Below the pieces are notes generated by a model. The model saw only the letters and a program-made list of their open reading frames with translations, had not been told where the DNA came from and searched no databases. A program made the translations under genes and the position numbers. Below are positions 1-38,931 of a stretch of 38,931 nucleotides of DNA, piece after piece. Numbering within the stretch: position 1 is the first letter of the stretch; the number at the start of each line of letters is the position of its first letter. This stretch comes from Nocardia ninae NBRC 108245. Its GTDB lineage: Bacteria; Actinomycetota; Actinomycetes; Mycobacteriales; Mycobacteriaceae. The stretch covers positions 1 through 38,931 of the forward strand of contig NZ_BJXA01000083.1 in the NCBI RefSeq assembly GCF_007990755.1, read 5' to 3'.

Positions 1-134
1 CCGGGCCGGGCGCCGGGCGGCGGCGGGCCGGGGCGTGGGTTCTGATACGGATTGGGACCTGGGTGTGAACTCCGTGGAGGACGGCCGCCGTGCGGTTCAT
101 CGCCGTAGGGGGAAGTCTCGTAGGGCGAATTCAC
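1..134 (-). CDS. N-terminus of a proline-rich protein, probably PonA1-type class A penicillin-binding protein (partial)
   Basis: Reading leftwards from a GTG at 134, the frame stays open for 44 codons to the window edge. The residues seen start VNSPYETSPYGDEPHGG and become very rich in proline and glycine. A GGAG Shine-Dalgarno lies 9 bases before the GTG. Only the disordered cytoplasmic leader is present, so the family cannot be read directly. The call rests on context: in M. tuberculosis the DUF5318 gene (Rv0049) is followed in the same direction by ponA1, whose product starts with a long Pro/Gly-rich cytosolic tail before its membrane segment. Here DUF5318 is upstream in the same direction, 112 bases away. 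Alternative: any other protein with a Pro-rich tail. Confidence 0.55.
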   Translation of the reverse strand, partial: MNSPYETSPYGDEPHGGRPPRSSHPGPNPYQNPRPGPPPPGARP

Positions 135-246
135 TGACAAGATCTCCATAACTTGTAACGGTGCGGGTGGCTCGGGGCGGTCGCGTCGACCGCGGCGGAC
201 ACGTGGTGGCTCCGCGAGTCACCCGACGGGCAGATGACCAGGCATT

Positions 247-657
247 TCATTCGGCTGCGGTGCGCCGGGTCCCGGTGCGACGCCGCGTTGGCGCCGGCGT
301 GGTCCCGAGGACGTAGGACTGCACCAGATGATTCCAGCTGCAGCTGCGGCATACCTCGACGACATGGACCGAGAACTCCTCACGAGTCTCGGCCAGGCGG
401 GTCAGCTCCTCCGGGGTCCGAGCCGATCCCGCCACCGGTCCGAGACCGTCGCCGTAGACCCAAGATACAAGCGTGAGCTGTTCTTTCCGGCAGATCGGGC
501 ATGTGACCTCGCTCCCCCGGCCGTGGAACTTCGCCGCACGCAGCAGGTAGGGATTCGCATCACATACCTCGGCGACATCGACGCGGCCCGCATACACGTC
601 AGCCAGCAACGACCGACGCCGGAGGGCGTAGTCGACCACTTGCCGCTGGATTCGCAC
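247..657 (-). CDS. DUF5318 family protein with a small zinc-ribbon-like motif
   Basis: This 136-residue protein matches the actinobacterial DUF5318 family by overall pattern (MRIQRQVVDYALRRRSLL at the start) and by length. It has two Cys pairs, CPIC in the middle and CRSC about 50 residues later, a spacing that suggests one four-Cys zinc site. The last 20 residues are basic and probably disordered. No enzyme motif is visible. The start is a GTG at 657; an earlier in-frame start is possible. It is divergent from padR, and the 170-base gap holds a PadR-like palindrome and, on this strand, a TATAAA box at 734-729. The gene precedes the probable ponA1, the same order as in mycobacteria. Cellular role is unknown. 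Confidence 0.8.
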   Translation of the reverse strand: MRIQRQVVDYALRRRSLLADVYAGRVDVAEVCDANPYLLRAAKFHGRGSEVTCPICRKEQLTLVSWVYGDGLGPVAGSARTPEELTRLAETREEFSVHVVEVCRSCSWNHLVQSYVLGTTPAPTRRRTGTRRTAAE

Positions 658-728
658 GAGAACCAGAGTAGCGGTGTTGCCGAGGGGCCGCCCCGGCTCA
701 GGGGTATGAGAAACCCGGTAGATCCCGC

Positions 729-774
729 TTTATATCGCCCGCGACTGTGCAGCGTTATATCGCTCCGATATAGT
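729..774. promoter_or_regulatory. Divergent promoter region with a PadR-type palindrome
   Basis: TATATCG (756-762), CTC, CGATATA (766-772) forms a perfect 7-3-7 inverted repeat. A further copy of TATATCG lies at 731-737. The right arm runs into TATAGT (769-774), a good -10 box for padR, with a possible -35 CTGTGC 18 bases before it. The left copy overlaps TATAAA (734-729) for the divergent DUF5318 gene. Binding here would be expected to block both promoters, so the simplest reading is autoregulation by the adjacent PadR protein. The palindrome is seen; the binding is inferred. Confidence 0.6.
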
Positions 775-827
775 TTGGAGTCGCATCCATCGGTTAGGTC
801 TGTACATAGTCAGGGAGGTGAAGCCCG

Positions 828-1385
828 GTGCTCGAGCTGGCAATTCTCGGGCTGCTCCTCGAATCGCCCATGCACGGTTACGAGCTGCGCAAGCGGCTCA
901 CCGGCCTGCTCGGCGCGTTTCGGGCCTTCTCCTACGGGTCGCTCTATCCCACGCTGCGCCGTATGCAGTCGGACGGACTGATCGCCGAGGAGATCCCAGC
1001 GGGTGTGGTCACGCGCCGTGCCCGCCGCGTCTACCAACTGACTCCGGCGGGCCGCGAGCGGTTCAGCGAACTGCTCGCCGACACCGGACCGCAGAACTAC
1101 ACCGACGACGGCTTCGGCGTCCACCTCGCCTTCTTCAGCCGCACCCCCGCGACAGCGCGGATGCGGATTCTGGAGGGCAGGCGGCGTCAGGTCGAGGAGC
1201 GCCGAGAAGGACTCCGGGAGGCGATCAAGAAGGCCAGCGGGTCGCTCGATCGCTACACCCGGCAGCTCCACCAGCTCGGACTCGAATCAAGCGAGCGCGA
1301 AGTGCGCTGGCTCAACGAGTTGATTGCGGCGGAGCAATCGACGAAGGCGGCACCACAGAAAGAGGGAAATATCGGCCATGAGTGA
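828..1385 (+). CDS. PadR family transcriptional regulator
   Basis: A 185-residue regulator with the standard PadR winged helix at the N-terminus: [19 protein letters not shown] leads into helix 2, then a [16 protein letters not shown] recognition segment and a basic wing ending in [11 protein letters not shown] near residue 80. The C-terminal half is helical with many Arg and Glu residues (about 105-170), the usual PadR dimerisation region. The GTG start at 828 has AGGGAGG 8 bases upstream. Its stop overlaps the start of ino1 by 8 bases, so the two are translated from one message. The M. tuberculosis counterpart is the Rv0047c neighbour of ino1. A palindrome across its own -10 box suggests autorepression that would also control ino1. 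The inducer is unknown. Confidence 0.9.
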
Positions 1386-2475
1386 TGACAAGAAGGCTGA
1401 CAACGCCACAGAAGTTCGCGTCGCCATCGTAGGTGTGGGCAACTGCGCTTCCTCGCTGGTCCAGGGTGTGCAGTACTACAAGGACGCGGACGAGACCGCG
1501 ACCGTGCCCGGCCTCATGCACGTCAAATTCGGCAAGTACCACGTCCGCGACGTGAAGTTCGTCGCCGCATTCGACGTCGACGCGAAAAAGGTCGGTTTCG
1601 ACCTCGCCGAGGCGATCTTCGCCAGCGAGAACAACACCATCAAGATCTCCGACGTGCCGCCGAGCGACGTTGTCGTGCAACGCGGTCCGACCCTCGACGG
1701 CATCGGCAAGTACTACGCCGAGACGATCGACCTCTCCGAGGCCGAGCCGGTCGACGTGGTGAAGGTGCTGAAGGACAACAAGGTCGACGTCCTCGTCTCC
1801 TACCTGCCGGTGGGTTCGGAAGAGGCCGACAAGTTCTACGCCCAGTGCGCCATCGACGCGAACGTCGCCTTCGTCAACGCGCTGCCGGTGTTCATCGCCT
1901 CCGACCCGGTGTGGGCCGAGAAGTTCACGAAGGCGGGCGTGCCCATCGTCGGTGACGACATCAAGAGCCAGGTCGGCGCGACCATCACCCACCGCGTCAT
2001 GGCCAAGCTGTTCGAGGACCGCGGCGTGCAGCTGGACCGCACCATGCAGCTCAACGTCGGCGGCAACATGGACTTCAAGAACATGCTGGAGCGTGAGCGG
2101 CTGGAGTCGAAGAAGATCTCCAAGACCCAGGCCGTCACCAGCAACCTGAAGAAGGAAATGGGTGCCAAGGACGTGCACATCGGCCCGTCCGATCACGTCG
2201 GCTGGCTCGACGACCGCAAGTGGGCCTACGTCCGGCTCGAAGGCCGTGCCTTCGGTGACGTGCCGCTGAGCCTGGAATACAAGCTCGAGGTGTGGGACTC
2301 GCCGAACTCGGCGGGCATCATCATCGACGCGGTCCGCGCGGCGAAGATCGCCAAGGACCGCGGCATCGGCGGACCGGTCATCCCGGCCTCCGCCTACCTG
2401 ATGAAGTCCCCGCCGAAGCAGCTGGCCGACGATGTCGCCCGCGAACAGCTGGAAGCCTTCATCATCGACGCGTGA
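1378..2475 (+). CDS. ino1: Inositol-3-phosphate synthase (myo-inositol-1-phosphate synthase)
   Basis: This cytosolic enzyme converts glucose 6-phosphate to 1D-myo-inositol 3-phosphate with bound NAD. The product feeds phosphatidylinositol, PI mannosides and mycothiol in actinobacteria. The protein is 365 residues, the size of actinobacterial Ino1. It shows the NAD-binding loop [13 protein letters not shown] (residues about 15-27), the conserved [11 protein letters not shown] segment, the LNVGGNMDF motif and [13 protein letters not shown] near the active site. The ATG at 1378 is preferred because it lies inside the end of padR and follows AGAGGG; an upstream start at 1324 would add a basic tail absent from the family. 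The gene ends before a strong hairpin. Confidence 0.95.
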
Positions 2476-2494
2476 GTTATCGGCCGCGCGAAAC

Positions 2495-2530
2495 GAGCCG
2501 GGCCACCCGAACTTTCGGGTGGCCCGGCTC
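2495..2530. terminator. Bidirectional terminator hairpin between ino1 and the GyrI-like pair
   Basis: Two perfectly complementary 16-base arms (2495-2510 and 2515-2530) flank the 4-base loop ACTT. It lies 20 bases after the ino1 stop and 16 bases after the convergent stop at 2547, so it can serve both directions. There is no T-run, as is usual in GC-rich actinobacteria. Confidence 0.8.
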
Positions 2531-2546
2531 GGTGTGTCCGGCGTGC

Positions 2547-2972
2547 TCAGTCCAGGGAGACGTAGACCTCTACCGAGGTCGGGCCGGTGTAGCGCTCGAT
2601 CTCGGCGGTGTGCGAGCGGGTGATGGTTCCCGCGCTTTCGGCCTTGCGGACCTGGGCCCAGGCGGTGCGCAGGAGGTCGTAGGGCTTGTCGGAGACGACG
2701 AACTTGGCGTAGCGGCCGTGCGGGACACGGGTGAGTACGTCGCCTGCGTCCATCTCGTCCATCGCGGCGACCTCGTAGCCGAGCACGGCGACGGCGTGGT
2801 CGTTCTGGCCGATGTAGGCGGCCACCCTGGGCACGCTCTTCTCGCGCGCCAGGTAGCGGTCCCAGGTGAAGTTCACCAGGTCGAGGTCGCGCGCGGTCAC
2901 CTCGCGCCCGGCTAGCGGGACGGTCAGTCCGGCGACCAGGCTCTCGTCCAACGTGACAATCTCGAAGTCCAC
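2547..2972 (-). CDS. GyrI-like small-molecule-binding protein (AraC effector-binding fold), copy 2
   Basis: A 141-residue stand-alone protein resembling the GyrI-like / AraC-type effector-binding fold. The order fits: an N-terminal strand ending LVAGL, a middle part with NDHAVAVLGYEV, then the paired motif DVLTRVPHGRYAKFVV, and a C-terminal YTGPTSVEVYVSL strand. There is no DNA-binding domain, so it may sense or sequester a small molecule. The GTG start at 2972 has AGGA upstream. It lies 10 bases after the end of a clear paralogue (2983-3441): both share LVAG, the G-D-V-L-x-R-V-P-x-G-R-x-A-x-F core and the VEVYV or AEVFV end. No ligand can be predicted. Confidence 0.75.
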   Translation of the reverse strand: MDFEIVTLDESLVAGLTVPLAGREVTARDLDLVNFTWDRYLAREKSVPRVAAYIGQNDHAVAVLGYEVAAMDEMDAGDVLTRVPHGRYAKFVVSDKPYDLLRTAWAQVRKAESAGTITRSHTAEIERYTGPTSVEVYVSLD

Positions 2973-2982
2973 AGTCCTGTTC

Positions 2983-3441
2983 CTACCCGTCGACTTGATC
3001 GTCTGCCAGCGCTACGAAGACTTCGGCCGTCCGCGCGTCGGGATAGTGCTCCCAATCGCCGGTGTAGGCGCGCACGAAACGGCCCGCCGCCTCGGCGTCC
3101 CACACCGAACGCCAGATGTGCACGATGGTGTCGCCGAGGTTGTCACCGCTGGCGATGAATCGGGCGAATCGGCCCGCGGGCACTCTGGCCAGCACGTCAC
3201 CGGGCAATAAGTCGTCGAGGCTGCGGCAGCGGTAGCCGACGATGTGCGTCAGATACGAATTGATTTCCGGCGCGTGGTCCACGTACGCGGTCGTCGGCGG
3301 CCCGGGCAGCTGGCGAGCCAGGTTGCGTTTCCACGCCTCTTCGACTTTCGCGCGGCGCGGTCCTTCGACCGCGAGCGCCGGGCTGCGAAGTACTGTTCCC
3401 GCCACCAGCGTCTCGGGTTGGTCAACGACATTGAAATCCAC
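2983..3441 (-). CDS. GyrI-like small-molecule-binding protein, copy 1
   Basis: A 152-residue paralogue of the next gene. Core features: VDFNVVDQPETLVAGTVL at the start, a middle segment with THIVGYRC, then GDVLARVPAGRFARFI and YPDARTAEVFVAL at the end. The GTG at 3441 is preferred over a longer frame to 3549 because the homology with the paralogue starts exactly there (VDFNVV against MDFEIV) and AGGGG lies 9 bases upstream. The two genes run in the same direction 10 bases apart and probably share a promoter in the 188-base gap after ponA. This copy has about ten extra residues, mostly near the middle. Function is unknown beyond ligand binding by fold. Confidence 0.72.
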   Translation of the reverse strand: MDFNVVDQPETLVAGTVLRSPALAVEGPRRAKVEEAWKRNLARQLPGPPTTAYVDHAPEINSYLTHIVGYRCRSLDDLLPGDVLARVPAGRFARFIASGDNLGDTIVHIWRSVWDAEAAGRFVRAYTGDWEHYPDARTAEVFVALADDQVDG

Positions 3442-3629
3442 CGGCGTAGCCCCTATGTCTCGTCTGTCTCCAATTGGCGGCGTCGTCGCTCGAGCGCATA
3501 TCCTTCCGCATCGATCCCGCGGCATCGGCGTCGGCCTTGTCCGACACACTCGCTGTTCGCTCTCACTCTGGCAAACGATGCTGCCATGTCATGCGTTCCC
3601 CTGGGTGCAAGAAGGTCACAGCATCATCG

Positions 3630-5870
3630 CTATCGCGGTACCGGAATGGTCAGGCCGGGAAATATCTCCACTTCCTTGGGCCCCTCCGGTGCGGGCGGGA
3701 TGATCACGATCGGTTCCCGCGGCGGACCCTGCGGCGGATTCAGGATGTCGTAGTTGCCGCCCGACGGTTTGTTCGCGCCCGGCGGCGCGGCCGTCGCCGC
3801 GCCGTTGGTGGCCGGGAACTGCTCGATCGGGGTGCCGGCGAGCGTGCCGTCCATCACCTGCTTCCAGATGTCGGCGGGCAGGCCGGAGCCGTAGATGTCG
3901 GTGCCGCGCGCGGTGTGGATCGGCTGCGACTGTTCGGTGCCGATCCACACCGCCGTGGACAGCGACGGGGTGAAGCCGATCATCCAGGCGTCCTTGTTCA
4001 GCTTGGACTCGCCGAGCTGGGTGGTGCCGGTCTTCGCCGCGGACGGGCGGCCGCCGGCGAGGGCGTGGCCGTTGGAGTACGCGGCGATCGGCGTCATCGC
4101 CTGGGCGGTGTTGTCGGCGATGGTGCGCGGGATGCGTTGCTGACCCTCGGGCAACTGCTTGCCGACCTGTTGGTCGGGCGCGCCGCGGTCGAGCAGCACG
4201 CGCCCGTCACCGGTCACCACCCGCTGCACGAAATACGGCTGGTGATACACACCGGACGCGCCGATCGTGCCGTACGCCGATGCCATGTCGATCGGGCGAA
4301 CGAGATACTGCCCCAGCACGATTCCGTTCAGCGGCCGCCCGCCGTCCTCGGTGAGGGTCTTGCCCGCCACACCGGGGATTTGTTCCGGAATGCCCGCCGC
4401 GTGTGCCGCGTCGGCGATGGCTTTGGGTCCGTCGAACATCGACATGGTCATCCGGTAGAAGCTGGTGTTGAGCGAGCGCTTCAGCGCCTCCGCCATCGTG
4501 CAGCGCCCGCAGGTTTCACCATCCACGTTGGTGATCTTGGTGCCCCGGTCGGTGACCGGTGAACTGTCCAGCATGCGATTCAGCGGAATGCTCTGCTGCT
4601 GGGCGGCGATCACCGCGAACGGCTTGAACGCCGATCCGGTCTGCAACGGCGCCTGGGCGTAGTCGTAGCCGATGCCGTCGTCGCCGCCGAAGTAAGCGCG
4701 CACCGCACCGGAGCGCGGATCGATCGAGACGACCGCGGCGCGCAGTTCCGGCGGCTGGCCGCTGAGCCGGTTGTGCACCGCGTCCAGCACCGCCTGCTGA
4801 GCTTTCATGTCGATGGTCGTGGTGATCTGCAGCGCGCCGGTGTTCAGCTCGTGCTCGCTGATGCCGGAGGAGCGCAGTTCGCGCACCACCTGGGTGCGGA
4901 TCAGGCCCTCGGGGCCACGGGCCACGTTGTCGTCGGGGATCTCGCTGAGCGGGATGATCGCGGGGAAGGTGGTCGCGTCCCGGTCGCCCGGTGCCAGCAC
5001 GCCCATCTCGACCATGCCGTCGAGCACGTACTTCCATCGCGCCGTCAGATCCGGCAGGTGCGTCTCCGGGTCGAGGATGGACGGCGTGCGGACCAGCGCG
5101 GCGAGCACCGCGCCCTCGGCCAGGGTCAGCTGGTTCACCGGCTTGTTGAAGTAGGCCTTGGTCGCCGCCGCGATGCCGTAGGAACCGCGGCCGTAATAGA
5201 TGGTGTTGAGGTAGGCGGCGAGGATGTCGTCCTTGCTCCACTGCCGCGCCATCTTGGCCGCGATGACCAGCTCGCGCATCTTCCGGGTGAGCGTGCGCTC
5301 GGAACCGAGGAAGGCGTTCTTCACGTACTGCTGGGTGATGGTGGAGCCGCCGCCGGCGTTGTCCCGGCCGAGCATGTTGTCGCGGGCGGCGCGCAGGAAG
5401 CCGGAGGTCGAGTAGCCGGGGTTGCTGTAGAAGTTGCGGTCCTCGGCGGAGAGCATCGCGTTGCGGACCGGCTCGGGTACCTCGGCCAGCGGGACCGGCG
5501 TGCGATTGCCGTTGGGCGGCACCACCTTGGCGATCACCGTGCTGCCGTCGGCGGCGAGCACGGTGGCGATCTGATTGGTCTGCACCGAGCCGGGTTCGGG
5601 GATCTCGGCGCTCCAGTAGACGAGGACGAACAGCAGCGTCGGTACCGCGCCGAAGATGATGAACAGCGCGAGCACCAGCCGACGGAATCGTTCGGCTCGG
5701 GTACGCGGCGGATGGTCCGGGTCGGGCGTGGGTGTCGGTCGGGGTGCCTTGGGTTTCGCAGCGGGTCGCTTGCCGCGCTCGGTGGTGCCGCCCAGCTCGT
5801 TGAAGCCCGCGATCGACGCGTAGGGCGCGGGCTCCGGTGCATCCTTTCGCCGTTTGCGAAACGAACTCAC
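3630..5870 (-). CDS. Class A penicillin-binding protein, bifunctional transglycosylase/transpeptidase (PonA1-like)
   Basis: It polymerises lipid II into glycan strands and cross-links the peptides at the outer face of the membrane. The 746-residue protein has a cytosolic tail (1-62), one membrane segment (about 64-86), a GT51 domain (about 110-290) with SAEDRNFYSNPG (catalytic Glu143) and GGSTITQQ, and a transpeptidase domain with SAFK (Ser413, Lys416), SLN (466-468) and KTG (613-615). A CxxC pair at 454-457 and a Pro-rich end are also as in mycobacterial PonA1. The GTG start overlaps the stop of an upstream mini-ORF by GTGA, with GAGG 7 bases before it, so translation is probably coupled. 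If the left-edge gene is PonA1, this is a second paralogue 3.5 kb away. Confidence 0.93.
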   Translation of the reverse strand: MSSFRKRRKDAPEPAPYASIAGFNELGGTTERGKRPAAKPKAPRPTPTPDPDHPPRTRAERFRRLVLALFIIFGAVPTLLFVLVYWSAEIPEPGSVQTNQIATVLAADGSTVIAKVVPPNGNRTPVPLAEVPEPVRNAMLSAEDRNFYSNPGYSTSGFLRAARDNMLGRDNAGGGSTITQQYVKNAFLGSERTLTRKMRELVIAAKMARQWSKDDILAAYLNTIYYGRGSYGIAAATKAYFNKPVNQLTLAEGAVLAALVRTPSILDPETHLPDLTARWKYVLDGMVEMGVLAPGDRDATTFPAIIPLSEIPDDNVARGPEGLIRTQVVRELRSSGISEHELNTGALQITTTIDMKAQQAVLDAVHNRLSGQPPELRAAVVSIDPRSGAVRAYFGGDDGIGYDYAQAPLQTGSAFKPFAVIAAQQQSIPLNRMLDSSPVTDRGTKITNVDGETCGRCTMAEALKRSLNTSFYRMTMSMFDGPKAIADAAHAAGIPEQIPGVAGKTLTEDGGRPLNGIVLGQYLVRPIDMASAYGTIGASGVYHQPYFVQRVVTGDGRVLLDRGAPDQQVGKQLPEGQQRIPRTIADNTAQAMTPIAAYSNGHALAGGRPSAAKTGTTQLGESKLNKDAWMIGFTPSLSTAVWIGTEQSQPIHTARGTDIYGSGLPADIWKQVMDGTLAGTPIEQFPATNGAATAAPPGANKPSGGNYDILNPPQGPPREPIVIIPPAPEGPKEVEIFPGLTIPVPR

Positions 5871-5917
5871 GACGCTGCCTCGCCGGCGGGCGCACTGCGT
5901 CCCCGGTACTGGTTCAC
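5867..5917 (-). CDS. Leader mini-ORF 2, overlapping the ponA start
   Basis: A 16-codon frame, VNQYRGRSAPAGEAAS, starts at a GTG at 5917 that overlaps the stop of mini-ORF 1, and its TGA overlaps the ponA GTG (GTGA). Its own start and the ponA start are both preceded by a nearly identical GGCGAGGCARCGTC block, giving a GAGG Shine-Dalgarno 7 bases from each GTG. The peptide has no family I recognise. The arrangement suggests translational coupling or a duplicated initiation region, not a functional peptide. Confidence 0.5.
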   Translation of the reverse strand: MNQYRGRSAPAGEAAS

Positions 5918-5997
5918 GACGTTGCCTCGCCGGTGCTCGGCTCCGACGCGCCCGCGGACGCGCGGTGTCCCTGACTCACTCGCTGGCGCTCGTTCAC
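5914..5997 (-). CDS. Leader mini-ORF 1 upstream of ponA
   Basis: A 27-codon frame starting VNERQRVSQGHRASAG, with a strong GGGAGGAG Shine-Dalgarno 7 bases before its GTG at 5997. It ends GEATS and its TGA overlaps the GTG of mini-ORF 2. The opening GTGAACGAGCG resembles the ATGAGCGAGCG opening of the mini-ORF before the oxidoreductase at 17759. Because its ribosome site is the best in this leader, ribosomes may load here and pass by two overlaps into ponA. Confidence 0.5.
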   Translation of the reverse strand: MNERQRVSQGHRASAGASEPSTGEATS

Positions 5998-6173
5998 GAT
6001 CATCTCCTCCCGGAGCGTCGGCCGAAACTCACCTGCACGAACAACGATCGGAAATGGGCCCCCACGCGCCCGACTTTACTCGCGCCGTGGGTGACCCGCG
6101 ATGCTATCACCGGGCCGCCGGGGTACGGCCGGATTCCGGTGATAGCTCGAAAAACGTGCTCCGAGCGGGTGTT

Positions 6174-7052
6174 CTAGCTCTTGACGCCACCGGCGGTGAG
6201 GCCGGAGATGATGCGGCGCTGGAACAGCAGCACCATGATGACCAACGGGATCGACACCATGACGCCCGCAGCCATGATCGCGGCGTACGGCTCGACCAGC
6301 GGGTTGTTGCCGGAGAAGCGAGCGACCGCGACGGTGACCGGCTCGGTGCTGCCGCTGGAAAGCAGTCGGGCCAGCAGGTATTCGTTCACCGCGGCGATGA
6401 AGGCCAGGATCGCGGTGGTGAACACCGCGGGCGCCGCCAGCGGCAACATGACCAGCCGGAACGCCTGCAGCTTGGTGGCACCGTCGATCCGCGCCGCCTC
6501 TTCGAGTTCCCACGGCAGCTCGGCGAAGAACGACGCCAGGATGTAGACGGTCATCGGCAGCACGAACGAGATGTTCGGGATGATCATCGCCTGGTACTTG
6601 CCGATCCAGCCGAGGTTGGTGAACAGCTGGAACAGCGGAGTGACTAGCACGACCACCGGGAACATCGAGGCGCTCAGGATCAGCCCGGACACCACGTACT
6701 TGCCGCGGAAGGTCAGGCGCGCCAGCGCATAGGCGGCGAGCACGCCGAGGACCAGCGCGATCACCGTGGTGATGGAACCGATGATGACGCTGTTGCCCAG
6801 CGCCCTGCCGAAGTTGTTGCCCCGGCTGGTGTCGAACGCGTTGCGGAAGTTTTCCAGCGTGAGGTGCGTCGGCCACGGGGTGCTGTCGAAGGTGTAGGCG
6901 GGATCGCGGAACGCGGTGACGGTCATCCAGTAGAACGGCCCGAGTCCCCAGATCAGCACGATCGCCACGCCCGCGTACAGCCGCACCGACTTGAGCCGCT
7001 GCGTCCACGGAACCGAGGGCACGGCAGGCTTTTCCGCAGTCCGAATCGACAT
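6174..7052 (-). CDS. Sugar ABC transporter permease, MalG/SugB type
   Basis: A 292-residue inner permease of a carbohydrate importer. It has an N-terminal membrane segment (about 24-45), a periplasmic-side loop with FRDPAYTFDSTPWPTHLTLENF typical of MalG-type subunits, then five further hydrophobic segments. The ATPase-contact EAA loop is EEAARIDGATKLQAFRLVMLPLAAP (about 183-207). The ATG at 7052 shares one base with the stop of the partner permease, so both are made from one message. Order binding protein, permease, permease matches LpqY-SugA-SugB, the trehalose-recycling importer of mycobacteria, but no ATPase gene follows: the next gene is ponA. Substrate by analogy: trehalose or another alpha-glucoside. 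Confidence 0.88.
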   Translation of the reverse strand: MSIRTAEKPAVPSVPWTQRLKSVRLYAGVAIVLIWGLGPFYWMTVTAFRDPAYTFDSTPWPTHLTLENFRNAFDTSRGNNFGRALGNSVIIGSITTVIALVLGVLAAYALARLTFRGKYVVSGLILSASMFPVVVLVTPLFQLFTNLGWIGKYQAMIIPNISFVLPMTVYILASFFAELPWELEEAARIDGATKLQAFRLVMLPLAAPAVFTTAILAFIAAVNEYLLARLLSSGSTEPVTVAVARFSGNNPLVEPYAAIMAAGVMVSIPLVIMVLLFQRRIISGLTAGGVKS

Positions 7053-8074
7053 CAGTGCGCCTCCCGCTGTTCTTCCTGGGTCCGAACGGCGTTGGCGCCG
7101 AGGATCTTCACCAGCACGAAGGCCACCGCGAAGATCATCAGGAAGGTGATCGTAGACAGCGCGGCCGCGCTGTTGGGACCCTGCCGGACCTGATCGACCA
7201 CCAGGATCGACACCACCTGGGTGGACGGGTTACCGAGGGTCATGATCGCGGGCAGGTCGTACATGCGCAGCGCGTCCATCGTCCGGAACAGCACCGCGAC
7301 CAGCAGCGCCGGCTTGAGCAGCGGCAGCGTGATCTGGGTGAACCGCTGCCAGGCGGTGGCGCCGTCGACCTTGGCCGCCTCGTAGACGTCGGCCGGGATC
7401 ACCTGCAGGCCGGCCAGCAGCAGCAGCGCCATGAACGGCGTCGTCTTCCACACGTCGGCGGCGATCACCGCGAACCGCGCGGGCCACGCATCGGAGGTCC
7501 ACAGGATGTTCGTGCCGAGTACCCGGTTCACCACCCCGTCGTACTGGAACATGAACTCCCACAGCCGCGCGGTGACCGCCGTGGGGATCGCCCACGGAAT
7601 CAGCACCGCGGCGCGCAGCAGCGCACGCCCCTTGAACGTCTTGCCCATCACCATGGCGAAGCCGAGGCCGAGCGTGGCCTCCAGCGTCACCGTGACCACG
7701 GTGAAGAACAGCGTGACCAGGATGGCCGCCCAGAACTGCGAACCGAGGTTGCCGGTCGGGCAGCTGACCATCTCGCCGCCCGCCTGGCATTGCTGCAGCA
7801 GCCAGTGCGTGTAGTTCGAGAAGCCCGCGCTGCCGCCCTCGACGAACATGCCCGTCGCCGGGTCGAGACCCGAATCCTTCTGGAACGACATCCACAACGC
7901 CCGGATGACCGGGTAGCCGATGACCACGGCCAGCGCCAGCATCACCGGCGCGACGAACATCCAGGCTTTGCCGGAGCGCCGCATTTCCAATGCCAGGGTC
8001 TCGCCGAGGCCACGCTTGCGTGGCAGGAATTCCTCGCTCGGCACAGTGCTGGCCGCTCCCGAAGGATCCGACAC
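7052..8074 (-). CDS. Sugar ABC transporter permease, MalF/SugA type
   Basis: A 340-residue permease paired with the SugB-like subunit. A cytosolic tail of about 35 residues is followed by six predicted membrane segments; the large external loop after the first contains FVEGGSAGFSNYTHWLLQQC and a second Cys in SCPTGNLGS, which may form a disulfide. The EAA loop is YEAAKVDGATAWQRFTQITLPLLKP (about 233-257). The GTG at 8074 has GGAG 9 bases upstream, and the gene starts 47 bases after the binding-protein gene. With the SugB-like subunit it would form the membrane channel; a compatible ATPase is encoded alone at 16416-17501. Confidence 0.88.
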   Translation of the reverse strand: MSDPSGAASTVPSEEFLPRKRGLGETLALEMRRSGKAWMFVAPVMLALAVVIGYPVIRALWMSFQKDSGLDPATGMFVEGGSAGFSNYTHWLLQQCQAGGEMVSCPTGNLGSQFWAAILVTLFFTVVTVTLEATLGLGFAMVMGKTFKGRALLRAAVLIPWAIPTAVTARLWEFMFQYDGVVNRVLGTNILWTSDAWPARFAVIAADVWKTTPFMALLLLAGLQVIPADVYEAAKVDGATAWQRFTQITLPLLKPALLVAVLFRTMDALRMYDLPAIMTLGNPSTQVVSILVVDQVRQGPNSAAALSTITFLMIFAVAFVLVKILGANAVRTQEEQREAH

Positions 8075-8121
8075 CGTTTCTCTCTCCTACGGGTCTCGTC
8101 GGGTCCGCTGCGCTATCCGCT

Positions 8122-9423
8122 CTACGATCCCGCGGTCTCGATGCCCTTCTGCATCCCGATGATCGCGTCATCGATGGTCTTGGTCTGCTTCAGCGCAGCA
8201 TAAGCGTTGTCCTGGATGGCTTTCGACACCGCCGGGTAGAAGGGGGTGACCGGCCGCGGCACCGCGCTGGAGATGGAATCCTTGAGCGCGGGCAGGTACG
8301 GCATCTTCGCGATCAGCGCCGGGTCGTCGTACATCGAGGCGCGCACCGAGGGCAGCGCGCCCGAGGCGACGATGTGCTGGGCGTCCTCGCTGATCAGGAA
8401 GCGCAGGAAGTCCAGCGCCGTGGCCTTGTTCTTGGAGTAGGCACTGATCGCCGCGTTGTAGCCACCGAGGGTGGACGCGCCGACACCGTTCTCGCCGGGC
8501 AGCGGGGCGACACCGAACTTGTCCTTCACCGAGGAGGCGTCGCCGCCGACGTCACCGTAGGTGGACGGCCACGAACGCAGGAACATCAGCTTGCCCTGGG
8601 CGAACGCGTTGCTGCTCTCCGGCTCCTTGAAGGTGATCGCCTCCGGCGGGATGTCGCCGTTCTTGTAGGCGTCGACCAGGACCTTCAGCCCGGCCCGGGA
8701 CTGCGCGCTGTTCACCGTCGGGGTCTTGCCGTCGGCGCCGACGAAGCTACCGCCGTAGGCGTTGATCACCTCGGCGGTGTTCACCGTCAGGCCCTCGTAC
8801 GGCGCGAACTGACCGGCGTAGCAGCCGATGTTCTGCTCCTTGGCGAGCGGGCACTGGTCCAGCAGCTCTTTCCACGTCTTGGGCGGGTTGGGCACCAGGT
8901 CTTTGCGGTAGAACAGCAGGCCGCCGTTGGTGTTCCGGGGCGCCGCGTACAGCGTGTTGTTGTAGGTGGCGCTGGCGACCGGCGGGGAGAGCAGCGCGGA
9001 GGTGTCGATGGCGAAGGAGTCCTTCAGCGGCTGGATCCAGCCCTTCGCGGCGAACTGGGCGGTCCACGGCACGTCCAGCGCGACCACGTCGTAGTCGGAC
9101 TGCTTGGAGCGCATGTGCTCGACCAGATCGTCGAACTGCTGCGAGGCGTCGTTCGACTGCTCCTTGAACGTCACCTGCTCGTCCGGGTGCGAGGCGTTCC
9201 AGCGCTCGATGAGCTGCTTGACCGCACCGGTCTCGGTGGTGTCCTTGCCCTCGACGTAGGTGATCGGCCCGCGCCCGGTGAGGTTCTGGCTCGTCGGACT
9301 GCCCCCGCTGTCACTGGAGCAGGCGCTGGTGAACGTCGCCGTCAGCAGCGCGACCGAGACAGCCGCGAGCGCGGCCTTCGGTACGAGCGACGTACGTAGG
9401 GACGACACCTTTTTCACAGCCAT
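8122..9423 (-). CDS. Sugar-binding lipoprotein of an ABC importer (LpqY-like)
   Basis: A 433-residue extracellular binding protein. The N-terminus is a lipoprotein signal: positive MAVKK, a hydrophobic stretch, and lipobox TSAC with Cys35. Further on it shares landmarks with mycobacterial LpqY: VVALDVPWTAQFAAKGW, LYAAPRNTNGGLLFYRKDLV, LGGYNAAIS, GALPSVRASMYDDP and VPRPVTPFYPAVS. LpqY binds trehalose released from trehalose mycolates; the same or a related alpha-glucoside is likely here but not proved. The ATG at 9423 has GGAG 8 bases upstream; the much longer open frame to 9789 would destroy the signal peptide. First gene of a three-gene operon that lacks its own ATPase. Confidence 0.85.
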   Translation of the reverse strand: MAVKKVSSLRTSLVPKAALAAVSVALLTATFTSACSSDSGGSPTSQNLTGRGPITYVEGKDTTETGAVKQLIERWNASHPDEQVTFKEQSNDASQQFDDLVEHMRSKQSDYDVVALDVPWTAQFAAKGWIQPLKDSFAIDTSALLSPPVASATYNNTLYAAPRNTNGGLLFYRKDLVPNPPKTWKELLDQCPLAKEQNIGCYAGQFAPYEGLTVNTAEVINAYGGSFVGADGKTPTVNSAQSRAGLKVLVDAYKNGDIPPEAITFKEPESSNAFAQGKLMFLRSWPSTYGDVGGDASSVKDKFGVAPLPGENGVGASTLGGYNAAISAYSKNKATALDFLRFLISEDAQHIVASGALPSVRASMYDDPALIAKMPYLPALKDSISSAVPRPVTPFYPAVSKAIQDNAYAALKQTKTIDDAIIGMQKGIETAGS

Positions 9424-9448
9424 CGTGGACACTCCAGATCGATCGTGA

Positions 9449-9481
9449 GCATTAGCACACCCTGCCGGTTGCACAACGCAA
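9449..9481 (-). promoter_or_regulatory. Promoter of the sugar importer operon, with a weak inverted repeat
   Basis: On the minus strand TTGTGC (9476-9471) and TAATGC (9454-9449) are spaced 16 bases, giving a short leader with the GGAG site. TTGCGTTGTGCAA (9481-9469), a 4-5-4 inverted repeat, overlaps the -35 and could be a LacI-family operator, which would fit a sugar operon. No regulator gene is adjacent. Confidence 0.35.
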
Positions 9482-9541
9482 GATACATGGTGTGGCAGTG
9501 ACTCGCGGGATTGTGGCGGGAAGTGCTCGCTACTCTGGCGT

Positions 9542-10411
9542 GTGATGACATCGCCGAACCCGGTTCCCGAGCGGATGCTGACACGCATCGGTGGGCTGCT
9601 GCGCCAGGCCGAATCCACCGACAACGAGCACGAGGCGGAGGCGTTCCTGGCCGCCGCGCAACGACTGGCGACCCGGTCGTCGATCGACCTGACGGTGGCT
9701 CGTGCGCACGTCGCGGGGCGTGAGCGCCGGGCGACGCCGATCCAGCGGATCATTCCGATCGGCGAACCGGGCAAGCGCGGGCTGCGCACCTACGTCCAAT
9801 TGTTCGTCGCCATCGCCCATGCCAACGATGTGCGCTGTGATGTCGCTCGCACCTCGACTCAGGTGTACGCCTACGGTTTCGACTCCGATATCGATACCTG
9901 CGAGGCGTTGTACGCGAGTCTGCTCGTGCAGATGGTGCGGGCGTCCGACCAATACATCAAGTCCGGGCAGTACCGCTCGGCGACGGTGGAGAAGGTGGTC
10001 ACCGAAAAGCGCTGGGGGCGTAAGGTGCAACGCAAGGTACAGGCACCGGTCGCGGGGGTGACGGCGCGGCTCAACTTCCAGATGGCGTTCGCCGCGCGGA
10101 TCGGGCAGCGGCTGGCCGCGGTGAAGGCGGAGGTCGAGGCCGAGGCGGTGCCCGCGGACAACACGGCGGCGGGCACGGCGCTGGCGTTGCGCAACAAGGA
10201 GATCGAGCTCACCGACTTCTATGCCAGCACCTCGGAGGCGCGCGGGACCTGGCGCGGCCCGCAGGCCTCGGCCGGGCATTCGGCGGCGGCCCGGCGGGCG
10301 GGTGACCGCGCGGGTAAGGCGGCTCGGATCGGTACCTCGCCGGAGCTCGGGGCGGCGCGCGGGCAGTTGACGACGCGCCGGTCGCGCGGTTCGACCAATG
10401 GATCGGTGTGA
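9542..10411 (+). CDS. DUF2786 domain-containing protein
   Basis: A 289-residue protein. Residues about 12-51 (MLTRIGGLLRQAESTDNEHE and on to LATRSSIDL) match the DUF2786 helical repeat seen in many phage and actinobacterial proteins. The middle part (about 70-200) is mixed alpha/beta with a basic patch EKRWGRKVQRKVQ. The C-terminal third is Ala/Arg-rich and ends in a basic, probably disordered tail. No catalytic motif is visible. TACTCT (9531-9536) lies 5 bases before the GTG at 9542 and 8 before an ATG at 9545, so the message is probably leaderless and either codon may start. The next gene is an HEXXH metallohydrolase; from memory this pairing recurs in actinobacteria. Confidence 0.78.
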   Translation: MMTSPNPVPERMLTRIGGLLRQAESTDNEHEAEAFLAAAQRLATRSSIDLTVARAHVAGRERRATPIQRIIPIGEPGKRGLRTYVQLFVAIAHANDVRCDVARTSTQVYAYGFDSDIDTCEALYASLLVQMVRASDQYIKSGQYRSATVEKVVTEKRWGRKVQRKVQAPVAGVTARLNFQMAFAARIGQRLAAVKAEVEAEAVPADNTAAGTALALRNKEIELTDFYASTSEARGTWRGPQASAGHSAAARRAGDRAGKAARIGTSPELGAARGQLTTRRSRGSTNGSV

Positions 10412-10607
10412 GTTTCACGTGCTCCGGACTCAGCGGTCCCGGCGTGGCTGTGCAGGCGTGCACGTACTTCGGGCTCGGCAGGCCGCTTCGCGACGGGGGT
10501 GGCGTGGGTTTCGCGTACTCATTGCTCGGCGCGTGTCTTTGTACGTTCACTCGGTGGATCGGTGACTCGGGTCGCATCGGCGCGTGCGGGGGACGATGCT
10601 GGTGAGC

Positions 10608-11114
10608 GTGCGAGATACTCAGCGCGCCAAGGTGTACGACGCCGAGCAGTTGGTGCGCGGCATGTTCGATCGGGCCGACGAGCACGGTAGCCGGACCGTC
10701 GAGTTGTACGGGTCGCATCTCACGCTGCCGATCGAGCGGCGCTTCGCCTCGGTGGCCTCCGTGCAGAGTTACGCCGACAAGGTTCTCGCGCTCAATTGGG
10801 TTCGGGCGCAGTGGGATCGGGCGGGCACGGCGGTGCGGGTCCGGTCTCGTGCCGGTGCGACCGCCGCCCACTATGAGGCCGCCGAGGGCGTGCTCGCCGT
10901 ACCGCTGCACAGCGGCGGGCGGGCGTGGGCGTTGCGAGAGTTGGTGGTCCTGCACGAATTAGCGCACCATCTCGAATCCGCGCCCGGCTCGGTGGCCCCG
11001 CACGGCCCCGAATTCTGTGCCCGCTACCTCGAATTGGTCGACGGCATCATCGGGCCGGAAGCGGCACTGGTGCTGCGCGCGACCATGCTGGGTTGCGGTG
11101 TGCGGCTCGGGTAG
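10608..11114 (+). CDS. Putative metallohydrolase, TIGR04338-like (HELAHH motif)
   Basis: A 168-residue protein with a zincin-type metal site: HELAHH at residues 116-121 supplies two His ligands and a catalytic Glu, and HGPEF at about 132-136 supplies a likely third ligand. The start VRDTQRAKVYDAEQLV is the conserved opening of the actinobacterial TIGR04338 family, which supports GTG 10608 (GATGCT lies 7 bases before it); GTG 10602 and ATG 10596 are alternatives. There is no signal peptide, so it should act in the cytosol. It follows the DUF2786 gene by 196 bases in the same direction. Substrate is unknown; peptide hydrolysis is the usual activity of this motif. Confidence 0.8.
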   Translation: MRDTQRAKVYDAEQLVRGMFDRADEHGSRTVELYGSHLTLPIERRFASVASVQSYADKVLALNWVRAQWDRAGTAVRVRSRAGATAAHYEAAEGVLAVPLHSGGRAWALRELVVLHELAHHLESAPGSVAPHGPEFCARYLELVDGIIGPEAALVLRATMLGCGVRLG

Positions 11115-11184
11115 TCCCGGCTTGCGCGGACACTTTCGGGAAGTCAGGGCGCTTTTCGCTGCGGCAGACGCGAAAACTGTCCGC

Positions 11185-12171
11185 TCAGACCGCTTCCGGC
11201 GGTGACTCGACCAGTCGCAGCACCCGCTCGAGCCGCTGCTGCCACCATGCGGTGCGGTCTGGGTCTTGCTGCCGGTACTGCTCTACGAGGGCGGGATCGG
11301 GCTGGGGTGGCGTCCTCGGCACCGGCAGATAGCCGTCGACCTGACGCAGCGAATCGCTCACAACATCGCCGTTGAGCAACGACAATGTGCCCAGGCCACA
11401 GGCGAATTCGAGTTCGGGGAGGGCACCGGCGAGGGCGAGTTGAGCGGCGAGGCCGACGCTGGTTTCCAGTGCGGAGGAGACCACACAGGGCAGACCGGCG
11501 GCTTCGGCTACCCGCAGTGCGCGGCGGACCCCGCCCAGAGGTGTGCATTTCAGGACCGCGATGTCGGCGGCGCCCGCGACGGCGACCTTCAGCGGGTCCT
11601 CGGCGCGGCGGATGGATTCGTCGGCGGCGATGCGCACGTTCACCCGGCGGCGGACCGCGGCCAGCTCCTCGATGGTCCGGCAGGGCTGTTCGACATACTC
11701 CAAACCGCCTGCGGCCCTGTCGATTCGGGTGATGTGCGCGACTGCGGTGTCGACGTCCCAGACGGCGTTGGCGTCTACCCGGACGGCACCGTCCGGGCCG
11801 AGCGCGTCGCGCACCGCCTCGACTCTGGCCAGGTCTTCGGCGAGTGAATCGGGATGGTCGGCGACCTTCACCTTCGCCGTGCCGCACCTCGACCCCGCGA
11901 CGACCGCGTGCGCGCGTTCCGGATCGACCGCGGGCACCGTGCAGTTGATCGGAATCCGGTCGCGCACCGGTTCCGGCCAGCCCACCGTCACCTGCTCGAG
12001 CGCGGTGGCCAGCCACCCGGCTGCTTCCCGGTCGTCGTACTCGGTGAACGGGCAGAAGTCGCCCCACCCGAGTGGGCCCCGGACCAGCATGCCCTCGCGC
12101 ACGGTGATGCCACGGAAACGGGTGCGCATCGGGATCGCGTAGACGATGCTGTCGGCGGCGTAGTCGGTCAT
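11185..12171 (-). CDS. menC: o-Succinylbenzoate synthase
   Basis: An enolase-superfamily enzyme of menaquinone synthesis: it dehydrates SHCHC to o-succinylbenzoate in the cytosol. The 328-residue protein carries the full set of active-site residues: KVK (Lys100, Lys102), metal ligands Asp133 (RVDAN), Glu161 (EQP) and Asp184 (ADES), and the second-side base Lys208 (LKC). Length and spacing match the short actinobacterial MenC. The ATG at 12171 is preferred over GTG 12192 because TAAGCT (12184-12179) stands 7 bases before it, indicating a leaderless message. No other menaquinone gene is nearby, so it is a single-gene unit here. Confidence 0.9.
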   Translation of the reverse strand: MTDYAADSIVYAIPMRTRFRGITVREGMLVRGPLGWGDFCPFTEYDDREAAGWLATALEQVTVGWPEPVRDRIPINCTVPAVDPERAHAVVAGSRCGTAKVKVADHPDSLAEDLARVEAVRDALGPDGAVRVDANAVWDVDTAVAHITRIDRAAGGLEYVEQPCRTIEELAAVRRRVNVRIAADESIRRAEDPLKVAVAGAADIAVLKCTPLGGVRRALRVAEAAGLPCVVSSALETSVGLAAQLALAGALPELEFACGLGTLSLLNGDVVSDSLRQVDGYLPVPRTPPQPDPALVEQYRQQDPDRTAWWQQRLERVLRLVESPPEAV

Positions 12172-12312
12172 CGTTGCCAGCTTAACGGGCACCGTTGCGG
12201 CGGGACCGAGCTCGCCTGCCGGGCCGTTTCCGCTGTTCGCCGCAGATTTCCCTCATGCGGACTGAGTAGTTTTGCGGTACTCGACGCGCCGGCCGGCCGC
12301 GATGCTGAGTGC

Positions 12313-12696
12313 ATGACCTACTACGGCACCACTCCCTACGGGCCGGCTCAGCCGCACACCCGGCCGCAGACGCGGGCCTGGGATCTGGCGCTGGCGCTCA
12401 CCCTGTACGCCGGTGCGGCAGCGCTCGGTCTCGTCGCCGCCTACTGCACCGTTTTCTTCGCGTTCGCTACCGACTCGTGCGGCCCGAACAAGTGCCGCGA
12501 GGGCTACCTGGGCGCCGCCTTCCTCGTCTCCTGGGGCGGCACCGCGCTCGCCCTGCTCGGCGCGCTGATCATGATCATCGTGGCCGCGGTCAAGCGCTGG
12601 TACATGTGGTACTGGCCGGTGCTCGCCGCGCTGCTGATCGTCGCCTCGTTTCTCGGCGGGGTTGCGCTGGCCTCGCAGGTGAACACCGGCGCCTGA
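12313..12696 (+). CDS. Small membrane protein, three predicted membrane segments
   Basis: A 127-residue protein with an N-terminal Tyr/Pro/Gly-rich tail (MTYYGTTPYGPAQPHTRPQ) followed by three hydrophobic segments (about 24-48, 62-90 and 95-120). Two Cys residues in SCGPNKC lie in the short loop between segments 1 and 2 and could form a disulfide or bind a metal. I do not recognise the family. The ATG is chosen because hydrophobic coding character and the tail start there, and GATGCT lies 6 bases before it; longer open frames overlap menC antisense. It is divergent from menC with a 141-base gap. Confidence 0.65.
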   Translation: MTYYGTTPYGPAQPHTRPQTRAWDLALALTLYAGAAALGLVAAYCTVFFAFATDSCGPNKCREGYLGAAFLVSWGGTALALLGALIMIIVAAVKRWYMWYWPVLAALLIVASFLGGVALASQVNTGA

Positions 12697-12930
12697 GCAC
12701 CCATCGGACCTGCGCGTTCCCGCATCGCAACTGCTGGCACGAAAGTGTCGGCGGATACCTGCGCGGCGAGCGGATCCGTGCGCGCGTGCCGTCGCTTGCG
12801 TACCAATTGCGCTGCCGGGCATGAAGTTGCCAACCACCGCACACGCAGCGGGCTAGTTTGTCTGCGGCGTGTGCGTAGCGAGACCGCGCGTCGTGCTGCG
12901 TCACCGTGCTGGGCGGGTCATCCTGGGACT

Positions 12931-13269
12931 ATGGCGTGGGAACCACGAGTCGGGGTGCCGGACCTCGTACGCGCGGTGGCCGGTTCGCTGGTCGCCGTCG
13001 GATGTGCCTGGGTGGTGGCGTCTTTCGTGCCGCTGTACGAGGTGGTTGCCCGCGATGACGAGGACGGGCGGGCGTGGCGATATCTCGCGGTGGCGCAGGT
13101 GGTCGGGCGGGGCGGCATTGTGGCGTCGGTGCTGTGGGCGTTCGTGCTGATGGTGCGGAAGGTGCGTGACCGCAGGCCGATCGGCTGGACGCCGCTGATC
13201 GCGGTGCCGTTGATCATCGAATCCTGGGTGGCCGGATTCCTGATCGCACTGGTGCTCGTCTCGGTCTGA
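12931..13269 (+). CDS. Small hypothetical membrane protein
   Basis: A 112-residue protein starting MAWEPRVGVPDLVRAV. Hydrophobic segments lie at about 15-35, 53-72 and 82-110, separated by a charged loop (VVARDDEDGRAWRY) and a basic loop (VRKVRDRRPIGW), giving three membrane passes. No known family is evident. An upstream in-frame start at 12745 would add an Arg/Cys-rich stretch unlike a real N-terminus, so the ATG at 12931 is used; the sequence before it has no clear Shine-Dalgarno. The 234-base gap before it holds nothing else recognised. It ends at a shared terminator facing the thiolase. Confidence 0.6.
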   Translation: MAWEPRVGVPDLVRAVAGSLVAVGCAWVVASFVPLYEVVARDDEDGRAWRYLAVAQVVGRGGIVASVLWAFVLMVRKVRDRRPIGWTPLIAVPLIIESWVAGFLIALVLVSV

Positions 13270-13301
13270 CGCGGCGCCCACCGCACGATGGGCGCCGCGT
13301 C
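13268..13301. terminator. Convergent terminator hairpin
   Basis: Perfect 13-base arms (13268-13280 and 13289-13301) with an 8-base loop. The left arm overlaps the last bases of the membrane-protein stop codon and the right arm ends 7 bases before the thiolase stop, so it can serve both convergent genes. Confidence 0.8.
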
Positions 13302-13308
13302 GGCTCGG

Positions 13309-14478
13309 TCAGAGGCGTTCGAGAATCATCGCGTTCGACAAACCGCCTGCCTCGCACATGGTTTGCAGGCCGTAGCGGGCGCCGCGGTCCTGCATGGCGT
13401 GCACCAGGGTGGTGGCCAGCCGCGAGCCCGAGGCGCCGAGCGGGTGACCGATGGCGATGGCGCCACCGTTGACGTTCACCTTGCCGAGGTCGGCGCCGGT
13501 CTCCTCGGCCCAGGCGAGCACCACCGGCGAGAAGGCCTCGTTGACCTCGAACAGGTCGATGTCGGCGAGCTGGAGTCCAGCGCGCTGCAACACCTTTCGG
13601 GTCGCGGGGATCACCGCGGTGAGCATCAGCAGCGGGTCGTCGCCGACGACGGCGAAGCTGTGCAGCCGGGCCAGCGGCTTCAGTCCGAGTTCCTTGGCGC
13701 GCTCGCTGGTCATGATCAGCACCGCGGCGCTGCCATCGCTGACCTGGCTAGCGCTGGCCGCGGTGATCTCCCAGCCGATCTGCGGGAACCGGGCGGCCAT
13801 CGCCTCGTCGTAGTAGGCGGGGCGCAGCTTGGCGAGGGTGTCCAGCATGCTGCCCACCCGAATGCCCTCGTCGGTGGTCAGCCCGTTGATCGGTGCGAGT
13901 TCGCCGGCGAACAGGCCGTTTTTCGTTGCCAGCGCAGCCTTTTCGTGGCTACCGAGCGCGAACTCGTCGAGTTGACTGCGGGTCAAGCTCCACTTCGCGG
14001 CGATCAGTTCCGCGCTGATCCCCTGCGGCACCAGACCTTCCGGATAACGCGCGGCGAAGCCGACACCGGAGAAGTCCTCGGAGCCGATCAGGTTGGCGCC
14101 CATGGGAATCCGCCCCATCGATTCGACACCGGCGGCCACGACGATGTCGTAGGCTCCCGAGATCACGCCCTGTGCGGCGAAGTGGATCGCCTGCTGGCTG
14201 CTGCCGCATTGCCGGTCCACCGTTGTCGCGGGGACGGATTCGGGATATCCGGCGGCCAATGCCGCGCGCCGGGTCATGTTCGCGCCCTGCTCGCCGACCT
14301 GGGTGACGATGCCGGCGATGACGTCGTCGACGAGCGCCGGATCGATGCCGCTGCGCGTCACCACCTCGCGCAGGCTGTGTGCGAGTAGGTCCACCGCGTT
14401 GACGTCGTGCAGTGCGCCGTTCGGCTTGCCCTTGCCGATCGGGGTGCGGACCGCTTCGACAATTACCGCGTCTCTCAT
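13309..14478 (-). CDS. Thiolase family protein (3-ketoacyl-CoA thiolase / acetyl-CoA acyltransferase)
   Basis: A 389-residue cytosolic degradative-type thiolase that would cleave a 3-ketoacyl-CoA with CoA. The nucleophilic Cys91 sits in TTVDRQCGSSQQ; NVNGGAIAIGHPLGASG carries the catalytic His and CEAGG near the end carries the second Cys (most thiolases have CxGGG or CAGGG there). The pattern VTQVGEQGANMTR is close to the FadA5/FadA6-type thiolases that act in steroid and lipid breakdown, so a bulky or cyclic substrate is possible. The ATG has GAGG 8 bases upstream. It is divergent from an HxlR regulator 111 bases away, a common regulator-target layout; no other beta-oxidation gene is linked. 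Confidence 0.9.
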   Translation of the reverse strand: MRDAVIVEAVRTPIGKGKPNGALHDVNAVDLLAHSLREVVTRSGIDPALVDDVIAGIVTQVGEQGANMTRRAALAAGYPESVPATTVDRQCGSSQQAIHFAAQGVISGAYDIVVAAGVESMGRIPMGANLIGSEDFSGVGFAARYPEGLVPQGISAELIAAKWSLTRSQLDEFALGSHEKAALATKNGLFAGELAPINGLTTDEGIRVGSMLDTLAKLRPAYYDEAMAARFPQIGWEITAASASQVSDGSAAVLIMTSERAKELGLKPLARLHSFAVVGDDPLLMLTAVIPATRKVLQRAGLQLADIDLFEVNEAFSPVVLAWAEETGADLGKVNVNGGAIAIGHPLGASGSRLATTLVHAMQDRGARYGLQTMCEAGGLSNAMILERL

Positions 14479-14536
14479 CGTGTTTCCTCTCGGACCGAGA
14501 GCCCGGCGGCCTTGCCTGGCTCTATCAACACATAGT

Positions 14537-14582
14537 CAGGTTACACCTGGCAATAGTTGAAGCAAGTCAGCTGAGCTACTAT
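14537..14582 (+). promoter_or_regulatory. Promoter and candidate operator between thiolase and hxlR-type gene
   Basis: CAGGT-TAC-ACCTG (14537-14549) is a 5-3-5 inverted repeat, roughly centred inside a wider pair TCAAC (14525-14529) / GTTGA (14556-14560). TACTAT (14577-14582) is a good -10 box placed 7 bases before the ATG at 14590. The palindrome is a plausible site for the HxlR protein controlling both divergent genes. Confidence 0.4.
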
Positions 14583-14589
14583 GTCCGTC

Positions 14590-15099
14590 ATGGCAGCAGT
14601 GATGGAAGGACCCCTGGCCGACCTGAGCTCGTGGCAGCCCACGGAGTGCTCGATCGCCAAGGCGATCGAGCTGGTCGGCACCCGCTCGGCCATCCTCATC
14701 CTGCGCGAGGCCTACTACGGCACCACCCGATTCGACGGCTTCGCCCAGCGCGTCGGCATCACCGACGCCGCGGCCGCCACCCAACTCCGCAGACTCACCG
14801 AAGCGGGCCTGCTGGCAAAGCAGCCGTACCAGGAAGAGGGCAAACGCACCCGCCACGAATACGTCCTGACCCCCAAGGGTCGCGACCTGCTCCCGGCTGT
14901 CCTCGCCCTCATGCAGTGGGGTGACACCTACCTCCAACCCGGGCCGCCCCCGCTCCTCCTGGTCGAAGAAGCCACCGGGGCCCCCGTCCGCGTCCAAGTC
15001 CGCAGCGACACCGGCCGGGAAATAGCCCTCGACGAACTGGCCGTCCGCCTCAACCCCGACTACCTGGACACCATCCGCCCGCGCAAACGCAAGCGCTGA
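14590..15099 (+). CDS. HxlR family transcriptional regulator
   Basis: A 169-residue winged-helix regulator. The HxlR hallmarks are present: TECSIAKAIELVGTRSAIL with the conserved N-terminal Cys, ILREAYYGTTRFDGFAQRVGI, the recognition helix AAAATQLRRLTEAGLL, and the wing ending RHEYVLTPKGRDLLPAVLALMQWGD. The C-terminal 60 residues (VEEATGAPVRVQVRSDTG onward) form an extra small domain seen in some actinobacterial HxlR proteins, which may bind a ligand. The ATG at 14590 is preferred over 14581, since the first ATG lies inside the TACTAT -10 box. It is divergent from the thiolase, a likely target. Confidence 0.85.
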   Translation: MAAVMEGPLADLSSWQPTECSIAKAIELVGTRSAILILREAYYGTTRFDGFAQRVGITDAAAATQLRRLTEAGLLAKQPYQEEGKRTRHEYVLTPKGRDLLPAVLALMQWGDTYLQPGPPPLLLVEEATGAPVRVQVRSDTGREIALDELAVRLNPDYLDTIRPRKRKR

Positions 15100-15219
15100 C
15101 CGTGCGCTCCGCTGTGCCGCCATTCGCTCGCGCCTCGCCGAAGTCGAAAGCGCGGCGCTGCTGAGCAATTCGCTCGCAGTAAGAGCGCGCCTCTACGCGC
15201 GGTGACCAGCCCGAACGCC

Positions 15220-15276
15220 GTGTCAGAGGGCGTGTCAGGTCGGCATCAGGGTGGTGTCAGCCGGGTTGGCGACAGT
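15220..15276 (+). promoter_or_regulatory. Heptamer direct repeats in front of the alpha/beta hydrolase
   Basis: GTGTCAG occurs at 15220, 15232 and 15254, with a degenerate GCATCAG at 15243, giving four units at 12, 11 and 11 bases. GACAGT (15271-15276) lies 10 bases after the last unit and 6 bases before the ATG, fitting a leaderless promoter. Heptamers at about 11-base period just upstream of the -10 are the known layout of SARP/BTAD activator sites; that assignment is inference. Confidence 0.5.
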
Positions 15277-15282
15277 AGCCTC

Positions 15283-16080
15283 ATGAACAGCACAGCAGCC
15301 ACCATCACCTCGACCGATTCGACCTGGACCGGCATGGTTCCGGTCGACGACACCGCACTGGCCGTCACCGACACCGGCGGGACCGGCCAGCCGGTCATCT
15401 ACCTGAACGGCGCCTACGCCGACCAGAAGCACTGGCGGCGGGTGATCGCCGAACTCGGCCCCGGCTTCCGGCACATCACCTTCGACGAGCGCGCCCGCGG
15501 CAAATCGCAGCAATCGGCCGACTATTCCTTCGAGGCCTCGTTGCGCGATGTCGATGCCGTCCTCGCGGCACGAGGTGTGGACCGGGCGATCCTGGTGGGC
15601 TGGTCCTACGGCGGGATCCTCGCGTGGCACTGGGCCGACCGCAATCCCGATCGCGTCGTGGGCGCGGTGATCGTGGATTCCGCGCCGTACGGCTTGACCG
15701 GCGAGGCGGGCCGGGAACGGATCCGAAAGTTGTTCCACCGGATGCGTTTTCTGCTTCCGCTGGTCCGCCCCTTCGGCATGGCCGCCCGGATGACCGCGGC
15801 TCAGCACGCCGAGGTCGGCATCGATGCCAACGAGTACGCCGCCGCCAGCGTCCCGATCCTCAGCCGCCTGACCCGCCCCGTGCGGTTCGTCCTGGCGACC
15901 GGCGACAGCCTCGGCAGCGAGAAAGGGGAGATGGAAAAGGTGCGGGCCGCACTGGATCCGGTGCTGGCCGCCAACCCGAATGTCACCGTGAGCGCGAAGG
16001 TCGCCAGCAACCATTCGCACATCCTGCGCAAGGACTTTCGCGCCGTCGCCGCAGCGGTCCGTGAGACGGCGGCCGGCTAG
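15283..16080 (+). CDS. Alpha/beta hydrolase
   Basis: A 265-residue cytosolic hydrolase of the alpha/beta fold. The oxyanion region is VIYLNGAYADQKHW (38-51), the nucleophile elbow GWSYGG has Ser108, and the conserved His is in SNHSHILRKD near the C-terminus. FDERARGKSQQ is the usual strand-4 segment. The fold is complete but the cap is short (about 130-195, RIRKLFHRMRFLLP), so the substrate cannot be named; an esterase or lactonase role is plausible. The start is supported by GACAGT 6 bases before the ATG. The gene stands alone, with regulation probably through four upstream heptamer repeats. Its stop overlaps that of the convergent small gene by 4 bases. Confidence 0.87.
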   Translation: MNSTAATITSTDSTWTGMVPVDDTALAVTDTGGTGQPVIYLNGAYADQKHWRRVIAELGPGFRHITFDERARGKSQQSADYSFEASLRDVDAVLAARGVDRAILVGWSYGGILAWHWADRNPDRVVGAVIVDSAPYGLTGEAGRERIRKLFHRMRFLLPLVRPFGMAARMTAAQHAEVGIDANEYAAASVPILSRLTRPVRFVLATGDSLGSEKGEMEKVRAALDPVLAANPNVTVSAKVASNHSHILRKDFRAVAAAVRETAAG

Positions 16081-16274
16081 GTCGGCGGGGCGGGGCGGAG
16101 CTCGCCGGGGTGGCTCTGAACGTGCAGTTCGTGCCAGTGGCCGGGGGCGTAGTAGCGGACGCCGTGCGACGTGCTGTCTACCACCAGGACCCCGCCGTGG
16201 AACCAGAATCGGTCCTCGTCGCCGTACTCGAGGGCGCTCTGTTCGGTGTCGCGGGTGTACACGGTGAAAGCCAT
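16077..16274 (-). CDS. Small hypothetical protein
   Basis: A 65-residue protein beginning MAFTVYTRDTEQSALEYGDEDRF in its first 23 positions, followed by a beta-rich core with FHGGVLVVD, YYAPGHWHELHV and a Pro-rich end. The composition (aromatic, acidic, short strands) suggests a small soluble beta domain; the family is common in actinobacteria as an uncharacterised protein, but I cannot name it. The ATG is supported by TAGCGT (16287-16282) 7 bases before it, so the message is leaderless. It converges on the alpha/beta hydrolase with overlapping stop codons. Confidence 0.65.
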   Translation of the reverse strand: MAFTVYTRDTEQSALEYGDEDRFWFHGGVLVVDSTSHGVRYYAPGHWHELHVQSHPGELRPAPPT

Positions 16275-16359
16275 GAGTACCACGCTATCGGTCGGCATCG
16301 AACCCGGTGGGCCGAAGCAGTTTTCGCTGAGCGCGCGCTCTGCCGGAGGCCGACCGTGT

Positions 16360-16391
16360 CGGAAGCGGCTCCACTGCGGTAGCCGCTTCCG
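16360..16391 (-). terminator. Terminator hairpin after the sugar importer ATPase gene
   Basis: GGAAGCGGCT (16361-16370) pairs with AGCCGCTTCC (16381-16390), and the flanking C-G pair extends the stem; the loop has 10 bases. It lies 25 bases beyond the ATPase stop on the minus strand. Confidence 0.6.
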
Positions 16392-16415
16392 GCAGCACTG
16401 CCGTTGGTGGAACGC

Positions 16416-17501
16416 TCAGTTGAGGCGGCGACCGTCCTTTGCGGAGAAGAAGTAGGTGTGCTGCGGGTCGGTGGAGAGCCGGACGCGGGTGCCCTTGGCG
16501 GGCGGGTTGCGCCAATCCGCCCGCGCCACAATGGTTTCCCCGCTGGCATTGCCCTCGGAGGTGGTGCGGCCGTAGATGTAGGCGTCGGAGCCGAGTTCCT
16601 CGACCACGTCGACCTCCATCTCGATGCCGGAACCGGCGCCGTTGCCGAGCTCGAAGTGCTCGGGGCGGATGCCGACCGACACCGAGCCCTCGGCGGCGTC
16701 GATCACCGAGCGCGGCAGCGGCAGCACATGGCCGCCGAGCGACACGCGTCCGTCGGACACCGGCAGGGTGAACAGGTTCATCGCGGGCGAGCCCATGAAG
16801 CCGGCCACGAACACGTTGACCGGGTCCTGGTACAGGTCGCGCGGCGTCGCACACTGTTGCAGCAGACCGTCTTTGAGTACCGCGACGCGATCGCCCATGG
16901 TCATCGCCTCGACCTGATCGTGCGTGACGTACACGGTGGTGGTGCCGAGCCTGCGCTGCAACTGCGCGATCTGGGTGCGGGTCTGCACCCGCAGCTTGGC
17001 GTCCAGGTTGGACAGCGGCTCGTCCATCAGGAACACCTGCGGCTGGCGCACGATCGCGCGGCCCATCGCGACGCGCTGACGCTGACCGCCCGACAGGGCC
17101 TTCGGCTTACGGTCCAGGTACGGCTCCAGGTCGAGCAGCTTGGCCGCTTCCTGCACCCGCTTCTGCGTCTCCGCCTTGGCGACCTTGGCGAGTTTCAGTG
17201 CGAAACCCATGTTCTCGGCGACGGTCATGTGCGGGTAGAGCGCGTAGTTCTGGAACACCATCGCGATGTCGCGTTCCTTGGGCTCGGCGTGCGTCACGTC
17301 GTTGGCGCCGATCAGGATGCGCCCGTCGCTGACGTCCTCCAGGCCGGCGAGCATGCGCAGCGAGGTCGACTTGCCGCAGCCCGACGGGCCGACCAGGACA
17401 AGGAATTCGCCGTCTTCGATCTCCAGATTCAACTGGTCGACAGCGGGTTTGGTGGATCCCGGGTAGAGCCGGGTAGCGCGGTCGAAGGTCACCGTGGCCA
17501 T
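16416..17501 (-). CDS. Sugar ABC transporter ATP-binding protein, MsmK/UgpC/SugC type
   Basis: A 361-residue ATPase subunit with Walker A GPSGCGKST (38-46), Q-loop VFQNYALYPHMTV, signature LSGGQRQR, Walker B VFLMDEPLSNLD and switch VTHDQ. The C-terminal 120 residues form the regulatory OB/TOBE region (VSVGIRPEHFEL, ARADWRNPPAKGTRV) typical of carbohydrate importers of the MalK class. Such ATPases often serve several permease pairs. It is encoded alone, 7 kb from the LpqY/SugAB-like operon that lacks an ATPase, so it is the natural partner. The ATG at 17501 follows GGGA by 12 bases. It is divergent from the oxidoreductase gene. Confidence 0.92.
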   Translation of the reverse strand: MATVTFDRATRLYPGSTKPAVDQLNLEIEDGEFLVLVGPSGCGKSTSLRMLAGLEDVSDGRILIGANDVTHAEPKERDIAMVFQNYALYPHMTVAENMGFALKLAKVAKAETQKRVQEAAKLLDLEPYLDRKPKALSGGQRQRVAMGRAIVRQPQVFLMDEPLSNLDAKLRVQTRTQIAQLQRRLGTTTVYVTHDQVEAMTMGDRVAVLKDGLLQQCATPRDLYQDPVNVFVAGFMGSPAMNLFTLPVSDGRVSLGGHVLPLPRSVIDAAEGSVSVGIRPEHFELGNGAGSGIEMEVDVVEELGSDAYIYGRTTSEGNASGETIVARADWRNPPAKGTRVRLSTDPQHTYFFSAKDGRRLN

Positions 17502-17732
17502 GACAAATCACATCCCATTCACCGGCAGGAACGTGCCGGACGATCCGAGTAAGGGTTGACCGGCGACATTACTATGTCTGCTCGATTTCCGCTCGAAATG
17601 CTCGAGTTCGCGCGCGACACGCGTACGGCGCGCCAGTCGGCCGCGGACCGGATTGCCAAGTGTCCAGGTCGCTTACCGTCGGCGCCGGTAGCCTCGACAG
17701 GGGACCGACCCCGAAGCGACGAGGAGGCTTTC

Positions 17733-17762
17733 ATGAGCGAGCGTAGCGAGGTGGCGGCATGA
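17733..17762 (+). CDS. Nine-codon leader mini-ORF MSERSEVAA
   Basis: ATG at 17733 with GAGGAGG just upstream opens a nine-residue frame whose TGA overlaps the ATG of the next gene (ATGA). The gene behind it has no Shine-Dalgarno of its own except inside the mini-ORF (GAGGTGG), so translation is probably coupled. The opening ATGAGCGAGCGTAGCGAG is of a type I recall in front of many Nocardia and Rhodococcus genes. Confidence 0.5.
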   Translation: MSERSEVAA

Positions 17763-18553
17763 CCCGCGCGGTGCGTATCGGCGTCCAGATCCAGCCCCAG
17801 CACGCACCGGACTATGGGCTGATCCGCGACGCGGTCCTGCGCGCCGAGGACGCGGGCGTCGACATCGTCTTCAACTGGGACCACTTCTACCCACTCAGCG
17901 GCGACCCCGAGGGCGCGCACTTCGAATGCTGGACCATGCTCGGCGCGTGGGCCGAGCAGACCGAGCGGGTGGAGCTCGGCGCCCTGGTCACCGGCGGCGG
18001 CTACCGCAACCCGGACCTGCTCGCCGACATGGCGCGCACGGTGGACCACATCAGCGACGGCCGCCTCATCCTCGGCATCGGCGCGGGCTGGTTCGAGAAG
18101 GACTACGACGAATACGGCTACGAGTTCGGCACCGCGGGCACCCGGCTCGCTCTGCTGAAGGAGAACATGGCCCGGATCAGTGCCCGTCTGAAGAAGTTGA
18201 ACCCGCAGCCGACTCGCGAGATCCCGATCCTGATCGGCGGCGGTGGCGAGAAGAAGACCCTGCGCCTGGTCGCCGAGTACGCCGACATGTGGCACAGCTT
18301 CGCCGACCTCGACTCGCTCGCGCACAAGAACAAGGTGCTCGCCGACCACTGCGCGGCCGTCGGCACCGATCAGTCGAAGATCGAACGTTCGGTGCAGTGG
18401 CCCGGGGCCCAGGAGGCGCAGGCCTTCGTCGACGCGGGCGTTTCGCTGTTCACCATCGGGGTCAGCGGTCCGAAGTACGACCTCAGCGAGGTGGAGCTGG
18501 CGATCCGCTGGCGCGACGAGGTGAACCCCGAGCAGGTCAGCGGACTCGCCTGA
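17759..18553 (+). CDS. LLM-class F420-dependent oxidoreductase
   Basis: A 264-residue flavin/F420-dependent enzyme of the luciferase-like (TIM-barrel) superfamily. Landmarks are RIGVQIQPQHAPDY at the first strand, FNWDHFYPLSGDP, the LGALVTGGGYRNPDLLADMARTVD segment, LILGIGAGWFEKDYDEYGYEF and IPILIGGGGEKKTLRLVAEYADMWH. The last two are typical F420-binding and barrel motifs. The substrate is unknown. Length and position relative to ino1 and leuS match M. tuberculosis Rv0044c. It starts at an ATGA overlap with a nine-codon leader and is followed by a hairpin, so it forms a single-gene unit. Confidence 0.88.
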   Translation: MTRAVRIGVQIQPQHAPDYGLIRDAVLRAEDAGVDIVFNWDHFYPLSGDPEGAHFECWTMLGAWAEQTERVELGALVTGGGYRNPDLLADMARTVDHISDGRLILGIGAGWFEKDYDEYGYEFGTAGTRLALLKENMARISARLKKLNPQPTREIPILIGGGGEKKTLRLVAEYADMWHSFADLDSLAHKNKVLADHCAAVGTDQSKIERSVQWPGAQEAQAFVDAGVSLFTIGVSGPKYDLSEVELAIRWRDEVNPEQVSGLA

Positions 18554-18570
18554 AAGGTCGACGCGCGGTT

Positions 18571-18603
18571 GATCACGCCGAGCTGAGGTCGCTCGGCGTG
18601 GTC
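18571..18603 (+). terminator. Terminator hairpin after the oxidoreductase gene
   Basis: CACGCCGAGC (18574-18583) pairs with GCTCGGCGTG (18591-18600); three more pairs, one of them G-T, extend the stem to 13. The loop has 7 bases. It begins 18 bases after the stop codon. Confidence 0.7.
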
Positions 18604-18688
18604 CCGCACACCGACTCGCGGGCCAGCTGACGCGGCGGTCAGCACCCGATCCGGATTGCCCGACGGCCGGCGCCCGTCGAACACCGAA

Positions 18689-18709
18689 TTCGGATCACCG
18701 TGATCCGAA
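18689..18709. promoter_or_regulatory. Perfect 10-1-10 palindrome upstream of the amino acid ABC genes
   Basis: TTCGGATCAC at 18689-18698 and GTGATCCGAA at 18700-18709 are perfect complements around a single C. A hairpin this tight is poor as a terminator and the symmetry suits a dimeric repressor. It lies 100 bases before the binding protein-permease gene, at a fitting place for an operator. No regulator gene is adjacent. Downstream, TCCTGGTCC occurs twice (18719 and 18736 region). Confidence 0.5.
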
Positions 18710-18809
18710 CTCTGTCGTTCCTGGTCCGACTTGTCCTGGTCCAGCAGGCACCTCGTCCACGATGGGGTAGCTGCGGGTTAGCACTCGGACGCCGCTAGGG
18801 TTCTTCATC

Positions 18810-20606
18810 ATGGCTGGTCTGCCCGCTGTGCGGTCTCGTGCGTTGATCGCCGTGATATTGCTTTCCGTCGGTCTCGCGGCCACGGCGTGCGGTTCCGGCT
18901 CCGACGATGCGCCCACCGCACGCAATCTGTGTTCCCCGCCGGGGCTGAGTGCAGCCGCGGCCGCGCCGACGAACCTGGCCTCCGCGCAGGCCGCGGGCGC
19001 GGACAAATACACCACCGCGACCACCGCGCCGCTGGCCTCGATCGACACTTCGAAGCTCGGTTTGATCGCACCGGGCAAGCTCAGCGTCGGCACGCTCTCG
19101 GACGCGCCGCCGAGCATCTGCGTGAACGGCCAGGGCTCGTTCACCGGCTTCGACAATGAACTGCTGAAGGCGATCGGCGCGAAACTCGGTCTGCAGGTGG
19201 AGTTCTCGGGCACCGACTTCTCCGGCCTGCTCGCCCAGGTCGCGAGCGGACGCTTCGACGTCGCCTCCTCGAACATCACCACCACCGACGCCCGCCGTCA
19301 GCTGGTCGGCTTCACCAACGGCTACGACTTCGGCTACTTCTCCCTCGTCACACCGGTCGGCAGTGCGGTCAAAGGCTTCTCGGACCTGAACCGCGGCACC
19401 CGGATCGCGGTGGTGCAGGGCACGGTGCAGGACGAGTTCGTGGTGAACCAGCTCGGCCTGGACCCGGTGAAGTTCCCGGACTACAACACCGCCTACGCCA
19501 ACCTGAAGTCCGGCCAGGTCGACGCCTGGGTGGCGCCGTCGGCGCAGGCCGAGGGCGCGATCCGGCCGGGCGACGGAACAACGGTGTCGCAGAACACCTT
19601 CAGCCTCGACAACTTCGTCGGCTACGCGGTCGCCAAGACCAATCAGCCGCTGACCGACGCGCTCAACAGCGGCCTCGACGCCGTCATCGCGGACGGTACC
19701 TACGCCAAGCTCTACCAGGACTGGGTGCCCAGGCAGCTGCCGCCGGGCTGGAAGCCGGGCTCCAAGGCGGCGCCGCTGCCGCAACTGCCGGACTTCGCCG
19801 CCCTCGCCGCGGAACGCGCACCGGATGCGGCCGCGCAGAACGCGCCGAAATCCACGCTGCAGCAGTTGAAGGACACGTTCTTCGATTGGTCGTTGTACCG
19901 CCAGGCCTTCCCCGATCTGTTCAAGACCGGCCTGCCGAATACCCTGATCCTCGCCGTGGTTTCGGGTGTGCTCGGCACCGTGCTCGGCATGCTGCTCGCG
20001 GTGGCGGGCATCGCCCGGAGCCGCTGGCTGCGCTGGCCCGCCCGGATCTACACCGATATCTTCCGCGGCCTGCCCGCCGTGGTGATCATCCTGCTGATCG
20101 GCCTCGGCATCGGCCCGGTGGCGCGCAATCTGACCGGCAACAATCCGTATTGGCTCGGCGCGGTTGCGCTGGCATTGCTGGCCTCGGCGTATATCGGCGA
20201 GATCTTCCGGTCGGGCATCCAGTCGGTGGAAGCCGGTCAGCTGGAAGCGGCCCGTGCCATCGGGTTCGGCTACCGGCAGGCAATGACGCTCGTGGTGATC
20301 CCGCAGGGCGTCCGGCGCGTGCTGCCCGCGCTGATGAACCAGTTCATCGCGTTGGTCAAGGATTCGTCGCTGATCTACTTCCTCGGCCTGCTCGCCACCC
20401 AGCGCGAGCTGTTCGCGGTCGGGCGAGACCTCAACGCGCAGACCGGCAACTTGTCCCCGCTGGTGGCCGCAGGCCTGGTCTACCTGCTGCTGACCATCCC
20501 GCTCACCCACCTGGTGAACTACATCGACCGCCGCATGCGCACCGGACGGCCGGACCGGCCGATCGACCCGGTCCAGGCCGCCACGATCACAGAAGGGCGG
20601 GGATAA
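18810..20606 (+). CDS. Polar amino acid ABC transporter, fused binding protein and permease
   Basis: A 598-residue two-domain importer subunit. Residues 1-27 are a lipoprotein signal ending in lipobox ATAC with Cys27. Residues about 85-305 are a family 3 solute-binding domain (LSVGTLSDAPPSICVNGQG, FTGFDNELLKAIGAKLGL, FDVASSNITTTDARR). A linker leads to a HisM/GlnP-type permease (about 365-580) with TGLPNTLILAVVSGVLGTVLG, the EAA-type loop VEAGQLEAARAIGFGYRQAM and KDSSLIYFLGL. The fusion resembles the GlnP architecture of Gram-positive glutamine importers, with one receptor per permease chain. The substrate is probably a polar amino acid. The ATPase gene follows after 2 bases. A 21-base palindrome upstream may control it. 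Confidence 0.9.
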   Translation: MAGLPAVRSRALIAVILLSVGLAATACGSGSDDAPTARNLCSPPGLSAAAAAPTNLASAQAAGADKYTTATTAPLASIDTSKLGLIAPGKLSVGTLSDAPPSICVNGQGSFTGFDNELLKAIGAKLGLQVEFSGTDFSGLLAQVASGRFDVASSNITTTDARRQLVGFTNGYDFGYFSLVTPVGSAVKGFSDLNRGTRIAVVQGTVQDEFVVNQLGLDPVKFPDYNTAYANLKSGQVDAWVAPSAQAEGAIRPGDGTTVSQNTFSLDNFVGYAVAKTNQPLTDALNSGLDAVIADGTYAKLYQDWVPRQLPPGWKPGSKAAPLPQLPDFAALAAERAPDAAAQNAPKSTLQQLKDTFFDWSLYRQAFPDLFKTGLPNTLILAVVSGVLGTVLGMLLAVAGIARSRWLRWPARIYTDIFRGLPAVVIILLIGLGIGPVARNLTGNNPYWLGAVALALLASAYIGEIFRSGIQSVEAGQLEAARAIGFGYRQAMTLVVIPQGVRRVLPALMNQFIALVKDSSLIYFLGLLATQRELFAVGRDLNAQTGNLSPLVAAGLVYLLLTIPLTHLVNYIDRRMRTGRPDRPIDPVQAATITEGRG

Positions 20607-20608
20607 CG

Positions 20609-21334
20609 ATGAGTGCTTCCCTCACCGGCACCGGACTGCACCTGACCCTTGGGCACAACCACGTGCTGCGCGGCATCGACATCCACGTCGACGCGGGCAA
20701 GACCACCACGGTCATCGGCCCGTCCGGCTCCGGCAAGTCGACGCTGCTGCGTGTGCTGAACCGGCTCTACGAACCGGACCAGGGCGACGTGCTGCTCGAC
20801 GGCAAATCCGTGCTCACCGAGGACCCGGACAAGCTGCGCCAGCGCATCGGCATGGTGTTCCAGCACTTCAACCTGTTTCCGCACAAGAGCGTGGCCGACA
20901 ACGTCTCGCTCGGCCCGCGCAAGCTGCGCGGACTGTCCAAGGACGAGGCGCGCGCGGTCGCGGTGGAGCAGCTGGAGATCGTCGGGCTGTCCGACAAGCT
21001 CGACACCCGGCCCGTGAACCTGTCCGGCGGCCAGCAGCAGCGGGTCGCCATCGCCCGCGCGCTGGCCATGAAGCCGGAGGTCATGTTCTTCGACGAGGCC
21101 ACCTCGGCGCTGGACCCCGAGCTGGTCAAGGGTGTCCTCGCGCTCATGGCCGACCTCGCCTCGGGCGGCATGTCGATGGTCGTGGTCACCCACGAGATGG
21201 GCTTCGCCCGCACGGTGTCCGACAGCGTCGTCTTCATGGACGAAGGGCAGGTCGTGGAGACCGGCACGCCCGACGCGCTGTTCGACAACGCCGAGACTCC
21301 GCGCCTGCAAAGGTTCCTTTCCCAGGTGCTGTAG
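20609..21334 (+). CDS. Polar amino acid ABC transporter ATP-binding protein
   Basis: A 241-residue ATPase of the GlnQ/HisP type, the partner of the fused receptor-permease just upstream (gap 2 bases). Walker A is GPSGSGKST (37-45), Q-loop VFQHFNLFPHKSV, signature LSGGQQQRVAIARAL, Walker B VMFFDEATSALDPE and switch VVVTHEMGFAR. The length and the absence of a C-terminal regulatory domain are normal for amino acid importers. The ATG has a purine-rich GGGCGGGG upstream. The two genes appear to be the whole operon. Confidence 0.93.
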   Translation: MSASLTGTGLHLTLGHNHVLRGIDIHVDAGKTTTVIGPSGSGKSTLLRVLNRLYEPDQGDVLLDGKSVLTEDPDKLRQRIGMVFQHFNLFPHKSVADNVSLGPRKLRGLSKDEARAVAVEQLEIVGLSDKLDTRPVNLSGGQQQRVAIARALAMKPEVMFFDEATSALDPELVKGVLALMADLASGGMSMVVVTHEMGFARTVSDSVVFMDEGQVVETGTPDALFDNAETPRLQRFLSQVL

Positions 21335-21356
21335 CGCACCCCTGGCTAACTGCATT

Positions 21357-21375
21357 GATGCGCATCTGCTAATGT
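21357..21375 (+). promoter_or_regulatory. Promoter of the histidine-rich gene with a candidate metal-responsive operator
   Basis: GATGCGCATC (21357-21366) is a perfect 10-base palindrome, inside a looser CATT...AATG pair (21353-21374). TAATGT (21370-21375) is a good -10 box directly after it, so binding would block the promoter. The metal-binding nature of the product makes a Zur or ArsR/SmtB-type regulator the natural guess, but the sequence does not match a consensus I can name. Confidence 0.35.
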
Positions 21376-21424
21376 GTCTTCGCTCACATATCCATCTGTC
21401 CATGTTCGGAAAGAGGGAGATCTG

Positions 21425-21721
21425 ATGACAACGGCACACATGCAGCACACCGCGCACGACCACGCCCACGGCCCCAACTGCGGGCACACGGTGATCGAGC
21501 ACGGCGACCACGTCGACTACGCACACGACGGTCACCTGCACCGTGAACACGACGGCCACTACGACGAGTGCGAGCCGCAGGGCCACACCGAACACGCCAA
21601 CCACACCCATCAGCACGGCGACGGCTGCGGCCACGACACCGTCCAGCACGGCGACCACGTCGACTACATCCACGACGGCCACCGCCACGCCGCACACGAC
21701 GGACACTACGACGAACACTGA
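21425..21721 (+). CDS. Histidine-rich metal-binding protein with an internal duplication
   Basis: A 98-residue soluble protein in which about a quarter of residues are His and many others are Asp or Glu. Two copies of one unit are visible: residues 15-49 (HGPNCGHTVIEHGDHVDY, then HDGHLHREHDGHYDEC) and 64-98 (HGDGCGHDTVQHGDHVDY, then HDGHRHAAHDGHYDEH), each with a GHxxxxxHGDHVDY core and one Cys near the start. It probably buffers or delivers zinc or nickel in the cytosol. No signal or membrane segment is present, although related actinobacterial proteins are sometimes labelled zinc transporter permease. ATG at 21425 has GGGAG 6 bases upstream. A palindrome overlaps the promoter. Confidence 0.8.
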   Translation: MTTAHMQHTAHDHAHGPNCGHTVIEHGDHVDYAHDGHLHREHDGHYDECEPQGHTEHANHTHQHGDGCGHDTVQHGDHVDYIHDGHRHAAHDGHYDEH

Positions 21722-21897
21722 GGCTTGCCCGCCTCTCCGCGTATTCAGGCCAGACTCAGGCGCGGGAGCGGGGCGTTGGCGGCCGGCGGGGAGTAGGTGG
21801 GCTGGTCAGCCCGTGCCCGGTGAGTTACCCATGTGCTGGCGAGATCAGTCGGCCCGCCCGGTGACCGGATAGCCGGTCAGGGAAAAACCCAGGGCTC

Positions 21898-21910
21898 TAG
21901 AGTCATCCCC
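21898..21910 (+). promoter_or_regulatory. Leaderless promoter of the epoxide-hydrolase-like gene
   Basis: TAGAGT (21898-21903) is followed by 7 bases and then GTG at 21911. No Shine-Dalgarno is present. This decides the start codon in favour of 21911 over the longer open frame. Confidence 0.55.
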
Positions 21911-22750
21911 GTGATCGAGGCGATTGAGATTCCTACCGCTGCCGGGACGTTCGATGCGCTGTCGAGTGGGGAAGCCGGTGGGCGGGAAGTCTTGCTGCTG
22001 CACGGGTTTCCGGAGGCGGCGATCGAGTGGGAATTCCAGCTGCATGCGCTCGGTGGCGGTGGGTGCCACGTGGTGGCGCCTGATCAGCGGGGGTACTCGC
22101 CGGGTGTGCGGCCGGACAAGGTGGCCGACTATCGACTCGAGGAATTGGTCGGCGATGTCATCGCCATCGCCGACCAATTGGGTTGGCAGCGGTTCGATCT
22201 GGTCGGGCACGACTGGGGGGCTTATGTCGGGTGGGTGGCAGCGGCGGATATCCCGGAACGGATCCGCAGTTTCACCGCGGTGTCGCTGCCGCATCCCGCC
22301 GCCTTCCTGCGGGCAATGACCGAGGACGAGGATCAAGCACAACGGTCGCAATACTTTTCGCTGCTCCGGAAACCGCGGGTGGCGGAGCGGGCGCTACTCA
22401 TGGACGGCGGGGCGGGCCTGCGGAAGATCTTCGAATGGAAGATCGACGAGGAACGGATCGACAACTACGTGCACCGGCTCGCACAGCCGGAAGCGCTCAC
22501 GGCGGCGCTGAATTGGTATCGCGCAATGCATCTGTCCGGACCGACCGGCCCGGTATCGGTGCCGACGCTCTACGTCTGGAGCACCGACGACAGCACCGTC
22601 GGCTCCACGGCTGCCCTGGCCACCGAGAAGTACGTGACCGGCCCGTATCGATTCGAAATGCTCGAGGAAGTGTCGCACTGGATCCCCGAACAGGCGCCCG
22701 AGGAATTGACCCGCCTGATCATGCAACACCTCCTCGCACACCGCACCTGA
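21911..22750 (+). CDS. Alpha/beta hydrolase, epoxide hydrolase-like
   Basis: A 279-residue enzyme. The oxyanion motif HGFPE (31-35), the nucleophile elbow GHDWGA with Asp101, and the catalytic His in EEVSHWIPEQAPEEL identify the Asp-nucleophile branch of the alpha/beta hydrolases, which includes epoxide hydrolases and dehalogenases. HGFPE and DQRGYSPG favour epoxide hydrolase. The cap (about 130-215) has NYVHRLAQPEALTAALNWYRAM with a Tyr that could polarise an epoxide. The reaction expected is opening of an epoxide to a diol; the substrate is unknown. It is monocistronic, follows the His-rich gene, and its GTG is set by a -10 box 7 bases upstream. Confidence 0.87.
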   Translation: MIEAIEIPTAAGTFDALSSGEAGGREVLLLHGFPEAAIEWEFQLHALGGGGCHVVAPDQRGYSPGVRPDKVADYRLEELVGDVIAIADQLGWQRFDLVGHDWGAYVGWVAAADIPERIRSFTAVSLPHPAAFLRAMTEDEDQAQRSQYFSLLRKPRVAERALLMDGGAGLRKIFEWKIDEERIDNYVHRLAQPEALTAALNWYRAMHLSGPTGPVSVPTLYVWSTDDSTVGSTAALATEKYVTGPYRFEMLEEVSHWIPEQAPEELTRLIMQHLLAHRT

Positions 22751-22907
22751 CACCCGGCCGTCGCATTTTCCGGACACGCCGTTCGTTCGGGTGATCTGTG
22801 TATGGCAAACCACCCGAGGCGAACCCATGGCACCACCATTCCGGTCATCGCGCTAACAAGACGGTGACGCCCCGATCCAAAAGGGCGCGCGGCTCCGAAT
22901 GCGGAGC

Positions 22908-23195
22908 ATGCCCAACACGAACACACGCAATCTGCACGAGTTGTCCGCGGACATCGCCGCCGTCGTCCGGGATGTGGTGGCCACCGGCGAGGACGCGGTA
23001 ATCACCGACGACGGAACCGAAGTGGCGGTCATCATGTCGATGGCCGACTACGACCGACTGCACCTGTACGCCGAACTGGCGGACGCGGCCCGGCCCGGTT
23101 ACGCGGGCGCGACCGAGTTCCGGGCCATGTCCATCTCCGAGATGCTCGACGTCCTCGGCGTGCATCCGACGGTGGACCGCGGGCTCCGTGGCTGA
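22908..23195 (+). CDS. Phd/YefM-type antitoxin, no adjacent toxin
   Basis: A 95-residue protein resembling Phd/YefM antitoxins: NTRNLHELSADIAAVVRDVVATGEDAVITDDGTEVAVIMSMADYDRL covers the N-terminal DNA-binding fold (about 3-50, divided here by the family's turn), and the rest is the acidic toxin-binding tail (SISEMLDVLGV). ATG 22908 is used because homologues begin near it; ATG 22899 is possible. GCTCCG-AATG-CGGAGC (22892-22907) directly before the start is an inverted repeat that could be its operator or a translation hairpin. No RelE, PIN or Doc toxin follows: the next gene is the convergent CHAT protease. It is either an orphan or pairs with a distant toxin. Confidence 0.7.
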   Translation: MPNTNTRNLHELSADIAAVVRDVVATGEDAVITDDGTEVAVIMSMADYDRLHLYAELADAARPGYAGATEFRAMSISEMLDVLGVHPTVDRGLRG

Positions 23196-23228
23196 CTCAG
23201 GCGCACAGCGTGACTCAGGCGCACAGCG
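23193..23228. repeat. Perfect 18-base tandem duplication across two stop codons
   Basis: TGACTCAGGCGCACAGCG is present twice without a gap (23193-23210 and 23211-23228). The first copy starts with the antitoxin stop and the second contains the stop of the convergent CHAT gene. It looks like a recent slippage duplication that separated two nearly overlapping stops. Confidence 0.85.
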
Positions 23229-24477
23229 TCGCGAACGCCGACCACAGCAGCGGCGAGTGCTCGATGCTGCGCTCGGTGCGCCAGGCCTGCAGTCGCTCGC
23301 GCTGCCAGTGCGCGAGCGCGGTCACCGGGTCCAGTTGTTCGTGCGCCGCGTCGATGGCGCAGATGGCGTCTTGCAGCGGGTGGGCGTGCGTGGGTGCGCC
23401 CGCGATGCGGTGGAAGGCGAGGTCGGTGGGCAGCGGCCAGCGACTGGCCGTCACCAGTTCGGCACCGTTGTTGATCATGGCGGCGGTCAGCCCGAGCGCC
23501 TCTGTGAAGCGCAGGTCCCCGCCGCTCTCGCAGGCGATCAACGCCACCCGGCTGGGGATGGGCCAAAGCTCGCGGCCGTCCGTGGGTTCCGTGGCGAGGG
23601 TGTGCGTGCCCAGCAGGAAGTCCTTGGCGGACAACGGTCGATGGGTGCGGTTCGGCACGGCGAAGCCGAGAGTGTCGGCGGTGCACGGTAGATGGAGTTC
23701 GGCGTCTTCGCTCTGCCCGGATTCCGGTGGTGCGGCGGTGACGTGGCCGACGTAGATCAGTCGGCTCGCGCCGTCGCGTAGGGCCTCGCTCAGCCAGCTG
23801 CGGTCGATATCGGTCCGGCGGAAAACTTCCGTCGGGTCGACTACCGCGGGTAGTAGGCGATCCTGTGCTGCGTACGCGGCAATCCGTTGGGTCAGTGGGG
23901 CTTTTGCCGCCATGCGACCGAGCACCGAGCCGAGCGTCGAATCGGCCCGGAAGCCGGGAATGCGCGGGTCAAGCAGGGCCACGACGGGTGCCTGCTGCGT
24001 CTCGGACCACCTGCGCGACAGGCGTTCCGGCGCGTGCACAATGCTGGCCGGTGCCAGCAGGCTCACGTCGGCGATATCGATCAGCCGAACCTCCGGGCCG
24101 GGGGCGATGAGCTCCCACGGCACCTGAGCCACCCGTGGCGATGGTTGCAGGCGAATGTGCGGACGGACTCCGCGCTGCGACAGCTCGTACAGCTGGGCGG
24201 CCAGGCCCTGCGGCAGCAATGCCCGGGAAAGCGCCTGGGCGACAAGGTACTCGGTGTCGTGGGCGGCAAACGCTCCGGTGGTCATCGATCGTTCGAGACC
24301 GCCCGGCTCAGCGGGGTGCGGCAGGGCGTCGGCGAGTCGTCGCACGGCCGCCGCCACCTGCTCACCCGGCAGCATGGCGGCCCCGCGCGGCGCGCTGTCC
24401 CCGGCCCAGCGCCAGGACATGTACACATCGCCGGCATCCGCCATGCGCACCACGACGGTCGGCTGGTCCTGCGTCAT
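23215..24477 (-). CDS. CHAT domain protein (caspase-like cysteine protease)
   Basis: A 420-residue protein whose C-terminal two thirds are a CHAT domain of the caspase/separase clan. The catalytic pair is His245 (RLIYVGHVTAA) and Cys316 (VALIACESGGD). Other family marks are VAQVPWELI (about 117-123), the GLTAAMINNGAELVTASRWPL segment after the Cys, and a closing helix with HSPLLWSAFATLCA. The N-terminal 100 residues (VVVRMADAGDVYMSWRWAG) have strand-rich character and may be a sensor. The expected action is site-specific cleavage of a partner protein, by analogy with CHAT proteases activated through TPR partners. The ATG overlaps the TPR gene stop by 4 bases, so stoichiometric production is likely. 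The target is unknown. Confidence 0.88.
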   Translation of the reverse strand: MTQDQPTVVVRMADAGDVYMSWRWAGDSAPRGAAMLPGEQVAAAVRRLADALPHPAEPGGLERSMTTGAFAAHDTEYLVAQALSRALLPQGLAAQLYELSQRGVRPHIRLQPSPRVAQVPWELIAPGPEVRLIDIADVSLLAPASIVHAPERLSRRWSETQQAPVVALLDPRIPGFRADSTLGSVLGRMAAKAPLTQRIAAYAAQDRLLPAVVDPTEVFRRTDIDRSWLSEALRDGASRLIYVGHVTAAPPESGQSEDAELHLPCTADTLGFAVPNRTHRPLSAKDFLLGTHTLATEPTDGRELWPIPSRVALIACESGGDLRFTEALGLTAAMINNGAELVTASRWPLPTDLAFHRIAGAPTHAHPLQDAICAIDAAHEQLDPVTALAHWQRERLQAWRTERSIEHSPLLWSAFATLCA

Positions 24478-25994
24478 ACCGTCAGCACTCGGCTGTCGCG
24501 GATCACCCGGCCGTAGCGTTGTTCGGCGGCGGCGATGTAGGGGTCCAAGGCGATCCGGCCCTCCGCGGCCAACGCCAGTCGTGGCGGCGGCGACACCGGA
24601 AGGCCCGCGCTCGCCGCGACTTCGGCCAGCGCGGCACCCAGCTGGAGCGCGGTCGTACCGGCTCGTCCGGCGGGATCGGCAGGGGGGTCGAGCAGTTCGA
24701 GCGGCAGCCGAACGGCACGGCCGCCGTCGGATCTATCGATATTCACAGTGGTACCCGCGCATTGTGTTTCGATCAGGTCGGCAAGGAGCAGCCCGTTGCC
24801 CGAGAGGTAGGCGAAGCGGAAGGCCAATCGCATGGCCGGGTCGGCGATCTGGCGGTTCCACTGGTCGCGCTGGTTGCCGTTGGGGAGGGTGTAGCGCACG
24901 GCATCGATGGCCAGCGCGGCCGGAACGGCGAGGTCGACCGCCTGGGCGAGCAGCTCGGGTGCGGGCGCGTCCGAGGCGGCGACGGCACCTTCGAGCAGCG
25001 TCGCATGCCAGAAATCCAGCTGAGCGCAGTGCAGCCCGAGGCCACGTTCGGCATACGCGCCGAACGCCTCGGCCAGCAACGCCTCGCACTCGGCGAACCG
25101 GCCGGTTTTGAAGGCCACGGTGGACAGGCGCATGCGCAGGTCGGCGGCGTCGAGCACCGCGCCCGACTCGACGAAGTAGGCCAGGCTGCGGCGGTACAGC
25201 TGCTGCGCCTGGCCGAGATCGTCGCGGCCCTCGGCGAGGAAAGCCAAGGTCTTGAGCCCGATTCCGGCGCGGTAGCCCAGCCCGGCCCGTTCGAAATACT
25301 GCTGGCTGGCGCGCAGCGGCGCTTCCGCCTCGTCGAAGCGTTCGACGCGGACCAGCATGGTGGCGAGGTTCTGCTGGGTCTCGGCGACGGCATTGCGGTC
25401 ACCGGCCGCCTCGAACGCGGCGAGCGCCTGGTGAGCGAAGTCGACGGCGAGGTCACGGCGTCCGGTCTCGAAATACGTTGCGGCCAGGTTCATCAACGGA
25501 TGTCCTGCCAGGTGCGGCGCGAATCGCCATGCCGCGTCCAGGGACTCGGTAGCCAGTTCGGCGGCGTCGGCCCAGTGCTGACGATGCAACGCCACGGCGG
25601 TCAAGGACAGCAGGCAGGAGACGCGCAGTACGCCCTGATCGGTGGTGTCGGCGAGCAATACGCGCGCCTGTTCCAATGCCGCTTGCGCTTCGTCGAGTTC
25701 GCCGAGGTGCTGCAACGCCTGCGACATGTTGACCAAGGCGGTGGGGCGCAACCGTGGCGCGTCCGCAGGCATCGCGGCGAGCGCTTCGCGGTACAGGCTC
25801 AGCGATCTGACGTGGTCACCGAGCTCGTCCGCCATGCTCGCCGCGTTGACGATGGCGCCGAGGCGGACGTCACCGGTGGTGGTCCGGGCGGCGTCCTCGA
25901 AAATTCTCAGGGCCCCGGCTGTGTCGCCGCGGCTGTACGCGTCACCGCCCGCGACCAGGAGCTCACGACCGTCGGCGGGTGCTTCTTCGGTCAT
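24474..25994 (-). CDS. Tetratricopeptide repeat (TPR) protein, partner of the CHAT protease
   Basis: A 506-residue soluble protein. Residues about 8-330 form seven or eight helical TPR-like repeats, for example GGDAYSRGDTAGALRIFEDA, NMSQALQHLGELDEAQAALE, NLAATYFETGRRDLAVDFAH and LKTLAFLAEGRDDLGQAQQL, with the typical A-x-x-x-G-x-x-x-x-A spacing. The last 170 residues are not TPR and contain RDQWNRQIADPAMRLAFRFAYLSGNGLLLADLIETQ, a helical segment, and a Pro-rich stretch near LPVSPPPRLAL. It starts 1 base after the stop of the upstream gene and overlaps the CHAT gene by 4 bases. It would act as the scaffold or regulatory subunit of the protease. Confidence 0.82.
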   Translation of the reverse strand: MTEEAPADGRELLVAGGDAYSRGDTAGALRIFEDAARTTTGDVRLGAIVNAASMADELGDHVRSLSLYREALAAMPADAPRLRPTALVNMSQALQHLGELDEAQAALEQARVLLADTTDQGVLRVSCLLSLTAVALHRQHWADAAELATESLDAAWRFAPHLAGHPLMNLAATYFETGRRDLAVDFAHQALAAFEAAGDRNAVAETQQNLATMLVRVERFDEAEAPLRASQQYFERAGLGYRAGIGLKTLAFLAEGRDDLGQAQQLYRRSLAYFVESGAVLDAADLRMRLSTVAFKTGRFAECEALLAEAFGAYAERGLGLHCAQLDFWHATLLEGAVAASDAPAPELLAQAVDLAVPAALAIDAVRYTLPNGNQRDQWNRQIADPAMRLAFRFAYLSGNGLLLADLIETQCAGTTVNIDRSDGGRAVRLPLELLDPPADPAGRAGTTALQLGAALAEVAASAGLPVSPPPRLALAAEGRIALDPYIAAAEQRYGRVIRDSRVLTV

Positions 25995-25995
25995 G

Positions 25996-27018
25996 TCAGA
26001 AATCCGAATCCGATTCGGCGGCAGCGATTTCGGCCAACAGGGGAGCGTCAGTGGGATGGTCGGTCGGGTCGGTCGCGCGGCTCAGTCGCGACAGGGCGAA
26101 CTCGCGCACGCGGCGGCGCATTTCCGGGCTGCCCGGCTCGGGGCCGCCGACACCCGGCACGTATACCTCCACGGTCACAGTAGATTCAGCGCCTTCCGGT
26201 GCCGGCACCTCGACGCCCCACACGTCCCCGGCGAGTGTCAGTGGCGCCACGGCGGTGCCCGAGGATGTCCGTACCAGCGCGTGCGGATACAGATGTGACG
26301 GCACGTCGCCACGCGCTGCGGCAACCACCCGCACCAGAACGGTCGTAGTTCCGGCTCCGCGCAACACTTCCCACGACACGGCTTGCTCCGACGCGTCGAG
26401 CAGTCCGGGCGGGCAGCGGTGCCAGTCCCACCCGCCGCTACCCCTGGCCAGTACCAACGCCCCGCTCGGCACAGTCGTCGCCGGGCCTGCCGCGAGCGCG
26501 TAATCCTCTGCCCGCCCGGGTGTATCAGCCAGTTCGTCGGCGTGCTGTTCAGCCGCTTCGCTGTACTCGTCCGCGCCGTCGACGATCAGCTCGCATGCTG
26601 CCGACAGCGTCGCGATCTCTTCGCGCAGCAGCCGCTCGTCCAGCGGGGCGATGCCGTCGATGATCGACGCGGGCCACCACCGTGCCGCCCAGTGCGCGTA
26701 CCCGAGTCGCCACGCATCGGTCACCAGCTCCGGCATCCCGGGCACGGCAACCAGTTCCCCGGTTTCCCCCGCATCGACCGCCAGCGCGACCTGCTCACCG
26801 AAGACTGCCCATAGCCACCCTTGCGCGAGCTTCACATCATCGAGCACCGCCGCCGGAAGTGACTGCCCGGCAAGCAGACTCCAGGTCAGGTGCCCGCCCG
26901 CCGCCTCCAGTACCAGCACGTCGATGGCCGCCGTTTCGTCGAGAACGGTCGGCGCTCCTTCGGGCCCGATGATCCACAGCCCGTCGGCTGCCTGCCGAAC
27001 CTGCACCGTGCCGGTCAT
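25996..27018 (-). CDS. Uncharacterised protein of the CHAT-TPR operon (340 residues)
   Basis: I do not recognise this family. The N-terminal 130 residues alternate strands and helices (VQVRQAADGLWIIGPEGAP, IDVLVLEAAGGHLTWSLLAG, QGWLWAVFGEQVALAVDAGE); a helical acidic part follows (ELIVDGADEYSEAAEQHADELAD in two pieces, about 165-190); then a beta-rich part with VSWEVLRGAGTTTVLVRVVAA and STVTVEVYVPGVG. The end is a basic-then-acidic tail finishing IAAAESDSDF. No signal, membrane segment or catalytic motif is seen. The ATG at 27018 shares one base with the stop of the upstream gene; the longer frame to 27228 lies inside that gene and is rejected. It could be sensor, substrate or inhibitor of the protease. 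Confidence 0.75.
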   Translation of the reverse strand: MTGTVQVRQAADGLWIIGPEGAPTVLDETAAIDVLVLEAAGGHLTWSLLAGQSLPAAVLDDVKLAQGWLWAVFGEQVALAVDAGETGELVAVPGMPELVTDAWRLGYAHWAARWWPASIIDGIAPLDERLLREEIATLSAACELIVDGADEYSEAAEQHADELADTPGRAEDYALAAGPATTVPSGALVLARGSGGWDWHRCPPGLLDASEQAVSWEVLRGAGTTTVLVRVVAAARGDVPSHLYPHALVRTSSGTAVAPLTLAGDVWGVEVPAPEGAESTVTVEVYVPGVGGPEPGSPEMRRRVREFALSRLSRATDPTDHPTDAPLLAEIAAAESDSDF

Positions 27019-28391
27019 CAGCTCGCCCTCGATTCCGTCGAATCCGATTCGGCCGCAATGGCGCTCAACGCCAGCTTGACCCGCGTCCGATGATCGAGGA
27101 TGACCGAGCGCGCCACGCCGTCGAGCAGATCCCACAGCTCGTCCGGGTCGTGCACCGCGAACTCGCGCACATCGCGCCCGTGCAGGCGAACCCACAGTCG
27201 CCGCAGGTACGGACGCCACGGTGTGCACAGCTCGGCGGCGATCGCCGCGAGCGGACCGGTCGGCGGCGACTCGGTGCCGACCCGCACCACCAACCGCCGT
27301 GCCTGTAGCACGTAGGCCTCACGCTGCCACCTGCTGTTGATGACTCGATGTGCCGTGGTCTCCGTCGAATCCTGCACTGCTACAAGGGCGATGCCGACCT
27401 CGGAATGCTGGCCACGAGCAGTGGGCTCGATCGGCGCGAGCCCGTTCGCCAGCGCGACTCCGGCCGTCGCGGCCACCCGCAGCGTCTCGTCCAGCAGCGC
27501 CCATGGCGCACAGCTCCTGGCGATCTCGGCGGCCACCAACTCCGGAACGGTCGGCAGTTCAGCGCGTTCGCTGGAAGCCTGGAGTGCCGTGAAAACCCGT
27601 TCGTAGACAGTGCGATCGAATGGCAACCCCAGGGTGGAGGTCGAGGCGGACGCACCGACCGCGGGGGACTGCGGCACGACGTGCACGGTCAGCCCCAATT
27701 CGGCTGCCGAGTAGCCGGATTCGTTGCGCCACAGCCGTATTCCGGCATGAGTTCCCGCATGCCCGGCCACCAGTCGATCCCAGGCCGCCTGCCCGTTGTC
27801 CCGCTGCTGCCCGAGCCGCGCCGCGGCGCAGGCGTCGAGTAGCGCAGTGCACGCCGCGCTGTGGTCACCGCCCGCCGGGCCCGTTACCGGCCGTCGGCGC
27901 CAAGCGACCTCGATCAGCCCGGCCAGCTCTGGAGCCCGTTCGGCGACATACTCTTTCAACGCCTGAGTGGTGCGCCCCGCCGCATACTCGTGCACGTCGC
28001 GCAGTGTCGCTTCGGCTACCGCCCTGTCCCGCACCGTATCCGGCATGCCGCGGGTCGTCGCCAACTCGAAACAGCGCTGGAAGTACAGATCCTGCGGGTT
28101 GCCCTCGGTGATTCGTAGTGCCCGCCGTACCTGCTTGAGCAGCGTGAACCAGGCCGCCGTCGCGTGCAGCACGTCCGCCGCGGCGTGCACCCTGGCCGCG
28201 AGCAGCACCGCGCCGTCGGCCGTCACGATGGGCCCGGCGCACGCGGGATGCTGCACCGGCCGGATCACCAGCGGATCGAGGATCAGTTTCACCGTGCGGC
28301 GCAACGGCCCGCCGTGCGGACCGCTGAGCGGTTCGACGCCGTCGAGCTTGCGCCACACCTCGTCGAGCACCATGGCGCGCGGTCGTCGCAT
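27018..28391 (-). CDS. Uncharacterised first protein of the CHAT-TPR operon (457 residues)
   Basis: I do not recognise this family. The protein is mainly helical and Arg-rich in the first half (HAAADVLHATAAWFTLLKQV, RDRAVAEATLRDVHEYAAG, ACTALLDACAAARLGQQRDN), with a central segment ELGLTVHVVPQSPAVGAS and a C-terminal part rich in Trp/Arg (WRPYLRRLWVRLHGRDVREF, HDPDELWDLLDGVARSV). The last residues, AIAAESDSTESRAS, resemble the tail of the next protein. No membrane segment or nuclease/NTPase motif is seen. TAACCT (28403-28398) lies 6 bases before the ATG at 28391, so the message is probably leaderless. ATG at 28373 (MVLDEVWRKL) is an alternative start. Confidence 0.75.
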   Translation of the reverse strand: MRRPRAMVLDEVWRKLDGVEPLSGPHGGPLRRTVKLILDPLVIRPVQHPACAGPIVTADGAVLLAARVHAAADVLHATAAWFTLLKQVRRALRITEGNPQDLYFQRCFELATTRGMPDTVRDRAVAEATLRDVHEYAAGRTTQALKEYVAERAPELAGLIEVAWRRRPVTGPAGGDHSAACTALLDACAAARLGQQRDNGQAAWDRLVAGHAGTHAGIRLWRNESGYSAAELGLTVHVVPQSPAVGASASTSTLGLPFDRTVYERVFTALQASSERAELPTVPELVAAEIARSCAPWALLDETLRVAATAGVALANGLAPIEPTARGQHSEVGIALVAVQDSTETTAHRVINSRWQREAYVLQARRLVVRVGTESPPTGPLAAIAAELCTPWRPYLRRLWVRLHGRDVREFAVHDPDELWDLLDGVARSVILDHRTRVKLALSAIAAESDSTESRAS

Positions 28392-28397
28392 TCGACC

Positions 28398-28418
28398 AGG
28401 TTAACGGACTTATGTCCG
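28398..28418 (-). promoter_or_regulatory. Leaderless promoter and small palindrome of the CHAT-TPR operon
   Basis: On the minus strand TAACCT (28403-28398) is a -10 box 6 bases before the ATG. CGGAC-TTAT-GTCCG (28405-28418) lies immediately upstream, in the spacer towards the -35, where a repressor would block RNA polymerase. The operator role is inferred. Confidence 0.4.
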
Positions 28419-28518
28419 ATTCGACCCCGGCAAAACCTGGGATCGGTAGGCCGCGAACCGTTCCTACCTTTCTCGTATCGGCCCAGACACCCAGGGCCGA
28501 ACGAACTCAGGAGAAACC

Positions 28519-29049
28519 ATGAACACCAAGTCCGTCACCGCAGCCCTCGTCGCTTCCGCCGCCGCTGCCGCCCTCTTCGTCACCGGGTGCAGCGACAACG
28601 CGAGCAGCACCCCGGCCAAGTCCTCGGCCGCCCCCGCCCCGCAGGCCGCTCCGGCGCCGTCGGGCAAGTCCGCCGCCTCGGTCGACGGCAAGGCGTTCGA
28701 CGCGACGTTCACCACCACCTGCGCCAAGCAGGGTGGCACCTTGGCCCTCGCGCTGACCGACGCCGCCAACGCCGCCTACGGCAACCTCTCGGTCAGCGCC
28801 ACCGTCACCGGCACCGACACCGTGCAGGCGGTGGGTATCGCGGGCAGCAAGGGCGGCGACGCGGGCCAGCCGTACGCGATCGGCTACGGCAACGGGATGC
28901 CCGGCGGTTCGGCGAAGCTCACCAAGGACGGCAACACCTACAAGGTGACCGGCGAGGGCGTCAGCGCCGACCTGGCCAACCCGCTGGCCGGCCCGAAGAC
29001 GTCGAAGTTCGACATCACCTTCGCCTGCTCGACCGTCGTCGGCGGCTGA
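28519..29049 (+). CDS. LpqH-like lipoprotein antigen family protein
   Basis: A 176-residue surface lipoprotein. The signal MNTKSVTAALVASAAAAALF ends in lipobox VTGC with Cys24, to be lipidated. An Ala/Pro/Ser linker (about 25-55) is followed by a beta-rich domain that begins VDGKAFDATFTTTCAKQGG and ends FDITFACSTVVGG; its two Cys probably form a disulfide. This is the layout of the mycobacterial 19-kDa antigen LpqH. LpqH-type proteins are abundant on the cell surface and bind Toll-like receptor 2 in pathogens; the physiological role is not settled. AGGAG lies 6 bases before the ATG. A strong hairpin follows 44 bases after the stop. Confidence 0.85.
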   Translation: MNTKSVTAALVASAAAAALFVTGCSDNASSTPAKSSAAPAPQAAPAPSGKSAASVDGKAFDATFTTTCAKQGGTLALALTDAANAAYGNLSVSATVTGTDTVQAVGIAGSKGGDAGQPYAIGYGNGMPGGSAKLTKDGNTYKVTGEGVSADLANPLAGPKTSKFDITFACSTVVGG

Positions 29050-29093
29050 TCACAGCGCTTGTGAGCGCGCAGGTCCCAGACCGCAACCGTCCC

Positions 29094-29124
29094 CGGCCCG
29101 CTCGAGTGCTACTCGAGCGGGCCG
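29094..29124 (+). terminator. Terminator hairpin after the LpqH-like gene
   Basis: CGGCCCGCTCGAGT (29094-29107) pairs perfectly with ACTCGAGCGGGCCG (29111-29124) around a 3-base loop. It lies 39 bases before the next start codon. Confidence 0.75.
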
Positions 29125-29162
29125 ACATCGGCACCGAACTCTTCGAATCATCAAGGAACATC

Positions 29163-29963
29163 ATGAAAAACATCCGCTGGATCACCGTCGCCCTCGCCGC
29201 CCTGGCCGTCGGCTACTACCTCCTGCACGGCCTCACCTACACCAGTTCGTCGGACTACGAGCCAGCCGGCCTGGGCTGGATCGGCTGGCAGATGGTGCTG
29301 CCGATCCTGGCGCTGACCCTCGTCCCCATGGTCTTCGCCTTCACCGGCGACGGCATCATGGCGGCCTTCACCGGGCGCAACAGCGCCGAGTTCCGCGACG
29401 GCCTGGTCGGGCTCGGCACCATCACCTCGTTCGCGCAGACCGGCGTGACCGTCAACGACCAACCGCAGGTGCGCATCCAGTTCAGCGTTGAGGGCATCGA
29501 CGGGAAGACCTTCACCGCCACGGCGAAAATGATTGTGCCGCTGACGGAATTGGCGCTGCTGCAGCCGGGGGTGGTGCTGCCGGTGCGCTACCTGCCTGGC
29601 CGGACCGACAAGGTCGAGGTGGATATGTCGGGTGATGCGTCCATGGCGCAGCAGGCGATGAACGAGTCGATGATCCGCAAGGGCATCACCACCCGGCACA
29701 AGCTCGACATCGCCGAGCGCGGCATCGCCACCCAGGCGGTGGTGCAGTCGCTGTCGGTCACCGGCGAGATCCGGGACGGGCACTCGAAGATCGCGCTCGG
29801 GCTGGTCGTCACCCGCCCGGACGGATCGACCTTCGGCACCCGAGTGGAGAAGTTCCTCGCACCGAGCAGTGTCGGGCAGGTGCAGGTGGGCCGCATCCTG
29901 CGGGTGCACTACCTGCCGGAGAACGAGCAAGAGGTCGTCATCGCCCTTGCGGTGAATGCCTAG
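29163..29963 (+). CDS. Membrane protein with two N-terminal membrane segments and a duplicated beta-rich domain
   Basis: A 266-residue protein. Hydrophobic segments lie at about 4-23 and 38-61. After them two similar units follow: the first (about 85-155) has VNDQPQVRIQFSVEGIDGKTF, then LLQPGVVLPVRYLPGRTDKVEV; the second (about 190-264) has VVQSLSVTGEIRDGHSKIAL, TRPDGSTFGTRVEKFL, then VQVGRILRVHYLPENEQEVVI. Each ends in a V-G-x-x-L-x-V-x-Y-L-P element, typical of the DUF3592-like fold. Function is unknown; a cell-envelope role is plausible. AAGGA lies 6 bases before the ATG, and it probably has its own promoter because a hairpin separates it from the LpqH-like gene. Confidence 0.72.
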   Translation: MKNIRWITVALAALAVGYYLLHGLTYTSSSDYEPAGLGWIGWQMVLPILALTLVPMVFAFTGDGIMAAFTGRNSAEFRDGLVGLGTITSFAQTGVTVNDQPQVRIQFSVEGIDGKTFTATAKMIVPLTELALLQPGVVLPVRYLPGRTDKVEVDMSGDASMAQQAMNESMIRKGITTRHKLDIAERGIATQAVVQSLSVTGEIRDGHSKIALGLVVTRPDGSTFGTRVEKFLAPSSVGQVQVGRILRVHYLPENEQEVVIALAVNA

Positions 29964-29971
29964 CCCCGCAC

Positions 29972-30015
29972 CGAATGCCGCGTTGTTTCGAGATTCTCGA
30001 ACGGCGCGGCATTCG
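29972..30015 (+). terminator. Nested terminator hairpin
   Basis: CGAATGCCGCG (29972-29982) pairs with CGCGGCATTCG (30005-30015). Inside, TTCGAG (29987-29992) pairs with CTCGAA (29996-30001) around ATT, so two stems are stacked. It starts 9 bases after the stop codon. Confidence 0.7.
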
Positions 30016-30066
30016 TGTGTGCGGAGTGGTTGCCAGCACAACTGAGGGTTCCCTAATTGGTCAGCT

Positions 30067-30116
30067 GTTCACCTTTACGTCGTTTCCGGATTGTCCGGGT
30101 CGTTTACGGTTCGGCC
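30067..30116 (+). promoter_or_regulatory. Leaderless promoter of the PhoX gene
   Basis: TACGGT (30105-30110) lies 6 bases before the GTG at 30117. GTTCACC at 30067-30073 equals a half of the phosphate-starvation direct repeat (PHO box / RegX3 type), but a convincing second unit at 11 bases is missing, so phosphate control stays a suggestion. Confidence 0.4.
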
Positions 30117-32183
30117 GTGAGCCTGATCCCCCTCGCCCTCTTCGTGAAGCACGACGGGCAATCCGCACGAGCTTCGGTGACCTGCGAATACAAATGTGCG
30201 AACGCCTGTTTCCACGAGGTGCCCAACACCTCCGGTGGTGCGTACTTCGGCGATATCGTCAGTTCCCTGAATCGGCGCGGACTGATCAAGGGCGGCGCGG
30301 CGGCCGTGCTCGCGGTCGGCGCGGGCAGTGTGCTCGCTGCTTGCGGGGACGATGTCGACAAGGCGGGTTCCGCTTCTCCTTCGCCGAGCGGTCCGCCCGG
30401 CACCGGTACCGAGTTCGCGGCGGTCGCGCCGAACAAAGAGGACGCCATCGTGGTCCCGGACGGCTACGACCAGTCCGTCGTGATCCGCTGGGGTGACCCG
30501 CTTTTCGCCGATGCGCCCGCCTTCGACTTCGACAAGCAGTCGGCGGCCGCGCAGGCCAAGCAGTTCGGCTACAACAACGACTTCGCCGCGCTGCTCCCGA
30601 TCGAGGGGCAGCCCAATGCCTTCCTGCTCGTGGTCAACCACGAGTACACCACCGGCCCGCACATGTTCCGCGGCTACGACAAGGAAGCGCCGACCGACGA
30701 GCAGATCGCGATCACCCAGGCGGCGCACGGGCTGAGCGTCGTCGAGGTGCGCGGCGAGCCGGGCACCGGCAAGCTGGTGCCCGCCTTCGGCAAGTACAAC
30801 CGCAGGATCACCGCGACCACCGAGTTCCAGCTCACCGGGCCTGCCGCGGGCAGCGACCTGGTCAAGACCGCCGCGGACCCGACCGGCACCAAGGTGCTCG
30901 GCACCATCGCCAACTGCGCGGGCGGCGTAACGCCCTGGGGCACTGTGCTTTCCGGTGAAGAGAACTTCAACGGCTACTTCGCCAACGGCGACAAGGCCAC
31001 CGAAGCCACCGCCGCGGCCCGGCTCAAGCGGTACGGCTTCACCGCGGGCAAGACGCCCAACGGCTGGGAGCGCACCGACAAGCGCTTCGACCTCGCGCAG
31101 GAACCGAACGAGGCCAACCGATTCGGCTATGTCGTCGAGATCGACCCGTGGGATCCCACCTCGACGCCGATCAAGCACACCGCGATGGGCAGGCTCAAGC
31201 ACGAGGGCGCCAGCATCTACGTCACCAAAAGCGGTGACGTCGTCTCCTACACCGGCGACGACGAAAAGTTCGACTACATGTACAAATTCGTGTCCACCCG
31301 CAAGGTGCAGTCGGGCAGCGGTGCGTCGAGCATGCGGCACAACCTGACCATCCTGGACGCGGGCACGCTGTACGTCGCGAAGCTGACCGGCGACCACGCC
31401 GACAAGATCGACGGCACTGGCGCCAAGCCCTCGGACAAGGGCTTCACCGGTACGGGCCAATGGATTCCGCTGCTGGAGACGGGCGCGGACGGCAAGGGCA
31501 AGTCGCTGGTCGAGGGCATGAGCGCGGAAGAGGTCGCGGTGTTCACCCGGCTGGCCGCGGACAAGGTCGGCGCCACCAAGATGGACCGCCCGGAGGACTT
31601 CGAGGCCAACCCGTACACCGGCAAGGTGTATGTGGCGCTGACCAACAACGACAACCGCGGCAAGGATGGCAAGCAGGGGCCGGACGAGGCGAACCCGCGC
31701 AACCTGAACAAGAACGGCCAGGTCCTCGAGATCGACGACGACCACACCGGCACGAAGTTCACCTGGTCGCTGCTGCTGGTCTGCGGCGACCCGAACGCCG
31801 CCGACACCTACTTCGCGGGCTTCGACAAGTCCAAGGTCAGCCCGATCTCCTGCCCGGACAACCTGGCCTTCGACCCGTACGGCAACCTGTGGATCTCCAC
31901 CGACGGCAATGCCCTCAAGTCCAATGACGGCTTGTTCTCGGTGGTGCTCGACGGCCCGAATCGTGGTGCGACCAAACAGTTCCTGACCGTGCCGCGCGGC
32001 GCCGAGACGTGTGGCCCGGTGGTCACCGAGTCGCGCGTCCTGGTGTGCGTGCAGCATCCCGGTGAGGCCGACGACGCGACGCCGGAGAATCCGTTGTCGC
32101 ACTGGCCCGATGGCGGCACCGCACAACCGCGCGCCTCGGTCGCGGTCGTGTGGAAGAAGAACGGCGGCCGGATCGGCGCGTAA
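30117..32183 (+). CDS. PhoX family phosphatase (Tat-exported lipoprotein)
   Basis: A 688-residue exported phosphatase of the PhoX/DUF839 family, which uses calcium and iron to release phosphate from organic esters outside the cell. It begins with a Cys-rich leader TCEYKCANACFHEVPNTS (residues 22-39; Cys23, 27, 31), typical of actinobacterial PhoX. A twin-arginine signal follows (LNRRGLIKGG, Arg53-54) with lipobox LAAC at Cys76, so it is probably lipid-anchored. The catalytic domain has VVNHEYTTGPHMF, NCAGGVTPWGTVLSGEENFNGYF in two overlapping motifs, and the metal-binding LKHEGASIYV and CPDNLAFDPYGNLWISTDG. GTG 30117 is preferred by the -10 box 6 bases upstream; an ORF to 30057 is unlikely. 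Confidence 0.9.
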   Translation: MSLIPLALFVKHDGQSARASVTCEYKCANACFHEVPNTSGGAYFGDIVSSLNRRGLIKGGAAAVLAVGAGSVLAACGDDVDKAGSASPSPSGPPGTGTEFAAVAPNKEDAIVVPDGYDQSVVIRWGDPLFADAPAFDFDKQSAAAQAKQFGYNNDFAALLPIEGQPNAFLLVVNHEYTTGPHMFRGYDKEAPTDEQIAITQAAHGLSVVEVRGEPGTGKLVPAFGKYNRRITATTEFQLTGPAAGSDLVKTAADPTGTKVLGTIANCAGGVTPWGTVLSGEENFNGYFANGDKATEATAAARLKRYGFTAGKTPNGWERTDKRFDLAQEPNEANRFGYVVEIDPWDPTSTPIKHTAMGRLKHEGASIYVTKSGDVVSYTGDDEKFDYMYKFVSTRKVQSGSGASSMRHNLTILDAGTLYVAKLTGDHADKIDGTGAKPSDKGFTGTGQWIPLLETGADGKGKSLVEGMSAEEVAVFTRLAADKVGATKMDRPEDFEANPYTGKVYVALTNNDNRGKDGKQGPDEANPRNLNKNGQVLEIDDDHTGTKFTWSLLLVCGDPNAADTYFAGFDKSKVSPISCPDNLAFDPYGNLWISTDGNALKSNDGLFSVVLDGPNRGATKQFLTVPRGAETCGPVVTESRVLVCVQHPGEADDATPENPLSHWPDGGTAQPRASVAVVWKKNGGRIGA

Positions 32184-32197
32184 CCCCCGGCCTTTCC

Positions 32198-32244
32198 CCA
32201 CGAAGCCGCCACTGAACCTACCTGCAGGAGTGGCGGTTTCGTGG
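32198..32244. terminator. Convergent terminator between PhoX and the GH25 gene
   Basis: Sixteen-base arms (32198-32213 and 32229-32244) pair with a single G-T. The loop has 15 bases. It lies 14 bases after the PhoX stop and 12 before the convergent stop at 32257. Confidence 0.75.
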
Positions 32245-32256
32245 TTTCGGCGGTCG

Positions 32257-32991
32257 CTACATGTTGGCGAAGCGCGCGAAATCGCCTTGCGCGCCGCTGT
32301 ATACGTTCAAGTCGGTGCGGCCGGTGATGCCGTCGATGCCGCCGCTGTCGGTGGTCTGCCAGAACGTCCAGGTCGGCCAGCCGCCCGGCACCTCGGGTGC
32401 CTCGTTGCCGCGATAGTCGGCGATCCACAGCGGGTACCGGGTGAACTCGTTGGTGTCGGCCATCGCCGTGCGCCAGAAGTTCGGATACGTGTAGACGATC
32501 GGGGTCCGTCCGGTCAGCGCCTGCACCGTGTTCAGATAGCGGCGGGTCCAGTCGATCAGCGCGGCGGGAGCCAGCCCGCCGGTGGTCTCCAGATCGAGGA
32601 CCGGCGGCAGGTCCAGTGCGCCGTTCTGGCCGAGCACCACCGTGGCGTAGAGCGCGGCCTGCGGTTCCGGCGGCAGGTTCGGCCGGGCGTAGTGGTAGGT
32701 CCCGCGCGCGACGCCCGCGGCCCGCATCAGCAGGCTGTCCGGCACGAAGTAGGGATTGATGTAGCTCACGCCCTCGGTCGCCTTGACCATGGCGAAGTCG
32801 TGCCCGGCCCGCTTCACCGCGAACCAGTCGATCAGCCTGCCGTCGATGTGCTGCCAGGACGAGACGTCCGGCCCGGTCGGCGCGGCCGCCGCGGTGCCGG
32901 ACAAGGTAGCCGTGAGGATGCCGGATAGCGCGATGAGGGACAGGGCCGTGCCGCGACGACGGATGGTCGAGCTCCAACGAGGGGTGTCCAT
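32257..32991 (-). CDS. Secreted GH25 lysozyme-like protein
   Basis: A 244-residue secreted muramidase-like protein of glycoside hydrolase family 25, which cleaves the bond between N-acetylmuramic acid and N-acetylglucosamine in peptidoglycan. A Sec signal (MDTPRWSSTIRRRGTALSLI to ATLSGTAAAA) has a cleavage site near residue 37. The family pattern starts GPDVSSWQ (Asp42), continues FAMVKATEG and GTYHYARP, and reaches the active-site DLE (Asp133, Glu135) in PPVLDLETTGG; later YPLWIADYRG and TFWQTTDSGGIDGI complete the barrel. All the expected acids are present. The domain fills the protein: no cell-wall binding module is attached. It is convergent with PhoX. Confidence 0.88.
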   Translation of the reverse strand: MDTPRWSSTIRRRGTALSLIALSGILTATLSGTAAAAPTGPDVSSWQHIDGRLIDWFAVKRAGHDFAMVKATEGVSYINPYFVPDSLLMRAAGVARGTYHYARPNLPPEPQAALYATVVLGQNGALDLPPVLDLETTGGLAPAALIDWTRRYLNTVQALTGRTPIVYTYPNFWRTAMADTNEFTRYPLWIADYRGNEAPEVPGGWPTWTFWQTTDSGGIDGITGRTDLNVYSGAQGDFARFANM

Positions 32992-33104
32992 GGCGTTCGA
33001 CGATAGCTATTTGATCTACCTGTGACCAGTGTTACGGAAGAGGCAGTTGCGCAACGTTTACCTGAACACCGCGCTGACCGCCCGCAAATCCCTGGTTTCC
33101 GGGC

Positions 33105-34442
33105 TCAGCCGAGCCAGTCGAGCACCGAAGCGGCCGTCCACGACTGCTGCATGCTGCCGAGCGGCTCCCCGGTGAACGGCTCGTAGTACTCGGCGAAACT
33201 GCCGTCGCTGGCCTGGCGCAGACCCTCGGCGCGCAGCATGAACGACCGCTCGGCCCACCCGCGCCGGGCGAACACCCAGGAGAACAGCCAGCTCATCACC
33301 GGCCACACCGGACCACGCCAGTACTCGCGCGAGCGGAAGTCGCGCGACACCGGCGAGGTCGACGGCGGCAGCGCGTAGCGCAGATCCGGGTGCCCGCAGA
33401 AACGCGGCCCCTCGAACGTGCGCAGCAGCGCGCGTTCGGTGTCGCGCGGCAGCCCGCCGCACAGCAGCGGCGCGAACATCGACAGCGTCTCGGTGCCGAT
33501 CCAGCGCTGCAACCGCACGTCGAAGTCCCTGGCCGCGCCGGTGCGGGCATCGGTGGTCGCGACCACGCCGGCCCGGAAGCGGTCGGCCCACGCGTACAAC
33601 TCGCGCACGTCGGCGTGCGGCTGCTTGTACTCCTCACCGATATTGGCGAGCACCTCGCAGGCCAGCGCGAAGATCCCGGTGACGAACACATCCTCGACGG
33701 CGAAACTCATCGTGGAGGACAGCTGGTAATCGTCGTAACCCGCCCGGCGCATCTGCTCGACCAGCCACAGGTAGCGGTCGTATTCGCGGTCGCTCGGCCG
33801 CTGCGTCGGATCGGCGACCACCAGCACGTCCTCGCGGTGGTACGGCGGCAGGTCGCCGGGGACCACGTTGTCGTAGGCCCGGTCCCAGCGCGGTGAGTTG
33901 TCCATGCCGGATTCCCAGCCGTGATACAGCGTGATCCGCCCGATGTCCTTGGGGTCGCGGGCGTGCGCCAGCCAGCGATGCCAGCGCACCAGGTCCGGCC
34001 AGCGGCGGTTCAGGAACTCCTCGGCGACCGCCCGTGTGCTGCGGCCGTGCCGCCGGGAGTGGTCGAGGATGCGCTGGACCGCGATGGCGTGCACCGGCGG
34101 CTGGGTGATGCCCGAGGTGTCCGGGCCGTCGGGGGCGTTGGCGGCCAGCTTGCGGCACTCCCACCGGGACGGGCCGGGGAAGTAGCCGTCGACGCCGTTG
34201 GCGAAGACGATGTGCGGGATCATGCCGTTCTTCCACTGCGCCGAGAGCAGCGTGTCCAGCTCGATGACCGCGCGCTCCACGCTCAGCGGCGCCAGCCCGA
34301 CGGCCACGAACGCGGCATCCCAGCTCCACATGTGCGGATACAGCCGCGGCGCCGCGCTGGTCATGGTGCCCAGGTCGTTGCCGCGCAGCAGGTAGGCGGC
34401 GCGGGCCGCGAGCTGTGTCGGGGTGAAACCCGGGTGTGCCAT
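33105..34442 (-). CDS. ggh: Glucosylglycerate hydrolase (GH63)
   Basis: A 445-residue cytosolic enzyme that hydrolyses glucosylglycerate to glucose and glycerate, a solute that mycobacteria accumulate under nitrogen shortage and use as a precursor of methylglucose lipopolysaccharide. The start FTPTQLAARAAYLLRGNDLG and PHMWSWDAAFVAVGL, then NGMIPHIVFANGVDGYFPGP, follow the mycobacterial enzyme closely. The acid Asp181 is in GWESGMDNSPRWD and the base Glu418 in SFAEYYEPFTGE, matching Asp182 and Glu419 reported for M. hassiacum GgH, one residue offset. ATG 34442 gives the mycobacterial length; the open frame to 34640 overlaps the divergent gene's upstream region. CAGAAT stands 6 bases before the ATG. 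Confidence 0.88.
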   Translation of the reverse strand: MAHPGFTPTQLAARAAYLLRGNDLGTMTSAAPRLYPHMWSWDAAFVAVGLAPLSVERAVIELDTLLSAQWKNGMIPHIVFANGVDGYFPGPSRWECRKLAANAPDGPDTSGITQPPVHAIAVQRILDHSRRHGRSTRAVAEEFLNRRWPDLVRWHRWLAHARDPKDIGRITLYHGWESGMDNSPRWDRAYDNVVPGDLPPYHREDVLVVADPTQRPSDREYDRYLWLVEQMRRAGYDDYQLSSTMSFAVEDVFVTGIFALACEVLANIGEEYKQPHADVRELYAWADRFRAGVVATTDARTGAARDFDVRLQRWIGTETLSMFAPLLCGGLPRDTERALLRTFEGPRFCGHPDLRYALPPSTSPVSRDFRSREYWRGPVWPVMSWLFSWVFARRGWAERSFMLRAEGLRQASDGSFAEYYEPFTGEPLGSMQQSWTAASVLDWLG

Positions 34443-34625
34443 CCCCCTATTCTGCGGTGCCACCCGTAAGTACGCCCGTTCGGCGGTGTCCGACTCGGCC
34501 TGGTCCCACCCGTCGGCGGGCGGCTCGTGCTCGGCGGTTCTCACGCTCGAATGCCCCGTCCGTAATTCGCTGCTCGAGATTCGACTGTCGCTGTATGCGT
34601 GCATCGCTGCGTTTTGCCGAGCTAT

Positions 34626-34638
34626 TACGGTGGGGCGC
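34626..34638 (+). promoter_or_regulatory. Leaderless promoter of the short-chain dehydrogenase gene
   Basis: TACGGT (34626-34631) is followed by 7 bases and then ATG at 34639, the same box and distance class as PhoX. It settles the start against the longer open frame from 34423. Confidence 0.5.
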
Positions 34639-35340
34639 ATGACCTATGCCGTGACCAGCTCTCCGAAGCCCACCGCGCTGATCACCGGCGCCAGCCGCGG
34701 GCTCGGCGCCGCGATCGCCCGCGAGCTCGCGCCGTCGCACGAGCTGCTGCTCGGCGCCAGGTCCGCCGACGCACTGCGCGACATCCTGAAAGAGATACCC
34801 GACGCGACCGGCTGGCCGGTCGAGTTGACCGACTACGCGGCGGTGGCGACGGCGGCCGCGCCGATCCGGCGGCTGGACGTGCTCGTGCACAACGCCGGTA
34901 TTCAAGATCTGGGCACCATCGCCGACTCCACCGTCGAGCAGTGGCGAAAAACATTGGAGGCCAACCTGATCGCGGTGGTCGAGCTGACCAGGGTGCTGCT
35001 GCCCGCGCTGCGCGCGGCGGACGGCCATGTGCTGCTGATCAATTCGGGCGCCGGGCTGCGCGCGAACGCGGGGTGGGCCTCCTATGCCGCGAGCAAGTTC
35101 GGGCTGCGCGCCTTCGCCGACGCGCTGCGGCTGGAGGAGCCGTCGCTGCGGGTGACCTCGATTCATCCCGGCCGCATCGACACCGACATGCAGCGCGAGA
35201 TCATCGCGCAGGAGGGCCGCGAGTACCGGCCGGAGCAGTTGCTGCGCGCGGAGACCGTCGCGGGTGCGGTGCGCAATGCGGTCGAGACATCGCGGGACGG
35301 GCACCCGACGGAGATCGTGCTGCGGCCCGCGTCCAGCTAG
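34639..35340 (+). CDS. Short-chain dehydrogenase/reductase (SDR) family oxidoreductase
   Basis: A 233-residue Rossmann-fold oxidoreductase. The cofactor motif TGASRGLG is at 16-23, an Arg two residues past it favours NADP, NAG is in LVHNAGIQ, the catalytic Ser is in LINSGAG, and YAASK in GWASYAASKFGLRAF supplies the Tyr-Lys pair. IHPGRIDTDM is the strand-6 segment. The length is at the short end of classical SDRs and the substrate-binding loop is short. The substrate is not predictable. It is divergent from the glucosylglycerate hydrolase (gap 196 bases) and converges on leuS at a perfect terminator hairpin. Confidence 0.88.
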   Translation: MTYAVTSSPKPTALITGASRGLGAAIARELAPSHELLLGARSADALRDILKEIPDATGWPVELTDYAAVATAAAPIRRLDVLVHNAGIQDLGTIADSTVEQWRKTLEANLIAVVELTRVLLPALRAADGHVLLINSGAGLRANAGWASYAASKFGLRAFADALRLEEPSLRVTSIHPGRIDTDMQREIIAQEGREYRPEQLLRAETVAGAVRNAVETSRDGHPTEIVLRPASS

Positions 35341-35379
35341 CCAGGGCCGCTCGAAGCCACGGACAGAACTTCGCTGGTA

Positions 35380-35411
35380 GACGGGACCTCGCCGGAGGAC
35401 GAGGTCCCGTC
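35380..35411. terminator. Convergent terminator between the SDR gene and leuS
   Basis: GACGGGACCTCG (35380-35391) pairs perfectly with CGAGGTCCCGTC (35400-35411) around an 8-base loop. It lies 7 bases before the leuS stop on the other strand. Confidence 0.8.
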
Positions 35412-35417
35412 CGCTGC

Positions 35418-38264
35418 CTATGCGACGATATTGATCAGACGGCCGGGGACGACGATCAGCTTGCGCGGGGCCGCACCGTTCAACAGCGCGGCGATCTTCT
35501 CGTCGGCCAGCGCGGCCGCTTCGATGGCTGCGTTGTCCGCGTCCGCGGGCACCTGAATCCGGCTGCGCACCTTGCCGTTCACCTGAATCGGGTACTCGAC
35601 CGACTCGTCGACGAGCAGCGCCGGATCGGCCACCGGGAACGGCCCGTGTGCCAGGGAGGTGGTGTGCCCCAGGCGATCCCACAGTTCCTCGGCGATGTGC
35701 GGTGACAGCGGCGCGAGCATCAGCACCAGCGACTCCACCACCGTGCGCGGCGCGCCTTCGGGGTAGGTCTTGGTGAGGTGGTTGGTCAGCTCGATCAGCT
35801 TGGCGCCCGCGGTGTTGTCGCGCAGCGCGGCATAGTCCTCGTCGACACCGGCGATCGTCTTGTGCAGCAGTCGCAGGGTTTCCGCCGACGGGGCGGTGTC
35901 GGCGACGCGCACCCCGCCGGTCTCCTCGTCCACGACCAGCCGCCACACCCGCTGCAAGAACCGGTGCGCGCCGACGACATCCTTGGTCGCCCACGGCCGC
36001 GAGCTGTCCAGCGGACCCATCGACATCTCGTAGAAGCGGAAGGTGTCCGCGCCGTACAGGTCGTACATCTCGTCCGGCGAGACCGCGTTCTTCAGCGACT
36101 TGCCGATCTTGCCGTACTCCTGGAACACCTCGATCTCGGTGCCGGTCGGATCGGTCCAGTAGAACTTGCCGTCCCGCTCGACGATCTCGGCGGCGGGCAC
36201 GTACGCGCCGCGCTCGTCGGTGTAGGCGTAGGCCTGGATGTAGCCCTGGTTGAACAGCTTCCGGTAGGGCTCGCTGCCGCTGACGTCACCCAGATCGAAC
36301 AGCACCTTCTGCCAGAACCGCGCATACAGCAGATGCAGCACCGCGTGCTCCATGCCGCCGATGTACAGGTCGACGCCGCCGGGATCGTCCGGGCCGTGCT
36401 CGGCCGGGCGCGGGCCCAGCCAGTACTGCTCGTTCTCCTTGGCGCAGAACACTTCCGAGTTGGTCGGGTCGGCATAGCGCAGCTGATACCAGGAGCTGCC
36501 CGCCCAGTTCGGCATGACGTTGGTGTCGCGGCGGTACTTCTTGAGCCCGTCGCCCAGGTCCAGCTCGACGTTGACCCAGTCGGTCGCTTTGGCCAGCGGC
36601 GGGGACGGCTGGGAGTCGGCGTCGTTCGGGTCGAAGGTGACCGGCGCGAAATCGTCGAGCTCCGGAAGCTGTACCGGCAGCATCGATTCGGGCAACGCGT
36701 GCGGCCGGTCGTCCTCGTCGAAGACGATCGGGAACGGCTCGCCCCAGTAGCGCTGCCGCGCGAACAACCAGTCGCGCAGCTTGTACTGGATGGTGCCGTT
36801 GCCGTGCCCCTCGGTCTCCAGCCTGGCGATGATGGTCGCCTTGGCGTCCTCGACGGACAGGCCGTCGAGATAGCCGGAGTTCACCAGCTCGCCGTCGCCG
36901 GAGTAGGCGGCCTCGGTGATATCGCCGCCGGTGATCACCTGCACGATCGGCAGGCCCAGCGCGGTGGCGAACTCCCAGTCGCGCTGGTCGTGGCCGGGCA
37001 CGGCCATGATCGCGCCGGTGCCGTAACCGCTCAGCACGTAGTCGGCGACGAAGACCGGAACGGCCGCGCCGTTGGCCGGGTTGACGGCATGGACGCCGAG
37101 GAAGACGCCGGTCTTCTCCTTGTTCTCCTGCCGTTCCAGATCCGACTTGGCAATGATCGACTTGCGGTAGGCCGCAACGGCTTCCGCGGGATTCGCGGCG
37201 TTGCCGTTGGTCCAGCGCGGATCGGTGCCCGCGGGCCAGTCCGCCGCGGTCAGCTTGTCGACCAGCTCGTGTTCCGGTGCCAGCACGACGTAGGTCGCGC
37301 CGAACAGGGTGTCGGGGCGGGTGGTGAAGACCTCGATCTGTTCGCCCGCCACGTCGAACTTCACCTGCGCGCCGCGCGAACGCCCGATCCAGTTGCGCTG
37401 CATCGTTTTCACCTGATCCGACCAGTCCAGGTGGTCCAGGTCGTCGATCAGCCGGTCGGCGTAGGCGGTGATCCGCATCATCCACTGCCACAGGCGCTTA
37501 CGGAACACCGGGAAGTTGCCGCGCTCGCTGCGTCCGTCGGCGGTGACCTCCTCGTTGGACAGCACCGTGCCCAGACCGGGGCACCAGTTGACCATCGAAT
37601 CGGTCAGGTACACCAGGCGATAGGAGTCCAGCAGCGCCCCGCGCTCGGCGGTGCTCAGCTCGGCCCAGGACTTCCCGTCCGGGACCGGCCGTGCGCCACT
37701 GGCGAACTGGTCGGCCAGCTCCGCGATCGGGCGCGCCCGGTTCAACTCCTGGTCGTACCAGGAGTTGTAGATGCGCAGGAAGATCCACTGGGTCCAGCGG
37801 TAGTACTCCGGATCGGTCGTCGCGAACGAACGCCGATCGTCGTGGCCCAGCCCCAGCCTGCCCAGCTGGCGCTGCATGTTGGCGATATTCGACTCGGTGG
37901 TCACCCGCGGGTGCGCGCCGGTCTGCACCGCGTACTGCTCGGCGGGCAGGCCGAAGGCGTCGAAGCCGAGGGCGTGCAGCACATTGCGGCCGTGCATCCG
38001 GTGATAGCGCGCGAAGACATCGGTGGCGATGTAGCCGAGTGGATGCCCGACGTGCAGGCCCGCACCCGAGGGGTACGGGAACATGTCCTGGATGAACAGC
38101 TTGTCGGCCGGGGTGTCACCCGCGAGTGGGCCGACCGGGTTCGGCGCGTGGAAGGTGCCACGCTCCGCCCAAGTCCGCTGCCACCGCTGTTCGATGCGGC
38201 CGGCAAGCTCGGCGTTATACCGATGCTCGGGTACATCGCTATCGGTTGCACGAGTGTCCTGCAC
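35418..38264 (-). CDS. leuS: Leucyl-tRNA synthetase
   Basis: A 948-residue class I aminoacyl-tRNA synthetase that charges tRNA-Leu in the cytosol. The HIGH-type site is HVGH (71-74) in [18 protein letters not shown], and the KMSKS-type loop is KIGKS at 719-723. The CP1 editing domain lies at about 240-440 and includes a T-rich [19 protein letters not shown] motif and [20 protein letters not shown]. The tRNA-binding helical domain (EEDY-like, [22 protein letters not shown]) and a C-terminal domain with [13 protein letters not shown] end the protein. Size is as in actinobacteria. The GTG start at 38264 follows AAGAAGG. It is a single-gene unit and the ortholog of Rv0041. Confidence 0.96.
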
Positions 38265-38616
38265 GGTCCTGCCTTCTTGTGATCGCCGATCCCCGACAAA
38301 CTTCGTCTATCAGGGTAGAACGTGCGGACCGCAGTACTGAAAATCGGGCTGTGCGGACTCCTACGGCGCGTCCGCTTCCGCGCCGGGAACGAAGTTACCC
38401 GCCCGTCGGTATGCGACTGCGCCGCACCGCCTTCGCGTTACTCGCGAGTTGTCGTTCCCAGCTGAGCGGACCCAACAATGCGTTTGGTTGCTACGTCGGC
38501 AACCTGCCGCGGGGCAGTGTGGAAAGCGCTCGTCCGGGGTGGTGGACTGTCGAGTGCTGGTCGGTTGCGGGGGAGCGCCCGGCGGGCCGATAGCACCGAT
38601 GCGCTAGCCTGCATGG
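38265..38616. promoter_or_regulatory. Intergenic region between leuS and the SdpI-family gene
   Basis: This 352-base stretch has no coding sequence I can support. On the minus strand TACCCT (38317-38312) is a plausible leuS -10, with a weak -35 (TTCAGT, 38341-38336) 18 bases before it, giving a leader of about 40 bases. No T-box elements are visible. On the plus strand TAGCCT (38605-38610) is a -10 box 6 bases before the next GTG. Confidence 0.4.
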
Positions 38617-38931
38617 GTGTTCGTCGTCGCTCTCGTCCTGTTCGTGCTGGCCCTCGTGGCCGTCACAACCGGCGCACTCGGGCTGATCGGCAGGCTGCCG
38701 CGCAACCGCTTCGTCGGGGTGCACACCGAGGCCGCGCTGTCCGACGACGAGACCTTCCGCATCGCGAATCGTGTCGCCGCCCCCACCTCATTGGCGGCCG
38801 GGGCGCTGCTGTTCGCCGGTGGTCTCGTCGCGCTCGCCGCGAGCGGCCTCGTCGCTCTGCTCGTCGGCGCGGGTGCGGCCATCGTCGCCCTGTTCACCCT
38901 CGGCGCGGGCGCCAACGCCGCGGCCTCGACC
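38617..38931 (+). CDS. SdpI family membrane protein (partial, cut by the window end)
   Basis: The frame is open from a GTG at 38617 through 105 codons to the last base. It starts with a membrane segment (VFVVALVLFVLALVAVTTGA), then LGLIGRLPRNRFVGVHTEAA and DETFRIANRVAAPTS, the conserved cytoplasmic motif of SdpI family proteins. Two further hydrophobic segments follow (about 63-80 and 82-100). SdpI of Bacillus is an immunity protein and signal transducer for a toxin; actinobacterial members are of unknown role. TAGCCT 6 bases before the GTG marks a leaderless start. The open frame is missing its stop because the window ends. Confidence 0.75.
   Translation, partial: MFVVALVLFVLALVAVTTGALGLIGRLPRNRFVGVHTEAALSDDETFRIANRVAAPTSLAAGALLFAGGLVALAASGLVALLVGAGAAIVALFTLGAGANAAAST

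Follow-up and report, generated by a model that had tools for sequence, protein, structure and literature searches.

The four minus-strand genes A, B, TPR and CHAT of Nocardia ninae NBRC 108245 belong to a larger conserved gene set with a membrane protein (M), a lipoprotein (L) and a shared promoter-like DNA element, and this set points to an envelope-tied protease switch, not an ordinary phage-defence cassette. To the specific model, in which the genes form a membrane-coupled TPR-CHAT proteolytic switch within a regulon of the envelope, we give roughly even chances. All features lie in the analysed stretch of contig NZ_BJXA01000083.1 (38,931 nucleotides, here called the window) and are collected in Table 1. 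An earlier sequence-only reading had recognised the four minus-strand genes, and the ORF coordinates bear out its junctions: A and B overlap by one base (27018), B and TPR are separated by one base (25995), and TPR and CHAT overlap by four (24474-24477). The limits it drew around these genes were too narrow, as the module reaches position 29963 on the other strand.

Table 1. Features of the TPR-CHAT module and its surroundings in the window.
Feature	Position	Strand	Description
CHAT (caspase-like) protease	23215..24477	-	420 aa; His245/Cys316
TPR scaffold	24474..25994	-	506 aa; Pfam TPR_12, 64.4 bits
Gene B	25996..27018	-	340 aa from ATG at 27018
B architecture			alpha/beta part at the N-terminus, then a disordered linker (164-179), an Ig-like beta sandwich (about 188-291) and helices at the C-terminus
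B residues 172-178, DYALAAG	26485..26505	-	near-invariant, within disordered linker; candidate site for recognition or cleavage by CHAT
B C-terminal tail, LLAEIAAAESDSDF	25999..26040	-	candidate docking motif
Gene A	27018..28391	-	457 aa; family unknown; start probably leaderless
TAACCT box	28398..28403	-	6 nt before the A ATG
Conserved element, TGGGATCGGTAG	28438..28449	+	promoter-like, oriented toward L-M
Inverted repeat GGTAGG-N12-CCTACC	28445..28468		form seen in many Nocardia and two Streptomyces loci
Gene L	28519..29049	+	lipoprotein, Myco_19_kDa family (PF05481), 86.4 bits
Gene M	29163..29963	+	266-aa membrane protein with two hydrophobic segments at the N-terminus and a beta domain

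Of 42 non-duplicate neighbourhoods, each picked by a match to A or B, 41 contain all four families, and the grouping is not a matter of chance. The concern that the four genes might rarely be neighbours therefore does not apply, and the earlier view of a conserved TPR/CHAT protease module with two partners of unknown family is supported by these loci as well as by the family searches described below. Membership of the module is constant although gene order varies between groups: one arrangement is A-B-TPR-CHAT, while the order is L-TPR-CHAT, M, then A-B in g2, a group whose genus we infer to be Mycobacterium, and M follows CHAT in group g39. TPR and CHAT are fused into one frame in 5 of 41 loci.

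Neither A nor B matched a family in Pfam, PADLOC or NCBIfam, in agreement with the sequence-only reading, which could place neither protein; no ordinary metabolic family emerged for either. Searches of Pfam with 39 members of A gave isolated weak matches only, and none of the PDB sequences was matched by A up to E 5. The alignment of the 39 A sequences contains 45 invariant columns, 17 of which are Arg, Lys or Trp. The choice of start codon for A is supported by the TAACCT box, which is conserved as TANNNT at the A start in 20/21 other Nocardia loci; only 32 of 3974 control ATGs have TANNNT at 4-9 nt upstream. This leaderless promoter-like box is separate from the element located ahead of L, M or N (see below).

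The mechanically called ORF of B begins further upstream than the start adopted here, from which 25999-27018 translates to 340 residues beginning with Met. Residues 164-179 form the sole stretch of B with pLDDT <50, and 3 of the 16 invariant columns of the protein fall inside it. The linker motif has L175, A176 and A177 in 39/39 sequences and A174 and G178 in 38/39, while E330 and A333 of the C-terminal tail are each present in 37/39. On the basis of this conservation, we propose the linker and the tail as a candidate cleavage motif and a candidate docking motif, respectively.

The CHAT protein is a member of Pfam PF12770 (42.2 bits, cut-off 24). His245 and Cys316, which had been noted as intact, are invariant across 29 aligned CHAT sequences including that of the window. 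We take these residues to be the catalytic pair, following the earlier reading and general knowledge of the family rather than a structure. Searches with A, B and CHAT against PADLOC defence-protein models gave no match up to E 1, and TPR gave only weak matches (best E 0.0037). None of the four proteins matched an EAD family in Pfam at E 1.

The partners encoded on the opposite strand point to a link between the module and the cell envelope. The M family was found in 40 of 42 loci; the M protein has a third, weaker hydrophobic segment at 123 and matches DUF3592 weakly, below the cut-off. The L family is present in 21/21 Nocardia loci, 1/1 Antrihabitans, 7/7 g2 and 1/1 f3 loci, and in 0/12 others, with a membrane-anchored protein N taking the place of L at eight loci of other families. 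In Nocardia, L lies between A and M, while in 7/7 g2 loci it lies upstream of TPR and on the strand of TPR.

In 41 of 46 loci, a sequence with the consensus TGGG[AT]TCGGTAG, or a close variant, lies no more than 420 nt ahead of an L, M or N domain; it is predicted to act as a shared promoter. The exact element, in four variants, occurs at 56 sites in 43/46 loci, compared to 0 for the reversed patterns in 699,309 bases, and it precedes both L and M in 7/7 g2 loci. In the window, the right arm of the inverted repeat overlaps a putative -10 (TACCTT, 28465-28470). A scan of 12 genomes returned 34 exact matches compared to 1 for the reversed control; the element was found at the module in 12/12 genomes, with 22 further sites elsewhere. 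Of these, 19 were read, and 12 of the 19 precede genes judged by eye to encode membrane, secreted or lipoproteins. One of those 12 genes encodes a second M-like protein (27 bits).

Gene A is carried by 123/148 Nocardia genomes and 128/198 g2 genomes. It also occurs on six plasmid records, five of them from Streptomyces (megaplasmids), with 4/6 typed as mobilizable, and had no match in 50,697 phage records. Many of the flanking genes are likewise conserved between Nocardia loci. The broad presence, the constant composition in the loci read and the conserved Nocardia flanks suggest that inheritance of the module is largely vertical.

In the proposed switch, A and B would be cytosolic partners made constantly, while M, with L or N outside, would report the state of the envelope. 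B may dock onto the TPR-CHAT pair via its conserved C-terminal tail, and activated CHAT would then cut the B linker at the invariant ALAAG motif, splitting the two B domains. The output would go to the regulon of envelope genes that carry TGGG[AT]TCGGTAG. Of the two halves of this model, the tie to the envelope has the better support, and the cleavage step is a prediction. A more far-reaching version, which we consider tentative and unlikely to hold, is that a caspase-like protease pathway turns an envelope signal into transcription from TGGG[AT]TCGGTAG promoters. In this version, M with L or N would be the envelope sensor, TPR-CHAT would cut B (or A) at the conserved linker motif, and the cut would free or activate a regulator of these promoters. 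L and M could be transcribed from these promoters and, in Mycobacterium, so could TPR-CHAT, which would create positive feedback; the promoters could also control a broader group of membrane and secreted proteins in Nocardia, Mycobacterium and related bacteria.

The sequence-only reading left open whether the module serves phage defence or an envelope or stress response. The latter has the most support, from M, L, the element and the occurrence of the element before other membrane and secreted protein genes, while defence is possible but less likely, as it fits the distribution less well. An anti-phage role by abortive infection, in which A or B would detect a phage product, with activated TPR-CHAT then killing or arresting the cell and with M and L serving as effectors or anchors in the membrane, would be in keeping with the mobilizable plasmids carrying A and with a sister module that has unrelated partners X and Y, as expected from partner exchange in conflict systems. 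A TPR-CHAT protease also acts in Craspase immunity (PMC10028731). We nonetheless regard this role as rather improbable: the module is widespread in Nocardia and g2, constant in composition and largely vertical, A is without a match among phage records, and PADLOC offers at best the weak TPR matches. Moreover, variable effectors, a mark of genuine conflict systems according to Kaur et al. 2020, were not seen at these loci.

Several death pathways make use of CHAT or related caspase-like proteases, and a genome may encode several proteins of the 19-kDa-antigen family. A cell-death, developmental or protein-quality-control protease module, with L and M as neighbours for other reasons, has to be weighed for this reason, the more so because Nocardia flanks are generally conserved and L/M adjacency within this genus is weak evidence alone. 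It appears doubtful to us given that the module of g2 retains L and M despite its changed gene order, and that the shared element also links them. The suggested relation to the CATRA (caspase and TPR repeat-associated) conflict systems did not hold up. The protease and scaffold types are the same, and the host genome has a CATRA locus on another contig (CATRA-N/C protein, TPR-CHAT and CHAT genes), but 39 A and 39 B members gave no CATRA-N or CATRA-C match at E up to 0.1, and hhalign of a small CATRA alignment (nine rows) against A, B, CHAT and TPR gave probabilities of 0.07 to 0.27 percent. CATRA-N was found in 7/200 genomes of the order and in none of the 14 g2 genomes listed, 11 of which carry A. 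Membership of this class is thus highly improbable, and with the CATRA-N/C protein absent from the operon by profile search we rejected it.

Several known systems come close to the module. With the CATRA ternary systems it shares CHAT and TPR components next to a partner protein, and this genome has systems of both types; A and B lack a CATRA-N/C match, and the distribution differs. The Craspase accessory arm of type III-E CRISPR comprises the TPR-CHAT protein Csx29, its substrate Csx30 and CASP-sigma, with Csx30 cleavage proposed to relieve sigma factor inhibition (PMC10028731). The module shares with this arm a TPR and CHAT protease with a His/Cys pair and nearby genes whose products, of unknown fold, are candidate substrates, and the Csx30/sigma factor logic would fit the promoter-like element. 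In contrast to Craspase, the module mostly keeps TPR and CHAT as separate genes, counts a membrane protein and a lipoprotein among its partners, and is common across a genus. As described by Kaur et al. 2020 and 2021, the EACC1/EACC2 systems similarly pair a caspase-like peptidase with a component that is constant (and, in EACC1, inserted in the membrane), and their activation is proposed to be by proteolysis; these systems have many variable domains fused to the caspase, whereas CHAT in the loci read is alone or fused to TPR only. The sister module X-Y-CHAT (TPR in some loci) of some Nocardia (loci L147-L154) has a homologous CHAT (hhalign 100 percent) and, ahead of it in the same order, two genes of about 450-480 aa, but its neighbours include ThiF-like and FrsA-like genes and the M family was unmatched there. 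X and Y have no detectable profile similarity to A and B, although the Y tails, ending in LAE or related (LCE, LTE, LTD), are related to the B tail.

CHAT proteases are mostly discussed as sporadic immune effectors. Here, CHAT is part of a stable multi-gene unit present in the majority of the Nocardia genomes sampled and in roughly two thirds of the presumptive Mycobacterium genomes sampled. The unit is tied to a membrane protein and a lipoprotein of the 19-kDa-antigen type, physically as well as through a DNA element that is shared. If the proposed model is true, caspase-like proteolysis would have a common envelope-signalling role in these bacteria, with several pieces that are each directly testable: the two protein families not yet characterised, the candidate promoter and the candidate motif for cleavage.

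The ORF check of the window confirmed the four genes and junctions proposed in the sequence-only reading, in a Nocardia-like genome of 9.7 Mb and 204 contigs. Pfam assigns the caspase-like protease CHAT to PF12770 and matches several TPR models to its neighbour TPR. The other two proteins, A and B, had been described as lacking a known family, and this holds for profile searches of Pfam, PADLOC and NCBIfam, which gave no match up to E 1; a Pfam scan of 39 aligned A and 39 aligned B sequences returned just isolated weak matches, in one or two members. The nearest named record to B, at 91 percent, is from N. suismassiliense. A has a TANNNT box of its own, located 6 nt 5' of the start in 20/21 Nocardia loci and 6-7 nt 5' of a possible start in 11/21 non-Nocardia loci. 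This suggests that the A transcript is leaderless and under separate control.

The module is widespread in Nocardia: of 148 genomes, 124 have B, 123 have A and 125 have the CHAT type. Among the Nocardia genomes listed, which in each search cover all but three to five of those lacking a match, the ones without A are also without B and CHAT. G095 is an exception, with no A match and with B starting 73 bases from the end of its contig, as is G054, where a divergent CHAT paralogue is all that was found. One further Nocardia genome, G081, holds two near-identical module copies on contigs C3 and C34. A was found in 49 of 298 genomes sampled across the order (9/76 genera), in 12 of 396 across the phylum (one a weak match), and in 128/198 genomes of genus g2, inferred to be Mycobacterium, a few as fragments. 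Six plasmid records carry A, five of these being Streptomyces plasmids of 1.2-1.6 Mb, and the three A-carrying plasmid records opened are all linear. No A was found in the phage records searched.

To compare neighbourhoods, we read 20 of the 43 non-Nocardia A-positive genomes of the order sample and 20 of the 123 Nocardia genomes with A, both sets hand-picked, as well as four named loci, leaving 42 loci once two duplicates were dropped. A, B, TPR and CHAT occur together in 41/42; in L088, the one locus that departs from this, A is truncated and the rest of the core is missing. All four are also present in the 3/3 Streptomyces plasmid loci read. The order is A-B-TPR-CHAT in most loci and TPR-CHAT-A-B in g2 and in a genus of family f3, while TPR and CHAT share a single frame in 5/41 loci and in the Streptomyces plasmid locus L131. 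We regard it as near certain that the module is real and conserved. At L091 (4218-5884), A and B are separated by ~1.7 kb and the A frame carries an overlapping second match, possibly reflecting a rearranged copy. An alpha/beta-hydrolase gene neighbours the module in nine Nocardia locus rows, which include two duplicates.

Flank comparison revealed two more families, the membrane protein M and the lipoprotein L. M is found in 40/42 loci (including L088), but its place varies: in Nocardia it diverges from A, in g2 it sits between A and CHAT, and in the three loci of genus g39, in whose M no hydrophobic segment was seen, it is 3' of CHAT. L is present in all Nocardia (21/21), Antrihabitans (1/1), g2 (7/7) and f3 (1/1) loci, and was found in 0/12 of the remainder. 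In 7/7 g2 loci L precedes TPR on its strand, and little or no sequence separates the two genes, save in L093. M is adjoined by N in eight loci, namely the five of family f15 and the three g21/g46 loci of f14; N is a protein that gives a weak PQQ/BamB-type match and, where tested, shows a single N-terminal hydrophobic segment. The M match beside A looks broken in the Streptomyces plasmid loci L130 and L133.

Features of the window and of the CATRA-type locus in the same genome
Feature	Position	Strand	Description
alpha/beta-hydrolase gene	21833-22750	+	beside module
L	28519-29049	+	Myco_19_kDa lipoprotein
M	29163-29963	+	two N-terminal hydrophobic segments and beta domain; sub-threshold DUF3592 match
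CATRA-type locus	G000:C13, L135 1598-9629		TPR-CHAT (1084 aa), CATRA-N/C protein (572 aa), CHAT (642 aa)

The A/L intergenic region contains a strongly conserved block (21 sequences, of which 19 come from other Nocardia, one from Antrihabitans and one from the window), with a core, TGGG[AT]TCGGTAG, that reads toward L, M or N. In a set of 46 loci, made up of the window, four plasmid records and 41/42 of the loci above, four exact variants of this element gave 56 sites in 43 loci, versus 0 sites when 699,309 bases were searched with the patterns reversed. In 41/46 loci, the element precedes a same-strand L, M or N domain by no more than 420 nt; in 7/7 g2 loci it does so for both L and M. L131 and L133 have sites with no recognised L, M or N behind them, and the exact element is absent from L078, L084 and L107. 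A few extra sites occur elsewhere in L086, L090, L130 and L133. In L130 and L133 the element recurs twice, ~8 kb from the broken M match beside A (regions around 8000-9000 and 16.7-17.1 kb), and the inverted-repeat form is found at G061:C1:6781726-6781751, 11.3 kb from A and away from the module.

In 12 genomes, the exact core gave 34 matches versus 1 for the reversed control. Each genome has a single match at the module, which accounts for 12; 19 loci among the 22 off-module matches were examined, with downstream genes classed by eye. At 12/19 sites the product of the next gene appears to be membrane-bound, secreted or a lipoprotein, and at 7/19 another gene or no clear one follows. A DUF4870-type membrane protein follows the element, at short spacing to the start codon, in three Nocardia loci (L172, L184 and L185 1079-1474; Pfam run on L185 only). 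In three g2 loci, the protein behind the element is 89-98 aa long and has two hydrophobic stretches. The element also stands before another M-like membrane protein (L183 1576-2424; 27 bits), whose C-terminus gives a SHOCT match just under the cut-off. Gene content and the shared element are two lines that point to the envelope, and on balance we favour such a link.

A second, more distant CHAT copy was detected in 17 Nocardia genomes, the main copy being missing in G054. Eight of the nine neighbourhoods read have the order X, Y, CHAT, X and Y being ~450-480 aa (X is split in L152), with no detectable similarity to A or B; X and Y are absent from the ninth, L146, which has TPR-CHAT. Five of the nine show a TPR match, that of L153 being weak and distant. 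The Y tail contains LAE in 4/8 loci and LCE, LTE or LTD in the rest, resembling the LLAE of B. We read this sister module as partner exchange around a common protease, in which the tail may be a common docking site. In some Nocardia (L147-L154), X-Y-CHAT adjoins ThiF-like and FrsA-like proteins and a conserved protein of 500 aa that matched nothing in Pfam.

Is the module a classic conflict system? Variable effectors mark such systems according to Kaur et al. 2020, whereas module composition is constant across the loci read, which counts against this assignment. CATRA, the caspase and TPR repeat-associated conflict systems, provides a contrast, with a CATRA locus present on another contig of the same genome: a small CATRA alignment matched none of the A, B, TPR and CHAT families, and CATRA-N was found in 7/200 order genomes. 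Also in this genome, a partial CHAT match (G000:C46:32246-32470; model positions 2-69, 26.5 bits) lies in a 798-aa frame. The closest mechanistic parallel is the TPR-CHAT protease of Craspase, which, according to PMC10028731, cleaves Csx30 and is proposed thereby to lift sigma-factor inhibition.

By the proposed mechanism, M with L or N would report envelope state, TPR-CHAT would cut the B linker, and output would reach the element-marked envelope genes. We consider the envelope link taken together with this mechanism an even proposition, and hold the candidate cleavage site, an ALAAG motif, with less confidence than that. No prior description of the module was found in the open-licence literature, among the matches listed, and we would place it among the CHAT/TPR proteolytic systems as a new variant.
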